Assembly (NCBI RefSeq): GCF_004121075.1
Contig: NZ_RHLN01000161.1
Span: 1 to 64,000, forward strand
Reading direction: 5' to 3'
Source of the DNA: Lutibacter sp. HS1-25
GTDB taxonomy: Bacteria; Bacteroidota; Bacteroidia; Flavobacteriales; Flavobacteriaceae
Length of the DNA stretch: 64,000 nucleotides
Of the stretch, positions 1 to 64,000 are shown piece after piece. The notes below the pieces were generated by a model. The model was not told the origin of the DNA, ran no database searches, and saw only the letters and a list, made by a program, of their open reading frames with translations. Numbering within the stretch: the first letter of the stretch is position 1; the number at the start of each line of letters is the position of its first letter. The position numbers and the translations under genes were made by a program.

Positions 1-1
1 A

Positions 2-499
2 GAACTAGAGAATGAACAGATAAAACTAGCAAAAGCAAAGAACAGCACATGCTCTCCCAAAGAGTTTAGCAACGGAGACACAAGAAAACAACTTTTGGCT
101 AGAAGTAGATACTTGCTATACAAAGCCCCCTCAAATTGGACAGAAAGCCAATACTGTAGAAGCAAAATATTGTTCGATCAATATCCTGATATAAAAATCG
201 CTTTTGATCTTACTCAAGGACTAAGGAACATATTCAATACAGCCAAAACTATAGAAGTAGCATATACAAAGCTAGCACATTGGTATAAAGATGTAGAAAA
301 TACAGGTTTTAAAGCGTTCAACACAATTGCAAATACGATAACACTCAATTATAGGTCAATCCTAAACTATTTTATAAATAGAAGCACTAATGCTTCAGCT
401 GAATCATTCAATGCTAAAATAAAAGCGTTTAGAGCTCAATTTAGAGGAGTTAGAAACGTTGAGTTCTTCCTTTTTAGATTAACAACAATATTTGCATAA
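2..499 (+). CDS. ISL3-type transposase, C-terminal part (5' end outside window)
   Basis: The reading frame is open from base 2 with no start codon before it, so about 165 C-terminal residues of a longer protein are visible. The tail with the words NASAESFNAKIKAFRAQFRG and FFLFRL is what I recognise as the end of the ISL3-superfamily (ISAon1-like) DDE transposases, whose last catalytic Glu lies in the AESFN stretch. Earlier text (RSRYLLYK, then DLTQGLRNIF) also fits that family. The frame is intact to its stop at 497-499, so there is no sign of decay in the visible part. The TTG at 95 is internal and unlikely to be a start. Inverted repeats were not identified. Two direct copies of AAAGTGACAC (532-541, 544-553) lie just after the gene and could belong to the element end. 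Confidence 0.75.
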   Translation, partial: ELENEQIKLAKAKNSTCSPKEFSNGDTRKQLLARSRYLLYKAPSNWTESQYCRSKILFDQYPDIKIAFDLTQGLRNIFNTAKTIEVAYTKLAHWYKDVENTGFKAFNTIANTITLNYRSILNYFINRSTNASAESFNAKIKAFRAQFRGVRNVEFFLFRLTTIFA

Positions 500-531
500 A
501 CACAACAATTGTTATTGATTCACTATTATCT

Positions 532-553
532 AAAGTGACACAAAAAGTGACAC
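532..553. repeat. Two direct copies of AAAGTGACAC, 12-bp period
   Basis: AAAGTGACAC occurs at 532-541 and again at 544-553, between the transposase stop and the tRNA-Gln terminator. It may mark the right end of the insertion sequence, but no partner end is inside the window. Confidence 0.5.
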
Positions 554-556
554 ACT

Positions 557-596
557 AAAAAAAGAAAATCCTGCAAACTATTATGTTTACAGGATT
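557..596 (-). terminator. Rho-independent terminator of tRNA-Gln
   Basis: On the minus strand two 12-nt arms (567-578 and 585-596) pair with only one G-U wobble around a 6-nt loop. They are followed by a T-rich run (557-566). It lies 15 bases after the tRNA 3' end, exactly where a tRNA terminator is expected. Confidence 0.8.
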
Positions 597-611
597 CTTG
601 AAATTTGCTTG

Positions 612-682
612 TTGACCCACAAGGACTCGAACCTTGACTGACGATACCAAAAACCGGAGTGCTACCATTACACCATGGGTCA
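612..682 (-). tRNA. tRNA-Gln (TTG anticodon)
   Basis: The minus strand folds as a 71-nt tRNA. The 7-bp acceptor is TGACCCA/TGGGTCA, followed by T8. The D arm contains TAATGGTAG, and the T arm is CAAGG-TTCGAGT-CCTTG. The anticodon loop TTTTGGT gives anticodon TTG (Gln). The anticodon stem has a G-U wobble and a weak outermost pair, which is a little unusual. No CCA is encoded. It is preceded by a perfect promoter and followed by its own terminator, so it is a stand-alone transcription unit. Confidence 0.93.
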
Positions 683-693
683 TTTTGCGGGTG

Positions 694-724
694 CAAATTT
701 AAAGCAAAGTTTGAATCTCACAAA
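694..724 (-). promoter_or_regulatory. Bacteroidota-type promoter of tRNA-Gln
   Basis: On the minus strand TTTG (721-724) is followed by exactly 19 bases and then TAAATTTG (694-701). This is the full -33/-7 consensus of the Bacteroidota primary sigma factor. Predicted transcription starts a few bases before the tRNA 5' end. Confidence 0.85.
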
Positions 725-844
725 CATTTTTGCTGTTTTTTTTAAAAAAATATTTTCATTTACTCTTTAGCAATACATTAACAGTGCATAAAGCAGCATA
801 TTATAGATTAATTTTGCTAAATTCGTCCCGTTAAAAAATTTAAT

Positions 845-3800
845 ATGAATTCGTTTAATTATTCTAAATGGAACACCATAATTGGATGGGCCACTTTTAC
901 AATTGCATTAATTACATACGCCTTAACAATTGAACCTACAGTTAGTTATTGGGATTGTGGAGAATATATATCAACTGCTGTTAAATTAGAAGTAGGACAT
1001 CCTCCAGGAGCTCCTTTATTTCAAATGTTAGGTGCATTTTTTGCCATGTTTACTACTGATGCATTAGAAATTGCCAAAATGGTAAACTTTATGTCGGCTT
1101 TAGCAAGTGCTTTTACCATTTTGTTTATGTTTTGGACCATTACCGCATTGGGTAAAAAATTGGTTGAAAAATCATACGAATTAACTTCTAGCTCTTACAT
1201 TGCTATTTTAGGAAGTGGTGTTGTAGGTGGTTTAACTTATACTTTTTCAGACAGTTTTTGGTTTAGCGCTGTTGAAGGAGAAGTTTACGCAATGTCTTCA
1301 TTTTTAATGGCCTTGTTATTTTGGTTAGGAATAAGATGGGAAGAAGAAATGGACAAACCCCAAGGAAACAAATGGCTACTTTTAATAAGTTTTGTTGTTG
1401 GTTTATCGTTTGGTGTACACATTTTATCTCTATTGGTAATTCCTTCAATTGTATTTTTATACATCTTCAAAAAACATAAAAATTTAAATATTAAACAATT
1501 TATAATTGCCAATGCTGCTGCTATTTTAGTTTTAATGTTTGTATTTAAAATGTTGTTTCCATACACTTTAAAATATTTTAGTGCTTTAGAATTGTTTTTT
1601 GTAAATTCTATTGGAATGCCTTTTAACTCTGGAAGTATTATTGCAGGTGTTTTATTGATTGCATTCTTTTACTATGGAATTAAGTATACTCACAAAAAAC
1701 AATTGGTTGAAGCCAACACAATTATACTATCTGTATTGTTTATAATGATAGGGTTTTCATCTTGGCTTATGTTGCCTATTAGAGCAAATGCCAACACAAC
1801 AATTAACGAAAATAATCCATCAAGTGCTCGTGAATTATTGGCTTATTACGACCGCGAACAATATGGTGATGCCAATGTTTTCTACGACACCTATTACTCT
1901 TTGGTTTACAACAGAGAATCTGATAGCGAAAACCCTACGCGTGATGACAAACCTAAGTATGAAAAAGACTTCGAAACAAATAAATATGTTATTGTAAATA
2001 ACTACAAAGATGCTTTACCTAACTGGAGCGACAAACACAAGGGTTTTATGCCTAGAATGGTAAGTACTGATGCAAACGCAATAAAAAACTACAAAGCCAT
2101 TGCAGGCATTCCACAAAGCAGTAAACGACGACCAACTTTTATAGAAAATATCAAATTTATGGTCGATTACCAATTTGGTTATATGTATGGCCGCTATTTT
2201 ATGTGGAATTTTGTTGGAAGACAAAACGATGAACAAGGTCAATTAGATATTCATAATGGTAACTGGATAAGTGGTATCAATGCGATTGATAGTTACTTTT
2301 TAGGACCTCAGTCTAACTTACCATCTGACGTTAAAAACAATAAAGGACGAAATACTTATTATTTTTTACCGCTAATTTTAGGGATTATAGGATTGGTTTT
2401 TCACTTTAAAAAAGATAAAAACGATTTCTATGTATTGCTACTTTTCTTTGCTTTTACCGGATTGGCTATTATATTTTATACAAATCCTAGACCATTTGAA
2501 CCTCGTGAACGAGATTATGCTGTGGTAGGTTCGTTTTATATTTTTGCAATATGGGTAGGTTTTGGTGTATTGGCATTGTTTGAAAAATTAAAAGCTTATG
2601 CCAATCCAAAAACAGTAGCAATTGCAGTTTCTGTAGTTTCTTTGTTAGCAGTACCAACATTAATGGCTTCTGAAAACTGGGACGATCACGACAGATCTAA
2701 TCGTTACACAGCTCATTTAAATGCAAAAGCATATTTAGACTCTTGTGATCCAAATGCCATTTTATTCACCATTGGAGACAATGACACTTTCCCACTTTGG
2801 TATATGCAAGAAGTTGAAAATTATAGAACTGATATGAAATTGATCAATACCAGTTTATTTGCAACCGACTGGTACATAGATCAAATGAAACGAAAAACCT
2901 ATGAAGCAGACCCAATTCCGTCTCAATTAACTCATGACAAATACAAATGGGGTACTTTAGATGTTGCCTATTATTTTGAAGAAATATTTCCACAATTAAA
3001 AGATTCTGTAATTGATATTGAATATTTAATGAAATGGATTGAAAGCGATCAAGATATTACTCAATACGATTTAGATGGTGACGGAATAAAAGAAAAAGTG
3101 CTTCCTTCTAATAAAATTAGAATCCCAGTTGATAAAGAAGCTGTATTGAGAAATGGTATTGTTGCTGCAAAAGATGCTGATTTAATTGTTCCTTATATTG
3201 ATATTAATTTTGGTTCTTCACTTACTAAAAACCGAATTTTAATGCTTGATATTTTAGCTAACAATCATTGGGAAAAACCAATATACTTTACAGGTGGCGC
3301 TCAAGCCGATGAAGAATATATTTGGTTAAAAGATTATTTACAACTAGATGGAATGACCTTTAAATTGGTTCCTATTCAAACAAAAAATGAGGGTAGCTTT
3401 TTTGATATGGGTAGAATCAACTCAGACATTATGTACAAAAATGTAATGAATTGGGATTGGAGAAATATTACTGATGATAACATTTATTTAGACCCTGAAA
3501 CCAGAAAAAATTCTGTAACATACAGAAACAACATGGAACGCTTAGCACGTGTTTTAATAAGTGAAGGTCAAAATGAAAAAGCTTTAGAAATTTTAGACAT
3601 TTCATTAGAAAAAATGCCTGTACATAAATTTGGACACTACAGTATGCTTATTTCTTATATTGATTTGTACTACATTTTAAACCAAAAAGAAAAGGCTCGT
3701 AATTTAGCTAGTGAATTAATAATTGTTTTTCAAGAAAACTTGGTTTATTACAGTCAATTTAACCAATCATATTTTAGCAGTATTGAAGACGAATTACAAA

Positions 3801-3928
3801 GAAGTTTACTTATGTACGACCAAATTGTAAAAACCTCCATAAAATTTGATGATAAAGAATTTGCATCGGGTTTAAGAGATGAATACATTAACTATTTAAA
3901 AATGTTTCAGCACTTACTTGAAGAATAA
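845..3928 (+). CDS. DUF2723 / GT117-family membrane glycosyltransferase
   Basis: This 1027-residue protein has about ten hydrophobic segments in its N-terminal 600 residues and a long hydrophilic C-terminal part whose end (about 880-1020) looks like TPR helices. The early loop carries YWDCGEY (35-41) and GHPPGAP (51-57), hallmarks of the DUF2723 family. That family is related to TMEM260 protein O-mannosyltransferases and is abundant in Bacteroidota. The Asp/Glu pair in the first periplasmic loop is the expected catalytic site of a GT-C enzyme using a lipid-linked sugar. A role in glycosylating exported proteins is inferred from the family. A polysaccharide deacetylase gene follows 3 bases later. 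A TAATTTTG -7-like box lies at 809-816 without a good -33 box. Confidence 0.85.
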   Translation: MNSFNYSKWNTIIGWATFTIALITYALTIEPTVSYWDCGEYISTAVKLEVGHPPGAPLFQMLGAFFAMFTTDALEIAKMVNFMSALASAFTILFMFWTITALGKKLVEKSYELTSSSYIAILGSGVVGGLTYTFSDSFWFSAVEGEVYAMSSFLMALLFWLGIRWEEEMDKPQGNKWLLLISFVVGLSFGVHILSLLVIPSIVFLYIFKKHKNLNIKQFIIANAAAILVLMFVFKMLFPYTLKYFSALELFFVNSIGMPFNSGSIIAGVLLIAFFYYGIKYTHKKQLVEANTIILSVLFIMIGFSSWLMLPIRANANTTINENNPSSARELLAYYDREQYGDANVFYDTYYSLVYNRESDSENPTRDDKPKYEKDFETNKYVIVNNYKDALPNWSDKHKGFMPRMVSTDANAIKNYKAIAGIPQSSKRRPTFIENIKFMVDYQFGYMYGRYFMWNFVGRQNDEQGQLDIHNGNWISGINAIDSYFLGPQSNLPSDVKNNKGRNTYYFLPLILGIIGLVFHFKKDKNDFYVLLLFFAFTGLAIIFYTNPRPFEPRERDYAVVGSFYIFAIWVGFGVLALFEKLKAYANPKTVAIAVSVVSLLAVPTLMASENWDDHDRSNRYTAHLNAKAYLDSCDPNAILFTIGDNDTFPLWYMQEVENYRTDMKLINTSLFATDWYIDQMKRKTYEADPIPSQLTHDKYKWGTLDVAYYFEEIFPQLKDSVIDIEYLMKWIESDQDITQYDLDGDGIKEKVLPSNKIRIPVDKEAVLRNGIVAAKDADLIVPYIDINFGSSLTKNRILMLDILANNHWEKPIYFTGGAQADEEYIWLKDYLQLDGMTFKLVPIQTKNEGSFFDMGRINSDIMYKNVMNWDWRNITDDNIYLDPETRKNSVTYRNNMERLARVLISEGQNEKALEILDISLEKMPVHKFGHYSMLISYIDLYYILNQKEKARNLASELIIVFQENLVYYSQFNQSYFSSIEDELQRSLLMYDQIVKTSIKFDDKEFASGLRDEYINYLKMFQHLLEE

Positions 3929-3931
3929 TTT

Positions 3932-4558
3932 ATGAAACATTATTTTATAAAAACTCCAAATCTAATAAAGTTACTGTTAAGAAACTGGATTTGGAGTTTT
4001 TCATCAAAAGAAAAAAACTTATACCTTACTTTTGATGATGGTCCAACACCCGATATTACTTATTGGATTTTAAATCAACTAAGTCAATACAATGCAAAAG
4101 CTACTTTTTTTTGTGTTGGAGAAAACTTAACAAAATATCCAGCTGTTTCTCAAAAAATACTTGAACTCAATCACAGTATAGGAAATCATACCCATAACCA
4201 TTTAAATGGATTTAACACCTCAACTCTAAATTACGTTGAAAATATTGAATTATTTGAAAAAAAAACAAACCTAAACCTAAAACTATTTAGACCTCCTTAC
4301 GGAAAACTCACCTTTTCACAATCTAAAAAGATTAGAAAAAAAGGGTATAAAATTATTATGTGGGATGTTTTAAGTGCTGATTTTGATGCTACTGTTTCAA
4401 ATGAACAATGTTTAAGAAATGTAATTGCAAACACTAAAAATGGAAGTATTGTAGTGCTACACGATAATTATAAATCGCTAGAAAAACTACAATTCACATT
4501 GCCAAAAATATTAGAATATTATACTGCTAAAGGCTATACTTTTAAGGCAATTAATTAA
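3932..4558 (+). CDS. Polysaccharide deacetylase (NodB domain, CE4)
   Basis: This 208-residue single-domain NodB protein has the metal- and catalysis-bearing motifs in order: TFDDGP (33-38), the His pair in GNHTHNH (H86 and H90), RPPYG (120-124), the WD of MWDV, and LHD (176-178). The family removes N- or O-acetyl groups from peptidoglycan, chitin-like or other cell-surface glycans using a divalent metal. No signal peptide is obvious; the short N-terminus may act as an anchor or the enzyme may be cytoplasmic. It starts 3 bases after the GT117 gene, so the two are probably co-transcribed. Its stop overlaps the stop of the convergent thioredoxin-like gene by 3 bases. Confidence 0.88.
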   Translation: MKHYFIKTPNLIKLLLRNWIWSFSSKEKNLYLTFDDGPTPDITYWILNQLSQYNAKATFFCVGENLTKYPAVSQKILELNHSIGNHTHNHLNGFNTSTLNYVENIELFEKKTNLNLKLFRPPYGKLTFSQSKKIRKKGYKIIMWDVLSADFDATVSNEQCLRNVIANTKNGSIVVLHDNYKSLEKLQFTLPKILEYYTAKGYTFKAIN

Positions 4559-4851
4559 AGATATTGTTGCACCAAGCTAATCAATGTATTTGCATCTTGA
4601 TCACCCGATTGACGCCATTTCATTTCGCCATCCTTATAAATAATAAAAGTAGGATTCCCTTTTATTCGCAAGGCATTTGCCAAAATTTCGTTTTTCTCAA
4701 CATCAATTTTTATTACTTTAGCTCTATCACCAAGCGCCGCAGCTACATCACGCAATGTTGCATGAACAACACTAGAATCTTCTTCCCATTCAGTATAAAA
4801 ATCAATTAAAACAGGAATATCCGAACTTATTAATTCGCCAAACTTTGCCAT
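4555..4851 (-). CDS. Thioredoxin-fold protein lacking the CxxC motif
   Basis: This 98-residue protein has a complete thioredoxin fold: the strand leading to DFYTEW (17-22), the central KVIKIDVEKN segment, and the cis-proline loop GNPTF (P67). The position that normally reads W-C-G-P-C reads W-E-E-D-S (22-26), and the protein contains no cysteine at all. It therefore cannot be a dithiol reductase. It may act as a binding or chaperone-like module, as some CxxC-less thioredoxin-like proteins do. Length and fold are otherwise normal, so decay looks unlikely. serB lies 83 bases upstream on the same strand. Confidence 0.85.
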   Translation of the reverse strand: MAKFGELISSDIPVLIDFYTEWEEDSSVVHATLRDVAAALGDRAKVIKIDVEKNEILANALRIKGNPTFIIYKDGEMKWRQSGDQDANTLISLVQQYL

Positions 4852-4934
4852 AACCTATTTATTTATATCTTGATTAATTTTCAAAAATCTACATTTATAT
4901 ATACAAATGTAACATTTTAATTGAATAAAGACAA

Positions 4935-6158
4935 TTAACCAATCAAATCGATTTGCCTGTCATGATATCCAAGAAAATACAACACACCATCTAATCCTAT
5001 GCTTGAAATTGAACTTTGCGCATTCTCTTTAACTTTTGGCTTCGCATGAAACGCTATACCTAAACCAGCCACATTTAGCATTGCCAAATCATTAGCCCCA
5101 TCACCTACTGCAATAGTTTGGGCAATATCTATACCTTCTTTTTTGGCTATTTCTCTAAGGTATTCGGCTTTTTTATCACCATCTACAATTTCACCAAGAT
5201 AGTTACCTGTTAATTTACCATCAATAATTTCTAATTGATTTGCAAACACATAATCCATACCCAATTCTTCCTTCAAATGATTTCCAAAATAGGTAAATCC
5301 ACCTGATAGAATAGCTGTTTTAAAACCATAACTTTTAAGCGCATCAATTAATCGCCTTGCACCTTTAGTAATAGGTAAATTTTTAGCAATTTCTTGCAGC
5401 ACAGCTTCATCAAGACCTTTCAAAAGTTTCATTCGCGCTTTAAAACTCTCTTTAAAATCAATTTCGCCATTCATAGCAGATTCTGTAATTGCTTTTACTT
5501 GCTCACCAACACCTGCACGCTCAGCCAACTCATCAATAACCTCAGTTTGAATTAAGGTTGAATCCATATCAAAACATACCAAACGTCTATTTCTTCTAAA
5601 AATATCATCTTCTTGAAAAGCAATATCAACATCTAACTCTTGAGAAATTTTCATAAACTTTTCTGTAAATTCAGATTTATTATCTATTCTTCCTCTTATA
5701 GATAACTGCACAGACGCTCTCGGGTATTCTTCTTTTTCAACCAATGACAAACGACCTGTAAGTCGCTTAATAGCATCAATATTTAAATTTTTATCAGAAA
5801 TGACTTTAGTTACTTCAGATATTTGTTTTGCCTCTAATTTTTCACCTAAAATTGTAATAATATAACGGTGTTTTCCTTGAAGTTTTACCCATTTCTCGTA
5901 ATCTCCTAGTGAAATTGGACTAAACTTTGCTGAAATACCAAGTTCGTATGCTTTAAAAAGAAGATCTTTTAACACAGCTGCAGATTTTTCTCCAGACTGA
6001 ATTTCAAACATCATACCTAACGACAAAGTATCGTGGATATTTGCTTGACCAATATCTAAAATTTTAGCACCGTATTCTGATAAAACACAGGTTAAAGACG
6101 AAGTTAAACCTGGTTTATCTTGTCCTGATATATTTAATAAGTAAATTTCTGTTGCCAT
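4935..6158 (-). CDS. serB: Phosphoserine phosphatase with N-terminal ACT domains
   Basis: This 407-residue enzyme catalyses the last step of serine biosynthesis, O-phosphoserine to serine. Residues 1-175 form two ACT-like regulatory domains. The HAD phosphatase follows, with the nucleophile motif DMDST (D197, D199), the SGGFTYFG motif (about 286-293) and the GDGANDL metal motif (353-359). The VIDELAERAGVG cap segment is typical of SerB. The ACT domains suggest allosteric control by an amino acid, as known for mycobacterial SerB. serA and serC are not in the window. Confidence 0.95.
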   Translation of the reverse strand: MATEIYLLNISGQDKPGLTSSLTCVLSEYGAKILDIGQANIHDTLSLGMMFEIQSGEKSAAVLKDLLFKAYELGISAKFSPISLGDYEKWVKLQGKHRYIITILGEKLEAKQISEVTKVISDKNLNIDAIKRLTGRLSLVEKEEYPRASVQLSIRGRIDNKSEFTEKFMKISQELDVDIAFQEDDIFRRNRRLVCFDMDSTLIQTEVIDELAERAGVGEQVKAITESAMNGEIDFKESFKARMKLLKGLDEAVLQEIAKNLPITKGARRLIDALKSYGFKTAILSGGFTYFGNHLKEELGMDYVFANQLEIIDGKLTGNYLGEIVDGDKKAEYLREIAKKEGIDIAQTIAVGDGANDLAMLNVAGLGIAFHAKPKVKENAQSSISSIGLDGVLYFLGYHDRQIDLIG

Positions 6159-6297
6159 AATTATTTTATGCCGTGAAATTGATAAAATTTTGCATAACTA
6201 CCAAGTAGTTAATCTTTAATTTATTACAAAACACCTTAATTTCACATTTTTGATTATATTTTTAATTATATAACAAATTAAAACCAAGTGTTGACAT

Positions 6298-7515
6298 TTA
6301 TTTTTCCAACTTTTTCAAGGTAATTACAGTTATTTCTGGCCAAATACCAACACGCCCCGGAAATGCTAAAAAACCAAATCCTCTATTTACATTTATATAC
6401 CTGTTTAAATTTGAATAAATTCCAGCCCATTGCTCGTAAACATATTGCACCGGACTCCATTTTATACCTGGAATTTCAATACCAAACTGCATTCCGTGTG
6501 TATGGCCACTTAATGTGAGGTGATAATTATTTTCATCATTTTTAACTTCTGCATTCCAATGCGAAGGGTCATGACTCATTAAAATTTTAAAATCTTCTTT
6601 TGAAATTTTTGAAGATGCTAATTTTAAATCACCAGCTTTTTTAAAACGAGTTCCCCAATTTTCAACACCAACCAAAGCAATCTTATCACTTTGTTTTTCC
6701 AAATAAACACTATCATTTAACAATAGGTTGAAGCCAATTTTTGGGTGAATATTTTTTATAGCCTCAAAATTTAAAACTTTTTCATCATCACTTTTCCAAC
6801 GAGCATATTCACCGTAATCATGATTTCCTAATACTGAATATTTACCTTCTTTAGCTTCTAATTTTTTAAAATACGGAATCCAAGGATCCATTTCTTCAGC
6901 TGTATTATTTACAATGTCGCCTGTAAATAAAATAACATCCGATTGTTGTTGATTGATTAGGTTTATACCGTGTTCTATTTTACTTAGATCGTCAAAACTA
7001 CCGCTATGAATATCTGAAATATGTGTGATTTTAAATCCGTCGAAAGCTGCTGGTAAATCATCAAAATATAAAGTATGATTAATTACCTGATAATTGTACT
7101 TACCACGAGCCATACCATAAATTACAGAAAAAAACGGAATTGCAGCCATACCAAGTGCCACTTTACTTACAAATTCGCGCCTTTCAGCTAAAAATGTAGA
7201 TGATTTTGAACTCGTAAAATAATTTAAAATTCCTTTTGAAATTCTAAAAATATCTTCGCCAAACATTATTAAGAGTGCAATTATTTTGGGTGTTATAGAT
7301 AAAATTAACAATCCGAATGCAAACATTACAGATTGCGACATACCATTTGAGTTGTTAAAAGTAGCAAGTTGGTAAATTATATTTACATAAATAACCAGTG
7401 AAAACAACCAATAAGCAATTAAAAAATACTTATTTTTTGTGACCGTTTTTACACTTTGAAAAGCATAAAAGTCAACAAATAAAACAAATGCAGTAAATAT
7501 TATCCAACGTATCAT
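6298..7515 (-). CDS. Membrane-anchored metallophosphoesterase (YkuE-like)
   Basis: This 405-residue protein has about four N-terminal transmembrane helices (residues 3-130) followed by a calcineurin-like domain. The dinuclear-metal ligands are all present: SDIH (167-170), GD (199-200), GNHD (230-233), the His of SHDP (315) and GHTHG (337-341). Relatives hydrolyse phosphomonoesters or lipid headgroups at the membrane; the substrate cannot be read from sequence. A TAGATTTG box (7521-7528) lies only five bases before the ATG, with TTTA 19 bases further upstream. If that promoter is used, the mRNA would be leaderless. Confidence 0.9.
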   Translation of the reverse strand: MIRWIIFTAFVLFVDFYAFQSVKTVTKNKYFLIAYWLFSLVIYVNIIYQLATFNNSNGMSQSVMFAFGLLILSITPKIIALLIMFGEDIFRISKGILNYFTSSKSSTFLAERREFVSKVALGMAAIPFFSVIYGMARGKYNYQVINHTLYFDDLPAAFDGFKITHISDIHSGSFDDLSKIEHGINLINQQQSDVILFTGDIVNNTAEEMDPWIPYFKKLEAKEGKYSVLGNHDYGEYARWKSDDEKVLNFEAIKNIHPKIGFNLLLNDSVYLEKQSDKIALVGVENWGTRFKKAGDLKLASSKISKEDFKILMSHDPSHWNAEVKNDENNYHLTLSGHTHGMQFGIEIPGIKWSPVQYVYEQWAGIYSNLNRYINVNRGFGFLAFPGRVGIWPEITVITLKKLEK

Positions 7516-7520
7516 AAAAA

Positions 7521-7551
7521 CAAATCTATATTTATTTTATGATTATTTAAA
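7521..7551 (-). promoter_or_regulatory. Candidate promoter giving a leaderless mRNA
   Basis: On the minus strand TTTA (7548-7551), 19 bases, then TAGATTTG (7521-7528) matches the Bacteroidota promoter with one -33 mismatch. The ATG at 7515 follows the box by five bases, about where transcription should begin. Confidence 0.45.
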
Positions 7552-7624
7552 TGTTGTAGAAAAAATTAAGAGCGTTTTAACAATAATATATTGAATATAG
7601 CAATTTATATTTGGCTAAAAATAA

Positions 7625-10600
7625 TTAACTATTAACCATAAATTTATATTTTTCAGCATACTTTTCTATTAATTTAGTTAACTCATTTTTATTAATAGGC
7701 TTAGAAATATGATCATCACAGCCAATTTCCAGTGCTTTTTCTCTATCTCCAGCCATCGCAAAAGCGGTTTGCGCAATTATTATAACATCAGTATTAAACT
7801 TACGTATTTGTTGTGTTGCGATATATCCATTCATTTCCGCCATTTGAATATCCATTAATATCAAATCAATATCTGTATTTTTTTTACAGGCTTCTATAGC
7901 TTCCAATCCAGATTTTACCATTATTATTTCTTTAGAAAACTTTTTAACTATTACTGAAATTAATAATTGTGATATATCATCATCTTCAACAATTAATATT
8001 TTAAGTTTTCCTTCTAAATTGTAATTATCTTGTACCATTTCAACGTTGTTTATTGTTTTTATTGGCTCAGACTCAGCCTTATGTTTAATTGTAAAATAAA
8101 ATGTAGATCCTTTTGCTACTGTACTTTCTAACCATATGTCACCTTCTAACATTTCAACATATGCTTTAGCAATGGCCAAGCCCAAACCTGCCCCCTGCCT
8201 TGCCTCAGTATCTGCAATATCAGCCTGAATAAATCTTTCAAATATAGCCTCTTGTCTGTCTAGAGCTATCCCAATACCCGTATCTTTTACATAAAACTCT
8301 AAACAGCTTTCTTTTTGCTGATAACCAAATTCTACAGAACCTTCATCGGTATATTTAATTGCATTTTTTACAAGATTGGTTAGAATCATATATAATTTCT
8401 CACTGTCAGTTTTAATTTTAAATTCTTTGTTTGTTTGACTATTGTAAATAAGTTGAACTCCTTTTTCTTCAGCATCAATTTTTAGTAAATTATAAACATC
8501 TTCTAATTTTTCGTTGACATTGATTTCAGACAAAATAATACTTGTAACACCCGATTCAATTTTAGAAATATCAACAATTTCCTGAATAACATTTAGCAAT
8601 CTAGCACCACTTTTTTCGATTATTGCTATAAACTTTTGCTGATTTTCTCCAGATAAATTGGGCTGTTTTAAAAGGTTTGAAAAACCTAGGATACCGTTCA
8701 TTGGAGTTCTTATTTCATGACTCATATTTGCTAAAAATGCTGACTTTAAGCGATCGCTTTGTTCTGCTTTTTCTTTAGCATCTATCAATTCTTGCTCAAT
8801 TTTTTTTCTTTCAGTAATATCCAATACAAGCCCTAATATTTTAATTGGCTTACCTTTTTGGTCTCTCTTAACCTCAGCTACTGTTTTTATGATTCTTTTT
8901 TCGTTAGTTCCAAATTTATATATTTCCTGCTCTACTTCATATGAATTTTTTTGCTCGAAAATATCTCTTAAAAGAGCTTTTGAATTTGAATTTACAAAAC
9001 AATCTTTAATTTGTTTTTGAGAAAATATTTCTACATTAGAATTTAAACCGAAAATTCTTTTAGATTCTTCTGAACCCCAATAAATACCTTTTTTAATATC
9101 CAATTCAAAAGTTCCAATTTTTGCAATTTCCTGAGCTTTTCTTAGCCTATATTCGTTTATTTTAATTTTTTCCTCATTTAATTTTCTTTCAGTAACATCT
9201 CTTAAAATACCTTCAATGTGTTTTGGCTCTCCATTTTCATAAAATATCAATTTCGCATTTACAGAAACATAAACACGGCTGTTATCTTTAGCATTCAATT
9301 CAACTTCATAATCGTTAACAAATCCTTTTTCAATTAAAATATTTAACAATGATACTCTACTGTCTGCGCTTAAATAAAAATTAAAAACATCTACACCTAT
9401 TAACTGATCTCTATCATATCCAAAAATATTTTTAACAGATGGGCTTACTTCAATAATAGTACCTTGTAAATTGGTAATAAAAAAAACATCATTTAGATTG
9501 TCAAAAATAGTTCTATATTTAATTTCACTTTCCTCTAACAACTCATCAACTTTTTTACGCTCAGTTATATCATCTTTAACAGCCACAAAATGTGTAATAA
9601 CACCCAATTCGTTCACAATTGGTGCTATTGAGGCCGATTCCCAATAAAATTCACCATTCTTTTTTACATTTTTAAATTCGCCTTTCCATACTTTTCCTGA
9701 AGAAATGGTACCCCATAAATTATCATATTCTCCGCTAGTTGTATGTCCTGATTTTAATATTCTTGGATTCTTATTTATTGCTTCATCTAATGTATAACCC
9801 GTAACTTCAGTAAACCTTGGATTTACATATTCTATTTCTCCAAAAGAGTTTGTAATTACAATTGATGCAGAACTTTGTTCAACTGCAGAAGAAAGTTTTC
9901 GTGCCAACTCAAAAGATTTTTTTCGAGCTGTAATATCTCTAATAATAGCTTGTACAATTACATCAGTTTTAATATCAATTCTGTTTAATGATGCCTCAAC
10001 TTCAAACGTAGTACCATCTAATCTTTTATGTTGCCATTCAAATCTATGAGGCTCACCAACCAAAGCAGCATTTAGCAATCTATTTGCCTTGTTATTAGAC
10101 AACTCACCGTCTGGTTGTTTTAATGGAGACAAACTGGAAATAGATTTACCAATAATATCATTTTTATTACCCCCAAAAACCTCTAGTGCTTTTGAATTGC
10201 AATCAATAATTATTTCTTCCTTTATAATTAAAATTGCATCATTGGCATTATCAAAAAGTATTTTATAATTTGATTGACTTTGCTTTAGCTTGTTCAAAAT
10301 TTTATGATGATTTTCGCTGTAATAAAAAATAATACGTGCTGTAATTATAGCTACACAAAGAAGTATAAACAATGCAATTTGTCCATGAATTTTTTGATCA
10401 CTAAGATCTTCTCTAAAAATAACCGTTTGTAAACTAATAAATATTAACCATACAAAAATGAATACAAATAAAGTTCCAAATAATATTTTTAAATTATTTT
10501 TTAAAATTGGAGTTGTTTGAATTCCAAAAAGTTTTCGTACCCCATTAATTCTAAGTAACACATCTGCACAAAGAGTTAAAATTAAAATACTTGCACCATC

Positions 10601-11086
10601 TACTCTTGCAAATTTAAATAGCATTTCGCGAGGTATATTGCTTACGGTTTGCTTTGTTAAAAAAGAAGCACTTAAAGAAAGTAATTTATTAAATAAAAAA
10701 CCATTATAAACAAATAGGGCTATTAAAAAACAAGCAAACACGCCAAACATCCGTTGGTTTTTATTTTTAAAATAACGATTATAAATATACCCTATTAAAA
10801 CAAAATACCCTAAAAAAATAAATGATGTTCCTAAGTTTGCCCAGCCATATTGAGGCCATAAAATAAAAGGAAAATAGATACCACCTGCCAATCCGGCTAT
10901 AAGACCGTATCTCCAACCCCAAGCCATTGAAACTATTATTGTTAAAACTGAAATCCAAGGAATGTTAAAATCAAAATCATAAACATATATTAAAACATCT
11001 TGCTTTGATAAAAATATACTTAAAATACCAATACTTATAGCAACCAATATTCTTTTGTATTTTAAAATAAAACCTAATATTTCCAT
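7625..11086 (-). CDS. Hybrid sensor histidine kinase with four PAS domains and receiver
   Basis: This 1153-residue protein has a hydrophobic N-terminal sensor region of about seven segments (residues 1-260). Four PAS/PAC modules then span about 265-765, each ending in a word like RDITARKK, KDDITERKK or LDITERKK. Next come a short coiled coil, the HisKA box around NMSHEIRTPMNG (His790), and an HATPase with NLVKNAIKYT and DTGIGI. A C-terminal receiver has phospho-acceptor Asp1079 (LMDIQM) and the HISKPIN lysine loop. The signal is unknown. No transcription-factor partner is adjacent, so an orphan relay or an unlinked output is likely. The first ATG (11086) is preferred over the TTG six bases upstream. 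Confidence 0.93.
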   Translation of the reverse strand: MEILGFILKYKRILVAISIGILSIFLSKQDVLIYVYDFDFNIPWISVLTIIVSMAWGWRYGLIAGLAGGIYFPFILWPQYGWANLGTSFIFLGYFVLIGYIYNRYFKNKNQRMFGVFACFLIALFVYNGFLFNKLLSLSASFLTKQTVSNIPREMLFKFARVDGASILILTLCADVLLRINGVRKLFGIQTTPILKNNLKILFGTLFVFIFVWLIFISLQTVIFREDLSDQKIHGQIALFILLCVAIITARIIFYYSENHHKILNKLKQSQSNYKILFDNANDAILIIKEEIIIDCNSKALEVFGGNKNDIIGKSISSLSPLKQPDGELSNNKANRLLNAALVGEPHRFEWQHKRLDGTTFEVEASLNRIDIKTDVIVQAIIRDITARKKSFELARKLSSAVEQSSASIVITNSFGEIEYVNPRFTEVTGYTLDEAINKNPRILKSGHTTSGEYDNLWGTISSGKVWKGEFKNVKKNGEFYWESASIAPIVNELGVITHFVAVKDDITERKKVDELLEESEIKYRTIFDNLNDVFFITNLQGTIIEVSPSVKNIFGYDRDQLIGVDVFNFYLSADSRVSLLNILIEKGFVNDYEVELNAKDNSRVYVSVNAKLIFYENGEPKHIEGILRDVTERKLNEEKIKINEYRLRKAQEIAKIGTFELDIKKGIYWGSEESKRIFGLNSNVEIFSQKQIKDCFVNSNSKALLRDIFEQKNSYEVEQEIYKFGTNEKRIIKTVAEVKRDQKGKPIKILGLVLDITERKKIEQELIDAKEKAEQSDRLKSAFLANMSHEIRTPMNGILGFSNLLKQPNLSGENQQKFIAIIEKSGARLLNVIQEIVDISKIESGVTSIILSEINVNEKLEDVYNLLKIDAEEKGVQLIYNSQTNKEFKIKTDSEKLYMILTNLVKNAIKYTDEGSVEFGYQQKESCLEFYVKDTGIGIALDRQEAIFERFIQADIADTEARQGAGLGLAIAKAYVEMLEGDIWLESTVAKGSTFYFTIKHKAESEPIKTINNVEMVQDNYNLEGKLKILIVEDDDISQLLISVIVKKFSKEIIMVKSGLEAIEACKKNTDIDLILMDIQMAEMNGYIATQQIRKFNTDVIIIAQTAFAMAGDREKALEIGCDDHISKPINKNELTKLIEKYAEKYKFMVNS

Positions 11087-11273
11087 ATACAATTTTTAAA
11101 ATTTATTAATAAGATTCTAGCTTAAAGAAGTTTACAATTCAACAATTCCAATTTTTAGAATAATAAATATAATATTTTTTACAACACAGTACAAATTTTT
11201 AAACATAAGAACGAAATACACTATTATGTAAATACGAAATTATATATAGACCTTCATATTTAATCTTGTATTA

Positions 11274-11330
11274 TTTTAAAAAAATATTCCGAGGTATTTT
11301 GCTTGTTTGTTAGCAAAATATCCCGGAATA
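11274..11330 (-). terminator. Strong terminator of the surface-protein cassette
   Basis: Two 19-nt arms (11285-11303 and 11312-11330) form a hairpin with an 8-nt loop, one G-U wobble and one mismatch. On the minus strand it is followed by T7. It lies 45 bases after the stop of the last cassette gene and insulates the kinase gene downstream. Confidence 0.8.
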
Positions 11331-11374
11331 AACTTAAACACTTTATGAAAAAATACTCTAAATGGTTTTAAAAA

Positions 11375-12433
11375 TTATTCTTTGGTATATTCTTGATTAC
11401 TACCATCACTATCAATTTGGTAATGAAAATCTATTTCTAACAAACCTGCATCACCACTGTAAGAATCAGAAGCGCTTCTAGAAAGTCTACACACCAACAT
11501 ACTTGAGAGTGTCATTCCAGTCCCATCAATACCACCAGTTCCTATAGGTGTAATAATATGTTCATAATTCTCAATGCTACCTTCATTAGGAGTTGCAACA
11601 GCAGTCCCCGAGATTGGAGTATTACTCGTAAATGTTCCTCCCACTTTTTGCCAAGTATAATCTAATACCCAAGTAACTCTATTTGTACCAGGAGCTACAT
11701 CTTTTGTTGTCCAATGTACATGTGGGTATATTTTACTGCCTTCTTTCCAACCGTGAGGCATTTGAATATTGAATACAACATCGTCTGACTTACCACTTCT
11801 AAACCAAAGCAATGCTAAATCTCCTAAAAAAGAACCCCATGATGGCGGATCTACAGTTTTATTAATTTTCACAGCATTCACAGGTACTTTCAAGTCATCC
11901 CATCTAGTTGCATTTCCAACATAACTTAAAGAACCATCTGCAGTAATTTTTGTATAATTTTCCTCGTTAATATTATCTGATTCTAATCCACCTGCAGCCC
12001 CACCTGTAAGCGTTGAAGCACCTTTATTACCTAGCTTAATATCTCCGTTTGGATTAATTTGCACATACTCTGTCCCTGCTGCTGAAAATCTTATGATATC
12101 TTCATCTGCATTTTTTTCAACTTCAACTTTAGTATCTCCATCAGCATCAACAAGAGAACTGTCTGAAACCAATTCTTTCCAAACATTTATATTGTAAAAC
12201 CAAAAACTTTTTGTTTCGGTATCAAAAACCATCAATCCATTTGCTGGACTACTGATAGCATTTCGTTCACTGGTTAACATTCTAGGTATTAGAATTCCTT
12301 TGACATTTGATTGTATATCCAACATTGATGAAGCATCAGGTGTTGTAGTTCCAATACCTACTTGGGCAGAAGCATTAAAAGACATAAAAAACACAACACC
12401 TAAGCTTACAATATATAATTTTAGATTTTTCAT
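11375..12433 (-). CDS. Exported protein with VGIGT/PDASS N-terminal module
   Basis: No enzymatic family is recognised. The protein (352 residues from the ATG at 12433; the longer frame starts with TTG) has a signal peptide ending near FNASAQ. Next comes a module beginning VGIGTTTPDASSMLDI and running through PRMLTSERNAIS to a short aromatic segment (FWFYN). This module is shared with the next gene upstream and is widespread at the N-terminus of Bacteroidota surface proteins. The C-terminal half (about 200-345) is beta-rich with PHVHW and DYTWQ. It reminds me of structural domains in phage and marine-virus proteins, but that is recollection, not a search. No sorting domain is visible at the C-terminus. 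Last gene before a strong terminator. Confidence 0.7.
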   Translation of the reverse strand: MKNLKLYIVSLGVVFFMSFNASAQVGIGTTTPDASSMLDIQSNVKGILIPRMLTSERNAISSPANGLMVFDTETKSFWFYNINVWKELVSDSSLVDADGDTKVEVEKNADEDIIRFSAAGTEYVQINPNGDIKLGNKGASTLTGGAAGGLESDNINEENYTKITADGSLSYVGNATRWDDLKVPVNAVKINKTVDPPSWGSFLGDLALLWFRSGKSDDVVFNIQMPHGWKEGSKIYPHVHWTTKDVAPGTNRVTWVLDYTWQKVGGTFTSNTPISGTAVATPNEGSIENYEHIITPIGTGGIDGTGMTLSSMLVCRLSRSASDSYSGDAGLLEIDFHYQIDSDGSNQEYTKE

Positions 12434-12482
12434 ATTCAAATTTTTAATTAAACTATTATTTATTTTTATTTAAAACTACTCA

Positions 12483-13343
12483 TTACATTCCTATTGCAAC
12501 AAAATTAAATGATTTAATATAAAGATCTCTATTGTCATTTGTAACATTACCTACATAAAACTCTATAGAATCATTTGTATCTAACCACAATAACACATGC
12601 ATTGCTGTACTATTATAATCTGCTTTTGAACCTGTTGTAATTAATACTTTTGAAGAATCTTCAACTACCGTGGTTCCGGCAGAAAAATCATTTTTTGCTA
12701 CTCCAAATATAAATACATCTTTTAAATTATCTGGTGAGTAGCTAAAACTTAATGCTATATGAAAATATCTACCTACAGTACCCGTATATGTTAACTTATT
12801 ATTAACTCCAGTACCAAACATATCATTAACAAATACAGACCCAGGTGGATTTATTTTCATCATATTATCAGTACCATTTGCATATCCCGTAGATTTAGCC
12901 GTAATATCAACTGTAAAACCCAAAACATTTGGATCAGAACTATTGTTAAAATAACTAATCTCACCCATAGGCAACATTAACCGTCCAGCCGCAGTAAGCG
13001 TTCCTGTAAAAGTTTTATTTCCTGCAATTGTTTGATTTGATGTTAAATCTACATAACTACCAGCTCCAGTTTCTACAACTTGCCATGAGGTTCCGTTGTA
13101 ATAATTTAATTTATTAGTAGTGATATTGTAAATTAACAAACCTGTTGCAGGAGCTCCAATAAGGTCTCTTGCTGAAGTATCCATTCTTGGAGGAAGAAAT
13201 CCTTTATCTGAAGAAGTTATATCTAACATTGAAGAAGCATCTGGAACATTTGTTCCAATACCTACCTGAGCAACAACACTAACAGATACAAAAAAAAGTA
13301 TTGTTATTAAAACCAGAATATATTTATACTTTAAACTTACCAT
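12483..13343 (-). CDS. Exported protein, VGIGT/PDASS module plus jelly-roll-like C-terminus
   Basis: This 286-residue protein has a signal peptide ending at VSVVAQ. The same N-terminal module as its downstream neighbour follows (VGIGTNVPDASSMLDI, then PRMDTSARDLIGAPATGL, then LNYYNGTSW). A short linker with NQTIAGNKTFTGTLTAAG resembles tail-fibre linkers. The C-terminal 150 residues are predominantly beta and end in FNFVAIGM, compatible with a C1q/TNF-like or fibre-head jelly roll. The two genes share the front module but not the back, as expected of adhesin-type proteins with exchangeable heads. Function unknown. It lies between the T9SS protein and the other module protein, 49 bases from the latter. 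Confidence 0.7.
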   Translation of the reverse strand: MVSLKYKYILVLITILFFVSVSVVAQVGIGTNVPDASSMLDITSSDKGFLPPRMDTSARDLIGAPATGLLIYNITTNKLNYYNGTSWQVVETGAGSYVDLTSNQTIAGNKTFTGTLTAAGRLMLPMGEISYFNNSSDPNVLGFTVDITAKSTGYANGTDNMMKINPPGSVFVNDMFGTGVNNKLTYTGTVGRYFHIALSFSYSPDNLKDVFIFGVAKNDFSAGTTVVEDSSKVLITTGSKADYNSTAMHVLLWLDTNDSIEFYVGNVTNDNRDLYIKSFNFVAIGM

Positions 13344-13396
13344 AATAAAATTTTATAATTAATTATCAACCCCTTTAACTTATTTAAAACTATGTA

Positions 13397-15358
13397 CTAA
13401 TTTACAATTTTATATGTGGCATTTCCTTGATTAGATTCAACAACTACTACATACATTCCCTTTGGATAATTAAACGGAATTACATTACTTGGCTGCAATA
13501 AAGTATTGCCTTTTAATTTCAACATTTGCTGACCAACTGCATTGTAAATTTGCACTTCAATAATTTCTACACTGTTTTTATTATTAATTACAATGCTTTC
13601 GCTTCCATTGTAAAAAACATTAAATTTTGACTTATCCATTTCTTCAATTCCCAAAGCAACTTCACTATTAACAGGCTCAAATACCAATTCAAATCTATCT
13701 AAATAAGTTCCTGTAGGCAGATTTATTGTTAAATTAGCTTCACTTATATTATGTGTAGTATTTAACACTTTATCAAAAACATAAACTGTCTCCGTAAAAT
13801 TCTCTACACCATCAAGCATTATAGTATGAGTACCGGTTTCAGACATTACCAAACCTAACGGAAGCCTTGCTGAACTTTCGTAATCACTAACTCCCTGAAT
13901 TACATATTTTTTAGACAAATCATTTTCAATTACAAAAAACAATTCATCAGCTCTTGGGTCTACCATTAACGCATCATAGCCAGGATTATAATTGAAATTA
14001 GCACGTGAGTTTGGCATAAAACCCAATACAATTTGGCGATGAAATCCCTCTGGATCTCTGTAACCAACTCTTACAATACTTTTTGTTGAAAGATCAGTTG
14101 TTGCAGCTATGACTTTTTTTGCTGTTTTTAAAAATTTTGAATCTACAGCAGTTTCAGGTTTAAATACTCTTTGATCGTTATTAAATGTAATTGCCCCATT
14201 TGCCACTGCATCTATAAAAAAACCTTGACCAACAGCAATATATCTTTCAGGAACACCTGAAGCTGTTCCAACACCACCTGTTCCCTGTATTATTGATGGC
14301 GAAGCTCCATCAGTTAAATTATAAACAGCATAACCACCTAAATAATCTGATAAGTTATGTGATGTTGTACCTCCATCAACCCAAAAATAAATTTCATTTA
14401 ATACCGAAGCATTATCTGTTAAAAATTGTTCTGCATCTATAGCTGAAGGATATGGATTCCCCAACAAAAGTGTTTGACCTCCGTTTATAGGAAAACTATA
14501 ATTACCGTTATTAGGTGTTCCTTTAAAAACATAATTTTGAGATGGCGCTCCTGTACCTTTCATACTATAACCCAATCCAGGTGCTATTTCATTGTTTTGA
14601 TATATTTTATTCCAACCAGCGTAACCAGTTGTATTTGCAGTATAAGTATACAACCAACTTGTGTTAATTGTTGCTGCTGTTAATACATTTCCACCACCAT
14701 CAACAACTGAAGTCTTTCCGTTATAAGGAGAACCACTATTAAATAAGATTTGTTTTGGAGTAAATAAATTTAAAGCAGCATCTTTACCGTCAAATAAACC
14801 TCCATTTAATTTAAACACACCTGTGGTATGCACTGGAGACGACCAATAATTAAAACCATAAGTTGTAGAAACACCTTGTTGATCTCTTAGTAATTTTCCA
14901 ATGCCGGCATTTGCAATATTATTTGTTTGTATCAACTGCGCTTCACCAACCAAACGCAAATCACCGCTTGTTAACACAACTTGATTTTTAACAAATAACC
15001 CAAAATTATCAGTTACAGAAACACCTTGCTTACTAACATTTGTTAAGTTAACTTCTAAATTATAAAAATGACATTCGTTGGTTGACCCAGAAATACTTTG
15101 AACAGTATTTGTATCACTATCAAAATAAGTAGTTCCAGAAGTTGGAATTGAAGTTACTCCATTGTTTACAAAATTGTGATTTAAATGTAAACTTCCTTCA
15201 TTATCATGAGTTGCTCCATTTTTATTAGTATACTCATTTCCAAAATAAACTTCCGTACCATCCATAATTTTAAATGTACCTTCATTTACAATTTGTCCAA
15301 AAACAGGAAACAAACTACTAAAATATAACATCGATAAAAAAATATATACTTTTCTCAT
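13397..15358 (-). CDS. Large exported protein with T9SS type A sorting domain
   Basis: This 653-residue protein has a signal peptide (about 1-21, ending VFGQ) and a long beta-rich body with Gly/Asn-rich strands. A typical type A C-terminal domain occupies about residues 575-653 (FNVFYNG, then VEIIEVQIYNAVGQQM, then PKGMYVVVVES and the terminal YKIVN). That domain directs outer-membrane translocation by the type IX system and attachment or release at the surface. The body includes GFNYWSSPV and LLGNPYPSAID, words common in flavobacterial surface proteins of unknown role. It is the first gene of the three-gene cassette. Two 9-bp direct repeats 21 bases apart lie 60-90 bases upstream. Confidence 0.88.
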   Translation of the reverse strand: MRKVYIFLSMLYFSSLFPVFGQIVNEGTFKIMDGTEVYFGNEYTNKNGATHDNEGSLHLNHNFVNNGVTSIPTSGTTYFDSDTNTVQSISGSTNECHFYNLEVNLTNVSKQGVSVTDNFGLFVKNQVVLTSGDLRLVGEAQLIQTNNIANAGIGKLLRDQQGVSTTYGFNYWSSPVHTTGVFKLNGGLFDGKDAALNLFTPKQILFNSGSPYNGKTSVVDGGGNVLTAATINTSWLYTYTANTTGYAGWNKIYQNNEIAPGLGYSMKGTGAPSQNYVFKGTPNNGNYSFPINGGQTLLLGNPYPSAIDAEQFLTDNASVLNEIYFWVDGGTTSHNLSDYLGGYAVYNLTDGASPSIIQGTGGVGTASGVPERYIAVGQGFFIDAVANGAITFNNDQRVFKPETAVDSKFLKTAKKVIAATTDLSTKSIVRVGYRDPEGFHRQIVLGFMPNSRANFNYNPGYDALMVDPRADELFFVIENDLSKKYVIQGVSDYESSARLPLGLVMSETGTHTIMLDGVENFTETVYVFDKVLNTTHNISEANLTINLPTGTYLDRFELVFEPVNSEVALGIEEMDKSKFNVFYNGSESIVINNKNSVEIIEVQIYNAVGQQMLKLKGNTLLQPSNVIPFNYPKGMYVVVVESNQGNATYKIVN

Positions 15359-15755
15359 GATACCCCAATTTTATTTACTTAGATAAAGTTATTACAATTT
15401 ACCTAATTATCCTAATAAATGGTATGTTTTTATAAACAAATGGTATAATTTTTAATATAATTGGTTTTTAAGAGCCAATATTTAAGCTAAAGCACTGTTT
15501 GAAAAATGAAATTTCATCATTAATTCATTACATATTTAATTATCATTTATTTCTATTTTTTAGAAAATGTTAAAAATCTAAACCAAATAAATATCGACCA
15601 ATATTAATTTCTAAAAAAATAAGATAAAAAGATTAAAAAAAAGAAACTAACCTCTTTTTGTTTCCTAAATTTGAAAAATTATTTTATTACAATTTATATT
15701 TAACCACCAGCTTTAAAAAGTCGTTAAATAAAACCTTTTAAAAAAAACGAATAAC
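15359..15755. other. 397-bp divergent intergenic region
   Basis: No gene is visible here. It separates the divergent T9SS cassette and polA. It contains the direct repeat AAATGGTAT at 15417-15425 and 15438-15446 and a small inverted repeat ATTGG/CCAAT (about 15460-15479). A TAAATTTG box at 15666-15673, 90 bases before polA, is the likely -7 element of polA, without a good -33 box. The rest is AT-rich and featureless. Confidence 0.6.
15417..15446. repeat. Direct repeat AAATGGTAT, 21-bp period
   Basis: Two perfect 9-bp copies (15417-15425, 15438-15446) sit within a longer imperfect 21-bp duplication. The period is two helical turns and the position is 60-90 bases upstream of the T9SS gene start. 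That geometry suits a dimeric activator, but no regulator is identified. Confidence 0.5.
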
Positions 15756-18581
15756 ATGCAACAAAAACGCCTTTTTCTTTTAGATGCTTATGCACTTATT
15801 TTTCGTGGGTACTATGCTTTAATTAAAAATCCAAGAATCAATTCAAAAGGAATGGATACTTCAGCAATTTTGGGTTTTACAAATTCATTGCTCGATGTAA
15901 TTAAACGCGAAAAACCAGATCATTTAGCAGTAGCATTTGACAAAGGCGGCTCTCACATTCGATCTGAAGTATTTCCAGAATACAAACAAAACAGACAAGA
16001 AACACCTGAAGCCATAAAAATTGCAGTGCCATATATCCATCAAATTTTGGAAGCTATGCACATTCCAATTATTGAAAAAGAAGGTTTTGAAGCTGATGAT
16101 TTAATAGGAACACTTTCTAAACAAGCCGAAAAAGAAGGTTTTCAGGTTTATATGGTAACACCCGATAAAGATTTTGCCCAATTGGTTTCTGAAAATATTT
16201 TTATGTACAAACCTTCCCGAATGGGAAATGGTATTGAAATTTGGGGAATACCTGAAGTTAAAGCCAAATTTGAGATTGAACACCCTAAACAGGTAATTGA
16301 TTACTTAGGAATGATGGGCGACGCTATTGACAATATTCCAGGCTTGCCAGGCGTTGGCGAAAAAACTGCTAAAAAGTTTTTAAAGGAGTACGGAAGCATA
16401 GAAAATTTACTGGCAAATACACAGGATTTAAAAGGTAAAATGAAAGAAAAAATTGAAGCCAATAAAGAATTAGGGCTTTTATCTAAGCAACTAGCTACCA
16501 TATTATTGGATTGCCCTGTTGAGTTTCATGAAAAAGATTTTGAATTGAATCACCCTGATTTAGAAAAAACCAATGAGGTTTTTAAAGAATTAGAATTTAG
16601 ACGAATTGCCGAAAGCTTACCTGCCATTTTTCAATTATTCCCTAAACATGGCAAAGAAGGTCAAAAAGTTGAAACAACAACCGCAATAGAAAATACAACT
16701 TCAATAAGTAGCGAATCGCATCAATTTGACTTATTTGCAAGTCCTGCTGAAGTTGTAACAAATACTTTGGGTTACGAAAATATTGAAACTTCAAATCAAC
16801 TTTATCAATTTGTTGACACACCTTTTTCAAGAAAATTAACACTTCAAAAGTTATTACAACAACAATCTGTTGCTTTTCATTTAGAAACTATAGGCGCTAA
16901 TAATTTTGAAGCTCAAGTAGTAGGAATTTCATTTTCTTTTGAAAAAAACAAAGGCTATTTTATTGCCATAAATAAAGACGAACAAGTTGATATTTTAAAT
17001 GAGTTTAAATCGTTTTTTGAAAATGAATCTATTGAAAAAATATCTTCAGACAGTAAATACTACATCAAGGTTTTAAATAAATTCAACATTCAACTAAAAG
17101 GAAATTTATTTGACACTACACTAGCACATTATTTATTAAGTCCAGATATGCGCCACGACATGAGCGTACTTGCTGAAACTTATTTAAACTACCGCCCTAT
17201 TACTTTAGAATCTTTAATAGGTAAAACTGGTAAAAATCAACTATCTATTACACAATTAGAAATTTCTAAATTAGCAAATTATACTGCTGAATTTGCCGAC
17301 TTAACATTTCAGTTAAAACAAATTTTTAAAGAAGAATTAGAGCAACATCATTTAACAAAACTATTTACCGAAATTGAAATTCCATTATTACGTGTTTTAG
17401 CAGCTATGGAATTAGAAGGTATTAAATTAGATGGTGAATTTTTAAATTCATTAGATCAGCAATTAACAACCGACATTCAAAATTTAGAAGACACCATATA
17501 TAAAGAAGCGGCAGTTGAATTTAATTTAGCTTCGCCCAAACAACTAGGAGATGTACTTTTTGATCATTTAAAATTAATTGAAAAACCTAAAAAAACAAAA
17601 ACTGGTCAATATGCTACTGGCGAAGAAATTTTATCAAAACTAGCTCCTAAACATCAAATTGTTCAAGATATTTTAGATTGGCGCAGTTTGGTAAAACTAA
17701 AAAATACGTATGTTGAAGCCTTACCAAAGGAGGTTAACGCTATTACAGGTCGCATACACACTACATATAGCCAGTCTGTTGCTGCAACTGGCAGACTAAG
17801 TTCTAACAACCCTAATTTACAAAATATACCAATTAGAACACAACGAGGCAGAGAAGTTAGAAAAGCTTTTGTACCAAGAAACGAAAATTACACCTTAGTT
17901 GCTGCCGATTACTCTCAAATTGAACTGCGTATTATTGCCGCTTTAAGTGAAGACGAAAGTATGATTGAATCTTTTAAACGAGGTGAAGACATTCACGCTG
18001 CAACTGCTTCAAAAGTTTTTAACGTACCATTAAATGAAGTTACCCGCGAACAACGTGGAGATGCCAAAGCAGTAAATTTTGGGATTATTTACGGACAAGG
18101 TGCTTTTACTTTAGCTGAACAGTTAAAAAAATCTAGAGCTGAAGCCAAAGAATTGATAGACAATTATTACAACACTTTTCCAAAATTAAAACAATACATT
18201 GCCAACCAGGTTGAATTGGCGCGTGAAAACGGATTTGTTGAAACCATTTTAAAACGTCGTAGGTATTTAAAAAACATCAATTCACAAAATGCAATTGTAC
18301 GTTCTGCTGATGAAAGAAATGCTGTAAATGCGCCAATTCAAGGAAGCTCAGCTGATATTATTAAAATTGCGATGATTAAAATCCAACAATTACTATCAGA
18401 AGGAAACTACAAAAGCAAACTTTTATTGCAAGTACATGATGAATTGGTTTTTGATATGCACAATAGCGAATTGGAAACCCTAAAACCAATTATTAAAAAC
18501 ACTATGGAAAATGCCTTTAAACTAACAGTACCTTTAACTGTTGATTTAGGTGAAGGACAAAATTGGTTAGAAGCACATTAA
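15756..18581 (+). CDS. polA: DNA polymerase I with degenerate proofreading site
   Basis: This 941-residue polymerase has a 5'-3' FEN-like exonuclease at 1-290 (DAYALIFR; FEADDLIG; GMMGDAIDNIPG). An exonuclease-fold domain spans about 350-530. The polymerase has motif A DYSQIELR, motif B GDAKAVNFGIIYG and motif C VHDELVFD. By hand alignment to E. coli Pol I the proofreading ligands are largely lost: D355 is H375, E357 is kept as E377, D424 is Y436 and D501 is F513 (Y509 is retained). Polymerase and flap-nuclease functions should be intact for Okazaki-fragment processing and repair, while 3'-5' editing is probably absent. A -7-like TAAATTTG lies at 15666-15673. Confidence 0.95.
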   Translation: MQQKRLFLLDAYALIFRGYYALIKNPRINSKGMDTSAILGFTNSLLDVIKREKPDHLAVAFDKGGSHIRSEVFPEYKQNRQETPEAIKIAVPYIHQILEAMHIPIIEKEGFEADDLIGTLSKQAEKEGFQVYMVTPDKDFAQLVSENIFMYKPSRMGNGIEIWGIPEVKAKFEIEHPKQVIDYLGMMGDAIDNIPGLPGVGEKTAKKFLKEYGSIENLLANTQDLKGKMKEKIEANKELGLLSKQLATILLDCPVEFHEKDFELNHPDLEKTNEVFKELEFRRIAESLPAIFQLFPKHGKEGQKVETTTAIENTTSISSESHQFDLFASPAEVVTNTLGYENIETSNQLYQFVDTPFSRKLTLQKLLQQQSVAFHLETIGANNFEAQVVGISFSFEKNKGYFIAINKDEQVDILNEFKSFFENESIEKISSDSKYYIKVLNKFNIQLKGNLFDTTLAHYLLSPDMRHDMSVLAETYLNYRPITLESLIGKTGKNQLSITQLEISKLANYTAEFADLTFQLKQIFKEELEQHHLTKLFTEIEIPLLRVLAAMELEGIKLDGEFLNSLDQQLTTDIQNLEDTIYKEAAVEFNLASPKQLGDVLFDHLKLIEKPKKTKTGQYATGEEILSKLAPKHQIVQDILDWRSLVKLKNTYVEALPKEVNAITGRIHTTYSQSVAATGRLSSNNPNLQNIPIRTQRGREVRKAFVPRNENYTLVAADYSQIELRIIAALSEDESMIESFKRGEDIHAATASKVFNVPLNEVTREQRGDAKAVNFGIIYGQGAFTLAEQLKKSRAEAKELIDNYYNTFPKLKQYIANQVELARENGFVETILKRRRYLKNINSQNAIVRSADERNAVNAPIQGSSADIIKIAMIKIQQLLSEGNYKSKLLLQVHDELVFDMHNSELETLKPIIKNTMENAFKLTVPLTVDLGEGQNWLEAH

Positions 18582-18586
18582 TAAAT

Positions 18587-18652
18587 AATGAACAATGAAT
18601 AATGAATAATGAATAATTAATAATTAATAATGAGTAATGAATTATTTAAAGT
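18587..18652. repeat. Degenerate tandem AATAATGA-type repeat
   Basis: About eight 7-8-bp units of the type AATAATGA, AATAATTA and AATGAGTA follow one another directly after polA. Units vary by one or two bases. Such TAATGAAT arrays occur in flavobacterial intergenic DNA; no function is evident. Confidence 0.65.
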
Positions 18653-18867
18653 TAATGATGAAGATTCTAAGATTAAAAGGCATGAAGTAACAAAAGTTAA
18701 AATTCTACATTATTTAAACAATTAACATAGTACAAATAAAATTGAATACTTTTTTTTCAATTCATAATTCTACATTGCTCATTACTAATTGATAACGATT
18801 AACCAAGGTCAAAATTCAACATTTTCATCATTCTTATTAAATTATTAATATTCATTTAATTTTACTG

Positions 18868-18898
18868 TTTGTTATATAAATAATAGTTCGTACATTTG
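18868..18898 (+). promoter_or_regulatory. Consensus promoter of the rplM-rpsI operon
   Basis: TTTG (18868-18871), exactly 19 bases, then TACATTTG (18891-18898): a full match to the Bacteroidota -33/-7 consensus. This is expected for a highly expressed ribosomal operon. Confidence 0.85.
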
Positions 18899-18900
18899 CA

Positions 18901-18916
18901 CTCCCTTTTTAGGGAG
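18901..18916 (+). promoter_or_regulatory. 5'-end hairpin of rplM mRNA
   Basis: CTCCC (18901-18905) pairs with GGGAG (18912-18916) around TTTTTA. Given the promoter position, this stem would form almost at the 5' end of the transcript. It could stabilise the mRNA or be part of an L13 autoregulatory leader. Confidence 0.5.
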
Positions 18917-18953
18917 AAAAAATAAATGTTTAATTATAACAAAGAATTTAATT

Positions 18954-19409
18954 GTGAATACATTAAGTTACAAAACAGTATCAGCAAATAAAAATACAGC
19001 CACTAAAGAGTGGGTATTGGTTGATGCCGACGGCCAAACGTTGGGTCGTCTAGCTTCTAAAATAGCGATGCTAATTAGAGGTAAATACAAAACTAACTAT
19101 ACTCCTCACGTAGATTGTGGAGACAATGTAGTTGTTATCAACGCAGAAAAAATCAATTTAACTGGTAAAAAATGGAGTGACAAATCATACATTCGTCACA
19201 CAGGTTATCCAGGTGGTCAAAGATCATTAACTGCAACTGAAATGTTTCAAAAAGACCCAACACGTCTTATTGAAAAAGCAGTAAAAGGAATGTTACCTAA
19301 AAACAAATTAGGAAGCACTTTGTACAGCAATTTATATGTTTATGCTGGTGCAGAACATAATCAAGCTGCTCAAACTCCAAAAGTTATTAACCTTAACGAT
19401 CTTAAATAA
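18954..19409 (+). CDS. rplM: 50S ribosomal protein L13
   Basis: This 151-residue L13 protein binds 23S rRNA early in large-subunit assembly. Recognisable segments are the WVLVDADGQTLGRLAS start and YTPHVDCGDNVVVINAEK. HTGYPGG, then a basic AVKGMLPKNKLG stretch and LYVYAGAEHNHQ-like text (here AEHNQAAQ) follow. The start is GTG at 18954; the nearby ATG (18926) is out of frame. The TAATG overlap with rpsI at 19407-19411 couples the two genes, the near-universal L13-S9 pair. A consensus promoter and a 5' hairpin precede it. Confidence 0.98.
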   Translation: MNTLSYKTVSANKNTATKEWVLVDADGQTLGRLASKIAMLIRGKYKTNYTPHVDCGDNVVVINAEKINLTGKKWSDKSYIRHTGYPGGQRSLTATEMFQKDPTRLIEKAVKGMLPKNKLGSTLYSNLYVYAGAEHNQAAQTPKVINLNDLK

Positions 19410-19795
19410 TGGATACAATACACAAAATAGGTAGAAGAAAAACAGCTGTTGCACGTGTTTATGTTTCTGAAGGAAAAGGTAACATTACAGTAAACAAAAA
19501 AGATTATAAAGACTATTTTACAACTTCACATTTACAATATAAAGTAATGCAAGCGTTAAACTTAACTGACAACGCAGAAGCTTTTGATATTAAAGTAAAT
19601 GTTTTTGGAGGTGGTATAACTGGACAAGCTGAAGCTATTCGTTTAGCAATTTCTAGAGCTTTATGCGAAATAGATGCTGAAAACAGAGGAATTTTAAAAC
19701 CAGAAGGATTACTTACAAGAGATCCAAGAATGGTTGAGCGTAAAAAATTCGGTCAAAAGAAAGCAAGAAAAAAATTCCAATTCTCAAAACGTTAA
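19409..19795 (+). CDS. rpsI: 30S ribosomal protein S9
   Basis: This 128-residue S9 protein contacts the P-site tRNA through its basic C-terminal tail, here ending KKFQFSKR, as in the family. HKIGRRKTAVARVY, GGGITGQAEAIRLAISRAL and LTRDPRMVERKK are the diagnostic segments. Its ATG shares one base with the rplM stop, giving translational coupling. The 172-base gap to rpsB downstream is unusually structured. Confidence 0.98.
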   Translation: MDTIHKIGRRKTAVARVYVSEGKGNITVNKKDYKDYFTTSHLQYKVMQALNLTDNAEAFDIKVNVFGGGITGQAEAIRLAISRALCEIDAENRGILKPEGLLTRDPRMVERKKFGQKKARKKFQFSKR

Positions 19796-19814
19796 TCGCT
19801 TTTTGGAATTGTAT

Positions 19815-19935
19815 TGCCAATTTATTTGGCAGATCATTGAAATAAAAATTAAACAAAGTTGTTGTTGATCAGTCAATGACTGTAAAATGTTTAGCATCCA
19901 AATAGGGAAGATCGAATATTCGCTACTTCCCTATT
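19815..19935 (+). promoter_or_regulatory. Structured leader upstream of rpsB (three hairpins)
   Basis: Three stems lie in the rpsI-rpsB gap. TGCCAA/TTGGCA is at 19815-19831. CAGTC/GACTG is at 19870-19882. A 10-bp perfect stem AATAGGGAAG/CTTCCCTATT (19901-19910, 19926-19935) has a loop containing the palindrome CGAATATTCG. None is followed by a T-run, so they are not ordinary terminators. The last stem ends 32 bases before the S2 start, a position suited to S2 autoregulation or mRNA processing. Confidence 0.6.
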
Positions 19936-19967
19936 GCTAACTCAACGGAACGTAAACTAACATACAA

Positions 19968-20693
19968 ATGACAAATATTGAAGTTCAAGAATTATTAGAC
20001 GCAGGTGTACACTTTGGTCACCTAACAAGAAAATGGAACCCAAACATGGCTCCATACATTTATGGAGAACGTAATGGTGTACATATTATCGACCTTTACA
20101 AAACTTCTGCAAAAATCGACGAAGCTGCTGATGCTTTAAAGAAAATTGCTACTTCAGGAAGAAAAATCCTTTTTGTTGCTACAAAAAAACAAGCAAAAGA
20201 AATTATTGCTGAAAAATCAAAAACTGTAAACATGCCTTACATCACTGAAAGATGGCCAGGTGGTATGTTAACAAACTTTGTTACAATTAGAAAAGCTGTT
20301 AAAAAAATGTCATCAATTGACAGAATGAAAACAGATGGTTCTTTTGATGCACTTTCAAAAAGAGAAAAATTACAAATTAACCGTCAACGTGAAAAACTAG
20401 AAAAAAACTTAGGTTCTATTGTAGATATGACACGTTTACCAGGTGCTATTTTTGTAGTTGATGTTAAAAAAGAGCACATTGCAATTGCTGAAGCTCAAAA
20501 CTTAAACATTCCAATTTTTGCAATGGTTGATACAAATTCAGACCCAAGAGGTATTGATTATGTGATTCCTGCTAACGATGATGCTTCAAAATCTATTGAT
20601 AAAGTTTTAGGTTATATTACAGATGCTATTGCTGAAGGTTTATCTGAAAGAAAAGAAGGTAAAGATTCAAAATCTGACGAAGAAAATAATTAA
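19968..20693 (+). CDS. rpsB: 30S ribosomal protein S2
   Basis: This 241-residue S2 protein docks on the 30S subunit and is needed for S1 binding. Diagnostic text includes LLDAGVHFGHLTRKWNP, the IIDLYKT segment, RWPGGMLTNF and FAMVDTNSDPRGIDYVIPAND. The C-terminus is an acidic/basic tail (KEGKDSKSDEENN). It pairs with tsf 41 bases downstream, the conserved rpsB-tsf arrangement. A strong hairpin in the leader suggests post-transcriptional control. Confidence 0.98.
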   Translation: MTNIEVQELLDAGVHFGHLTRKWNPNMAPYIYGERNGVHIIDLYKTSAKIDEAADALKKIATSGRKILFVATKKQAKEIIAEKSKTVNMPYITERWPGGMLTNFVTIRKAVKKMSSIDRMKTDGSFDALSKREKLQINRQREKLEKNLGSIVDMTRLPGAIFVVDVKKEHIAIAEAQNLNIPIFAMVDTNSDPRGIDYVIPANDDASKSIDKVLGYITDAIAEGLSERKEGKDSKSDEENN

Positions 20694-20734
20694 TGTATAA
20701 TAGTTGAATTTATTTCAACAAAAAATATAAAACT

Positions 20735-21703
20735 ATGGCAAATATAACAGCCGCAGAAGTAAACAAATTAAGACAGACTACCGGAGCCGGTATGATGGAC
20801 TGCAAAAAAGCGCTTGTTGAAGCTGAAGGAGATTTCGACAAAGCAATTGATATTTTACGTAAAAAAGGTCAAAAAGTTGCTGCAAACAGAGCTGATAGAG
20901 ATTCTTCAGAAGGAGCAGTAATTGCTTATGTTAATGATGAAAACACTAAAGGTGCTGTAATTTCATTAAACTGTGAGACTGATTTCGTTGCTAAAAACGA
21001 TGCTTTTGTTGCTTTAGCGACTCAATTAGCTAAAACTGCTGTTAATTTCAATACAAAAGAAGAATTTTTAAATGCTGATTTTGGTGGAATGACAGTTGCT
21101 GAAAAATTAATTGAACAAACTGGTGTAATTGGAGAAAAATTAGAAATTGGTGCTTTTGAAACTGTTTCTGGTGCTTTTGTAGGTTCTTACATTCACGCTG
21201 GTAACAAAATTGCTTCTGTAACTGCTTTATCTGCAAATGTAAAAGGTGCAGACGTGGTTGCTAAAGATGTTTCTATGCAAGCTGCTGCAATGGGTGCTTC
21301 AATTTTATCTTACAAAGATTTTGACCCAGCATTTGTTGAGTCTGAAACACAAGCTAGAATTGCAGTAATCGAAAAAGAAAACGAAGAAGCAAAAAGATTA
21401 GGAAAAACACTTAAAAACATTCCTACTTTTATTTCAAGAGCTCAATTAACTCCTGAAATTATTGCTAAAGCTGAAGAACAAGTAAAAGCCGAATTAAAAG
21501 CTGAAGGAAAACCAGAAGCAATTTGGGATAGAATTTTACCAGGAAAATTAGAAAGATTTATTTCTGATAACACAACTTTAGATCAAGAACAATGTCTTTT
21601 AGACCAAGTTTTTATTAAAGACGACAAATTAAACGTTGCTGAATATGTTAAAACTATTGGTGATGTTGCTGTTGTAGACTTTAAAAGAGTTTCTTTAGTA
21701 TAA
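20735..21703 (+). CDS. tsf: Elongation factor Ts
   Basis: This 322-residue nucleotide exchange factor recycles EF-Tu-GDP to EF-Tu-GTP. The N-terminal UBA-like segment (TAAEVNKLRQTTGAGMMDCK) and the core motif NCETDFVAKND are clear. The length is at the long end of the family, as in other Bacteroidota. A classical bidirectional-looking terminator lies 21 bases after its stop, ending the rpsB-tsf unit. Confidence 0.98.
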   Translation: MANITAAEVNKLRQTTGAGMMDCKKALVEAEGDFDKAIDILRKKGQKVAANRADRDSSEGAVIAYVNDENTKGAVISLNCETDFVAKNDAFVALATQLAKTAVNFNTKEEFLNADFGGMTVAEKLIEQTGVIGEKLEIGAFETVSGAFVGSYIHAGNKIASVTALSANVKGADVVAKDVSMQAAAMGASILSYKDFDPAFVESETQARIAVIEKENEEAKRLGKTLKNIPTFISRAQLTPEIIAKAEEQVKAELKAEGKPEAIWDRILPGKLERFISDNTTLDQEQCLLDQVFIKDDKLNVAEYVKTIGDVAVVDFKRVSLV

Positions 21704-21724
21704 TATTTCACAATTTTTGTGATT

Positions 21725-21753
21725 AAAAAACTCGCTTTATGCGAGTTTTTTTT
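21725..21753 (+). terminator. Terminator after tsf
   Basis: AAAAAACTCGC pairs with GCGAGTTTTTT around TTTAT, followed by a run of eight T. It closes the rplM/rpsB/tsf block before pyrH. Confidence 0.92.
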
Positions 21754-21848
21754 GTGCAAATTTTTTTTTTAAAAATTTAAACCATCCGCAATTTTTAAAA
21801 GCTTACTTCTAAACAATTTCATATATTTGCATAACTTTCAAATAAATT

Positions 21849-22556
21849 ATGTCTTACAAAAGAATTTTATTAAAATTAAGTGGTGAAGCCTTAATGGGTG
21901 ATCGCCAACACGGAATTGACCCAAAACGCCTAGCAGAATACGCTGAAGAAGTTAAAACAATTTTAGATCAAGGTATTGAAGTCGCCATTGTTATAGGTGG
22001 TGGTAATATTTTTAGAGGTGTTGCAGGTGCAAGCAATGGTATAGACCGTGTACAAGGAGATTATATGGGAATGTTAGCAACAGCTATAAACGGATTGGCA
22101 CTACAAAGTGCAATTGAAGCAACTGGTGCAAAAACACGTTTACTAACTGCCATAAAAATGGAACAAGTTGCGGAACCTTTTATAAAAAGAAGAGCCGTAA
22201 GACACCTAGAAAAAGGTCGTGTTGTTATTTTTGGTTGTGGAACTGGAAACCCATATTTTACAACAGATACTGCAGCGGTTTTAAGAGCTATTGAAATTGG
22301 AGCAGATGTAATTTTAAAAGGAACCCGTGTTGATGGAATTTATAATGTAGATCCAGAAAAACACGATGATGCCATTAAATTTGACACAATATCTTATAAA
22401 GAAGTCATAGACAAAGGTTTAAAAATTATGGACATTACTGCATTTGCATTAAGTCAAGAAAATAATTTACCAATTATTGTTTTTGATATGAATACAAAAG
22501 GAAATCTTGAAAAAGTTATTTCAGGAAAAAATATAGGAACAAAAGTTGACAATTAA
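21849..22556 (+). CDS. pyrH: UMP kinase
   Basis: This 235-residue amino-acid-kinase-fold enzyme phosphorylates UMP to UDP in pyrimidine nucleotide synthesis. Motifs are KLSGEALMG at the start, [10 protein letters not shown] in the nucleotide-binding loop, and [16 protein letters not shown], the UMP kinase signature. It is followed by frr after 20 bases, a widely conserved pair. A TATATTTG box at 21822-21829 lies 20 bases before the ATG and probably supplies its own promoter after the tsf terminator. Confidence 0.98.
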
Positions 22557-22576
22557 ATAATTTAAATTTTTCAATA

Positions 22577-23131
22577 ATGAATGAAGAATTAGACTTTATT
22601 ATAGACAGTACAAAAGAATTGATGCAAAATTCTATTGTACATTTAGAAAAAGAATTTAGAAATATTAGAGCCGGAAAAGCAAGTCCTGCAATGATTGGCG
22701 GTGTAATGGTTGATTATTATGGATCTTTAACACCAATAACACAAGTTGCCAATATAAGTACTATGGATGCTCACACCATTACAGTGCAACCTTGGGAAAA
22801 AAACATGTTACACACCATTGAAAAAGCAATTATGATTGCAAACCTAGGTTTTAACCCTATGAATAATGGTGATATTATTATTATAAATGTACCTGCTTTA
22901 ACTGAAGAACGTCGTAAAGAATTATCAAAACAAGCAAAAGCTGCTGCTGAATTCTCAAAGGTAAGTGTTAGAAACGACCGTAGAGAAGCTATGCAAGAAA
23001 TTAAAAAAGCCGAAGCTTCTGAAGATATGAAAACCAGTGCTGAAAGTAGTGTACAAGATTTAACAGATAAATTTACAAAACTAATTGATGATCTTTACAA
23101 AGTTAAAGATGATGAAATTATGAAAGTATAA
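22577..23131 (+). CDS. frr: Ribosome recycling factor
   Basis: This 184-residue factor splits post-termination ribosomes together with EF-G. It shows the long-helix pattern of the family, with IRAGKASPAMIGGVMVDYYG near the N-terminus and LTEERRKELSKQAK in the middle. The expected length is 185, so it is complete. It is followed within 30 bases by a terminator at 23156-23181. Confidence 0.98.
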   Translation: MNEELDFIIDSTKELMQNSIVHLEKEFRNIRAGKASPAMIGGVMVDYYGSLTPITQVANISTMDAHTITVQPWEKNMLHTIEKAIMIANLGFNPMNNGDIIIINVPALTEERRKELSKQAKAAAEFSKVSVRNDRREAMQEIKKAEASEDMKTSAESSVQDLTDKFTKLIDDLYKVKDDEIMKV

Positions 23132-23155
23132 TTTTTATTAAGTTAAACTAACTTT

Positions 23156-23181
23156 AAAAAGCACTCTTATGAGTGCTTTTT
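23156..23181 (+). terminator. Terminator after frr
   Basis: GCACTC (23161-23166) pairs with GAGTGC (23171-23176), loop TTAT, flanked by A5 and T5. The ATG at 23169 lies inside this stem, which argues against it as the start of the next gene. Confidence 0.88.
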
Positions 23182-23216
23182 CATTAAATAAAAGGCGGAT
23201 AACAACGTATTATACT

Positions 23217-25721
23217 ATGGCAAAAACTGTATTTCTATTCATCTTTATACCATTTCTTGCGTTTTCGCAATCGTTTGTTCAGGGATTGGTTTTAGATGAA
23301 AATACAAATAAACCATTGCCATTTGCATCAATAATTACAAACACCAACATTGGAACTTTAAGCGATGTTGATGGGAAATTTGAATTAAATTCTTCCGAAA
23401 ATTTCAAAGAAATAATTGTAACCTATGTTGGTTACAAATCCATTCACATTGAAATAGAAAAAAGCAACAAATTTGTAACAATAAAATTAGCACCCAAAAT
23501 TGAAACTTTAAATGAAGTTTTAATTACTGCTTCAGAAAATCCTGCACTACAAATTATTAGAAATACCATTGCTCATAAACCAAAAAATAATATAGAAAAA
23601 GCATTAAATTCATTTCAGTTTAATACTTACAATAAAATTTTAATTACAGCAAACCCAGAAGCAATCAACAACAAAATAGATTCTGTGTTTGTAGTTAAAA
23701 AAGGCAATCGGATTTTTAAAGAAATCGATTCCGTGAACTATAAATTCAAAAAAGAAATAGAAAAACAAGATTTATATATCTCTGAAAAAATATCAGAATT
23801 TAAGTTTGAAAAAGGAAAAAAAACAAAAGAAATAATTTTGGCTTCACGTATGGCTGGTCTAAAACAACCTTTATATGAGTTGTTTGCTATTACTTTTCAA
23901 GATTTCTCATTTTACAATGAATTTTATACTATTGCGGGAAGAAAATACACAAACCCAATTGCAAAAAATGCCTTAAAACAATACAATTATAAAATTTTAG
24001 ATACTGTAAAAGATGAAAATGGGTATTCTTATGTTATCCATTTTAAACCTATAAAAAACAAAGAACTTTTAGGCATTGAGGGTGTGCTTTTTATAAACAC
24101 AAAAACTTATGCAATTACCAAAGCAATGGCCGAATTGAAAGGCATTGTAAATATCAAAGCTACTCAAAATTACACCTATTTAAAAGCTGCTGAAAAGTGG
24201 TTTCCGTTAAACAATAATATCGAAATTAGAAAAGGTGATAATACCCAACCAATTTCCTTTTTTGGAAAAAAATCGAACCCAACTAATAAAAGTGATTCAA
24301 TCAATGATATTTCAAAAAACAGACCCGATGATGTCATTTATTTCAATTCAACATCCATAAATTCAAACATTGAAGTCAACATCCCAGTAAAAGTTATAAG
24401 AGCTTCTTCAACAATTCAATTTAACGATGATGCCAATCAACAACCTGAACAATTTTGGAGAAATTACAGAGCAGATTCTTTAACAACAAGAGAGCAAAAA
24501 ACCTACACATATTTAGACAGTATCGCTAAAAAAGAAGGCGTAGAAAAAAAAATAAACTTAGCTAGAAATATTTTTAAAGGCCATTACCCAACAAAATACA
24601 TCAATTTAAATTTGGGTAAAATTTTAAACGTTAACAATTACGAAGGTTTTAGAGTTGGTTTTGGAGGAATTACTAACAGCACTTTTTCGCAAAAGTACAA
24701 GATAGAAGCTTATGGTGCATATGGTACTAAAGATACGCGTTTTAAATACAGTTTTGGTGGTGCAGTTCGCTTAAATAAAGACACAAACACCTGGATTGGA
24801 GCCAAGTATACAAATGATTTGATAGAATCTGCTTCGTTTCATTTTATAGCTGAAAACACTTCGTTTACCCCCATAAATCCAAGAAATATAAACATTTCAC
24901 AATTCTATAATTACAAAACAACAAGTGTGTTTTTAGCTCATAATTTGCAACCAAATATAGATGTTAAAATGGAATTAAGTTCTGGTACCTATAAAAACTT
25001 ATTCGATTACGCCTATGTTTCACCTGATAAAACCTATACGGAATATACGCTATCGACAATAGTTTTAGGTTTTAATTTCACACCAAATAGTGAATATATG
25101 AATTCACCTTTAGGAAAAATTAATATTAAAAACGGCTATCCGCAATTTACATTTCAAATTACCCAAAGTTTAGAAGATGTTTTAAATAGCGATTTTGGTT
25201 TTACACAATTAAACTTTCGTATTTTAAATAAAATAATACGCATAAGAAAATCTACTACTAATTTTTTACTTGAAGGAGGAATTGTTTTTGGTGAAGCTCC
25301 AATTTCACATTTATACAATTCAACGCCAAATTATACCTATAAAAGTCCTTGGGCAAAACGCATTACTTTTGCAGGAACAAATAGCTTTGAAACAATGGGA
25401 TATAATGAATTTATTTCAGACCGATTTACAGCACTTCACATATCACATCAATTTAGGTTTTTTAAAATTAGTAAAAAATTTCAACCTCAAATTACACTTG
25501 CTACTCGTGCAGCTATTGGTGGTATTCACAGTCCTGAATATCAAACAGGAATTTCATTTAAAAGTTTAAACAAAGGTTATTTTGAAAGTGGTATAGAATT
25601 TAACACTTTATTTAAAGGCTTTGGAGCAAGTGCATTTTACCGTTATGGGCCATACATTAACCCTGTGTGGAGCAATAATTTGGCAGTAAAAATAACCTAT
25701 AATTTTAGATTAGGATTTTAA
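23217..25721 (+). CDS. DUF5686 family outer-membrane protein with CarboxypepD_reg-like domain
   Basis: This 834-residue protein starts at the second ATG (23217). The ATG at 23169 falls in the frr terminator and would bury the signal peptide MAKTVFLFIFIPFLAFSQ. Residues 20-105 form a carboxypeptidase regulatory-like beta sandwich (VQGLVLDENTNKPLPFASI, then TLSDVDGKFEL), the fold found at the front of SusC-type proteins. The rest is DUF5686: a central domain and a C-terminal half of alternating beta strands ending in YNFRLGF, as in an outer-membrane barrel. There is no TonB plug domain. The molecular role is unknown; transport or cell-envelope maintenance is possible. Confidence 0.85.
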   Translation: MAKTVFLFIFIPFLAFSQSFVQGLVLDENTNKPLPFASIITNTNIGTLSDVDGKFELNSSENFKEIIVTYVGYKSIHIEIEKSNKFVTIKLAPKIETLNEVLITASENPALQIIRNTIAHKPKNNIEKALNSFQFNTYNKILITANPEAINNKIDSVFVVKKGNRIFKEIDSVNYKFKKEIEKQDLYISEKISEFKFEKGKKTKEIILASRMAGLKQPLYELFAITFQDFSFYNEFYTIAGRKYTNPIAKNALKQYNYKILDTVKDENGYSYVIHFKPIKNKELLGIEGVLFINTKTYAITKAMAELKGIVNIKATQNYTYLKAAEKWFPLNNNIEIRKGDNTQPISFFGKKSNPTNKSDSINDISKNRPDDVIYFNSTSINSNIEVNIPVKVIRASSTIQFNDDANQQPEQFWRNYRADSLTTREQKTYTYLDSIAKKEGVEKKINLARNIFKGHYPTKYINLNLGKILNVNNYEGFRVGFGGITNSTFSQKYKIEAYGAYGTKDTRFKYSFGGAVRLNKDTNTWIGAKYTNDLIESASFHFIAENTSFTPINPRNINISQFYNYKTTSVFLAHNLQPNIDVKMELSSGTYKNLFDYAYVSPDKTYTEYTLSTIVLGFNFTPNSEYMNSPLGKINIKNGYPQFTFQITQSLEDVLNSDFGFTQLNFRILNKIIRIRKSTTNFLLEGGIVFGEAPISHLYNSTPNYTYKSPWAKRITFAGTNSFETMGYNEFISDRFTALHISHQFRFFKISKKFQPQITLATRAAIGGIHSPEYQTGISFKSLNKGYFESGIEFNTLFKGFGASAFYRYGPYINPVWSNNLAVKITYNFRLGF

Positions 25722-25775
25722 TACATAAAACCTTTATAGACCAACAATTTTTATACCTTTGCCAAAATTTTTTTT

Positions 25776-28169
25776 ATGGGTTTTTGGAATAAAGTTTCAA
25801 GGTTTATTTTAACTAAAAGATATCTTATTTTAATTTGTATTGCTGGAGTTACTTATTTTTTAGCTTCACAAATGCAATACATGCGTTTTTCAAATACAGA
25901 AGCCAATCTTCTACCTGAAAATCATGAGGTAAATATTGAATACGATCACTTTTTAGAACTTTTTGGCGAAGAAGGAAATTTAATTATTTTGGCTGTTGAT
26001 GATTCAAGTATATTTACACCTAAAATATTCAACGACTGGAATGCTTTATCTAAAAAATTTGATACTTATTCTGAAATTGAAATGTCTGCATCTGTTGGAG
26101 ACATTCGTAAATTGGTCAAAAATACCGAAACACAATCATTTGATTTAGAACCTTTATATTCTAAACGACCTGAAACCAATGAAGAAGTGTTGGCTATTAA
26201 AAAAGAATTGTTTGAAAACCTTCCTTTTTATGATAACTTTTTATTTAATAAAAAATCTGGAGTAATAAGAACAGCTATTTACATGAACAAAGCCATTGTA
26301 AATACCGCTGCACGTAAACAATTTATTTTTAATGTTTTAAATCCAGAAATAGAGAAATTTGAAAAAGAACACAATATAGATATTAAAGTTTCTGGGATGC
26401 CGTACATACGTACGATGAATGCTCAAAATATTATTGATGAAATTGGTCTTTTTGTTGGCTTGGCTTTAGGAATAACAGCTTTAATTTTCTTTTTCTTTTT
26501 CAGATCTTTTAGAGCAACATTTATAACACTTTTAGTTGTAAGTATTGGGGTAATTTGGGCATTTGGATTTATAGGACTGTTTAGATACGAAATTTCAGTT
26601 TTAATGGCATTAATACCACCATTAATTATTGTAATTGGCGTGCCTAATGCTATCTTTTTAATCAATAAGTACCAACAAGAAGTTAAAAAACATGGCAATC
26701 AGGCAAAATCACTTCAACGTGTAATCACAAAAGTGGGAAATGCCACTTTAATGACTAACATTACAACTGCTGCTGGATTTGCAACATTTATTTTCACAAA
26801 AAGTCAGTTATTAAGAGAATTTGGTATTATTGCTTCTATCAATATTTTAGCCATTTTTGTATTGGCTCTTTTAATAATTCCAATTATTTACAGTTTTTTA
26901 CATCTTCCGCAGGAAAAACATTTAAAACATTTAGAACGCAGATGGATTGAAGCTATTGTAAACTGGATGGAACGTGTTGTTAGACACCATAGACTTGCAG
27001 TTTATACAACTACAATTGTACTTATAATTTTTAGTATGATTGGAGTTTATATGATTAAAGTTTCGGGTAGTTTAATTGAAGACATGCCAAAAGGAAAACA
27101 ATTTTATAAAGATATCTTGTTTTTTGAAGAAGAATTTGGTGGAATTATGCCTCTTGAAATTATAGTTGATACTAAAAAAGAAAAGGGAGTTATGAAACTT
27201 TCTACTTTAAAACGTATTGATGAACTTGATGAAACTATTGAAGAAATTCCTCAACTTTCTAAACCAATTTCAATTATAAATATTGTAAAATATTCAAAAC
27301 AAGCATTTTACGGAGGCAAACCAGAATACTATCAACTTCCTAATAACCAAGAAAAAAACTGGATTTTATCTTACACTAAAAATTCTACTAGCAATCTTAA
27401 ATTCATGAATAATTTTGTTGATTCTACAGGGCGTTATGCACGTATAACAACCTTTATGAAAGACATTGGTACCGATAAAATGGAAATAATTGAAGATCGT
27501 TTGCAACAAAAAATTGACAAAGAGTTTCCTAAAGAAGATTTTAAAGTTACCCTAACAGGTAAAGCCCTCGTATTTTTAAAAGGAACAAATTATTTAATAA
27601 ATAATTTAATTATCTCACTTTCTTTGGCCATTTTATTAATAGCAATATTTATGGCATTTATGTTTAGATCTTTTAAAATGATTATTATTTCATTAATTCC
27701 TAACATGTTTCCACTATTAATTACAGCTGGTTTAATGGGGTATTTAGGAGTTCCAATAAAACCTTCAACAATTTTAGTATTTAGTATTGCTTTTGGTATT
27801 TCAGTAGATGATACCATTCACTTTTTGGCAAAATACCGTCAAGAATTAATAGCCAATAACTGGAGAATTAAACAATCTGTTTATGCAGCACTGCGCGAAA
27901 CAGGAGTAAGTATGTTCTATACTTCAATTGTATTGTTTTTTGGGTTTTTAGTATTTACAGTTTCTAGCTTTGGAGGTACAATTGCTTTAGGAGGTCTGGT
28001 TTCAATTACACTGCTATTTGCAATGACATCTAATTTAATTCTGTTACCATCACTATTACTTTCTTTAGAACGTAATATTGCTAACAAAGAAACACTTTTA
28101 GAACCTGGATTGGATATTTTAACAGCTGATGATGAGAACGATCTATCTGAGGATAACGACGAGAAATAA
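25776..28169 (+). CDS. RND-superfamily exporter (MMPL/HAE3-like)
   Basis: This 797-residue protein is built of two similar halves, each with one leading helix, a periplasmic loop of about 170 residues and a five-helix bundle. It is shorter than AcrB-type pumps and has no adaptor or TolC gene beside it, which fits the HAE3/MMPL branch exporting hydrophobic molecules such as hopanoids or lipids. Conserved helix motifs include LIPPLIIVIGVPNAIFLINK in the first half and SIAFGISVDDTIHFLAKYR in the second. The two acidic residues of the latter probably serve proton coupling. Substrate unknown. TACCTTTG at 25754-25761 is a likely -7 element. Confidence 0.88.
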   Translation: MGFWNKVSRFILTKRYLILICIAGVTYFLASQMQYMRFSNTEANLLPENHEVNIEYDHFLELFGEEGNLIILAVDDSSIFTPKIFNDWNALSKKFDTYSEIEMSASVGDIRKLVKNTETQSFDLEPLYSKRPETNEEVLAIKKELFENLPFYDNFLFNKKSGVIRTAIYMNKAIVNTAARKQFIFNVLNPEIEKFEKEHNIDIKVSGMPYIRTMNAQNIIDEIGLFVGLALGITALIFFFFFRSFRATFITLLVVSIGVIWAFGFIGLFRYEISVLMALIPPLIIVIGVPNAIFLINKYQQEVKKHGNQAKSLQRVITKVGNATLMTNITTAAGFATFIFTKSQLLREFGIIASINILAIFVLALLIIPIIYSFLHLPQEKHLKHLERRWIEAIVNWMERVVRHHRLAVYTTTIVLIIFSMIGVYMIKVSGSLIEDMPKGKQFYKDILFFEEEFGGIMPLEIIVDTKKEKGVMKLSTLKRIDELDETIEEIPQLSKPISIINIVKYSKQAFYGGKPEYYQLPNNQEKNWILSYTKNSTSNLKFMNNFVDSTGRYARITTFMKDIGTDKMEIIEDRLQQKIDKEFPKEDFKVTLTGKALVFLKGTNYLINNLIISLSLAILLIAIFMAFMFRSFKMIIISLIPNMFPLLITAGLMGYLGVPIKPSTILVFSIAFGISVDDTIHFLAKYRQELIANNWRIKQSVYAALRETGVSMFYTSIVLFFGFLVFTVSSFGGTIALGGLVSITLLFAMTSNLILLPSLLLSLERNIANKETLLEPGLDILTADDENDLSEDNDEK

Positions 28170-28340
28170 ACTTTTTACAACAAATAATATATTGTTTAAT
28201 TCTTTAAATTGATTTTTTAAAGTTACAATATCGGCTAAAATTAATATATTTTTAGCTTTTTAAACAACTACAATTTAACTTTGTTAGTGCTTACAACTTT
28301 CATTAGTTCTTGTATATTTGTATTACTTATAATTTAGATT

Positions 28341-29774
28341 ATGAAAAAAATCACTATTGCTGAACTTTTAAGTTCAAAAAATATTTTACAGGAAATAACT
28401 GTAAAAGGATGGGTACGAACTTTTAGAGCAAACCGTTTTATAGCTTTAAATGATGGTTCTACATTAAATAACATACAATGTGTGGTAGATTTTGAAAACA
28501 CCGACGAAGCTACTCTAAAACGCATTACAACAGGTGCCGCAATTGAAATTAAAGGAATGCTTGCCGAAAGTATAGGTAAAGGACAAAGTGTAGAAATTCA
28601 AGTTTCTAAAATTACAATTTTAGGAGATTGCAATCCAGACGAGTATCCAATCCAACCAAAAAAACACAGTTTAGAATTTTTACGTGAAAATGCACATTTA
28701 CGCATTAGAACAAATACATTTAGCGCTGTAATGCGCTTAAGATCTGCTTTATCTTTTGCAGTACATAAATATTTTACTGAAAATGGATTTTATAATTTTC
28801 ACGCTCCAATTATTACAGGATCAGATGCTGAAGGAGCTGGTGAAATGTTTCAAGTTTCTATCTTAGATAACATCAATCCACCTAAAACTGAAGAAGGTAA
28901 AATTGATTATAGTAAAGATTTTTTTGGAAAAGAAACAAACTTAACAGTTTCCGGACAATTAGAAGCCGAAACCTATGCGATGGCTTTAGGAAAAGTATAT
29001 ACTTTTGGACCTACTTTTAGAGCCGAAAATTCAAATACTTCAAGACATTTAGCTGAATTTTGGATGATTGAACCTGAAGTAGCATTTAATAATTTGGATG
29101 ATAATATGGACTTAGCTGAAGATTTTATCAAATCTGTTATTACCTATGTTACCATAAACTGCAAAGATGATTTGGCTTTTTTAAATGATCGTTTATTACA
29201 AGAAGATAAAACAAAACCTGCAAATGAACGCAGTGAAATGAGTTTAATAGAAAAATTAAACTTTGTAATTGAAAACAATTTTAAACGCGTAAGTTATACA
29301 GAAGCAATAGATATATTAAGAAACTGTAAACCAAATAAAAAGAAACAATTTCAATACTTAATTGAAGATTGGGGAACCGATTTACAAAGTGAACATGAAC
29401 GCTTTTTAGTTGAAAAACACTTTAAATGTCCTGTAATTTTATTTGATTATCCAGCAAATATCAAAGCATTTTACATGCGCTTAAACCAAGACGGGAAAAC
29501 AGTTCGTGCAATGGATGTATTATTTCCTGGAATTGGAGAAATTGTTGGTGGTAGTCAACGTGAAGAGCGATTAGATGTACTTCAACAAAAAATTAAAGAT
29601 CTAAATATTGACGAAAAAGAACTTTGGTGGTATTTAGATACTAGAAAGTTTGGAACAGCAGAACACAGCGGTTTTGGTTTAGGTTTTGAACGTTTAGTTC
29701 AGTTTGTTACTGGAATGGGAAATATACGCGATGTAATTCCTTACCCACGTACACCACAAAATGCAGAATTTTAA
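28341..29774 (+). CDS. asnS: Asparaginyl-tRNA synthetase
   Basis: This 477-residue class IIb synthetase has an N-terminal OB fold that recognises the anticodon (about 15-110, including [20 protein letters not shown]). The catalytic core has motif 2 [15 protein letters not shown] and motif 3 [30 protein letters not shown] marks it as AsnRS rather than AspRS. Its presence implies direct charging of tRNA-Asn. TATATTTG (28313-28320) is a -7-like element; no matching -33 was found. Confidence 0.97.
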
Positions 29775-29848
29775 ACTAGATTTAAAAACTACTAGTACTG
29801 TTGTGCTATATATTTGTATTTTTATCAAAAGGTATTATAAACCCATAT

Positions 29849-31306
29849 ATGTTAAAACAAAGTTTAAATCTTAAATTATTACAAAAATTATCTCCTCAAC
29901 AAATTCAATTGATGAAGTTGATTCAAATGCCTACGCAAGCTTTTGAACAAAAACTAAGTCAAGAATTAGAGGAAAACCCAGCATTGGAAGGCGGTTTAGA
30001 ATCAAATGATGAATATTCCGATTTAAATGGTGATACTGATTTTGATGATAGCGGTAATGAAAGTATAAACACTGAAGACATTAATATTGATGAATATTTG
30101 AGTGATGATGAAATACCAAATTACAAAACACAAGCCAACAACTATTCATATGATGATGACGAAAAGCAAATACCTTATGCCTCAGGCACCTCTTTTACAC
30201 AAACTTTAAAAAATCAAATAAACACCTATAGACTAACTGAAGATGAAGAAATAATAACCGATTTCTTAATAGGAAGTATTGATGACAGCGGTTATATAAG
30301 AAGAGATTTACTTGATATTTTAGACGACTTAGCGTTTACACAAAATATTTTCACAAACATTGAAGTTTTAGAACAATTACTTAAACTAGTTCAGCAACTA
30401 GATCCTCCAGGTGTAGGGGCTCGTGATTTAAAAGAATGTTTGTTGATACAATTAAAAAGAAAAGAAGAAAAACCAAGTGTTTTATTAGCAATAGCTATAC
30501 TTGAGCAATCTTTTGATCATTTTGTAAAAAAACATTATTCAAAATTATTACAGAAATTTCATATTTCAGAAGACGAATTAAAAGACGCTATAAGTCAAAT
30601 TGAACGGTTAAACCCAAAACCAGGTGGTTCATTTGTTGGAAACAATAAAATAGCTGAACAAATAGTACCTGATTTCTCAATACGTATTATTGAAGGTGAA
30701 TTAGAACTTACTTTAAACTCACGTAACGAACCAGAACTTTATATCTCAAACGAATATAATAATCTATTAAAAGGCTATAAGGATAGTACAAATAAAACAA
30801 AATCTCAAAAAGAAGCTGTTCAATTTATCAAGCAAAAATTAGATGCAGCAAAATGGTTTATAGATGCCGTAAAACAACGTCAACAAACCCTATTGCTAAA
30901 TATGAATGCAATTATGCAACACCAAAAAGAATATTTTTTAACAGGTGATGAACGCAAATTAAAACCAATGATTTTAAAAGATATTGCTGATGAAATTGGA
31001 ATGGATGTATCTACAGTTTCACGTGTTGCCAATAGTAAATATGTATCTACACCTTATGGTACAAAACTTATAAAAGATTTTTTCTCAGAATCGATGAAAA
31101 ATGACCAAGGTGAAGATGTTTCTACAAAAGAAATTAAAAATATACTACTGTCTGTTATCACTGAAGAAAATAAGAAAAAACCTTTAACAGATGATAAATT
31201 AGCACTTATTTTGAAAGATAAAGGATATCCTATTGCACGACGAACAATCGCTAAATATAGAGAACAATTAGACATTCCTGTAGCTAGATTACGAAAAGAA
31301 ATTTAG
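29849..31306 (+). CDS. rpoN: RNA polymerase sigma-54 factor
   Basis: This 485-residue factor has region I with LKLLQKLSPQQIQLMKLIQM and the ELEENPALE word, an acidic region II, and the core-binding domain. The DNA-binding domain ends in the RpoN box ARRTIAKYREQL. The factor needs AAA+ activators to open promoters; none is in the window. The start is the ATG at 29849. The longer frame begins with TTG at 29801, and a TATATTTG box at 29809-29816 lies inside that extension. The downstream membrane gene starts 18 bases after its stop. Confidence 0.96.
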   Translation: MLKQSLNLKLLQKLSPQQIQLMKLIQMPTQAFEQKLSQELEENPALEGGLESNDEYSDLNGDTDFDDSGNESINTEDINIDEYLSDDEIPNYKTQANNYSYDDDEKQIPYASGTSFTQTLKNQINTYRLTEDEEIITDFLIGSIDDSGYIRRDLLDILDDLAFTQNIFTNIEVLEQLLKLVQQLDPPGVGARDLKECLLIQLKRKEEKPSVLLAIAILEQSFDHFVKKHYSKLLQKFHISEDELKDAISQIERLNPKPGGSFVGNNKIAEQIVPDFSIRIIEGELELTLNSRNEPELYISNEYNNLLKGYKDSTNKTKSQKEAVQFIKQKLDAAKWFIDAVKQRQQTLLLNMNAIMQHQKEYFLTGDERKLKPMILKDIADEIGMDVSTVSRVANSKYVSTPYGTKLIKDFFSESMKNDQGEDVSTKEIKNILLSVITEENKKKPLTDDKLALILKDKGYPIARRTIAKYREQLDIPVARLRKEI

Positions 31307-31324
31307 CTCATTGATAAAAATAGC

Positions 31325-31942
31325 ATGAAACTTTCCAAAATTATTTCTTACTTTTTCCATCCTATTAATTTTTCAATAATAGGGGCGCTTCTTTATTTTC
31401 TGTACATTCCAAAATACATTTTTAAGCCAATAGAACATACCATACTAATTGTACTATTTTGTGGCACCTATATATTTCCAGTATTTCTCTTATACCTAAT
31501 GAAAAAATTTGGAATGATTGAAAGCTTTCATATGAAAACAGTAGAAGAAAGAAAATTTCCAACACTACTCTTTATATCAATTTCCTTTTTTATGGGATAT
31601 TGGCTACTTAAAACTACTGTAGTAAACTTATTAGCTTTATTTTATTTAGGGTACGGATTATTTATGATGATTAGTTATGTGTTTTTATATTTAAACCGTA
31701 AAATAAGCCTTCATATGGCGGCAATAGGTGGGTTGATAGGTTTTTTAATGTACTTTAGTTATCATTTTAAAATTAATATAATATCCATATTTATAATGTT
31801 ATTTATATTAAGTGGTATAATTGCAACAGCTAGAATAAAATTAAATGCACATAATTTAAATGAAATTTTTTGGGGATATTCATTGGGTATAATAACGCAA
31901 CTTTTTATCTATTTTACCTATATTATAATATATAAAATTTAA
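31325..31942 (+). CDS. PAP2-like membrane protein
   Basis: This 205-residue protein has about six transmembrane helices. The spacing of its conserved words resembles the PAP2 phosphatase superfamily. SLHMAAIGG sits where the second motif (SGH) is expected and ARIKLNAHNLNEIFWGYSLG where the third (SR-x5-H-x3-D) is expected. The canonical catalytic residues are not fully matched, so lipid phosphatase activity is uncertain. It sits 18 bases behind rpoN and probably shares its transcript. Its 3' end overlaps the convergent outer-membrane gene by 20 bases. Confidence 0.6.
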   Translation: MKLSKIISYFFHPINFSIIGALLYFLYIPKYIFKPIEHTILIVLFCGTYIFPVFLLYLMKKFGMIESFHMKTVEERKFPTLLFISISFFMGYWLLKTTVVNLLALFYLGYGLFMMISYVFLYLNRKISLHMAAIGGLIGFLMYFSYHFKINIISIFIMLFILSGIIATARIKLNAHNLNEIFWGYSLGIITQLFIYFTYIIIYKI

Positions 31943-32594
31943 GTCCTATATTAAAATCTCTTACTTTTAATATTTCACCATTACTACCTACACTATCAAA
32001 TAAATTACTTAAACCATAGTAGGCAAATAAATTCCAAGTACCATAGCCAGCAGATAAAATTGCACCATATTGTAAATTATTAAGTACATCCAAATTCTTA
32101 ACCGAAATCGTTTCATTATTATAGTCTAATTTTGAATTTGAATAGAAGATATAAGAAAATTTAAAACCGCCATAAATTCTCCAAAAATTAAACTTGGTAG
32201 CAGTAGATGTTCTCCATCTAATCTCAATAGGTAATTCAACAATATTGGATCTAATTGTTTTTGTTTGGTATTCTTCAATAATATTAGAGTCATTTATTTT
32301 ATCATCAAAAAAAGTAATTGTGTTTTTATAGGAATTGTAAGCATACCCTAACCCAACTCCAACGCCAAAATTACGACGTTCATTAAACGGAAAATCTCTA
32401 ATAAAGCCCAAAGATACCCCTAGGGAAAATGGGGAATCTGCATCCTCTACAGGTTTATTTAATAAAATATTATAGCTTAACGACAGATACAATTGATCCT
32501 CTAAATATTTATTATCTATTGAATCATTATTAACCTGTGAAAAACTATTATAAAAACAAGAAATAAAAAATAAAATAAAAACTGCTTTTTTCAT
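31923..32594 (-). CDS. Outer-membrane beta-barrel protein, PorT-like family
   Basis: This 223-residue protein has a signal peptide (1-19, ending NSFSQ) and eight or so amphipathic strands. It includes GVSLGFIRDFPFNERRNFGV and GVGLGYAYNSY, with a terminal aromatic strand FNIGLKFYIL. The pattern fits the small outer-membrane barrel family (PF13568 type) that includes the T9SS protein PorT. It follows the exbD genes after a terminator, so it may be transcribed separately; TATCTTTG at 32600-32607 is a candidate -7 element. Whether it is a true PorT orthologue cannot be decided by eye. Confidence 0.65.
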   Translation of the reverse strand: MKKAVFILFFISCFYNSFSQVNNDSIDNKYLEDQLYLSLSYNILLNKPVEDADSPFSLGVSLGFIRDFPFNERRNFGVGVGLGYAYNSYKNTITFFDDKINDSNIIEEYQTKTIRSNIVELPIEIRWRTSTATKFNFWRIYGGFKFSYIFYSNSKLDYNNETISVKNLDVLNNLQYGAILSAGYGTWNLFAYYGLSNLFDSVGSNGEILKVRDFNIGLKFYIL

Positions 32595-32616
32595 ATTAAC
32601 AAAGATATACTATTAA

Positions 32617-32652
32617 ACTAAAAAAAGGCAATCAAAATAATTGATTGCCTTT
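32617..32652 (-). terminator. Terminator of the exbB-exbD operon
   Basis: On the minus strand AAAGGCAATCA pairs with TGATTGCCTTT, followed by T7 (plus-strand A7 at about 32620-32626). It lies 23 bases after the second exbD stop. Confidence 0.88.
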
Positions 32653-32674
32653 ATATTATTAATAAAATATAAGT

Positions 32675-33145
32675 TTAAAAATTGCTTTTCAAATCGTTAC
32701 CTTTAGTAGTTGAAAAACTAACTTTTAAAGCATTTATATCTCTTAATTGTTCTTTAATGTCTAATATTGTACCAACATTTGCTTCTTTATCTGCTTTAAT
32801 AGAAGTTGTCATAAATTTTACTTCTTCTTCCTTTCTTAAAGCTTGTTCAGATAAAATGAAACTAGGAACATCTTTTACATCAATAATCTTATCATTAACT
32901 TGAATTTTATCACCAGCTATTCTAGCGTCTTTAGATTTACCAACATATATTGTACTTACTAAACTTTTCATTTCAAGTTTTTTCACTTCGTTTGCAACAG
33001 GAAGGTTCGGTTTTTTAATTAATAAATCCGTTTCCCTCATAGTTGTTGACACCATGAAAAAGAATAACAACATAAATACAATATCAGGTAAAGATGCTGT
33101 AGAAATGGCAGGTAAACCTTTTTTCTTCTTTTTAAATTTACTCAT
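32675..33145 (-). CDS. exbD: ExbD/TolR-type biopolymer transport protein
   Basis: This 156-residue protein has a basic N-terminus (KFKKKKKG), a single membrane helix (about 15-40; PDIVFMLLFFFMVSTTM) and a periplasmic domain. The Asp of SLPDIVFML at the start of the helix is the conserved proton-path residue of ExbD/TolR proteins. It should combine with the ExbB homologue three genes upstream to convert proton motive force into movement of an outer-membrane partner. It starts 8 bases after the preceding exbD. Confidence 0.93.
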   Translation of the reverse strand: MSKFKKKKKGLPAISTASLPDIVFMLLFFFMVSTTMRETDLLIKKPNLPVANEVKKLEMKSLVSTIYVGKSKDARIAGDKIQVNDKIIDVKDVPSFILSEQALRKEEEVKFMTTSIKADKEANVGTILDIKEQLRDINALKVSFSTTKGNDLKSNF

Positions 33146-33153
33146 ATCTGATA

Positions 33154-33777
33154 TTATTTTATTGGTTCTGGTTCAGAGATAATTTGAGGATAAGAATTTT
33201 TCAAAAATTCAATTTTTTCATTTAAACTTTCACTCGGGTTATCTTTATAATCTTTTAACAAATCGTCATAAGATCTTTTGTATTTCTCTAATCCTAATCT
33301 ATTTCTTAACTCAGTATATGCAGCTTCAATTTCATTTTGAATTGAAATATACATTCCATAAGTTGTTCCTCTATCGCTCTGTAATGAAATTACAGCCTTT
33401 GAAGGATGATCAGATGACAATGGACTTCTAGCACCTTTACAATAATCACAAGGAGCAGCAGGAGCATCGTCTTTTGCAGTACTCAAACCTCCACCATTAT
33501 CAATAAAATCCATTGCTAATTTTTTAATCTCATTTACTGTTACGTATTGATCGTTTTCAACCAAAATTTGATTGTTACGATTTACTACAATATCAAAAAC
33601 GTTTTTTTCCTTAACAATTACATCTTGCTGATTTTGATCTTGAGATTTCTCAGGTAATTTACGAGAAATACCTGAATCTACGTCCATTGTAGTTGTTACT
33701 AAGAAAAATATTAAAAGCAAGAACGCAATGTCTGCCATTGAACCAGCATTAATTTCTGAATTTTCTCTTCTTGCCAT
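33154..33777 (-). CDS. exbD: ExbD-family protein with extended periplasmic domain
   Basis: This 207-residue protein begins with ENSEINAGSMADIAFLLLIFFLVTT, in short segments the same helix and conserved Asp as ExbD. It is about 60 residues longer than usual: an insertion around 95-115 contains CDYCKG, a CxxC pair, and the C-terminus is a charged helical tail. Paired ExbD paralogues, one short and one long, recur in flavobacterial ExbB clusters. The CxxC could form a disulfide in the periplasm. Nine bases separate it from the upstream membrane gene. Confidence 0.9.
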   Translation of the reverse strand: MARRENSEINAGSMADIAFLLLIFFLVTTTMDVDSGISRKLPEKSQDQNQQDVIVKEKNVFDIVVNRNNQILVENDQYVTVNEIKKLAMDFIDNGGGLSTAKDDAPAAPCDYCKGARSPLSSDHPSKAVISLQSDRGTTYGMYISIQNEIEAAYTELRNRLGLEKYKRSYDDLLKDYKDNPSESLNEKIEFLKNSYPQIISEPEPIK

Positions 33778-33785
33778 AGCCTATC

Positions 33786-34247
33786 TTATTTTACAAGTCC
33801 TTTAACAAAGTCAATTCCAACTAAAACCAATCCAATTCCACCTAGAAAAAAACTATAGTTAATCAATGTACTTACCCATTTAGATGTGCTACCAGCGTCA
33901 CCTTCTTTTAAAACATTACCCATTTGGTCTGTAACAGCAGCATCTGAAGCGAAAGAATAAGAAACTACTAATATAACTAGCAATATTCCAATTCCAATAA
34001 AAGATCTTTTCAAAACTTCAGGATGTTTGAATAAGTTTATCAAAGAATAAATAATTGCTATTGCAGCTGTTGCAATCAATGTAATAATTGAAAAAGTAAT
34101 AAATGGAGACAGAATACTATTCTGCAAACTCGCATCATTCTCAATATTTGTATCTCCTTCTGCAACAATTCTAATGAAAAAATAGAATCCAATTAAGGCT
34201 ATTAGTCCTGTTACATAAGTTAATATTTTAGAAATTTTTGTATCCAT
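33786..34247 (-). CDS. Three-to-four-helix membrane protein in the exbB-exbD operon
   Basis: No named family is recognised. The 153-residue protein has hydrophobic segments at about 10-28, 50-72, 83-103 and 128-150, with short connecting loops. It lies between exbB and the two exbD genes with spacings of 9 and 8 bases, so it is surely co-transcribed. That placement suggests an accessory subunit of the motor. Such a spacer gene is common in flavobacterial ExbB clusters. Confidence 0.8.
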   Translation of the reverse strand: MDTKISKILTYVTGLIALIGFYFFIRIVAEGDTNIENDASLQNSILSPFITFSIITLIATAAIAIIYSLINLFKHPEVLKRSFIGIGILLVILVVSYSFASDAAVTDQMGNVLKEGDAGSTSKWVSTLINYSFFLGGIGLVLVGIDFVKGLVK

Positions 34248-34256
34248 AATTTATTA

Positions 34257-34994
34257 CTATTTTTTATATCTAACCAAAAGGTCAACAAGTGAAATTGAAG
34301 CGTCTTCCATACTGTTTACAATACTATCTACTTTAGAGATAATGTAATTATAAAAAATTTGAAGAATAATTGCTACAACCAAACCAAATACAGTTGTAAG
34401 TAACGCTACTTTAATACCACCAGCAACAACTGTTGGAGAAATATCACCTGCAGCTTGAATAGAGTCAAATGCATCAATCATACCAATTACAGTACCCATG
34501 AAACCAAGCATTGGTGCCAAAGCAATAAATAAAGATAACCATGAAATGTTTTTCTCTAACAATCCCATTTGAACACCACCGTATCCAACAACTGCTTTTT
34601 CAGCTGCTTCAACGCCTTCGTCCATTCTATCTAAACCTTGATAAAATATTGAAGCAACAGGTCCTTTTGTATTTCTACAAACTTCTTTTGCAGCTTCAAC
34701 TCCACCTGAATTTAAGGCTTCGTCAACTTTATTTACTAATTTCTTAGTATTTGTAGTTGCCATGTTAAGATAAATAATTCTTTCAATAGCAATTGCCAAC
34801 CCTAAAATTAAGGCTACTAATACAATTCCCATAAAAAATGGTCCACCTTCAATAAAACGTTGTTTTAATTCTTGGTGAAATGTTTTTGCTTCTGTAACTT
34901 CTTCTGTTACAGCAACATCTTGTGCGAAAACTTTAGGTGCTGCTCCAAATAATAATAATCCTGTGATTGCAAGGATAGTAAATACTCTTTTCAT
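34257..34994 (-). CDS. exbB: MotA/TolQ/ExbB proton channel family protein
   Basis: This 245-residue protein has an N-terminal signal-like segment (ending KVFAQ), a first helix at about 50-75 and the family core with two further helices. Words typical of ExbB are WLSLFIALAPMLGFMGTVIG and GDISPTVVAGGIKVALLTT, with the conserved Thr/Ala of the proton path. It is the first gene of exbB-x-exbD-exbD. TonB is not in the window. The partner may be TonB, gliding/T9SS machinery or a Tol-like system. Confidence 0.93.
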   Translation of the reverse strand: MKRVFTILAITGLLLFGAAPKVFAQDVAVTEEVTEAKTFHQELKQRFIEGGPFFMGIVLVALILGLAIAIERIIYLNMATTNTKKLVNKVDEALNSGGVEAAKEVCRNTKGPVASIFYQGLDRMDEGVEAAEKAVVGYGGVQMGLLEKNISWLSLFIALAPMLGFMGTVIGMIDAFDSIQAAGDISPTVVAGGIKVALLTTVFGLVVAIILQIFYNYIISKVDSIVNSMEDASISLVDLLVRYKK

Positions 34995-35295
34995 CGTGTA
35001 ATAGTTAATTTATTAATTCTTTTTACTGGTTAAATATATATTAATTTCAAAAAACCTACAAACTCATCATAATATGAAAATTCTCTCAAGTCATTTACTT
35101 AGTACGCACCTTCAAATATGACTTCGTTTGCGAATGGCAAGTAACAAAAAAATGTTGAATTCTAAAAATTTTACAAGTACTAAAAATTATTTTTTTGGTT
35201 TTTTTGGTTTTTTTGGTTTTTTTTCAAAAATTATACTAAATAGTCTCTTTTTATTGAAATATTTATTAAATAAAACCGCTATTGTTATTGAAATT
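34995..35295. other. 301-bp gap between asparaginase and exbB
   Basis: No gene is visible. It holds a tandem (T7GG)3 tract at 35190-35216 and the presumed exbB promoter region near 35000-35060, in which I see no consensus box. The remainder is AT-rich. Confidence 0.55.
35190..35224. repeat. Tandem T7GG repeat (three 9-bp units)
   Basis: TTTTTTTGG is repeated three times exactly (35190-35216) and followed by T8. Homopolymer-rich tandem tracts of this kind are prone to slippage; it lies about 200 bases upstream of exbB. Confidence 0.8.
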
Positions 35296-36333
35296 TCATA
35301 AAACTTGAGTGAGTTCTCCCCTTAGAGAAGTTTCAAAAATTGATTTAAATTCATTTTTAGGAATATTCATTCCTAGCAAGTACATTAATTTAGCCAAAGC
35401 TGATTCAGTTGTGATGTCATATCCGCTAATAATTCCAATACTTTCAAGGGCTACACTAGTTTCATAACGCCCCATAATTACACTCCCACCTGCGCACTGT
35501 GTTACATTAATTATATGTATACCTTTGTTAATTGCCTCTTGTAATAAATTCAAAAACCAATCGGTTGAAGGAGCGTTACCCGATCCATAGGTTTCTAAAA
35601 TCACACCTTTTAAACCATTAATATTTAAAATACTTTCAACAGTACTTTTTTGTATGCCTGGAAATATTTTTAAAATTAAAATATTTTTATTCAAATTCTT
35701 TATAACCTTCAGTTTTTTATCAATGGGATTCTTTTGTAAATATTGCTTAAAAAATTTTAAATGAACTCCACTTTCACATAAAGTAGGATAGTTATATGAC
35801 ATAAATGCCTGAAAATGCTCAGCATTCATCTTTGTAGTTCTGTTTGCCCTATATAATTTGTATTCAAAATACAAGCATACTTCTGAAACTACAGGAACAC
35901 CATTTGTATTGGCTGATGCAATTTCAATTGAAGTTATTAGATTTTCTTTTGCATCTGTTCTTAAATCGCCAATTGGCAACTGAGATCCTGTAAATATAAT
36001 AGGTTTGGATAAATTTTCGAACATAAAACTTATTGCAGAAGCCGTGTATGACATTGTGTCTGAACCATGTAAAACTACAAAACCATCAAATTTATCATAG
36101 TTTTTTTCAATTATTTCAGCAAGAACCACCCAATTATCAGGATCCATATTGGATGAATCAATAGGTACATCAAATGTTGTACTTTCTATCAAACATTTCA
36201 AATGATGAACCTCAGGAATATGCTCTAAAAGTTTATTAAAATTAAACGCCTTTAAAGAACCAGTTTTATAGTCTTTTACCATCCCTATTGTTCCTCCAGT
36301 ATATATCAGTAAAATATTAGGTAATTTTGTCAT
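35296..36333 (-). CDS. ansA: Type I L-asparaginase
   Basis: This 345-residue enzyme hydrolyses asparagine to aspartate and ammonia. The nucleophile motif YTGGTIGM places the catalytic Thr at 12 or 15, and the second motif LHGSDTMSYTASA gives the Thr93-Asp92 pair. There is no signal peptide, so it is a cytoplasmic type I enzyme. It is alone on its strand, with a 301-base gap before exbB. Confidence 0.95.
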   Translation of the reverse strand: MTKLPNILLIYTGGTIGMVKDYKTGSLKAFNFNKLLEHIPEVHHLKCLIESTTFDVPIDSSNMDPDNWVVLAEIIEKNYDKFDGFVVLHGSDTMSYTASAISFMFENLSKPIIFTGSQLPIGDLRTDAKENLITSIEIASANTNGVPVVSEVCLYFEYKLYRANRTTKMNAEHFQAFMSYNYPTLCESGVHLKFFKQYLQKNPIDKKLKVIKNLNKNILILKIFPGIQKSTVESILNINGLKGVILETYGSGNAPSTDWFLNLLQEAINKGIHIINVTQCAGGSVIMGRYETSVALESIGIISGYDITTESALAKLMYLLGMNIPKNEFKSIFETSLRGELTQVL

Positions 36334-36409
36334 TTTGTCTGCAACTTAATTTTGGAATAATTTATGCAATGTATATAAAAACAAAAATACATTAATAAAA
36401 AATAAACAT

Positions 36410-37105
36410 ATGGAATTTTATATTTTAATTGGAATTATAGCTTTAGTAAGTTGGTTAGTAAGCCAACGTTTAAAAAGTAAGTTTAACCATTACTCTAAAA
36501 TTCAACTTCAAAATGGATTAAGCGGTAGGGAAATTGCAGAAAAGATGTTACATGACAATGGAATTTATGATGTAAAAATTATTTCAACTCCAGGACAATT
36601 AACAGATCATTACAATCCTTTAAATAAAACTGTAAATTTAAGCGAATCTGTTTACAATGAAAGAAATGCATCTGCTGCTGCTGTTGCTGCACACGAAGTT
36701 GGTCACGCGGTGCAACATGCTACTGCTTATGAATGGTTAAATCTTCGTTCTAAATTAGTACCTATGGTTGGTATTTCTTCACAATTTTCTCAATGGTTAA
36801 TTATTGGTGGTTTAATTTTGGGAGCTGCATCAGGTAATAGTGGAATTGGGTTTACAATTGCTATTATTGGTTTGGGATTGATGGCTATTGCAACCGTTTT
36901 TAGTTTTATTACATTACCTGTTGAATATGATGCTAGTAATAGGGCGTTAGCTTGGCTAAAAACAAAAAACATGCTAACAAATAACGAGCAAGATGGTGCT
37001 AAAGATGCTTTAAAATGGGCTGCTCGCACTTATTTGGTTGCTGCATTATCTTCAACTGCAATGCTTTTATATTGGGGTTTTAGAATTTTAGGCTCTCGAG
37101 ACTAA
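36410..37105 (+). CDS. Zinc metallopeptidase, YugP family
   Basis: This 231-residue membrane protein has the zinc motif HEVGHAVQH (His95, Glu96, His99) between an N-terminal helix (1-18) and two or three further helices (about 120-170 and 205-228). VYNERNASAAAVAAHEVGH, PMVGISSQFSQWLII and LPVEYDASNRALAWL, in separate stretches, match the neutral zinc metallopeptidase family (YugP). Its substrates are unknown; membrane-protein quality control is a reasonable guess. It converges on accC across a shared bidirectional terminator. Confidence 0.92.
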   Translation: MEFYILIGIIALVSWLVSQRLKSKFNHYSKIQLQNGLSGREIAEKMLHDNGIYDVKIISTPGQLTDHYNPLNKTVNLSESVYNERNASAAAVAAHEVGHAVQHATAYEWLNLRSKLVPMVGISSQFSQWLIIGGLILGAASGNSGIGFTIAIIGLGLMAIATVFSFITLPVEYDASNRALAWLKTKNMLTNNEQDGAKDALKWAARTYLVAALSSTAMLLYWGFRILGSRD

Positions 37106-37122
37106 CTTTAGTTTTCCATAAT

Positions 37123-37159
37123 AAAAAAAAAGGATATGAGTTTTCATATCCTTTTTTTT
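37123..37159. terminator. Bidirectional terminator between YugP-like gene and accC
   Basis: A9 GGATATGA pairs with TCATATCC T8 around GTTT, so both strands show a GC-containing stem followed by a T-run. It ends the + strand peptidase gene and the - strand accC operon. Confidence 0.92.
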
Positions 37160-37171
37160 GTGTTTGATAAT

Positions 37172-38527
37172 TTATTTATCTTCTGTTTCTTTCACAATCA
37201 CAAAATCTTCCATAAATTTTGTTGTATAGTTTCCAGCAATATAATCTGGATGATCCATCAATTGTCTATGGAAAGGAATCGTAGTTTTAATACCTTCAAT
37301 TACAAATTCATCCAACGCTCTTCTCATTTTAGCAATAGCTTCTTCACGAGTTTGAGCAGTTGTTATCAACTTTGCAATCATAGAATCGTAGTTTGGCGGA
37401 ATAGTATAACCTGCATAAACATGCGTATCTACTCTAACACCATGACCACCTGGAACATGTAAAGTTGCAATTTTTCCTGGCGAAGGTCTAAAATCATTAA
37501 AAGGATCTTCAGCATTAATTCTACATTCTATTGAATGTAACTTTGGTGTATAATTTTTACCGGAAATAGGAACTCCCGCAGCAACTTTAATTTGCTCAAA
37601 AATCAAATCATAATCTATTACTTGTTCAGTAATTGGATGTTCAACTTGAATACGCGTATTCATTTCCATGAAATAAAAATTTCTGTGCTTATCAACTAAA
37701 AACTCAATAGTTCCAGCACCTTCATAAGAAATAAATTCGGCTGCTTTAACTGCCGCTTCTCCCATTTTATTTCTCAATTGAGTTGTCATAAAAGGCGAAG
37801 GAGCTTCTTCAGTTAATTTTTGATGGCGACGTTGAATTGAACAATCTCTTTCAGATAAATGACAAGCTTTACCAAATGAATCACCAATTACTTGAATTTC
37901 AATATGGCGTGGTTCTTCAATTAATTTTTCCATATACATTCCGTCGTTTCCAAAGCAAGCAAATGCTTCTTTACGAGCAGAATCCCATAAATCGTGTAAC
38001 TTTTCTTTTTTCCAAACAGCACGCATTCCTTTACCACCACCTCCAGCAGTTGCTTTTAGCATTACTGGATAACCCATTTCATCGGCTAATTTTTCAGCTT
38101 CTTCATAAGATTCTAGTAATCCATCTGAACCTGGAATAGTTGGTACACCAGCTGCTTTCATTGTTGCACGAGCAGAAGCTTTATCTCCCATTCTACTAAT
38201 CATTTCAGCAGTGGCACCAATAAATTTAATATTGTAGTCTTCACAAAGTTTAGAGAATTTAGCATTTTCAGCTAAAAATCCATAACCTGGGTGAATTGCA
38301 TCTGCATTTGTAATTTCAGCAGCAGCTAAAATTGCAGACATTTTTAAATATGACTCACTACTTGCTGGCGGGCCAATACAAACAGCTTCATCTGCAAAAC
38401 GAACATGTAAACTTTCGGCATCAGCAGTTGAATAAACAGCTACTGTTTTAATACCAATTTCTTTACAAGTTCTAATAATTCGTAAAGCTATTTCGCCTCT
38501 GTTGGCAATTAATATTTTTTTAAACAT
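37172..38527 (-). CDS. accC: Acetyl-CoA carboxylase, biotin carboxylase subunit
   Basis: This 451-residue ATP-grasp enzyme carboxylates biotin on AccB, the first half-reaction of malonyl-CoA synthesis. Motifs are [14 protein letters not shown] at the N-terminus, the glycine-rich ATP lid [12 protein letters not shown], the catalytic [12 protein letters not shown] segment and [15 protein letters not shown]. It sits 81 bases after accB in fabH-accB-accC. Because the window also encodes a biotin protein of the sodium-pumping decarboxylase, note that this one belongs to fatty-acid synthesis by its neighbours. Confidence 0.96.
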
Positions 38528-38608
38528 AAATTCTTCAATTTTTCAATATTCAAAAAACAAATTCCAAATAATTATTGGATTTTGAGAATTAAAAATTGTG
38601 ATTTTACA

Positions 38609-39079
38609 TTAAGACGGGTCTACTAAATAAAGTGGCTGTCCAAATTCAACAGGAGTACCATCTTCAACTAAAATTTTAACTATTTTACCTGAAACTTCAG
38701 ATTCAATTTCATTAAATAATTTCATTGCTTCAATTATACAAACAACCGTATTTTCATTTACAGTATCGCCTACTTCACAAAAAACAGGTTTGTCTGGTGA
38801 AGGTTTTCTATAAAAAGTTCCAATAATTGGCGACTTAATTTCGATATATTTTGAAGCTTCCACTGGAGCAGAAACTTGCGGACTTAAAACTTCTTGAGGA
38901 GCTACTGCAGCAACATTTGGTATTTGTTGCATTAAAGGTGCTTGTTGAAGAATTGTTGTACCAACTTCCTCACCTCCAGTTTTAATAGTAATTTTAATAT
39001 CTTCCATTTCTAGCTTAACTTCGCTAGCGCCAGATTTGGCAACAAATTTTATCAGATTTTGAATATCTTTTAAATCCAT
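38609..39079 (-). CDS. accB: Acetyl-CoA carboxylase, biotin carboxyl carrier protein
   Basis: This 156-residue protein has an N-terminal [16 protein letters not shown] helix, a Pro/Ala-rich linker at about 45-75 and a biotinyl domain with [11 protein letters not shown]. The biotinylated lysine is K120. The [10 protein letters not shown] thumb region is AccB-like. It follows fabH by 25 bases and precedes accC, the usual Bacteroidota order. Confidence 0.96.
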
Positions 39080-39104
39080 ATTCGTAGTTTTAGTTGTTAA
39101 TTAA

Positions 39105-40100
39105 TTATGAATTGTATGCCCATTTTAAGTAAATAGATCCCCATGTGAATCCTCCACCAAATGCAGCAAAAATTATTTTATCTCCTTTTTTAAGTTGCTT
39201 TTCGTAATCAGCTAAAAGCAGTGGCAGCGTAGCAGATGTTGTATTTCCATACTTTTGAATATTCATCATTACTTTTGAGCTGTCTAATTTAATTCTGTTG
39301 GCAGTAGCTTCAATAATACGCTTATTAGCTTGATGCGCTGCTAACCATTGTATATCTTCTTTTGTTAAATTATTTCGCTCTAACATTTTTTCAGCAACAT
39401 CAGCCATATTAAAAACAGCATTTTTAAAAACTGTTTTACCTTCTTGATAAACAAAATGCTCTTTATTTTTAACTGCTTCAGGTGTAACAGGGTAACAAGA
39501 CCCTCCTACTTTTGCGCGTAAAAATTCTCTACCAGCACCATCACTTCTTAAGTACTCATCTTGCAAACCTAAACCTTCTGTTGATGGTTCAAATAAAACT
39601 GCTCCTGCACCATCTCCAAAAATAATACAAGTTGCTCTATCGGTGTAATCAATCATCGACGAACATTTATCAGCACCTATTAAAAGTACTTTTTTATATT
39701 TTCCAGATTCAATATAGCGTGCTGCTACAGACATTCCGTATAAAAAACTTGAACAAGCAGCTTCCAAATCAAATCCAAAAGCATTTACAGCTCCAATTTC
39801 AGAAGCCACATAAGCTGCAGTTGCAGCTGCCTGCATATCAGGTGTTGCTGTTGCAACCAACACTAATTCAATTTCTTTAGGATCTAAATTTCTCTTTTCT
39901 ATAAGTTCTTGAGCAGCTTTAATAGCCATAAAAGAAGTCCCTAATCCTTCTCCTTTTAGAATTCTTCTCTCTTTAATCCCTGTTCTTGCTGTGATCCATT
40001 CATCATTGGTCTCAACCATTTCTTCCAACATCTTATTGGTTAAAATATCTTCAGGAACATACTTTCCAACGGCCGTAATAACTGCGGTAATTTTTGTCAT
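39105..40100 (-). CDS. fabH: Beta-ketoacyl-ACP synthase III
   Basis: This 331-residue condensing enzyme starts fatty-acid chains from acyl-CoA and malonyl-ACP. The active-site Cys lies in LEAACSSFLYG (C116), the His in WLAAHQAN and the Asn in the YGNTTSATLPL loop. The C-terminal AFGGGFTWGSIYLKW is typical. It lies between rpmF and accB. Branched primers are possible for this group, but substrate choice cannot be read. Confidence 0.97.
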   Translation of the reverse strand: MTKITAVITAVGKYVPEDILTNKMLEEMVETNDEWITARTGIKERRILKGEGLGTSFMAIKAAQELIEKRNLDPKEIELVLVATATPDMQAAATAAYVASEIGAVNAFGFDLEAACSSFLYGMSVAARYIESGKYKKVLLIGADKCSSMIDYTDRATCIIFGDGAGAVLFEPSTEGLGLQDEYLRSDGAGREFLRAKVGGSCYPVTPEAVKNKEHFVYQEGKTVFKNAVFNMADVAEKMLERNNLTKEDIQWLAAHQANKRIIEATANRIKLDSSKVMMNIQKYGNTTSATLPLLLADYEKQLKKGDKIIFAAFGGGFTWGSIYLKWAYNS

Positions 40101-40203
40101 ATTCTTGCTTACGTTTTATAAAACAGAGTCGTCAAAGTAATGAAAATATTTTAACTTTTAGGCTGAAATTTATCACTTTCTAACGATTTTCGCTTTAATA
40201 AAT

Positions 40204-40231
40204 GAAAAAAACCCTCAAAATGAGAGTTTTT
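40204..40231 (-). terminator. Terminator or attenuator between rpmF and fabH
   Basis: On the minus strand AAACTCTCA pairs with TGAGGGTTT (one G-U) around TTT, and continues as T7. It lies 23 bases after the rpmF stop and would cut or reduce read-through from the ribosomal part into fabH-accB-accC. Confidence 0.7.
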
Positions 40232-40253
40232 AGCTTTATTTTAATTGTAAAGT

Positions 40254-40448
40254 TTACGCTTGAACTTCTTCAGCGTCAATTACAATTTGACCTCTATAGT
40301 ATAATTTTCCTTCGTGCCAGTGAGCTCTGTGATATAAATGCGCCTCACCAGTTGTTGGATCGATAGCCACTTGCGGAGCTACTGCTTTATAATGAGTTCT
40401 TCTCTTGTCTCTTCTTGTTTTAGATATTTTTCTCTTAGGATGTGCCAT
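40254..40448 (-). CDS. rpmF: 50S ribosomal protein L32
   Basis: This 64-residue protein begins [18 protein letters not shown], the L32 signature, and ends with a YRGQIV strand. The four zinc cysteines seen in some L32 proteins are absent; this is a zinc-independent form. It follows the DUF177 gene by 5 bases, a conserved pairing. The terminator-like hairpin after it separates it from fabH. Confidence 0.97.
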
Positions 40449-40453
40449 TACTC

Positions 40454-41008
40454 TTATTTTTTGCTATTAGTATATTCTTTTAATTTATTCCATCTAGGAT
40501 CAATTTCCCTAGCTGTATCTTCTTCCTCTTCTATTTCCTCTTCACTTACAATTTCAAATTCTTTCAATTTTTCTAATACTTCCGACTGCAATGTACCATC
40601 TTTTATTCCAGGATGTACTCTTTTAAGTGGAACATTTAACACAATTGCTTCATATATAAATTGCGCTACATTTATTTTATACTCTGAGTGAGGAATGATT
40701 AACAACTCTTCATTTTCATCATTGTATTGTTCTCCAAATTTCACAATTAAATCAATATTTGCACTTATTGGTTGTTGAAATCGCTCACTTGTTAAATCAC
40801 AATCAACTTCAACCCAGCCATTACAAATAAAATTCAACTCAAACATTGTAGGTTTTTTTAAGAATGTTAAATTTACCTGTACGTTTGAATTATAAAACTC
40901 ATCGTATTTAAAAAAATCAAAGAACTGTTGCCCAATTTCATAATCAAATTGGTGCACTCCATCTTTTAAACCAATAAAAGAAATATCAAAATCTTTTAAG
41001 TCTTTCAT
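40454..41008 (-). CDS. yceD: DUF177 (YceD) family protein
   Basis: This 184-residue protein starts at the ATG at 41008; the longer frame uses TTG at 41020. Proteins of this family are encoded next to rpmF in many bacteria and are linked to 23S rRNA maturation. Typical features are the [14 protein letters not shown] core and a C-terminal region with [18 protein letters not shown], where the DPRW motif is diagnostic. TATCTTTG at 41031-41038 is a -7-like element of the DUF177-rpmF unit. Confidence 0.92.
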
Positions 41009-41093
41009 TTCGAACCTCAATTTGAGCGTGCAAAGATATAAAATTATATAAATATATTATACAATAATTTTTGAAATTTTATTGTTTTTATTT

Positions 41094-42131
41094 TTAGCGC
41101 TGTGTTTTTAAACTGTTTTTAGTCAAATCGTTATATTCTTCTCTAGTTGTGTAAACCTGAATTGCAGCGTAAACAGCTTCTTTAAATGAGTTAATATTAG
41201 CCAATCCTTTACCAGCAAGATCATAAGCGGTACCGTGATCAGGAGACATTCTAATCTTTTCTAAACCCGCCGTAAAGTTTACCCCACCTCCAAAAGCCAA
41301 TGTTTTAAATGGTGCCAAACCTTGGTCATGATACATTGCTAAAATTGCATCAAATTTCTTGTAATTTTGTGAACCAAAAAAACTATCTGCCGCATAAGGA
41401 CCGTAAACTAACTTCCCTTCATCTTGAATTTCAGCAATTGTTGGTCTAATAATTTCATCATCCTCTTTACCAATTACTCCGTGATCACCACAGTGAGGGT
41501 TTAAGCCCAAAATGGCAATTTTAGGTTTTGAAATGGCAAAATCTTGCACCAATGTATTATACATTATAGCAACTTTACTTTTAATTAAATCGGGTGTAAT
41601 TGTTTTTGAAATTTCTGAAACAGGGATATGTCCTGTTATTAAACCAATCCTAAGATTGTCTGTCATCAATATCATTAAACTTTCACCTTCTAATTTTGAT
41701 TCTAAGTACTCTGTATGCCCAGGGAATTTAAAATCTTCAGACTGAATATTGTCCTTATTAATAGGTGCAGTAACTAAGATATCTATTTCTCCATTTTTTA
41801 ATGACTCAGTAGCAGCTTCCAAAGATTTAAAAGCATATTTACCTGAAGCTTCTGTTGGTATACCTAACTCAACTTCCAAATCGTCGTTCCAAAGGTTTAC
41901 AATATTTACTTTTCCAAATACAACATTGCTAATATCTTTTACTCCATTAAAAGACAAATCAATATCCATAGATTTTTTATAGGCTGTAACTAATTTTGTA
42001 CTTCCAAAAATAATAGGAGTACAAAAATCTAACATGCGCTTATCTAAAAAGGTTTTTAAAATAATTTCTATACCTACCCCATTATAATCCCCGATAGAAA
42101 TTCCTAACTTTATTTTTTCAGATTTATTCAT
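41094..42131 (-). CDS. pdxA: 4-hydroxythreonine-4-phosphate dehydrogenase
   Basis: This 345-residue enzyme of pyridoxal phosphate synthesis oxidises 4-phosphohydroxythreonine with NAD. Metal-binding histidines lie in FPGHTEYL, NPHCGDHG and MYHDQGLAPFK, all present. The N-terminus GISIGDYNGVGIEIIL and the MSPDHGTAYDLAGKG segment are family-typical. The start is the ATG at 42131, not the TTG before it. Divergent from ribE; TACTTTTG (42165-42172, -) and TAATTTTG (42151-42158, +) form overlapping candidate -7 boxes in the 62-base gap. pdxJ is not in the window. Confidence 0.95.
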   Translation of the reverse strand: MNKSEKIKLGISIGDYNGVGIEIILKTFLDKRMLDFCTPIIFGSTKLVTAYKKSMDIDLSFNGVKDISNVVFGKVNIVNLWNDDLEVELGIPTEASGKYAFKSLEAATESLKNGEIDILVTAPINKDNIQSEDFKFPGHTEYLESKLEGESLMILMTDNLRIGLITGHIPVSEISKTITPDLIKSKVAIMYNTLVQDFAISKPKIAILGLNPHCGDHGVIGKEDDEIIRPTIAEIQDEGKLVYGPYAADSFFGSQNYKKFDAILAMYHDQGLAPFKTLAFGGGVNFTAGLEKIRMSPDHGTAYDLAGKGLANINSFKEAVYAAIQVYTTREEYNDLTKNSLKTQR

Positions 42132-42193
42132 CAATTGCGTATAATATTCTTAATTTTGAGACTTCAAAAGTAATCAAATAAATTTACAAAATC

Positions 42194-42778
42194 ATGTTTA
42201 CAGGTATTATAGAAACTTTAGGTGTTGTTAAAAATATTGTTCAAGAAGGTGAAAATTTTCATATAACTATTGAAAGCAATTTGGCTTCAGAATTAAAAAT
42301 TGACCAAAGTATTGCTCATAACGGTGTTTGCCTTACTATTGTTAATATTGACAATAATGAATATACCGTAACAGCGATTAAAGAAACATTAGATAAAACT
42401 AATTTTAAACACCTTAAAATTGGTGATAAAATTAATTTAGAACGCGCCATGATTTTAGGAGCTAGATTAGATGGACATATTGTACAGGGTCACGTTGATC
42501 AAACTGCAGTATGTACTAATGTTATTGAAGAAGATGGTAGCTGGGTTTTTAGTTTTGAATACGATACTGCATTTAGCAACATTACCATAGAAAAAGGCTC
42601 TATAACAGTAAACGGAACCAGTTTAACGGTTGTAAACTCAAAAAACAATAGTTTTTCAGTAGCTATAATTCCTTACACTTATGAGCATACTAACTTTCAT
42701 ACCTTTATAAAAGGAACTGTTGTAAATTTAGAATTTGATGTTATTGGAAAATATGTAGCTAGACTGCTTGAAAAGTAA
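42194..42778 (+). CDS. ribE: Riboflavin synthase alpha chain
   Basis: This 194-residue enzyme joins two lumazine molecules to make riboflavin. It consists of two lumazine-binding barrels; the first starts MFTGIIETLG and both carry the GVCLTIV/GTSLTVV motif. RLDGHIVQGHVD and the second-repeat KGSITVNGTSL are clear. It lies alone on the + strand; no FMN riboswitch is visible in its short leader. Confidence 0.96.
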   Translation: MFTGIIETLGVVKNIVQEGENFHITIESNLASELKIDQSIAHNGVCLTIVNIDNNEYTVTAIKETLDKTNFKHLKIGDKINLERAMILGARLDGHIVQGHVDQTAVCTNVIEEDGSWVFSFEYDTAFSNITIEKGSITVNGTSLTVVNSKNNSFSVAIIPYTYEHTNFHTFIKGTVVNLEFDVIGKYVARLLEK

Positions 42779-42985
42779 TTACTTTTTTCGTTTTAATTCA
42801 AAAACGCCATAAGCAATACCTGAAATAATTAAGAAACCCAATCCTCCATCAATAGGTAATCCTGGTGGAGGTGGTGGTACTGGTCCTGATTTATCTCCGG
42901 GTTTTGGAATAACTTGAGAATACCCAACAAAACTATTAAGCACTAAAAGAGTACATAACAATATCTTGTTAATTTTCTTTGACAT
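42779..42985 (-). CDS. Small exported protein with PID-CTERM-like sorting tail
   Basis: This 68-residue product has three parts. A signal peptide covers about 1-24 (MSKKINKILLCTLLVLNSF, cleavage near GYSQ). A Pro-rich hinge contains PPPPPGLPIDGG. A hydrophobic helix FLIISGIAYGVFEL ends in a basic RKK tail. The order signal, proline/PID motif, helix, positive tail is what I know as the PID-CTERM domain of flavobacteria, thought to be handled by an exosortase-type enzyme. There is no other mature domain. The ATG at 42985 is preferred over GTG at 43000. Its stop abuts the ribE stop. Confidence 0.72.
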   Translation of the reverse strand: MSKKINKILLCTLLVLNSFVGYSQVIPKPGDKSGPVPPPPPGLPIDGGLGFLIISGIAYGVFELKRKK

Positions 42986-43081
42986 TTTTTGGGGCTTCAC
43001 TTAAAACTTTTAATATTAGATATATACTATTGGGCAAATATACTATTTTTTTTAACAAAAAAACAAATAGCAATCTGCAAT

Positions 43082-43110
43082 AAAAAAAGCCTCACATTTC
43101 TGCAAGGCTT
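43082..43110 (-). terminator. Terminator after the CAT-anticodon tRNA
   Basis: On the minus strand AAGCCT pairs with AGGCTT around a 12-nt loop and runs into T7. It lies 12 bases after the tRNA 3' end. Confidence 0.7.
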
Positions 43111-43121
43111 GCTGTATCTAG

Positions 43122-43195
43122 TGGTCCCACTTGGGCTCGAACCAAGGACCCTCTGATTATGAGTCAGATGCTCTAACCAGCTGAGCTATGGGACC
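43122..43195 (-). tRNA. tRNA with CAT anticodon (Met, or Ile2 if lysidine-modified)
   Basis: The minus strand gives a 74-nt cloverleaf. The acceptor is GGTCCCA/TGGGACC. The D arm is GCTC-AGCTGGTTA-GAGC, the anticodon stem TCTGA/TCAGA with loop CTCATAA, and the T arm CTTGG-TTCGAGC-CCAAG. The anticodon is CAT. It lacks the initiator C1-A72 mismatch and GGG anticodon stem, so it is elongator Met or Ile2. No CCA is encoded. Confidence 0.93.
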
Positions 43196-43208
43196 TGAAA
43201 TATGGCTG

Positions 43209-43239
43209 CAAAATTACTATTATTTTTTTTACCTACAAT
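43209..43239 (-). promoter_or_regulatory. Promoter of the CAT-anticodon tRNA
   Basis: On the minus strand ATTG (43236-43239), 19 bases, then TAATTTTG (43209-43216): one mismatch to the consensus. Transcription would begin about 8-10 bases before the tRNA. Confidence 0.7.
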
Positions 43240-43314
43240 AGTTTTTTTCTTTTTATTGTTAAAATATTATTTAGTGTTTAAATAACAATTGTTAACTTAT
43301 TGATTTTATATATT

Positions 43315-43665
43315 TTACTTGAAATTTTGTTTAAACCAAACTTTTTGAAATTCTCGTTTTAAAACAAGAAACACTATTTGATCAACAATTTCAGGTAAAT
43401 CTTTTTCTTTTATTTTTAGCAATTCAGACTCCGAAACATCAACTCTGTATACAAAATTTAAATAATCATCATATTTATTGGTGATTAGATTTGATAAAAT
43501 TGTTGTAAAATCTTCTTTTAATTGAATGGGCGAAATATTTTCTTCAAAAGAAAAGTACAAATTTGAAAGCTGAAAATCTTTGTTTATTTGTGCTACTAGT
43601 TTCGAATATAAATTTTCATCCTTACTGTTTTGCAATACTTCTATCGCGTTTTTAGCGACCAACAT
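43315..43665 (-). CDS. Conserved-looking protein coupled to polyprenyl synthetase
   Basis: The family is not recognised. This 116-residue, mostly helical acidic/basic protein has no cysteine, signal peptide or membrane segment. Its start codon overlaps the stop of the polyprenyl synthetase by one base (TAATG), so the two are translationally coupled. The C-terminal KREFQKVWFKQNF is basic and aromatic. The coupling suggests a partner role for the synthase or an adjacent function; the sequence alone does not say which. Confidence 0.8.
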   Translation of the reverse strand: MLVAKNAIEVLQNSKDENLYSKLVAQINKDFQLSNLYFSFEENISPIQLKEDFTTILSNLITNKYDDYLNFVYRVDVSESELLKIKEKDLPEIVDQIVFLVLKREFQKVWFKQNFK

Positions 43666-44636
43666 TATGCTTTTCTTTTCATTAAATTCAGCCCAAAATT
43701 TCTTAAGTACAATTTATTATCTTCAGAAATTGAGCTAGTTTCTAAAACTTTAAAAGCTTTGTTTGAATAAAATTCCATTTCATTTGAAGTTAACTGGGCT
43801 ATGTTATATTTGTTAAAAATTGCAGTAACTTCATTTACTTTATTAAGATTTTTCTCTTTTGAATTGTATAATGAAATTAATTGTTGTTTGTCATTATCAT
43901 CACAAACTTCCAACGCTCTTAAATACAAAAATGTTTTTTTGTTTTCAATAATATCTCCACCAATTTGTTTTCCAAAATCTTCATAATTTCCAAAAGTGTC
44001 TAAATAATCATCTTGCAACTGAAAAGCAACCCCTAAATTCAACCCAAAATCGTATATTTTTTGAGCTTCACTGGATTCAACTTCAGCAATTATAGCACCC
44101 ATTTTCATAGCAGCTCCAACTAAAACAGAAGTTTTATTGGTAATCATATGAATGTATTCAGGTATCTCAACATCATTTCTTGTTTCAAAATCAACGTCTA
44201 ATTGTTGCCCTTCACAAACTTCCAAAGCTGTTTTACTAAGCAAAACCATCAATTCTTTAAAAATTGAAACATCATAACTTTCTAAACATTGATAAGCTAC
44301 AATCATCATAGCATCTCCCGACAAAATTCCTGTATTAACATCCCATTTTGTATGCACAGTTTCTTTACCTCTTCGTGCGGGTGCACTGTCCATAATATCA
44401 TCATGTATTAAGGTAAAGTTATGAAAAACCTCAACCGCTAAAGCAGCATCATAAGCCTTACGCAAATTTCCTCCAAAAAGATCACAAGTCATCAATGTTA
44501 AAACCGGACGCAATCGCTTACCTCCTATTTGCAAAATGTAATGTATAGGTTCGTATAAATTTACTGGCTCCTTAACTTTAACTTTTTCATTTAAATAGTT
44601 GATAAAATCTTCTTTATAGGTATTGATTGACTTCAT
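43665..44636 (-). CDS. Polyprenyl (isoprenyl) diphosphate synthase
   Basis: This 323-residue trans-prenyltransferase elongates allylic diphosphates with isopentenyl diphosphate. The first aspartate-rich motif is HDDIMDSAPARRG (D79, D80, D83) and the second is QLQDDYLDTFG. GGKRLRPVL (38-46) is the substrate-binding start. Product length depends on the residues just before the first motif (FHNFTLI), with small aromatic residues suggesting a medium chain; this is not decisive. It could supply farnesyl/geranylgeranyl or menaquinone side chains. Confidence 0.93.
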   Translation of the reverse strand: MKSINTYKEDFINYLNEKVKVKEPVNLYEPIHYILQIGGKRLRPVLTLMTCDLFGGNLRKAYDAALAVEVFHNFTLIHDDIMDSAPARRGKETVHTKWDVNTGILSGDAMMIVAYQCLESYDVSIFKELMVLLSKTALEVCEGQQLDVDFETRNDVEIPEYIHMITNKTSVLVGAAMKMGAIIAEVESSEAQKIYDFGLNLGVAFQLQDDYLDTFGNYEDFGKQIGGDIIENKKTFLYLRALEVCDDNDKQQLISLYNSKEKNLNKVNEVTAIFNKYNIAQLTSNEMEFYSNKAFKVLETSSISEDNKLYLRNFGLNLMKRKA

Positions 44637-44723
44637 TTAAAAATTTTTATGTAAAAATACACCTTTCAATAATATTACAAAGTTTCAGTGTTAATTTTAA
44701 ATATTATGAAATTATTAAACTTT

Positions 44724-44751
44724 GGAAACTTTATTTGTTTCTAAAGTTTCC
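44724..44751. promoter_or_regulatory. TetR operator: 10-bp perfect inverted repeat centred on the -33 box
   Basis: GGAAACTTTA (44724-44733) is the exact reverse complement of TAAAGTTTCC (44742-44751), separated by TTTGTTTC. The first four spacer bases are the TTTG -33 element. A dimeric repressor bound here would block RNA polymerase. The adjacent TetR gene is the obvious candidate. Confidence 0.85.
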
Positions 44752-44764
44752 TTTTATATATTTG
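44734..44764 (+). promoter_or_regulatory. Consensus promoter of the TetR-RND efflux operon
   Basis: TTTG (44734-44737), exactly 19 bases, then TATATTTG (44757-44764). This perfect match lies 33 bases before the ATG of the TetR gene, with the operator over its -33 half. Confidence 0.88.
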
Positions 44765-44796
44765 CAACCCAATAGCATAAATTGAAATTGAATTTT

Positions 44797-45396
44797 ATGA
44801 AAGAAGTAATTTTAGATAAAGCTGGAGAAATTTTCTTAAAACTTGGTTTTAAGAGCGTTACAATGGATGATATTGCCAACGAGCTTGGAATTTCAAAAAA
44901 AACAATTTATAAATATTTTAAAAACAAAGCCCATTTAGTTGATGAAACTACGTTTTACATGCACGAAGCAATGCACAAAGAAGCATTAAAAGTATATAAT
45001 TTGGGTTATAATGCAATTCAAGAAAATTTTGAAGTAAACAAAGTTTTCAAAGGTTTTATGCAAAATTTAGACGATTCGCCTATTTATCAGCTTCAAAAAT
45101 ACTACCCAGAGACTTACAAAAAAATAATGTCACAAGAATTTTGTTTGTTTAAAGACTGCATGTTAAGTAACATTCAAAAAGGAATTAAAGAAGGCTTGTA
45201 TAGAAAAGAAATTACAATAGACCAAGTTACAAAATTTTACTTTTCACTTATTATGAGTGTTCACGATTCAAATTTATACACGTACAGTAAAAATACCATC
45301 AACAAATTAGAAATAAATGTATTAGAATACCACACAAGAGCAATAGCTACAGAAAAAGGAATTGAAATTTTAGAAGAACAATTAAACAATATTTAA
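44797..45396 (+). CDS. TetR-family transcriptional regulator of the efflux operon
   Basis: This 199-residue protein has an N-terminal helix-turn-helix at about 8-55 (FKSVTMDDIANELGISKKT, then IYKYFKNKAHLV). A helical ligand-binding domain fills the rest. The start is the ATG at 44797, not the TTG at 44782. It is the first gene of TetR-TolC-adaptor-RND, with its stop 2 bases before the TolC start. The operator over the promoter indicates autorepression, with release by an unknown ligand, probably a pump substrate. Confidence 0.93.
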   Translation: MKEVILDKAGEIFLKLGFKSVTMDDIANELGISKKTIYKYFKNKAHLVDETTFYMHEAMHKEALKVYNLGYNAIQENFEVNKVFKGFMQNLDDSPIYQLQKYYPETYKKIMSQEFCLFKDCMLSNIQKGIKEGLYRKEITIDQVTKFYFSLIMSVHDSNLYTYSKNTINKLEINVLEYHTRAIATEKGIEILEEQLNNI

Positions 45397-45398
45397 AT

Positions 45399-46739
45399 AT
45401 GAAAAAATATCTGATCCTAATTTTAGGAATAATAACTACTACTTTAAACGCACAAGAAACTTTGTCTTTGTCGCTTGATGAAGCCATTGCTTATGCGCTA
45501 AAAAATAGTTATGCAAGTATAAATGCAACTAGAGACCTTGAATATTCTAAACAAAAAAACAAAGAAACTGTTGCCTTTGGTTTACCACAACTTAATGCTG
45601 GACTTGATTACCAATATTGGATAAAACAGCAAGTTGCTTTAATTCCGGCTGAATTTGGCGGTGGAAATCCGGGTGATTTTGTTGAAGTAATATTTGGTAC
45701 AAAAAATAGTTTATCGGCTTCAGCAACATTAACACAAGTAATTTTTGATGGATCTTATATTGTTGGCTTAGCTTACCTTGACACTTATATGCAAATTTCA
45801 AGAGATTCTAAAGAAAAAACGGAACTTGCAATTAGAGAAGCCGTAATTAATGCTTACGGAAATGTACTTTTTACTGAAGAAGGTATTTCAATACTTCAAA
45901 AAAACGTTGAAACTTTAGAAAAAAACTTAGAAGAAACCAATCAGATTTATTTAAATGGTCTTGCTGAAGAAGAAAGTGTAGAACAACTTAAACTAACCTT
46001 AGCTTCACTAAAAACAACCTTATCAAAAAGTCAAAAATTAAAAAATATCAATTATAAAATGTTCAATATTACCATTGGAGCAGATATTAACACAAACACA
46101 ACTTTAACTGATAATTTAGACGATTTAACAAAAGAAAATATTGAATTTAGCTTGTTATCAAAAGAATTTAACATTGAAGATCATATTGATTTTAGAATTG
46201 CCGAAAATCAAGTTGAAGGCAGAGAAGCAGTTGTAAAATTAGAAAAAAGCAAGGCATTGCCAACATTAAATAGTTTTGTAAATTTTGGCTATATAGGCTA
46301 TAGTGATACATTTTCATTTCATAAAAGTGAGCAAAATTGGTTCGACTCCTCTTTACTTGGAGTTAATTTAAGCGTTCCTATTTTTAGCGGATTGGCAAGA
46401 AGCGCCAGAACCCAACAAGCAAAAATTGAATACGACAAAGCAAAAACTAATTTTGATGAAACCCGTCAAAAAATAATGTTAGAATTAGAAACTGCAAAAG
46501 TAACTTATCAATATAGTGTTGAAGAATTTGAAACTTCGAAACAAAATTTAGCATTAGCAGAACGAATTGAAAAGAAACAACAAATTAAATTTTTTGAAGG
46601 ACTTTCAACAAGTTTTGACCTTACAAATGCACAAAATCAATTGTACACAATGCAACAAAATTATTTACAAGCAATGTTAGATGTTATAGCTTCAAAAGCA
46701 GCCTTAGACAAAGCATTAAACACACCAATCAACAACTAA
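45399..46739 (+). CDS. TolC-family outer-membrane efflux protein
   Basis: This 446-residue protein has a signal peptide (1-19, ending TTLNAQ) followed by two long coiled-coil repeats typical of the TolC tunnel. Family words include LSLDEAIAYALKNSY near the front and SVPIFSGLARSARTQQAKIE in the second repeat, ending LDKALNTP. It forms the outer-membrane exit duct for the adaptor and RND pump encoded immediately downstream. The spacing to the adaptor gene is 12 bases. Confidence 0.94.
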   Translation: MKKYLILILGIITTTLNAQETLSLSLDEAIAYALKNSYASINATRDLEYSKQKNKETVAFGLPQLNAGLDYQYWIKQQVALIPAEFGGGNPGDFVEVIFGTKNSLSASATLTQVIFDGSYIVGLAYLDTYMQISRDSKEKTELAIREAVINAYGNVLFTEEGISILQKNVETLEKNLEETNQIYLNGLAEEESVEQLKLTLASLKTTLSKSQKLKNINYKMFNITIGADINTNTTLTDNLDDLTKENIEFSLLSKEFNIEDHIDFRIAENQVEGREAVVKLEKSKALPTLNSFVNFGYIGYSDTFSFHKSEQNWFDSSLLGVNLSVPIFSGLARSARTQQAKIEYDKAKTNFDETRQKIMLELETAKVTYQYSVEEFETSKQNLALAERIEKKQQIKFFEGLSTSFDLTNAQNQLYTMQQNYLQAMLDVIASKAALDKALNTPINN

Positions 46740-46751
46740 AAAACTATTAAC

Positions 46752-47924
46752 ATGAAATACTTTTATACCATAATAGCAGTCACTTTTTTATTCATCTCTT
46801 GTGGAGGACATGATGCAACACAAAGTTTAGATACCATACTTGAAGCTGGAGATATAACAGCTATCAAATCTAAAAGAGCTGAAATTGCCGCAAAACAAAA
46901 AGAACTTGGAGAACAACTACTTTTAATTGATGAAAAAATTGCTGAACTTCAGCCAAATAAAAAAATACCTTTAACAACTATTATTACTGCTAAAGAAGAC
47001 GTTTTTAAGCATTATATAGATTTACAAGGAAATGTAACCACAAAAAGTAATTTGGTGATTTTTCCAGAATATGCCGGAATCTTAAAAGAAGTAAATGTTG
47101 TTGAAGGTCAAACTGTAAAAAAAGGTCAAATTTTAGCTCGAATAGATGATGGAGGCTTAAGTCAACAATTATCTCAATTAAAAATTCAACTAGAACTTTC
47201 AAAAACAACCTACGAACGTCAGGCTCGTTTATGGAATCAAAAAATTGGATCTGAAATGCAATATTTACAAACAAAATCTTCATATGAAGCACAACAAAAA
47301 GCCATTATTCAACTTGAAGAACAAGTAGCTAAAACAATCATTAAAGCCCCTTTTGATGGTACTATTGATGATGTTATAACACAACAAGGAAGTGTAGTTT
47401 CACCAGGTCAATCACAATTAATGCGTATTATCAATTTAAGCAATATGTATATTGAAACTGATGTTCCTGAGAGCCACATTAAAACCGTTACCAAAAACAA
47501 AAAAGTTATCATCGATTTTCCGGTATTAGGCATTACAATTGATGGCGAAATAAGACAAGCTGGAAACTTTATCAACCCAGCTAACAGAACTTTTAAAATT
47601 GAAGTTGCAGTTCCTAATAAAGACAATTCAATTAAACCAAATTTAACTGCAAAACTTAAAATTAACGATTATATAAACCCTAATGCCATATTAATACCGC
47701 AAAGTATTATTTCTGAAAATGCCAATGGTCAACAATATGTATATGTTGTTCAAGGCAGAAACGGTACTGACCAAGGTAGTGCACACAGAGTAATTATTGA
47801 AACTGGCCGAACTCAAGGAGATGAAATAGAAGTACTAGCTGGAATTTCAGTTGGAGATGAGATCATTAAAGAAGGTGCCAGAAGCATAAAAGATGCACAA
47901 ACTGTAAAAATTTTAAACCTATAA
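46752..47924 (+). CDS. RND efflux periplasmic adaptor (membrane fusion protein), lipoprotein
   Basis: This 390-residue protein has a lipobox LFISCGG, giving a lipidated Cys17. A coiled-coil segment (about 35-70) precedes a lipoyl-like domain with VVEGQTVKKGQILARID and a helical hairpin. The second half-lipoyl segment is TIIKAPFDGTIDDVITQQG, then come a beta barrel and a membrane-proximal domain. It bridges the pump and TolC. The order TolC-adaptor-pump and 9-base spacing to the pump fit a single machine. Confidence 0.95.
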   Translation: MKYFYTIIAVTFLFISCGGHDATQSLDTILEAGDITAIKSKRAEIAAKQKELGEQLLLIDEKIAELQPNKKIPLTTIITAKEDVFKHYIDLQGNVTTKSNLVIFPEYAGILKEVNVVEGQTVKKGQILARIDDGGLSQQLSQLKIQLELSKTTYERQARLWNQKIGSEMQYLQTKSSYEAQQKAIIQLEEQVAKTIIKAPFDGTIDDVITQQGSVVSPGQSQLMRIINLSNMYIETDVPESHIKTVTKNKKVIIDFPVLGITIDGEIRQAGNFINPANRTFKIEVAVPNKDNSIKPNLTAKLKINDYINPNAILIPQSIISENANGQQYVYVVQGRNGTDQGSAHRVIIETGRTQGDEIEVLAGISVGDEIIKEGARSIKDAQTVKILNL

Positions 47925-47933
47925 TTTATCAAA

Positions 47934-50900
47934 ATGGCAAAACAAGAAAAACAAATTGATAAAGAGTTTAAACTATCATCCTGGGCAATAGACAACAAAA
48001 CAACGATCTATGTACTAATGGTTTTAATTCTATTTTTAGGTATTTCGGCATTTTACAATATGCCACGTGAAAATTTTCCTGAAATTAAAGAAACAAAAAT
48101 TTACATCAGCTCTGTTTTCCCCGGAAATACCGCTGAAGACATTGAAAAATTAATTACCAATCCGCTTGAAGAAAAACTAGAAACGGTTAGTAATGTTGTT
48201 GAAATTACCTCAACTTCTCAAGAAGACTACTCAATGGTAATTGTAGAGTTTGACGAACATGTTACTGTTGAGCAAGCCAAACAAAAAGTAAAAGATGAAA
48301 TTGAATCTGAAACATCAAGTGAAGACTGGCCAACATTTAATGGCGCAAAAGTTGAACCAAATGTTTTTGAATTAAGTATATCTGAAGCTGTTCCAATTCT
48401 TAATATCAATATTTCTGGAGATTATCCTGTAGAACGTTTAAAAGAATTTGGAGAATACTTAGAAGATGAAATTGAAAATCTTCCTCAAATAAAAGAAGTT
48501 GACATTAGAGGTGCGCAAGAAAAAGAAGTAGAAGTTGCTGTTGATATTTTTAAAATGACTGCAGCTAAAGTAAACTACGACGACATTATTAATGCTATTA
48601 GTGCAGGAAACGTTACCATGTCTGCAGGTAATTTTATTGCAAGTGGACAAAGAAGAACTATTAGAATTATTGGCGAAATTGACAATCCTCAACAATTAGA
48701 AAATTTTGTTGTAAAATCTGAAAACGGAAACTCTATTTATTTAAAAGATGTTGCCTCAGTTGATTTTAAACCAAAAGACAAAACAACATATGCCCGAGAG
48801 TTTGGAAACACTGTTGTAATGCTTGATGTTAAAAAAAGAGCTGGTAAAAACATGGTCGATGCTGCAGAGCAAATACAAGAAATTGTAAAAAGTGCAAAAG
48901 AAAATGTATTTCCAGCAGATTTAGAAGTTACCATTGCAAACGACCAATCTTCTGTTACCGTTGGACAAGTAGATGATTTGGTAAACAACATTATTTTTGG
49001 AGTTATATTGGTTGTAACAGTACTTATGTTCTTCCTTGGTTTTAAAAATGCATTGTTTGTTGGGTTTGCCATACCAATGTCTATGTTTATGTCGTTAATG
49101 ATTTTAGATATGCTTGGCTATACCTTAAATACAATGGTATTGTTTGGGTTAATTATGGGACTAGGAATGCTCGTAGACAATGGTATTGTTGTTGTTGAAA
49201 ACGTATTCAGATTGATGGATGAAGAAGGCATGAGCCGTAAAGAAGCCGCTAAAAAAGGTATTGGAGAAATTGCATTTCCTATTATTATATCAACAGCAAC
49301 AACAGTAGCTGCTTTTATACCTTTAGGACTTTGGCCAGGAGTTATGGGTCAGTTTATGATTATTTTACCAATAACGCTTTCAATAGTTTTAGGTTCATCA
49401 CTATTTGTTGCAATATTCTTCAACTCTGTATTAGTTTCTCAGTTTATGACTACAGAAGATATTGATATGCCATTAAACAAAATTATAAAATTAACAAGCA
49501 TCATATCTATAATAGGACTATTTATCGCATTTTTTGGTGGTTCTTACAGCACTCTTGGTATTTTAATGATTACCACAGCCATTTTATTATGGATTTACAG
49601 ATTGTTTCTTAGAAAAATGGCTAACTATTTTCAAGAAAATATTTTAACAAAACTTGAGAGGTATTACGAAACAGCTTTAAGTAAATCTTTAAAAGGATGG
49701 AGAATGTATGTTTATACTGGTATTACAGTATTTTTATTGGTTTTCTCTTTTATCGCATTTGGAATTTCACTAGCCAAACAAAGAACTAAAGTCGAATTTT
49801 TTCCAGATAATAAACCCAATCAAATTATAGTTTATATTGAGTATCCTGAAGGTACAGATATTGAAAAAACGAATAAGATTACAAAACTTATTGAAAAACA
49901 GGTTTACGAAGTTTTAAATAATAATTTGTACTTAGATAATGGGTATAACTTTATGGTAGAAAGTGCTGTTTCGCAAGTTGGTGAAGGTGCTGGAAATCCA
50001 CAAACCGATGGTGGCTCTGCTGCTGAAATGCCTCATAAAGCAAAAATAACAGCTTCTATGCGTGAATATAAATATCGCCGTGGAGAAGACAGTGAGTTAC
50101 TAAGACAAAAAGTTCAAACAGCCTTGGTAGGAATTTATCCTGGTGTTTTAATTTCTGTTGAAAAAGATGCAAACGGACCACCTGCAGGACCTCCTGTAAA
50201 TATTGAAATTGAAGGTAACGATTACAACGAACTTATTGCTACTGCAGAAAGAATGCGTGATTTTATCAATTCAAGAAATATCCCAGGGATTGACGAATTA
50301 AAAATTGATGTTAACAAAGACAAACCTGCAATGCAGGTAATTATTGACCGAGAAAAAGCTGGCGAATTAGGTGTTAGTTCAGTAAAAGTTGGTCAGCAAT
50401 TAAGAAATTCAATTTTTGGTGCTAAAGCTGGTGTTTATAAAGAAAATGGAGAAGATTATGATATTTACGTTCGTTTTAACGAAGAAAATAGATATAGTAC
50501 AAGTGCCATTTTTAACCAAAACATTACATTTAGAGATATGGCTTCAGGAAAAATTAAAGAAATTCCTGTTTCAACTGTTGCCAAACAAACAAATACATCT
50601 GGGTTTAGTGCAATTAAACACAAAGATGTTAAACGTGTTGTAACCGTTTATTCTGCATTAGCTCCTGGCTATACAGATGCTGGTGCTATTGTAAATCAAA
50701 TTAGAGATGCAATGAATGATTTTACCAATTTACCTAAAGGTATTAAAATTGATTATACGGGTCAAATTGAAGAACAAAACAAACAAATGGCTTTTTTAAT
50801 GGGCGCATTTTTTACCGGACTTTCTTTGATATTTTTCATCTTGATATTCCAATTTAACTCTATTTCTAAACCTGCAATTATTATGGGAGCAATCGCACTA

Positions 50901-51401
50901 AGTTTAATAGGTGTTTTTGGCGGAATGGTTATAACTGGTGATGCGTTTGTAATTATGATGACTATGATGGGTATTATTTCCCTCGCAGGTATTGTAGTAA
51001 ACAACGGTGTGGTTTTATTGGATTATGCACAATTATTAATTGATAGAAAAAAATATGAATTAAATTTAGATGAAGATGAGTTTTTATCGTTAAACGACAC
51101 TTATAACTGCATTGTTCTTGCTGGTAAAGCACGTTTAAGACCTGTACTTTTAACTGCCATTACAACTATTTTGGGACTTGTTCCTCTAGCTATTGGGTTA
51201 AACATAAATTTCTTTACCTTATTTAGCGAATTTAATCCACATATTTATATTGGTGGAGACAATGTTGTGTTTTGGGGACCATTGGCTTGGACAGTTATTT
51301 ATGGCTTGTTTGTAGCAACATTTTTAACCTTAATTATAGTTCCTATATTTTTCTTATTATCAATTAAATTAAAATATAAACTGAAAAGAGTCCATTTTTA
51401 A
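47934..51401 (+). CDS. RND multidrug/cation efflux permease, HAE1 type
   Basis: This 1155-residue protein has 12 predicted helices and two large periplasmic loops. NMPRENFPEIKETKI after helix 1 and FPGNTAEDIEKLITNPLEE are the classical RND porter opening. The proton-relay helix 4 contains GLGMLVDNGIVVVENVF. GTDIEKTNKITKLIE opens the second loop, and helix 10-11 includes GIVVNNGVVLLDYAQ. It is about 100 residues longer than AcrB, mainly in the helix 6-7 linker. Drugs, bile-like compounds or other hydrophobic molecules are likely substrates; the sequence does not resemble heavy-metal CzcA strongly enough to assign a metal. Confidence 0.94.
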   Translation: MAKQEKQIDKEFKLSSWAIDNKTTIYVLMVLILFLGISAFYNMPRENFPEIKETKIYISSVFPGNTAEDIEKLITNPLEEKLETVSNVVEITSTSQEDYSMVIVEFDEHVTVEQAKQKVKDEIESETSSEDWPTFNGAKVEPNVFELSISEAVPILNINISGDYPVERLKEFGEYLEDEIENLPQIKEVDIRGAQEKEVEVAVDIFKMTAAKVNYDDIINAISAGNVTMSAGNFIASGQRRTIRIIGEIDNPQQLENFVVKSENGNSIYLKDVASVDFKPKDKTTYAREFGNTVVMLDVKKRAGKNMVDAAEQIQEIVKSAKENVFPADLEVTIANDQSSVTVGQVDDLVNNIIFGVILVVTVLMFFLGFKNALFVGFAIPMSMFMSLMILDMLGYTLNTMVLFGLIMGLGMLVDNGIVVVENVFRLMDEEGMSRKEAAKKGIGEIAFPIIISTATTVAAFIPLGLWPGVMGQFMIILPITLSIVLGSSLFVAIFFNSVLVSQFMTTEDIDMPLNKIIKLTSIISIIGLFIAFFGGSYSTLGILMITTAILLWIYRLFLRKMANYFQENILTKLERYYETALSKSLKGWRMYVYTGITVFLLVFSFIAFGISLAKQRTKVEFFPDNKPNQIIVYIEYPEGTDIEKTNKITKLIEKQVYEVLNNNLYLDNGYNFMVESAVSQVGEGAGNPQTDGGSAAEMPHKAKITASMREYKYRRGEDSELLRQKVQTALVGIYPGVLISVEKDANGPPAGPPVNIEIEGNDYNELIATAERMRDFINSRNIPGIDELKIDVNKDKPAMQVIIDREKAGELGVSSVKVGQQLRNSIFGAKAGVYKENGEDYDIYVRFNEENRYSTSAIFNQNITFRDMASGKIKEIPVSTVAKQTNTSGFSAIKHKDVKRVVTVYSALAPGYTDAGAIVNQIRDAMNDFTNLPKGIKIDYTGQIEEQNKQMAFLMGAFFTGLSLIFFILIFQFNSISKPAIIMGAIALSLIGVFGGMVITGDAFVIMMTMMGIISLAGIVVNNGVVLLDYAQLLIDRKKYELNLDEDEFLSLNDTYNCIVLAGKARLRPVLLTAITTILGLVPLAIGLNINFFTLFSEFNPHIYIGGDNVVFWGPLAWTVIYGLFVATFLTLIIVPIFFLLSIKLKYKLKRVHF

Positions 51402-51421
51402 TTAATAATTATATTTATTTT

Positions 51422-51457
51422 AAAAAGGTATTTCATTCAATTGAAATACCTTTTTTT
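51422..51457 (+). terminator. Terminator of the efflux operon
   Basis: AAAAAGGTATTTCA pairs with TTGAAATACCTTTTT around a short loop, followed by T7. It lies 20 bases after the permease stop and 15 before recX. Confidence 0.9.
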
Positions 51458-51472
51458 GCTATTTTTGATTTT

Positions 51473-51949
51473 ATGCAACAACCCAAAACTTATTCCGTTG
51501 ATGAAGCCACCAGGCTATTAGAAAACTATTGTGTTTACAGAGAACGCTGTCACAAAGAAATAGAGCAAAAATTATACGACCTAAAAATGATTCCTGAAGC
51601 TAAAGAAAAAATATTGCTTCATTTGATGCAGCACAATTTTTTAAATGAAGAACGATTTGCCAAAGCTTTTGTACGCGGAAAATTCAACATCAAGAAATGG
51701 GGGAAAATTAAAATTACAAACGAGTTAAAATTCAGAAATATTTCTGCTTACAATATCAAATCAGCTTTAAAAGAAATTGACCAAAACGATTATTTAACAA
51801 GTCTTCAACAATTGGCTGATAAAAAATTGCCACTTATAAAAGAGTCTAATTCTTATAAAAAATCGCAAAAACTCTCAACCTACCTAATTTCAAAAGGCTA
51901 TGAAAATAATTTGGTTTATGAAATTGTAAAAAATTGTGTGAAGTACTAA
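51473..51949 (+). CDS. recX: Regulatory protein RecX
   Basis: This 158-residue helical protein inhibits RecA filaments. The three-repeat helical layout is visible: VYRERCHKEIEQKLYDL, FLNEERFAKAFVRGKFNIKK WGKIKI-like text in the centre, and a third repeat ending the protein. DEERFA-type (here NEERFAKAF) plus KWGKIKI is diagnostic. A TATTTTTG box (51460-51467) ends five bases before the ATG, so the transcript may be leaderless. recA is not nearby. The stop is 2 bases from the convergent lipoprotein gene. Confidence 0.92.
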   Translation: MQQPKTYSVDEATRLLENYCVYRERCHKEIEQKLYDLKMIPEAKEKILLHLMQHNFLNEERFAKAFVRGKFNIKKWGKIKITNELKFRNISAYNIKSALKEIDQNDYLTSLQQLADKKLPLIKESNSYKKSQKLSTYLISKGYENNLVYEIVKNCVKY

Positions 51950-51951
51950 AT

Positions 51952-52473
51952 TTAACGATTAAAATTGGATAAAAACAAAGAGTCTTTTTCTTTATTTACC
52001 GCAATTACTTTTTGAACATTGTCGTTTGGAACAGTTACTGAAAGCACATAATGTTCAATTTTCCAGTTATTATCAATCTTTTTTAAAACACCCGAACCTC
52101 TGCAAATACCCATCCAAGTGTTCAACAATTCGTCAAACCAAGCCAGTTCACCTGTTTCATTTAAATAAATATTTCTATCAATTGCATTAAAGTTCCAAGC
52201 TTCACCGACATCAAAATAAGGTTTCGAAAAATTTTTAAATTGCTTCACATCCCAAACTTCTAAAGCATCAGTTCCAACAAAAACCGCATTACTACTCAAA
52301 GCGTTAAAATAAGCATCAAAATTAGCATTAGAAGCATTCAAGTGCCAAGTATCTAAAACTTCACTTATCTCCGTTTTAGCTTCTAAAATATGGGCTTCAT
52401 CAATAGATTTCACCTTACAATTACAAGATGTAAACAGGGTAATTAAAACAACTATAATTGCTAATTTATTCAT
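51952..52473 (-). CDS. Lipoprotein with NTF2/SnoaL-like domain
   Basis: This 173-residue protein has a lipobox in LFTSCNC (Cys17). It continues with an NTF2-like cone fold: helix EISEVLDTWHLNASNANFDAYFN split over two turns, then VFVGTDALEVWDVKQF, and strands GELAWFDELLNTWM and WKIEHYVLSVTVP. Such DUF4440/SnoaL-like proteins bind small ligands or have isomerase-type roles; no catalytic residues can be assigned. It probably shares a transcript with the lipoprotein gene 13 bases upstream. Confidence 0.8.
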   Translation of the reverse strand: MNKLAIIVVLITLFTSCNCKVKSIDEAHILEAKTEISEVLDTWHLNASNANFDAYFNALSSNAVFVGTDALEVWDVKQFKNFSKPYFDVGEAWNFNAIDRNIYLNETGELAWFDELLNTWMGICRGSGVLKKIDNNWKIEHYVLSVTVPNDNVQKVIAVNKEKDSLFLSNFNR

Positions 52474-52486
52474 ATATATATATATT

Positions 52487-53077
52487 TTACTTCACCATTG
52501 GTTTGAATTTTTTCACCTCAAATTCATCTTGAGGTTCTTCAGCTAACTCCAAAGGTGTCTCGGTATCAACTTCTAACAAATCTTGCAAATTTTTTGCCCT
52601 ATAAACAGTATTTATTTTAGAATTTACTGCGGAATAAAGGGCTAATATTTGGGTTACTTCCTTTGAAACTGCTTCATCAGAAATTGAAGGAATTGTAGCC
52701 ATATCTTCCAATCTCAACGTTTCATTATGCAACACATTAAAACGCACAATTACACTTGGCTGATTTAAAGATGCTATTCTAATGGAATCTTTCATCAACT
52801 TAACCAAACTCTCAAGTTCTGAAGCATTATTTAAAGCTTCAAAAATTGAAATGTTGTAATATGTCAATATAAAATCATCAACATCTTTGTATTCTTTCCA
52901 ATTAGACAATTCATCATTGGCTTCAGGAATAAGCATTTCTCCTAATTTATTTGAAATCCGAATTGAACTTAACGACAACGAATCGATAGTTTGCTCGTTT
53001 GCTTGTGTTCTATTGGCCCTATTACATGAAAAAGTGAACAATAGAATTAGGAATAAAAAGGGATAAATAGTCTTCAT
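52487..53077 (-). CDS. Lipoprotein of unknown function
   Basis: The family is not recognised. The ATG at 53077 gives 196 residues with a lipoprotein signal (MKTIYPFLFLILLFTFSCN; Cys18). The longer frame uses TTG at 53098, which lies within a TATTTTTG promoter-like box (53096-53103, minus), so it cannot be the start if that box is used. The mature part is acidic and mostly helical, with an EEPQDEFEVKKFKPMVK tail and no catalytic signature. It is followed by the NTF2-like lipoprotein, likely its operon partner. Confidence 0.8.
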   Translation of the reverse strand: MKTIYPFLFLILLFTFSCNRANRTQANEQTIDSLSLSSIRISNKLGEMLIPEANDELSNWKEYKDVDDFILTYYNISIFEALNNASELESLVKLMKDSIRIASLNQPSVIVRFNVLHNETLRLEDMATIPSISDEAVSKEVTQILALYSAVNSKINTVYRAKNLQDLLEVDTETPLELAEEPQDEFEVKKFKPMVK

Positions 53078-53217
53078 TTTTAAACTTATGAATGCCAAAA
53101 ATACTAATTTATATAATGTCTATTGTAAAAATTAGCAATTTGATAAAAAACCAGTTGTAAATATTTGAAAATTTAATTTCAGTACCTTTGAAAAATAACT
53201 TTAGGTAAGTTTTCAGT

Positions 53218-54177
53218 ATGAAAAAAAAGATATTAATTATTGGTGCTTGCGGTCAAATTGGATCAGAATTAACATTAAAACTAAGAGATATTAATGGTCA
53301 AAATTCGATTATTGCTTCAGATATTAGAGAAGGCAATAAAGAATTGATGAAATCTGGCCCTTTTGAATTGGTAAATGCTATTGATTACAATTCTATTTTG
53401 ACTATTGTTGAAAAACATCAGATTACTGAAATTTATTTAATGGCAGCCATGCTCTCTGCAACTGGTGAAAAATTTCCGGATAAAGCCTGGGAATTAAATA
53501 TGAATTCGCTTTTTAACGTTTTAAATTTAGCCAAAGAAGGTAAAATACAAAAGGTATTTTGGCCAAGTTCTATTGCTGTTTTTGGACCATCAACACCGCA
53601 AGAAAACACGCCACAAGAAACCATTATGGAGCCTACGACCGTTTATGGCATTAGCAAACAAGCAGGTGAACGTTGGTGCGAATACTATCACAATAAATAT
53701 GGTGTTGATGTTAGAAGTATTAGATACCCCGGAATTATAAGTTGGAAAACAAATCCAGGTGGTGGCACTACCGATTATGCAGTTGAAATTTATCACGAAG
53801 CCATTTTAAATGGTAATTACACGTGTTTTTTAAGCGAAAACACCAAATTGCCAATGATGTATATGGATGATGCTATTGAAGCTACCATGAAAATTATGGA
53901 TGCAGAACCTGATACAATTAAAATTAGATCTTCATACAATTTAGCAGCCATCAGTTTTACGCCCAAAGAAATTGCTGCTGAAATTAAAAAGTCAATTCCT
54001 AATTTTCAAATTACGTACCAACCAGACTCCAGACAACAAATTGCTGATAGCTGGCCAAAAAGTATTGACGATACAAAAGCAAGAGAACATTGGGGATGGA
54101 AACATACCTTTGATTTGAAAAAAATGACTAACACAATGTTGGAAAATTTACAAATTAAAAATTCGAAAAAATTGTAA
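53218..54177 (+). CDS. L-threonine 3-dehydrogenase, epimerase-like (short-chain) type
   Basis: This 319-residue Rossmann enzyme has the NAD-binding motif GACGQIGSEL and the catalytic Tyr/Lys pair of the extended SDR family in TVYGISKQAGE. WPSSIAVFGP, RYPGIISWKTNPGGGTTDYA and the MMYMDDAIEATM segment are characteristic of the UDP-galactose-epimerase-like threonine dehydrogenases of Bacteroidota. These make 2-amino-3-ketobutyrate from threonine. The partner kbl gene (glycine C-acetyltransferase) is not adjacent. TACCTTTG (53183-53190) is a candidate -7 element. Confidence 0.9.
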   Translation: MKKKILIIGACGQIGSELTLKLRDINGQNSIIASDIREGNKELMKSGPFELVNAIDYNSILTIVEKHQITEIYLMAAMLSATGEKFPDKAWELNMNSLFNVLNLAKEGKIQKVFWPSSIAVFGPSTPQENTPQETIMEPTTVYGISKQAGERWCEYYHNKYGVDVRSIRYPGIISWKTNPGGGTTDYAVEIYHEAILNGNYTCFLSENTKLPMMYMDDAIEATMKIMDAEPDTIKIRSSYNLAAISFTPKEIAAEIKKSIPNFQITYQPDSRQQIADSWPKSIDDTKAREHWGWKHTFDLKKMTNTMLENLQIKNSKKL

Positions 54178-54478
54178 TTTTATTTTATTTCAACCTTTTG
54201 CAGTTTTAAAAATAATTACTGAATTTTTTTTTAAAACTAAAATTGAATGCCATTTTAACTAAAATTTAATTCGCAATCTAAAACCGTTGTTTAACAATCT
54301 TTTAACAACAAAATCACTATAACGATTTCGCAATTTAATTACATTTATGATAATTATCATATTCAAGAACTCTTATATATTTTAATTTTGGAGTATTAGA
54401 AATTTTCTATAAAAAAGGCAAAATTTCGCCTTAAATTTTAACACAAATTAAGAAATAAATTAAAAAAATAATTAAATT
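54178..54478. other. 301-bp gap upstream of the propionate operon
   Basis: No gene is visible. Candidate control elements are two TTTAACAA copies 11 bp apart (54290-54297, 54301-54308), inside an inverted repeat GTTGTT/AACAAC (54286-54291, 54304-54309). There is also a TAATTTTG -7-like box (54383-54390) without a -33 partner. A weak hairpin AAGGC/GCCTT (about 54415-54433) lies in the putative leader. A weak 4-bp stem before T9 near 54201-54231 may terminate the preceding gene. Confidence 0.5.
54286..54309. promoter_or_regulatory. Possible operator upstream of mce
   Basis: The inverted repeat GTTGTT-N12-AACAAC also contains two direct TTTAACAA copies 11 bp apart. It lies 74 bases upstream of the -7-like box, an activator-type position. 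No regulator is known. Confidence 0.3.
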
Positions 54479-54883
54479 ATGAATATTTCACATATTGAAC
54501 ACATTGGAATCGCAGTAAACAACCTTGAAGAATCTATAAAATACTACGAAGGAGTACTTGGATTGAAATGTTACTCTATTGAAGAAGTTGTTGACCAAAA
54601 GGTGAAAACAGCTTTTTTTATGGTAGGAGACACTAAAATTGAATTGCTTGAAAGTACTTCACCTGATGGTCCTATTGGAAAATTTATTGAGAAAAAAGGA
54701 CAAGGAATTCACCATCTTGCATTTGCAGTAGACAATGCAACTGAAGCTTTAAAATTAGCTGAAGAGCGTGGTGTTGCTTTGGTTGACAAAGTTTCTCGCA
54801 AAGGTGCTGAAGGTTTAAATATTGGATTTCTTCACCCAAAATCAACTCAGGGCGTTTTAACTGAATTATGCTCTAAAAAATAA
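54479..54883 (+). CDS. mce: Methylmalonyl-CoA epimerase
   Basis: This 134-residue VOC-fold metalloenzyme interconverts the R and S forms of methylmalonyl-CoA. It has [20 protein letters not shown] at the start (first metal His and first module), [13 protein letters not shown], and [16 protein letters not shown] for the second module. A final Glu lies in [10 protein letters not shown]. It is the first gene of the operon and links mutase output (R form) to decarboxylase input (S form), directly supporting the succinate/propionate assignment. Confidence 0.96.
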
Positions 54884-54921
54884 TTTTACAGAGCTTCACT
54901 AAAAGGAAATTGCATTGTATT

Positions 54922-56481
54922 ATGGCAAATCAAGATAAAATCAATGAATTAATTGAAAAACGAGTCAAAGCCAAATTAGGTGGCGGCGAAAAACGTATTG
55001 ATTCCCAACATGCAAAAGGTAAATTAACAGCTCGTGAAAGAATTGAAATCCTTTTAGATGAAGATAGCTTTGAAGAGTTTGACATGTTTGTTACCCATAG
55101 AACAAGTTCATTTGGTTTAGACAAACAAATTTACTTGTCAGACGGAGTTGTAACTGGTCACGGAACAATAGACGGTAGAATCGTGTATGTTTTTTCACAA
55201 GATTTTACCGTTTTTGGTGGCTCACTTTCTGAAACTTACGCACTAAAAATTTGCAAAATTATGGATATGGCCATGAAAACTGGCTCTCCTGTAATTGGAT
55301 TAAATGATAGTGGTGGTGCCCGTATTCAAGAAGGTGTAAGATCTTTAGCTGGTTATGCTGAAATTTTTCAAAGAAACATTATGGCTTCTGGTGTCATTCC
55401 TCAAATATCATCCATATTAGGCCCTTGTGCAGGTGGCGCAGTTTACTCTCCTGCCCTAACCGATTTTACTATTATGACAGACCAAACAAGTTATATGTTT
55501 GTTACAGGTCCAAAAGTAGTACAATCTGTTACTGGAGAAGTTGTTACTACCGAACAGTTAGGTGGTGCGAATGTACACGCAACAAAATCGGGTGTAGCAC
55601 ATTTTTTAGCTGACAACGACGAAGAGAACTTATTGTTAATTAGAAAATTAATGAGTTACCTTCCTTCAAATAACTTGGAAGAACCACCAGCAATTGTTTG
55701 CGAAGACCCTATTGATAGATTGGATGACATTTTAAATGAAATTATTCCTGAAAATGCCAACCAACCTTACGATATTATTGATGTAATTTCTACCATTGTA
55801 GACAATGGTGAGTTTACAGAAGTACATAGAAACTATGCCAGAAACATTGTTGTTGGCTTTGCACGTTTCAATGGTCGTTCAGTTGGTATTGTTGCAAATC
55901 AACCAAAATATTACGCAGGTGTTTTAGATTGTGAAGCTTCACGCAAGGCTGCTCGTTTTGTACGTTTTTGCGATGCTTTTAACATTCCAATTGTAACCTT
56001 GGTTGATGTACCTGGTTTTTTACCTGGAACTGGTCAAGAATATGCAGGAATTATTATTCACGGTGCAAAATTATTATTCGCTTATGGCGAAGCTACTGTT
56101 CCAAAAGTAACTATTACACTAAGAAAATCTTACGGAGGTGCTCATGATGTAATGAGTTGTAAACAATTGCGTGGCGACTTAAATTACGCTTGGCCAACTG
56201 CAGAAATCGCAGTAATGGGCGCTAAAGGAGCTGTTGAAGTTTTAGAAGGTACAAACATTAGTAAGATTGAAGATGCTGAAGAAAAACAAGAATATATAGA
56301 TAAAAAAGAAGACGAATACAATACCAAATTTGCAAACCCTTATGTGGCTGCTAAATATGGTTTTATTGACGATGTAATTGAACCAAGAAATACCCGTTTC
56401 AGAATTATTAGAGGTTTAGAATTATTAGCCAATAAAAAGGTTATAAATCCACCTAAAAAACATTCAAACATCCCTCTATAA
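54922..56481 (+). CDS. mmdA: Methylmalonyl-CoA decarboxylase, carboxyltransferase (alpha) subunit
   Basis: This 519-residue crotonase-fold carboxyltransferase moves CO2 from methylmalonyl-CoA to the biotin of Mmd[19 protein letters not shown] and [20 protein letters not shown] are typical. Both oxyanion-hole glycine motifs are present: [18 protein letters not shown] in the N half and [20 protein letters not shown] in the C half. The same subunit works in propionyl-CoA carboxylase; the adjacent membrane subunits MmdD and MmdB point to the sodium-pumping decarboxylase instead. The start is the ATG at 54922 (TTG at 54910 rejected). Its TAATG stop/start overlap couples it to mmdD. Confidence 0.95.
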
Positions 56482-56843
56482 TGCTAATTACAAAATTATA
56501 CATAGATCAAATGAGTGAAGGTTATGTTATCCTAATCACTGGGTTAACAATTGTATTTTTAGCCTTATTACTGCTATCCACTTTTTTTAAATATGGCTTG
56601 CCAATTTTACTTTACATCTATAAAATAATTACCAAAGGGAGAGATAAAAAAATAAAAGATATTACTGTTGAAACCGACAAAGAGTTTACAGGTGAAATTG
56701 CTGCTGTAATTGCAACTGCGGTTCATTTATATCTTAAAGAACAACACGACAATGAAAATGCAGTGCTTACCATAAAACAAGCTCGAAAACTTTATTCTCC
56801 GTGGAGTTCAAAAATATATGGCACACAAAACACACTGAAATAA
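56481..56843 (+). CDS. mmdD: Decarboxylase delta subunit, OadG family
   Basis: This 120-residue protein has one membrane helix (about 15-37; GYVILITGLTIVFLALLLLS) and a charged C-terminal region. EIAAVIATAVHLYL is the other recognisable OadG-family segment. The small subunit holds the carboxyltransferase to the membrane beta subunit in oxaloacetate and methylmalonyl-CoA decarboxylases. The translational overlap with mmdA, and its position before the biotin protein, confirm the complex. Confidence 0.85.
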   Translation: MLITKLYIDQMSEGYVILITGLTIVFLALLLLSTFFKYGLPILLYIYKIITKGRDKKIKDITVETDKEFTGEIAAVIATAVHLYLKEQHDNENAVLTIKQARKLYSPWSSKIYGTQNTLK

Positions 56844-56874
56844 TTAAATCTGTTATACTTTAAAAATTATTCAA

Positions 56875-57291
56875 ATGAAAAATTTCAAATTTAGAATATA
56901 CGAGAATAACTACAATGTTAGAATTATTTCACATGAAGATAACATTATAGATTTAGAAGTAAACGGAACATCTTATTCTGTAAAATTAAGCGAAGAAGTT
57001 AAAGTAACCAAAACACCTACCATTGTTAGATCGGCTTCAAAAAAACCCGAACCGTTAAAAGTTAATTCAAATACTTCAAATGCTAAAATTGTAGCTCCTA
57101 TTCCTGGTACTGTTTTATCTATAGACGTTAAAGTTGGAGACACTATCAAATTAGGAGATAGATTATTGGTATTAGAAGCCATGAAAATGGAAAACAATAT
57201 TGCTTCAGAAAAATCAGGAATTATTACAGCTATTAATGTAACCGTTGGACAGCAAGTTTTACAAAATGAAGTAATGATTGAAATTGGATAA
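56875..57291 (+). CDS. mmdC: Decarboxylase gamma subunit, biotin carrier protein
   Basis: This 138-residue protein has an N-terminal beta domain of about 50 residues and a short linker with KKPEPLKVNSN. The biotinyl domain carries VLEAMKMENNI, in which the Lys between the two Met is biotinylated. PIPGTVLSIDVKVGDTIKLG is the domain start. The carrier shuttles CO2 from MmdA to the membrane subunit MmdB. It is distinct from the fatty-acid AccB at 38609-39079. Confidence 0.95.
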   Translation: MKNFKFRIYENNYNVRIISHEDNIIDLEVNGTSYSVKLSEEVKVTKTPTIVRSASKKPEPLKVNSNTSNAKIVAPIPGTVLSIDVKVGDTIKLGDRLLVLEAMKMENNIASEKSGIITAINVTVGQQVLQNEVMIEIG

Positions 57292-57345
57292 ATTTGAATT
57301 TTAAAGCTTCAACATAAAAAATCAATAAGTATAAATATACATTAA

Positions 57346-58665
57346 ATGAAAAGAGTATTGTTAATTTTTGGGGTTATTTCGTTACTGGTTTGTATTAGAC
57401 CTGTACTTGGCCTTACAACTAATACTCAAAATACCATTGAACAAACTTCGCTAGAACAAACCGAAACACAACAAAGTGGTTCATTTGTACAAGAAGCATT
57501 TAATGGAATCAATCAATTTTACCAATATACTGGTTTTGCAAACGCTTCGTGGGGCAATGTAACTATGATTTTTATTGGTATTGTTTTTATATACTTAGGT
57601 ATAAAATTTGACTACGAACCACTGCTTTTAATACCAATTGGAGCTGGTGTTATTATAGGAAATATTCCTTTTGTAGCAGGAAATCAAACTGGTATTTACG
57701 AAACTGGCTCAGTTCTAAATTACTTGTATTTTGGGGTGGTAAAAGGGATTTATCCTCCGCTTATTTTCTTAGGAATTGGTGCTATGACAGATTTCTCATC
57801 ACTTATAGCCAATCCTAAATTAATGCTATTAGGCGCCGCAGCGCAAATTGGTGTATTTGCTACATTTTTAGGTGCATTATACCTAGGTTTTAATTTGCCT
57901 GAAGCAGGTGCAATTGGAATTATTGGTGGAGCCGATGGCCCAACAGCAATTTTCCTTTCTTCAAAATTAGCAAACGGTATAAATATATTACCTGATGGTA
58001 CAACTGTTAAAAACTTAATTGGCCCAATTGCCATTGCAGCTTATTCATATATGGCATTGGTACCGGTAATTCAACCACCAATTATGAAACTGTTAACCAC
58101 TAAAAAAGAAAGGTTAATTAGAATGAAACCTCCAAGAGCGGTTTCGCAAAAAGAAAAAATGATTTTTCCAATTGTTGCTTTGTTATTAACAACATTTATT
58201 TCTCCAAGTGCATTGCCTTTATTAGGTATGCTTTTCTTTGGAAATTTATTGAAAGAATCTGGAAGAACAGAACGTTTGGCAGATACTGCCAGAACCAAAA
58301 TGATAGATATAGTTACCATTCTTTTAGGAGTTACCGTTGGAGCATCTACACAAGCCGATATTTTTATAACCAAAGATTCTATGCTGATATTTGGTTTAGG
58401 AGCTATCTCGTTTGTTATCGCAACAATGGGCGGTTTATTGTTCGCTAAATTTATGAACTTGTTCTTAAAAGGTGATGACAAATTAAATCCGCTAATTGGT
58501 GCCGCAGGAGTTTCAGCAGTACCAGATAGCGCAAGAGTTGTACATACTGAAGGTCTAAAAGCCGATAAAAACAATTATTTATTAATGCACGCAATGGCAC
58601 CAAATGTTTCTGGTGTAATTGGCTCAGCAATTGCGGCAGGTATTATACTGAGCTTTTTAGGTTAA
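57346..58665 (+). CDS. mmdB: Sodium-pumping decarboxylase beta subunit
   Basis: This 439-residue membrane protein has at least nine helices. It splits carboxybiotin and drives Na+ outward. Diagnostic text: IPIGAGVIIGNIPF, FLGIGAMTDFSSLIANPK, GAIGIIGGADGPTAIF (the Asp in the GGADGPT helix is the sodium site of the family), and VSAVPDSARVVH. It has an N-terminal extension of about 60 residues with a signal-like segment and a Gln/Thr-rich stretch before the core. This extension is not seen in the shorter classical OadB/MmdB proteins. No enzyme other than the biotin decarboxylases uses this subunit, so it anchors the pathway assignment. Confidence 0.96.
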   Translation: MKRVLLIFGVISLLVCIRPVLGLTTNTQNTIEQTSLEQTETQQSGSFVQEAFNGINQFYQYTGFANASWGNVTMIFIGIVFIYLGIKFDYEPLLLIPIGAGVIIGNIPFVAGNQTGIYETGSVLNYLYFGVVKGIYPPLIFLGIGAMTDFSSLIANPKLMLLGAAAQIGVFATFLGALYLGFNLPEAGAIGIIGGADGPTAIFLSSKLANGINILPDGTTVKNLIGPIAIAAYSYMALVPVIQPPIMKLLTTKKERLIRMKPPRAVSQKEKMIFPIVALLLTTFISPSALPLLGMLFFGNLLKESGRTERLADTARTKMIDIVTILLGVTVGASTQADIFITKDSMLIFGLGAISFVIATMGGLLFAKFMNLFLKGDDKLNPLIGAAGVSAVPDSARVVHTEGLKADKNNYLLMHAMAPNVSGVIGSAIAAGIILSFLG

Positions 58666-58706
58666 AAAAAATTATCAAATTAAATATTATAGTAAATTAA
58701 AATAAG

Positions 58707-59996
58707 ATGGAGATACCAAATTTAATGACAGCAGATCAGGCTGTAAAATTAATCAAATCAGGAGATAGAGTTTTAATTCAAGGAGGGTCGGCAACGCCAC
58801 AAGCCTTAATTAATGCAATGGTTGCAAGAGCACCAGAATTGAAAGGAGTAGAAGTATGTCACTTACATACTGAAGGAGCATGCGGATATACTGCACCTGA
58901 ATTAAGAGAAAGCTTCCATACCAGTGCATTTTTTCTTGGTGGAAATATAAGAAAAATGGTAGGTGATACTGTAGATTATATTCCAATCTTTTTAAGTGAC
59001 ATTCCAAGTTTATTCCGTCAAGGTTATATGAATTTAGACGTGGTTTTAGTAAATGTTTCACCACCTGACAACCACGGATTTTGTTCATTAGGAGTTTCTG
59101 TCGATATTGTACTTGCTGGTATTGAACACGGAAAAACAGTTATTGCACAAATTAACCCACGTATGCCAAGAACTTTTGGTGATGCTCAAGTTCACTTAAG
59201 AAACTTTACAGCTTGTATTGAAGTTGTTGAAGAAATTTACGAAATGAAATTTGTGAGCCCTTCAGAAGAAGAAAAATCAATTGGTAAAAATATCGCTGGA
59301 ATTATTGATGATGGAGCTACGCTTCAAATGGGTATTGGTGGTATTCCAAACGCAGTTTTAACTTTCTTACACAACCATAAAAATTTAGGTGTACATACTG
59401 AAATGTTCTCTGAAGGATTGGTTGACTTAGTTGAAAAAGGAATTGTAAATGGTTCTCAAAAGAAAACAAACCCTTACAAAATTGTATCAGGATTTGCAAT
59501 GGGAACAAGACGTTTATACGATTTTATGGACAACAACCCTGAAATTGAAATGAGAGATATTGCCTATGTTAACGACACTGCAATTATCCGTCAAAATCCA
59601 AAAGCTACCGCTATTAACTCAGCTATTGAAGTTGACTTAACAGGTCAAGTTTGTGCCGATTCTATTGGACCAAGAATGTATTCTGGAGTAGGTGGTCAAA
59701 TGGACTTTATGCGTGGATCTGCTTTATCACCAGGTGGTAAGCCAATTATTGCAATTACATCAGTAACTGGTAGAGGAGTTTCAAAAATTGTTCCTATGTT
59801 AAAACAAGGAGCTGGTGTAGTAACTACACGTGCACACGCAAGATATGTGGCTACTGAGTTTGGTATTGCTGAATTATTTGGTAAAAACTTAAAACAACGT
59901 GCACAAGCTTTAAGAGATATTGCACACCCAGATCACCAAGCGCAATTAGATGAAGCTATTTTCGAAAGATTTGGAAGTAGTTTAGCTATAAAATAA
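58707..59996 (+). CDS. CoA transferase, probably propionyl-CoA:succinate
   Basis: This 429-residue protein belongs to the acetyl-CoA hydrolase/transferase family (family I CoA transferases such as Cat1, Cat2, 4-hydroxybutyrate and propionyl-CoA:succinate transferases). The catalytic Glu lies in HTEMFSEG (Glu232). GGIPNAVL, GGQMDFMRGSALS and the G-rich VTGRGVSKIVP are typical. Placed between the decarboxylase and the mutase it most simply transfers CoA from propionyl-CoA to succinate, closing the cycle without ATP. An acetate or butyrate preference cannot be excluded. A strong hairpin follows it. Confidence 0.9.
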   Translation: MEIPNLMTADQAVKLIKSGDRVLIQGGSATPQALINAMVARAPELKGVEVCHLHTEGACGYTAPELRESFHTSAFFLGGNIRKMVGDTVDYIPIFLSDIPSLFRQGYMNLDVVLVNVSPPDNHGFCSLGVSVDIVLAGIEHGKTVIAQINPRMPRTFGDAQVHLRNFTACIEVVEEIYEMKFVSPSEEEKSIGKNIAGIIDDGATLQMGIGGIPNAVLTFLHNHKNLGVHTEMFSEGLVDLVEKGIVNGSQKKTNPYKIVSGFAMGTRRLYDFMDNNPEIEMRDIAYVNDTAIIRQNPKATAINSAIEVDLTGQVCADSIGPRMYSGVGGQMDFMRGSALSPGGKPIIAITSVTGRGVSKIVPMLKQGAGVVTTRAHARYVATEFGIAELFGKNLKQRAQALRDIAHPDHQAQLDEAIFERFGSSLAIK

Positions 59997-60003
59997 CTTT
60001 TAA

Positions 60004-60038
60004 AAATTGCTGGTATTTTGTAAATTTACCAGCAATTT
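60004..60038 (+). terminator. 12-bp perfect hairpin between CoA transferase and mutA
   Basis: AAATTGCTGGTA (60004-60015) is the exact reverse complement of TACCAGCAATTT (60027-60038), loop of 11. Only a loose T-rich stretch (TAATTTTC) follows, so it may be a partial terminator, a processing site or an mRNA stabiliser rather than a full stop. It separates the decarboxylase block from mutAB. Confidence 0.65.
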
Positions 60039-60062
60039 AATTTTCACTATTAATAGAAAAAT

Positions 60063-61868
60063 ATGAACAAAACAAAAAAATCACTTTTTCCTGAATTTAA
60101 TCCTGTCTCAAAACAAGAATGGATTGAAAAAGTGAATGTTGATTTAAAAGGTGCAGATTTTGACAAAACACTTGTTTGGAAAAACTTGAGCGACATCAGT
60201 ATCCAACCTTTTTACAACACAGAAGACAGCATTACACAATTACAAAATACAGGAGAAAATTCTCAATCTCTTGTAAACTACCGTTTGATTTCTGCATGTT
60301 GCAACGAAAGCAACAATAAATTAGCTTTAAAAGCTATTGAAGAAGGAATGAACGGATTGATATTTAACATTTGCGAAAACTGCAAACCTGCAGAACTTTT
60401 AAAAGACATTAACTTAAACGAAATTACTGTTGCATTTAATTTAGAAAAAAATGCTGTTGCATTTGCTACAGATTTCTTTGCTTTTGTTAATAACAGTGGT
60501 GTTGCCGTTGAAAACTTAAAAGGATATTTCAATACATCTTTAATTTCAAATTACGTAACAACAGGAGCTTTTGAAGCTAACGCTTTTGCTACTGTTGCAC
60601 AATTGGTTAAACTAGCTGCTAATTATCCTAATTTTAAAGCAATTACAATTTCAGGAACTGAATATTTAGATTCAGGTGCTAACCAAGCACAAGAAGTTGC
60701 ATACACTTTAAACTCATTGGTATACGCTATTGAACAATTATCTCAAAATGGTCTTGAAGTTCAAACAATTTTTAACAACCTTAACTTTAACTTAGCAATA
60801 GGTTTAGAGTATTTTGTTGAAATTGGAAAATTTAGAGCATTTAATAACTTATTAGCTGAAATTGCTGCAAAATTTGGTGTTGCTGAATTTTCAAATACAG
60901 TAACTGCTAAAACTTGTATCTGGACAAAATCTGTTACAGATGCAGAAACTAACTTATTACGTTGCACTACAGAAGCTATGTCTGCAATCTTAGGAAATGT
61001 AGATGGTATTTTAATTGATGCTTACGATAAAGAATTTAAAGACGCTTCAGATTTTTCAAGTAGAATTGCAGGAAACATTACAACTATATTAAGAGAAGAA
61101 TCTTACTTTGGTAAAGTTGCAAACCCTGTTGATGGTTCTTATTATATTGAAGAAGTTTCTACTAAATTGGCTGAAAAAGCATTAGAATTATTCAAATCTA
61201 TTGAAGCTAACGGTGGTTTTTATACAGCTTTTGAAAACGAAACAATTCAACAACAAATTGCTGAAATTCGTTTACAAAAACTAAAATTAATCAGTCAAAG
61301 AAGAATGCCTTTAGTTGGTATTAACAAATACCCTAACTTAATGGAAAAAGTTCCTGCTACTATTCTTTCAGAAGGAGCTGTTGAAAATTCAAAAGTTTTA
61401 ACTCCAAGAAGAGCATCGCTAGAAATTGAAGCATTAAGAAGAAAAACTGAAGAATTAGTAGACGCTACTAAAGTACGTCCTGTTGTACAGTTAGCAAGTT
61501 TTGGTAACTTAAACATGCGTAAAGCTAGAGCTGCTTTTGCTTACGACTTTATTGGTGTAAGTGGTTTTACAGTTTTACAAGAACAAAGTTTTGAAAGTGC
61601 TGAAAAAGCAGCTACTGAAAGTGCAAAATCAGATGCTCACGTTGTAGTTATCTGTAGTTCAGATCAAGATTACGACGAAAGCGCTCTTGATTTTGTTAAA
61701 GCATTTAGAGCAATAACTACTAAAAAAGTATTGATCTTGGCTGGTGCTCCAAAAAATATGGATGAATTAACTGAAGCTGGTTTAGATGGTGTGGTTAATA
61801 TGCGTACAGACGTTTTAACAACGCTTTCAAGCATACAAGAAAAAGTTCAAAAAACATTAAAATCTTAA
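60063..61868 (+). CDS. mutA: Methylmalonyl-CoA mutase, small (non-catalytic) subunit
   Basis: This 601-residue protein is of mutase-barrel type. [20 protein letters not shown] and [15 protein letters not shown] at the start are MutA-like, as is the [21 protein letters not shown] segment. The C-terminal domain, which in the large subunit binds cobalamin with D-x-H-x-x-G, lacks that motif here ([20 protein letters not shown] takes its place), as in other MutA proteins. The subunit therefore stabilises MutB rather than doing catalysis. It is followed by mutB after 5 bases. Confidence 0.95.
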
Positions 61869-61873
61869 GAAGT

Positions 61874-64000
61874 ATGAAACCCGATTTTTCAGATATAAAA
61901 ATAAACTCAACAGTAAAACAAACTGCTGGATCTTCAAAGAATCAAGACGTTTGGAATACTCCTGAAGGAATTCCTGTAAAAAAACATTTCACAGCAGAAG
62001 ATATAAAAGATGCTGAACATTTACAATATGCAGCTGGTGTACCTCCATTTTTAAGAGGACCTTATAGTGCAATGTACGCAATGCGTCCTTGGACAGTGCG
62101 TCAATATGCTGGTTTCTCAACTGCAGAAGAGTCTAATGCCTTTTACAGAAGAAACTTAGCTGCTGGTCAAAAAGGATTGTCAGTTGCTTTCGATTTAGCT
62201 ACACACCGTGGATACGATTCAGATCACCCACGTGTAACTGGAGACGTTGGTAAAGCTGGTGTTGCTATTGACTCTATCTTAGATATGGAAATTTTATTCG
62301 ACCAAATTCCGTTAGATAAAATGTCTGTTTCTATGACTATGAATGGTGCTGTATTGCCAATTATGGCATTTTACATTGCCGCAGCAAAAAAACAAGGTGT
62401 GCCTTTAGATCAATTGAGTGGAACCATTCAAAATGATATTTTAAAAGAATTTATGGTGCGTAACACTTACATCTACCCACCATTACCTTCAATGAAAATT
62501 ATTGGTGATATTTTTGATTATACCACTAAAAACATGCCAAAATTCAACTCTATTTCTATTAGTGGTTACCACATGCAAGAAGCTGGTGCAACTGCAGATA
62601 TTGAGTTGGCTTATACTTTAGCTGATGGTATGGAATATATTAGAACTGGATTGGCTTCTGGTTTAAAAATTGACGAATTTGCACCACGTTTATCTTTCTT
62701 CTGGGCAGTAGGAATGAATCACTTTATGGAAATTGCAAAAATGCGTGCTGCACGTATGCTTTGGGCAAAAATCATAAAATCTTTCAACCCAAAAAATCCA
62801 AAATCAATGGCATTGCGTACGCATAGTCAAACTTCTGGATGGAGTTTAAGTGAGCAAGATCCTTTTAACAACGTAGCTAGAACTTGTATTGAAGCAATGG
62901 CTGCTGGTTTAGGTGGAACGCAATCACTTCACACAAATGCATTGGATGAAGCTATTGCTTTACCAACAGATTTCTCGGCTCGTATTGCTCGTAATACGCA
63001 AATCTTTATTCAAGATGAAACGCAAATGACTAAAGCGGTTGACCCTTGGGCTGGATCTTATTATGTTGAATATTTAACTAAAGAGATTGCTGAAAAAGCT
63101 TGGAAATTAATTGAAGAAGTTGAAGAACTAGGCGGAATGGCAAAAGCTATTGAAACTGGTGTTCCAAAAATGCGTATTGAAGAAGCTTCGGCTCGTAAAC
63201 AAGCGCGTTTAGATTCTGGTCAAGATATTTTAGTAGGTGTTAACAAATTTAAAACTACTGAAAAATCTAATATCGAAATTTTAGAAGTTGACAATACAGT
63301 TGTTAGAAATTCTCAAATTGAACGTTTAAACAAATTAAGAGCAAACAGAGATCAAGCTGTTGTTGATGCAAAAATTGCTGCACTGTCAGCTTGTGCTGAA
63401 ACTGGAAAAGGTAACTTATTAGCCTTAGCTGTTGATGCTGCAGAAAATTTTGCTACTTTAGGTGAAATATCTGACGCTTTAGAAGTTCATTTTGGAAGAC
63501 ATAAAGCTGATACTAAATTAATAAGTGGTGTGTATAGTAAAGAAGTAAGTGACGATAGTACGTTTGCAAAAGCTCAAAAATTAGCTGATAAATTTGCAGA
63601 AATTGAAGGACGTAGACCAAGAGTAATGATTGCAAAAATGGGACAAGATGGTCACGATAGAGGTGCTAAAGTTGTTGCTTCTAGTTTTGCTGATTTAGGT
63701 TTTGATGTTGATATGGGACCATTGTTCCAAACTCCTGAAGAAGTTGCAAAACAAGCAGTTGAAAACGATGTTCACTTTGTAGGTGCATCAAGTTTAGCAG
63801 CAGGTCACAAAACTTTAATTCCTCAATTAATTGGTGAATTAGAAAAATTAGGAAGACCTGATATTATGGTTTTTGCTGGTGGAGTTATTCCTGCACAAGA
63901 TTACAATTACTTATTAGAAAGAAAAGTAGCTGCCATTTTTGGTCCTGGTACTGTAATTTCTGAATCTGCCATAACTATTATGGACAAATATTTAGAACAA
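61874..64000 (+). CDS. mutB: Methylmalonyl-CoA mutase, large (B12-binding) subunit; 3' end outside window
   Basis: The frame opens at the ATG at 61874 and runs without a stop to the last base, giving 709 residues. The usual length is about 710-720, so only the last few codons are missing. [58 protein letters not shown] and [20 protein letters not shown], each in order, belong to the catalytic barrel. The C-terminal cobalamin domain has [12 protein letters not shown], the D592-x-H594-x-x-G597 motif whose His ligates cobalt. It isomerises succinyl-CoA and (R)-methylmalonyl-CoA. The MeaB/ArgK GTPase chaperone may lie beyond the window. Confidence 0.97.

Follow-up and report, generated by a model that had tools for sequence, protein, structure and literature searches.

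A conserved, very probable and apparently compound TetR-family operator in the promoter of a Lutibacter efflux operon, with likely counterparts in other Bacteroidota families

Among the closest described systems, SmeT represses an RND pump by binding a 28-bp operator and sterically interfering with transcription (PMC3128119, in the part of the article available). According to the available sections of a structural account, TetR-family regulators occupy operators of 15-17 bp as one dimer and longer operators as a dimer of dimers, and DNA-bound dimers hold their recognition helices 31-38 Å apart, about one turn (PMC4150764); the helix spacing of MtrR is given as 37 Å (PMC8053128, excerpt). For flavobacterial promoters, genome-wide data on Flavobacterium johnsoniae, as excerpted, describe a -33 motif that is weak and much less evident (PMC6847099; likewise PMC7366714).

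Here we analyze a 64,000-nt stretch of the Lutibacter sp. HS1-25 genome (contig NZ_RHLN01000161.1), called the window below, in which an inverted repeat precedes a run of efflux genes. From sequence comparison, we consider it highly probable that this repeat is the operator of the TetR regulator encoded downstream; two dimers probably bind it, and the whole operon would be repressed by exclusion of the polymerase. The initial annotation had described perfectly complementary 10-bp arms, which are indeed present as GGAAACTTTA (44724-44733) and TAAAGTTTCC (44742-44751). The 8-nt spacer between them, TTTGTTTC, opens with TTTG (44734-44737) as reported, and 19 bases separate this TTTG from TATATTTG (44757-44764), with the TetR start downstream. 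The whole site reads GGAAACTTTA-TTTGTTTC-TAAAGTTTCC (44724-44751), followed by TATATTTG. The repeat had also been called centred exactly on the TTTG; the two do overlap, but TTTG occupies the spacer's left half, and the 28-mer has its midpoint between 44737 and 44738. A second, longer and imperfect repeat overlaps the palindrome, pairing 44717-44729 with 44737-44749 (13-nt arms, 92% complementary). Numbering core columns from 1 at 44724, we distinguish the following parts.

44724-44751: putative core operator palindrome, GGAAACT-N14-AGTTTCC, its perfect arms here 10 bp long around a spacer of 8 nt
44717-44720: candidate outer half-site H1, AnAC, 9 bp upstream of the left-arm AAAC, in 94 of 96 sites
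44724-44729: candidate half-site H2, GGAAAC (left arm), columns 1-7 near-invariant
44737-44740: candidate central half-site H3, GTnT, present in 94 of 96 sites and reverse-complementary to H1; its G is also the G of the proposed -33 TTTG
44746-44751: candidate half-site H4, GTTTCC (right arm), columns 22-28 near-invariant
44734-44737, plus strand: proposed -33 element TTTG, 19 nt ahead of the -7 box
44757-44764, plus strand: -7 element TATATTTG (TAnnTTTG), 4-6 bp past the core in 95 of 96 sites

The genes around the site, and the elements assigned to them, are as follows; a mechanical ORF call begins the regulator at a TTG (44782), and its ATG lies at 44797.

44797-45396, plus strand: TetR-family regulator of 199 aa (Pfam TetR_N, E=5.3e-14; all-helical model, TetR-like)
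45399-46739, plus strand: TolC-type outer membrane efflux protein (Pfam OEP, E=8.1e-47)
46752-47924, plus strand: RND periplasmic adaptor (NCBIfam RND_mfp, 200.1 bits against a cut-off of 94.9)
47934-51401, plus strand: RND permease (Pfam ACR_tran, E=1.7e-159)
51422-51455, plus strand: terminator-like hairpin in the interval between the RND gene and recX (14-bp stem, T-rich tail)
43665-44636, minus strand: polyprenyl synthase, divergent and outside the operon (Pfam polyprenyl_synt, E=4e-76)
44652-44681, minus strand: proposed own promoter of the polyprenyl synthase, read from sequence as TATTTTTA (44652-44659) plus TTTG (44678-44681)

The regulator belongs to the TetR family by its match to Pfam PF00440 TetR_N (52.2 bits against a gathering cut-off of 24). 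Its predicted fold is all-helical (pLDDT 92.9), and the ten best Foldseek matches, with probability 1.00 and TM-scores of 0.54-0.75, are titled transcriptional regulators, mostly of the TetR family. The model resembles SmeT, FadR and KstR2 among many TetR regulators, a breadth of likeness that does not pin down the ligand. The protein lies in neither of two NCBIfam equivalogs, scoring 26.4 bits against a cut-off of 271 for AcrR and 24.6 against 280 for MtrR. Its closest named relatives are from Lutibacter species, with 92% identity to L. agarilyticus.

Profile matches, the tight packing of the genes (2, 12 and 9 nt apart) and the terminator-like hairpin after them agree with the TetR-TolC-adaptor-RND order of the initial annotation. 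The three pump genes follow TetR in this order in 72 of the 74 close-relative loci with at least 5 kb beyond the start, and the other two have no recognised adaptor. Of the 80 loci that were fetched first, 62 have all three downstream, and nine have none of the three by tblastn at 1e-5; among these nine, L221 lies at a contig end. At two distant loci (L188, L200), genes for an adaptor, an ABC component and an outer-membrane exporter component take the place of the RND pump behind a related TetR gene and its operator. In 72 of the 74 close-relative loci, the gene on the divergent side encodes a polyprenyl synthase, and the other two have short upstream sequence; its pairing with an efflux operon is a stable one. 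A further half-site-like sequence, AAAGTTTC (44679-44686), overlaps the proposed -33 of this synthase (region 44678-44686).

A perfect 10-bp repeat, taken by itself and without conservation, is not remarkable and argues only modestly against chance. With overlapping ones counted, the window has 13 perfect 10-bp inverted repeats with spacers of up to 8 nt, where 40 first-order Markov sequences have 2.95 on average and 10 at most. The 20 arm positions, in contrast, occur once in the 4.18-Mb draft genome even when up to three mismatches are tolerated (0.03 expected in the window), and it is this uniqueness, together with retention in relatives, that makes the palindrome more than a chance repeat. 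No match to the core GGAAACT-N14-AGTTTCC with one mismatch occurs elsewhere in the genome. At up to two mismatches, there are 20 sites, the exact one included, against 23 for a reversed-pattern control. A wider regulon in this genome was rejected on these counts and, because the near-matches stay at the control level, a single-target regulator is the best reading.

We assembled close relatives from two samples. The genus sample comprised 38 genomes, 35 with a regulator match and 30 listed as loci, the window's own included; the second sample took the best 80 loci of a named genome collection, most titled as Flavobacteriaceae or its genera and a few only as Flavobacteriales or Bacteroidetes. 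Three of these 110 loci (L005, L034 and L083) were dropped for having less than 80 bp of upstream sequence, and removal of 11 duplicates from the other 107 left 96 non-redundant upstream regions; the column profile uses 95 of them, one having a short flank. Although the regulator's identity falls to 41% within this set, the core is matched at 12 or more of its 14 letters in all 96 regions (14 in 87, 13 in eight and 12 in one). The distance from the core to TAnnTTTG is 5 bp in 65 regions, 4 bp in 25 and 6 bp in five, and one region has no exact match. The palindrome lies in the regulator's own promoter and is conserved together with the regulator, as expected of a local efflux repressor and its operator.

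Beyond the family, we searched 395 Bacteroidota genomes with the protein alone and obtained matches in 113, the other 282 having none at E 1e-12. This yielded 83 loci outside the window's family, chosen by protein similarity only and with 22-37% identity to the regulator; the 300 bp upstream were scanned, with positions counted from the start of the protein match rather than from a verified start codon. The core reaches at least 12/14 in 72 of these 83 loci, which, like the close relatives, share ancestry and so are not independent events. The first 58 take in nearly all of the better-scoring ones; 54 of the 58 reach at least 12, 41 at least 13 and 29 the full 14, compared with 18, eight and three of the remaining 25 (one of these 18, L249, is AT-rich and doubtful). 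By family labels, the distant loci cover 17 families besides the window's. Control windows of the same length further downstream, taken from the 58 loci, never reached 12 in 522 trials (five reached 11 and 64 reached 10), and Markov shuffles of the 58 reached 12 in 8 of 2900. The initial annotation had named comparison of orthologous upstream regions as a check on the repeat, and the outcome, 96/96 among close relatives and 72/83 outside the family, is strong conservation. Site, conservation, position and gene order are direct observations from the comparison.

The spacing is almost constant: perfect 7+7 pairs among 80 loci are separated by N14 in 44 of 46 cases, with N13 once and N15 once. 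Across the 395 genomes, the exact pattern is present in 85, against 10 for the reversed control, and among 30 pattern loci listed a TetR homolog is a next gene in 29. Eleven of the 83 distant loci miss the threshold: L170, L205 (11/14), L198, L203, and L228, L229, L237, L238, L244, L247 and L248, of which last seven four score 11/14. L170, the sole N13 case among the 46, has both half-sites perfect with a 13-nt spacer. The distant search also fetched 22 loci of the window's own family, five of them without a site within 300 bp; L196, L208 and L222 have no site in the 1.5 kb searched, and in L209 and L210 (both G239) the site stands 650-740 bp upstream of tetR. A recognition-helix signature, SKKT[IL]Y, was tried as a predictor of the operator and failed, homologs without a site carrying it too.

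The one exception among the 30 listed pattern loci, L145, has its sites before a YceI-domain gene that itself lies ahead of the TetR gene. In both L144 and L145, this gene stands between polyprenyl synthase and tetR and is preceded by two operator copies 45-51 bp apart; the domain (Pfam PF04264) was tested in L145. YceI proteins are isoprenoid binders, so its link with the polyprenyl synthase may be functional.

We now consider the internal structure of the site. In the 95-site profile, six columns outside the arms are conserved like the arms themselves: A-6, A-4, C-3, G14, T15 and T17. They form AnAC (-6 to -3) and GTnT (14-17), each in 94 of 96 sites, which are reverse complements with the same spacing as AAAC (3-6) and GTTT (23-26). 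Because this pair is conserved like the arms and spaced like their inner letters, the operator seems to be an array of four half-sites, with a pair 9 bp apart on each side of a pseudo-dyad at 44733, the symmetry that the imperfect repeat with 13-nt arms also shows. The initial annotation read a single site; its identification as a TetR operator stands, but the simple single-dimer form is unlikely, since AnAC at 44717-44720 is conserved as strongly as the arms. It had also placed TTTG at the centre, where it is present in this genome but is not the conserved element: TTG is absent from the centre of 15 of the 96 sites, 14 of which keep the near-invariant GTnT. G14 is fixed whatever the gap to the -7 box (25/25 at gap 4, 69/70 at gaps 5-6), and this constancy, with the retention of GTnT where TTG is lost, suggests that the centre belongs to the operator's frame and is first of all an operator half-site.

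In other families, the mirror form is common at the centre. It reads AC in 29 of the 54 distant sites and in 14 of the further 18, and GT in none of the 72; at the other spacer dinucleotides of the 54, GT or AC makes up 7.6%. The mirrored outer half-site GTnT accompanies 32 of the 54, and AnAC is on its original side in 13. Only 12 of the 29 AC-centred sites have the mirrored outer half-site, so that a clean flip accounts for 12 of 54 and the others are partial or lack it.

The operator is 28 bp in its core and 35 bp with H1, within the length of at least 22 bp that marks a QacR-type dimer of dimers. Its outer half-sites are separated by 20-22 bp, about two helical turns, which exceeds the helix spacing of one dimer and makes two dimers per operator the likelier reading by analogy; in a symmetric-dimer docking, the inner half-sites overlap and conflict.

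At 44757-44764 the -7 box has the TAnnTTTG form of a sigma-ABfr promoter, and a transcription start 4-5 nt beyond it, as in many F. johnsoniae promoters (PMC6847099, excerpt), would fall at about 44769-44770. Close relatives usually have a TTG at a distance of 18-20 nt from this box (80 occurrences across the 95 sites with a -7 box), and G13 is commoner at gap 4 (15/25) than at gaps 5-6 (14/70; Fisher p = 0.0004, uncorrected for ancestry). Further away, the -7 box follows the core by 1 bp in 23 of the 54 distant sites, and no TAnnTTTG was found within 16 bp of the core in 26 of them; the register of core and -7 box seen in this genome is not general. All 23 gap-1 loci, ten of them AC-centred, read TAGTTTTG, which contains AGTTTT, the reverse complement of AAAACT, and 18 of the 23 have a TTG 18-20 nt before the -7 box (exactly 19 in 14), within or beside the left arm. 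In F. johnsoniae promoters, G is virtually absent at the two free positions of TAnnTTTG (PMC6847099, excerpt). An operator constraint on TAGTTTTG fits this near-avoidance of G, with the proviso that the gap-1 loci come from other families.

A TTGAC lies inside an operator copy, mostly near its centre, in 13 of the 83 distant loci, and TTGCG or TTGTG in two more; this search covered sites with at least 11 of 12 outer letters and was made post hoc, after examples had been seen, with no control set. The 15 TTGAC-like loci come from four families, and in most the copy is an N17 version that has the motif mid-site and precedes a second site by about 41 bp; at 15-19 nt, the best hexamer of the -10 type agrees with TATAAT at 3-5 of 6 positions. 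The 15 are L188, L197, L199-L201, L230-L232, L234, L235, L240, L242-L244 and L247, where the TTGAC-like site precedes a second operator copy by about 40-43 bp; in L231, the upstream TTGAC-like copy is the only one seen at this threshold. In the four distant families, then, the promoter is apparently flanked or covered by tandem operators, and, with 13 loci holding TTGAC inside an operator copy, the burial of a promoter's upstream element within this operator may recur. For the TTTG of the window, which had been taken as a -33 element, the 19-nt spacing, the TTG trend and the TTGAC loci speak for that role, while the 15 of 96 sites lacking TTG, a conserved G that follows the operator frame and the faintness of the -33 motif genome-wide in F. 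johnsoniae speak against a strict role. We regard the -33 role of TTTG as plausible but unproven; for the G at 44737, a double function is probable, in the operator and, more weakly, in the promoter.

A simpler account would place one symmetric TetR dimer on the 28-bp palindrome and treat the spacer as neutral sequence that happens to hold the -33 TTTG. The arms are perfectly symmetric here, most close relatives have TTG at 18-20 nt from the -7 box, the gap-1 loci hold a left-arm TTG at that distance in 18 of 23 cases, G13 is enriched at gap 4, and TTGAC occurs within a site copy in 13 of 83 distant loci; the TTG, G13 and TTGAC trends suggest that the promoter's upstream element exerts a genuine constraint. 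However, the G13 test ignores shared ancestry and the TTGAC search was post hoc, whereas G14 and T15 are near-invariant at gaps 4, 5 and 6 even without a TTG, and AnAC, which lies outside the palindrome, is conserved equally well. A half-site separation of 20-22 bp is also too far for one dimer, judged by the helix spacings given in the available part of PMC4150764. We consider the single-dimer account unlikely, though less so than the two that follow.

Control by an unlinked regulator, or a dual site that also governs the divergent polyprenyl synthase, has in its favour that this gene is divergent in 72 of 74 loci. The operator nevertheless accompanies TetR where no polyprenyl synthase homolog lies in about 1.5 kb upstream, and it does so in ABC-exporter loci too, which leaves either possibility improbable. 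The synthase has promoter-like elements of its own, and in only 3 of 65 loci does its -33 run into the extended operator, by 1-2 nt (a rough placement, with 22 more having no recognised -7); on both grounds, its co-repression by occlusion is unlikely. An RNA hairpin or terminator, to which a consensus scan points by marking 44717-44749 and 44724-44751 as terminator-like, is the least probable of all and was rejected. The repeat lies upstream of the -7 box and would be absent from the tetR transcript of that promoter; T8 is changed to A in 16 of 95 sites while its partner A21 is changed in four, so that pairing is not compensated; and the letters GGAAACT are conserved, not merely their pairing. 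A scan of the region for sigma-70-type promoters was uninformative, its model representing another promoter class than the host's.

We return to the compound operator of the downstream regulator as the preferred reading. That the repeat is a TetR operator, as the initial annotation proposed, is very probable from its conservation with the regulator and its position before a good TAnnTTTG and the operon. The regulator encoded just downstream would bind the repeat, two dimers probably occupying the compound array of four half-sites at 44717-44751. Once bound, it would shield the -33 side of the promoter to within about 5 bp of the -7 box and so keep RNA polymerase out. The tetR-tolC-adaptor-RND genes would be repressed as a unit until some ligand frees the regulator and, with tetR as the first gene, the repression would be autoregulatory. 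Binding, stoichiometry, steric exclusion, co-transcription and induction are what we infer here from the comparison, and autorepression by steric exclusion is the best reading by analogy with described repressors.

On a larger scale, we give about an even chance to a reading whose parts would have to hold jointly. One TetR lineage would have kept a near-constant compound operator, GGAAAC-N16-GTTTCC with an asymmetric central half-site, across much of Bacteroidota, while the regulator itself drifted to 22-37% identity and the exporter changed from RND to ABC in some lineages. Promoters would have been fitted to this operator in various ways: through the central TTTG in the window's family, through a -7 box drawn from the outer half-site in TAGTTTTG, or, in four distant families, with tandem operators about 41 bp apart of which the upstream one carries TTGAC. 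The operator, and not the promoter, would then be the fixed frame, to which sigma-factor contacts have been fitted more than once. In the open-licence literature searched, no title or opening of an abstract among the best-ranked papers, and no excerpt of the papers cited, describes the operator sequence, its phylum-wide retention or its compound structure. If this reading is right, self-regulated efflux operons can be predicted from one consensus in many genomes of Bacteroidota, a phylum in which, by our impression from literature searches, few regulator-operator pairs appear to have been worked out. A near-identical operator combined with promoters in several registers would be a natural test of promoter and operator co-evolution, and it could help decide whether the weak flavobacterial -33 motif is real.

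The mechanism itself would be ordinary, that of a classical local TetR repressor; the pair of regulator and operator would be unusually ancient. The same TetR-TolC-adaptor-permease order is known in F. johnsoniae (FJOH_RS06575-06590) from a coevolution study, to which we liken this locus by gene order alone, the available part of that study not describing an operator (PMC10197871). Escherichia coli CecR, an ABC-exporter regulator, was considered as a relative with the same operator and rejected: GGAAAC-N16-GTTTCC is at chance in the ybhR-ybiA stretch that includes cecR (four matches at three mismatches against 3.19 expected), with none between cecR and rhlE. The local repressors AcrR and MtrR are alike in being TetR proteins that adjoin an RND pump, but the regulator here falls below both NCBIfam cut-offs. 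SmeT of Stenotrophomonas maltophilia is closer in arrangement, as a TetR repressor of the smeDEF RND pump with a 28-bp pseudo-palindromic operator in the promoter (PMC3128119, excerpt); its structures stand at ranks 9 and 14 of our fold search, as a distant match of 14-16% identity. The smeT promoter is separate from that of smeDEF, whereas the presumed operon in the window begins with its regulator gene. With QacR, CprB and other dimer-of-dimers regulators, the site shares its operator length, the use of long operators by two dimers and a helix spacing of 37-38 Å (PMC4150764, in the available sections), but differs from them in that its four half-sites, as read from the sequence, appear to form an interdigitated, asymmetric array.
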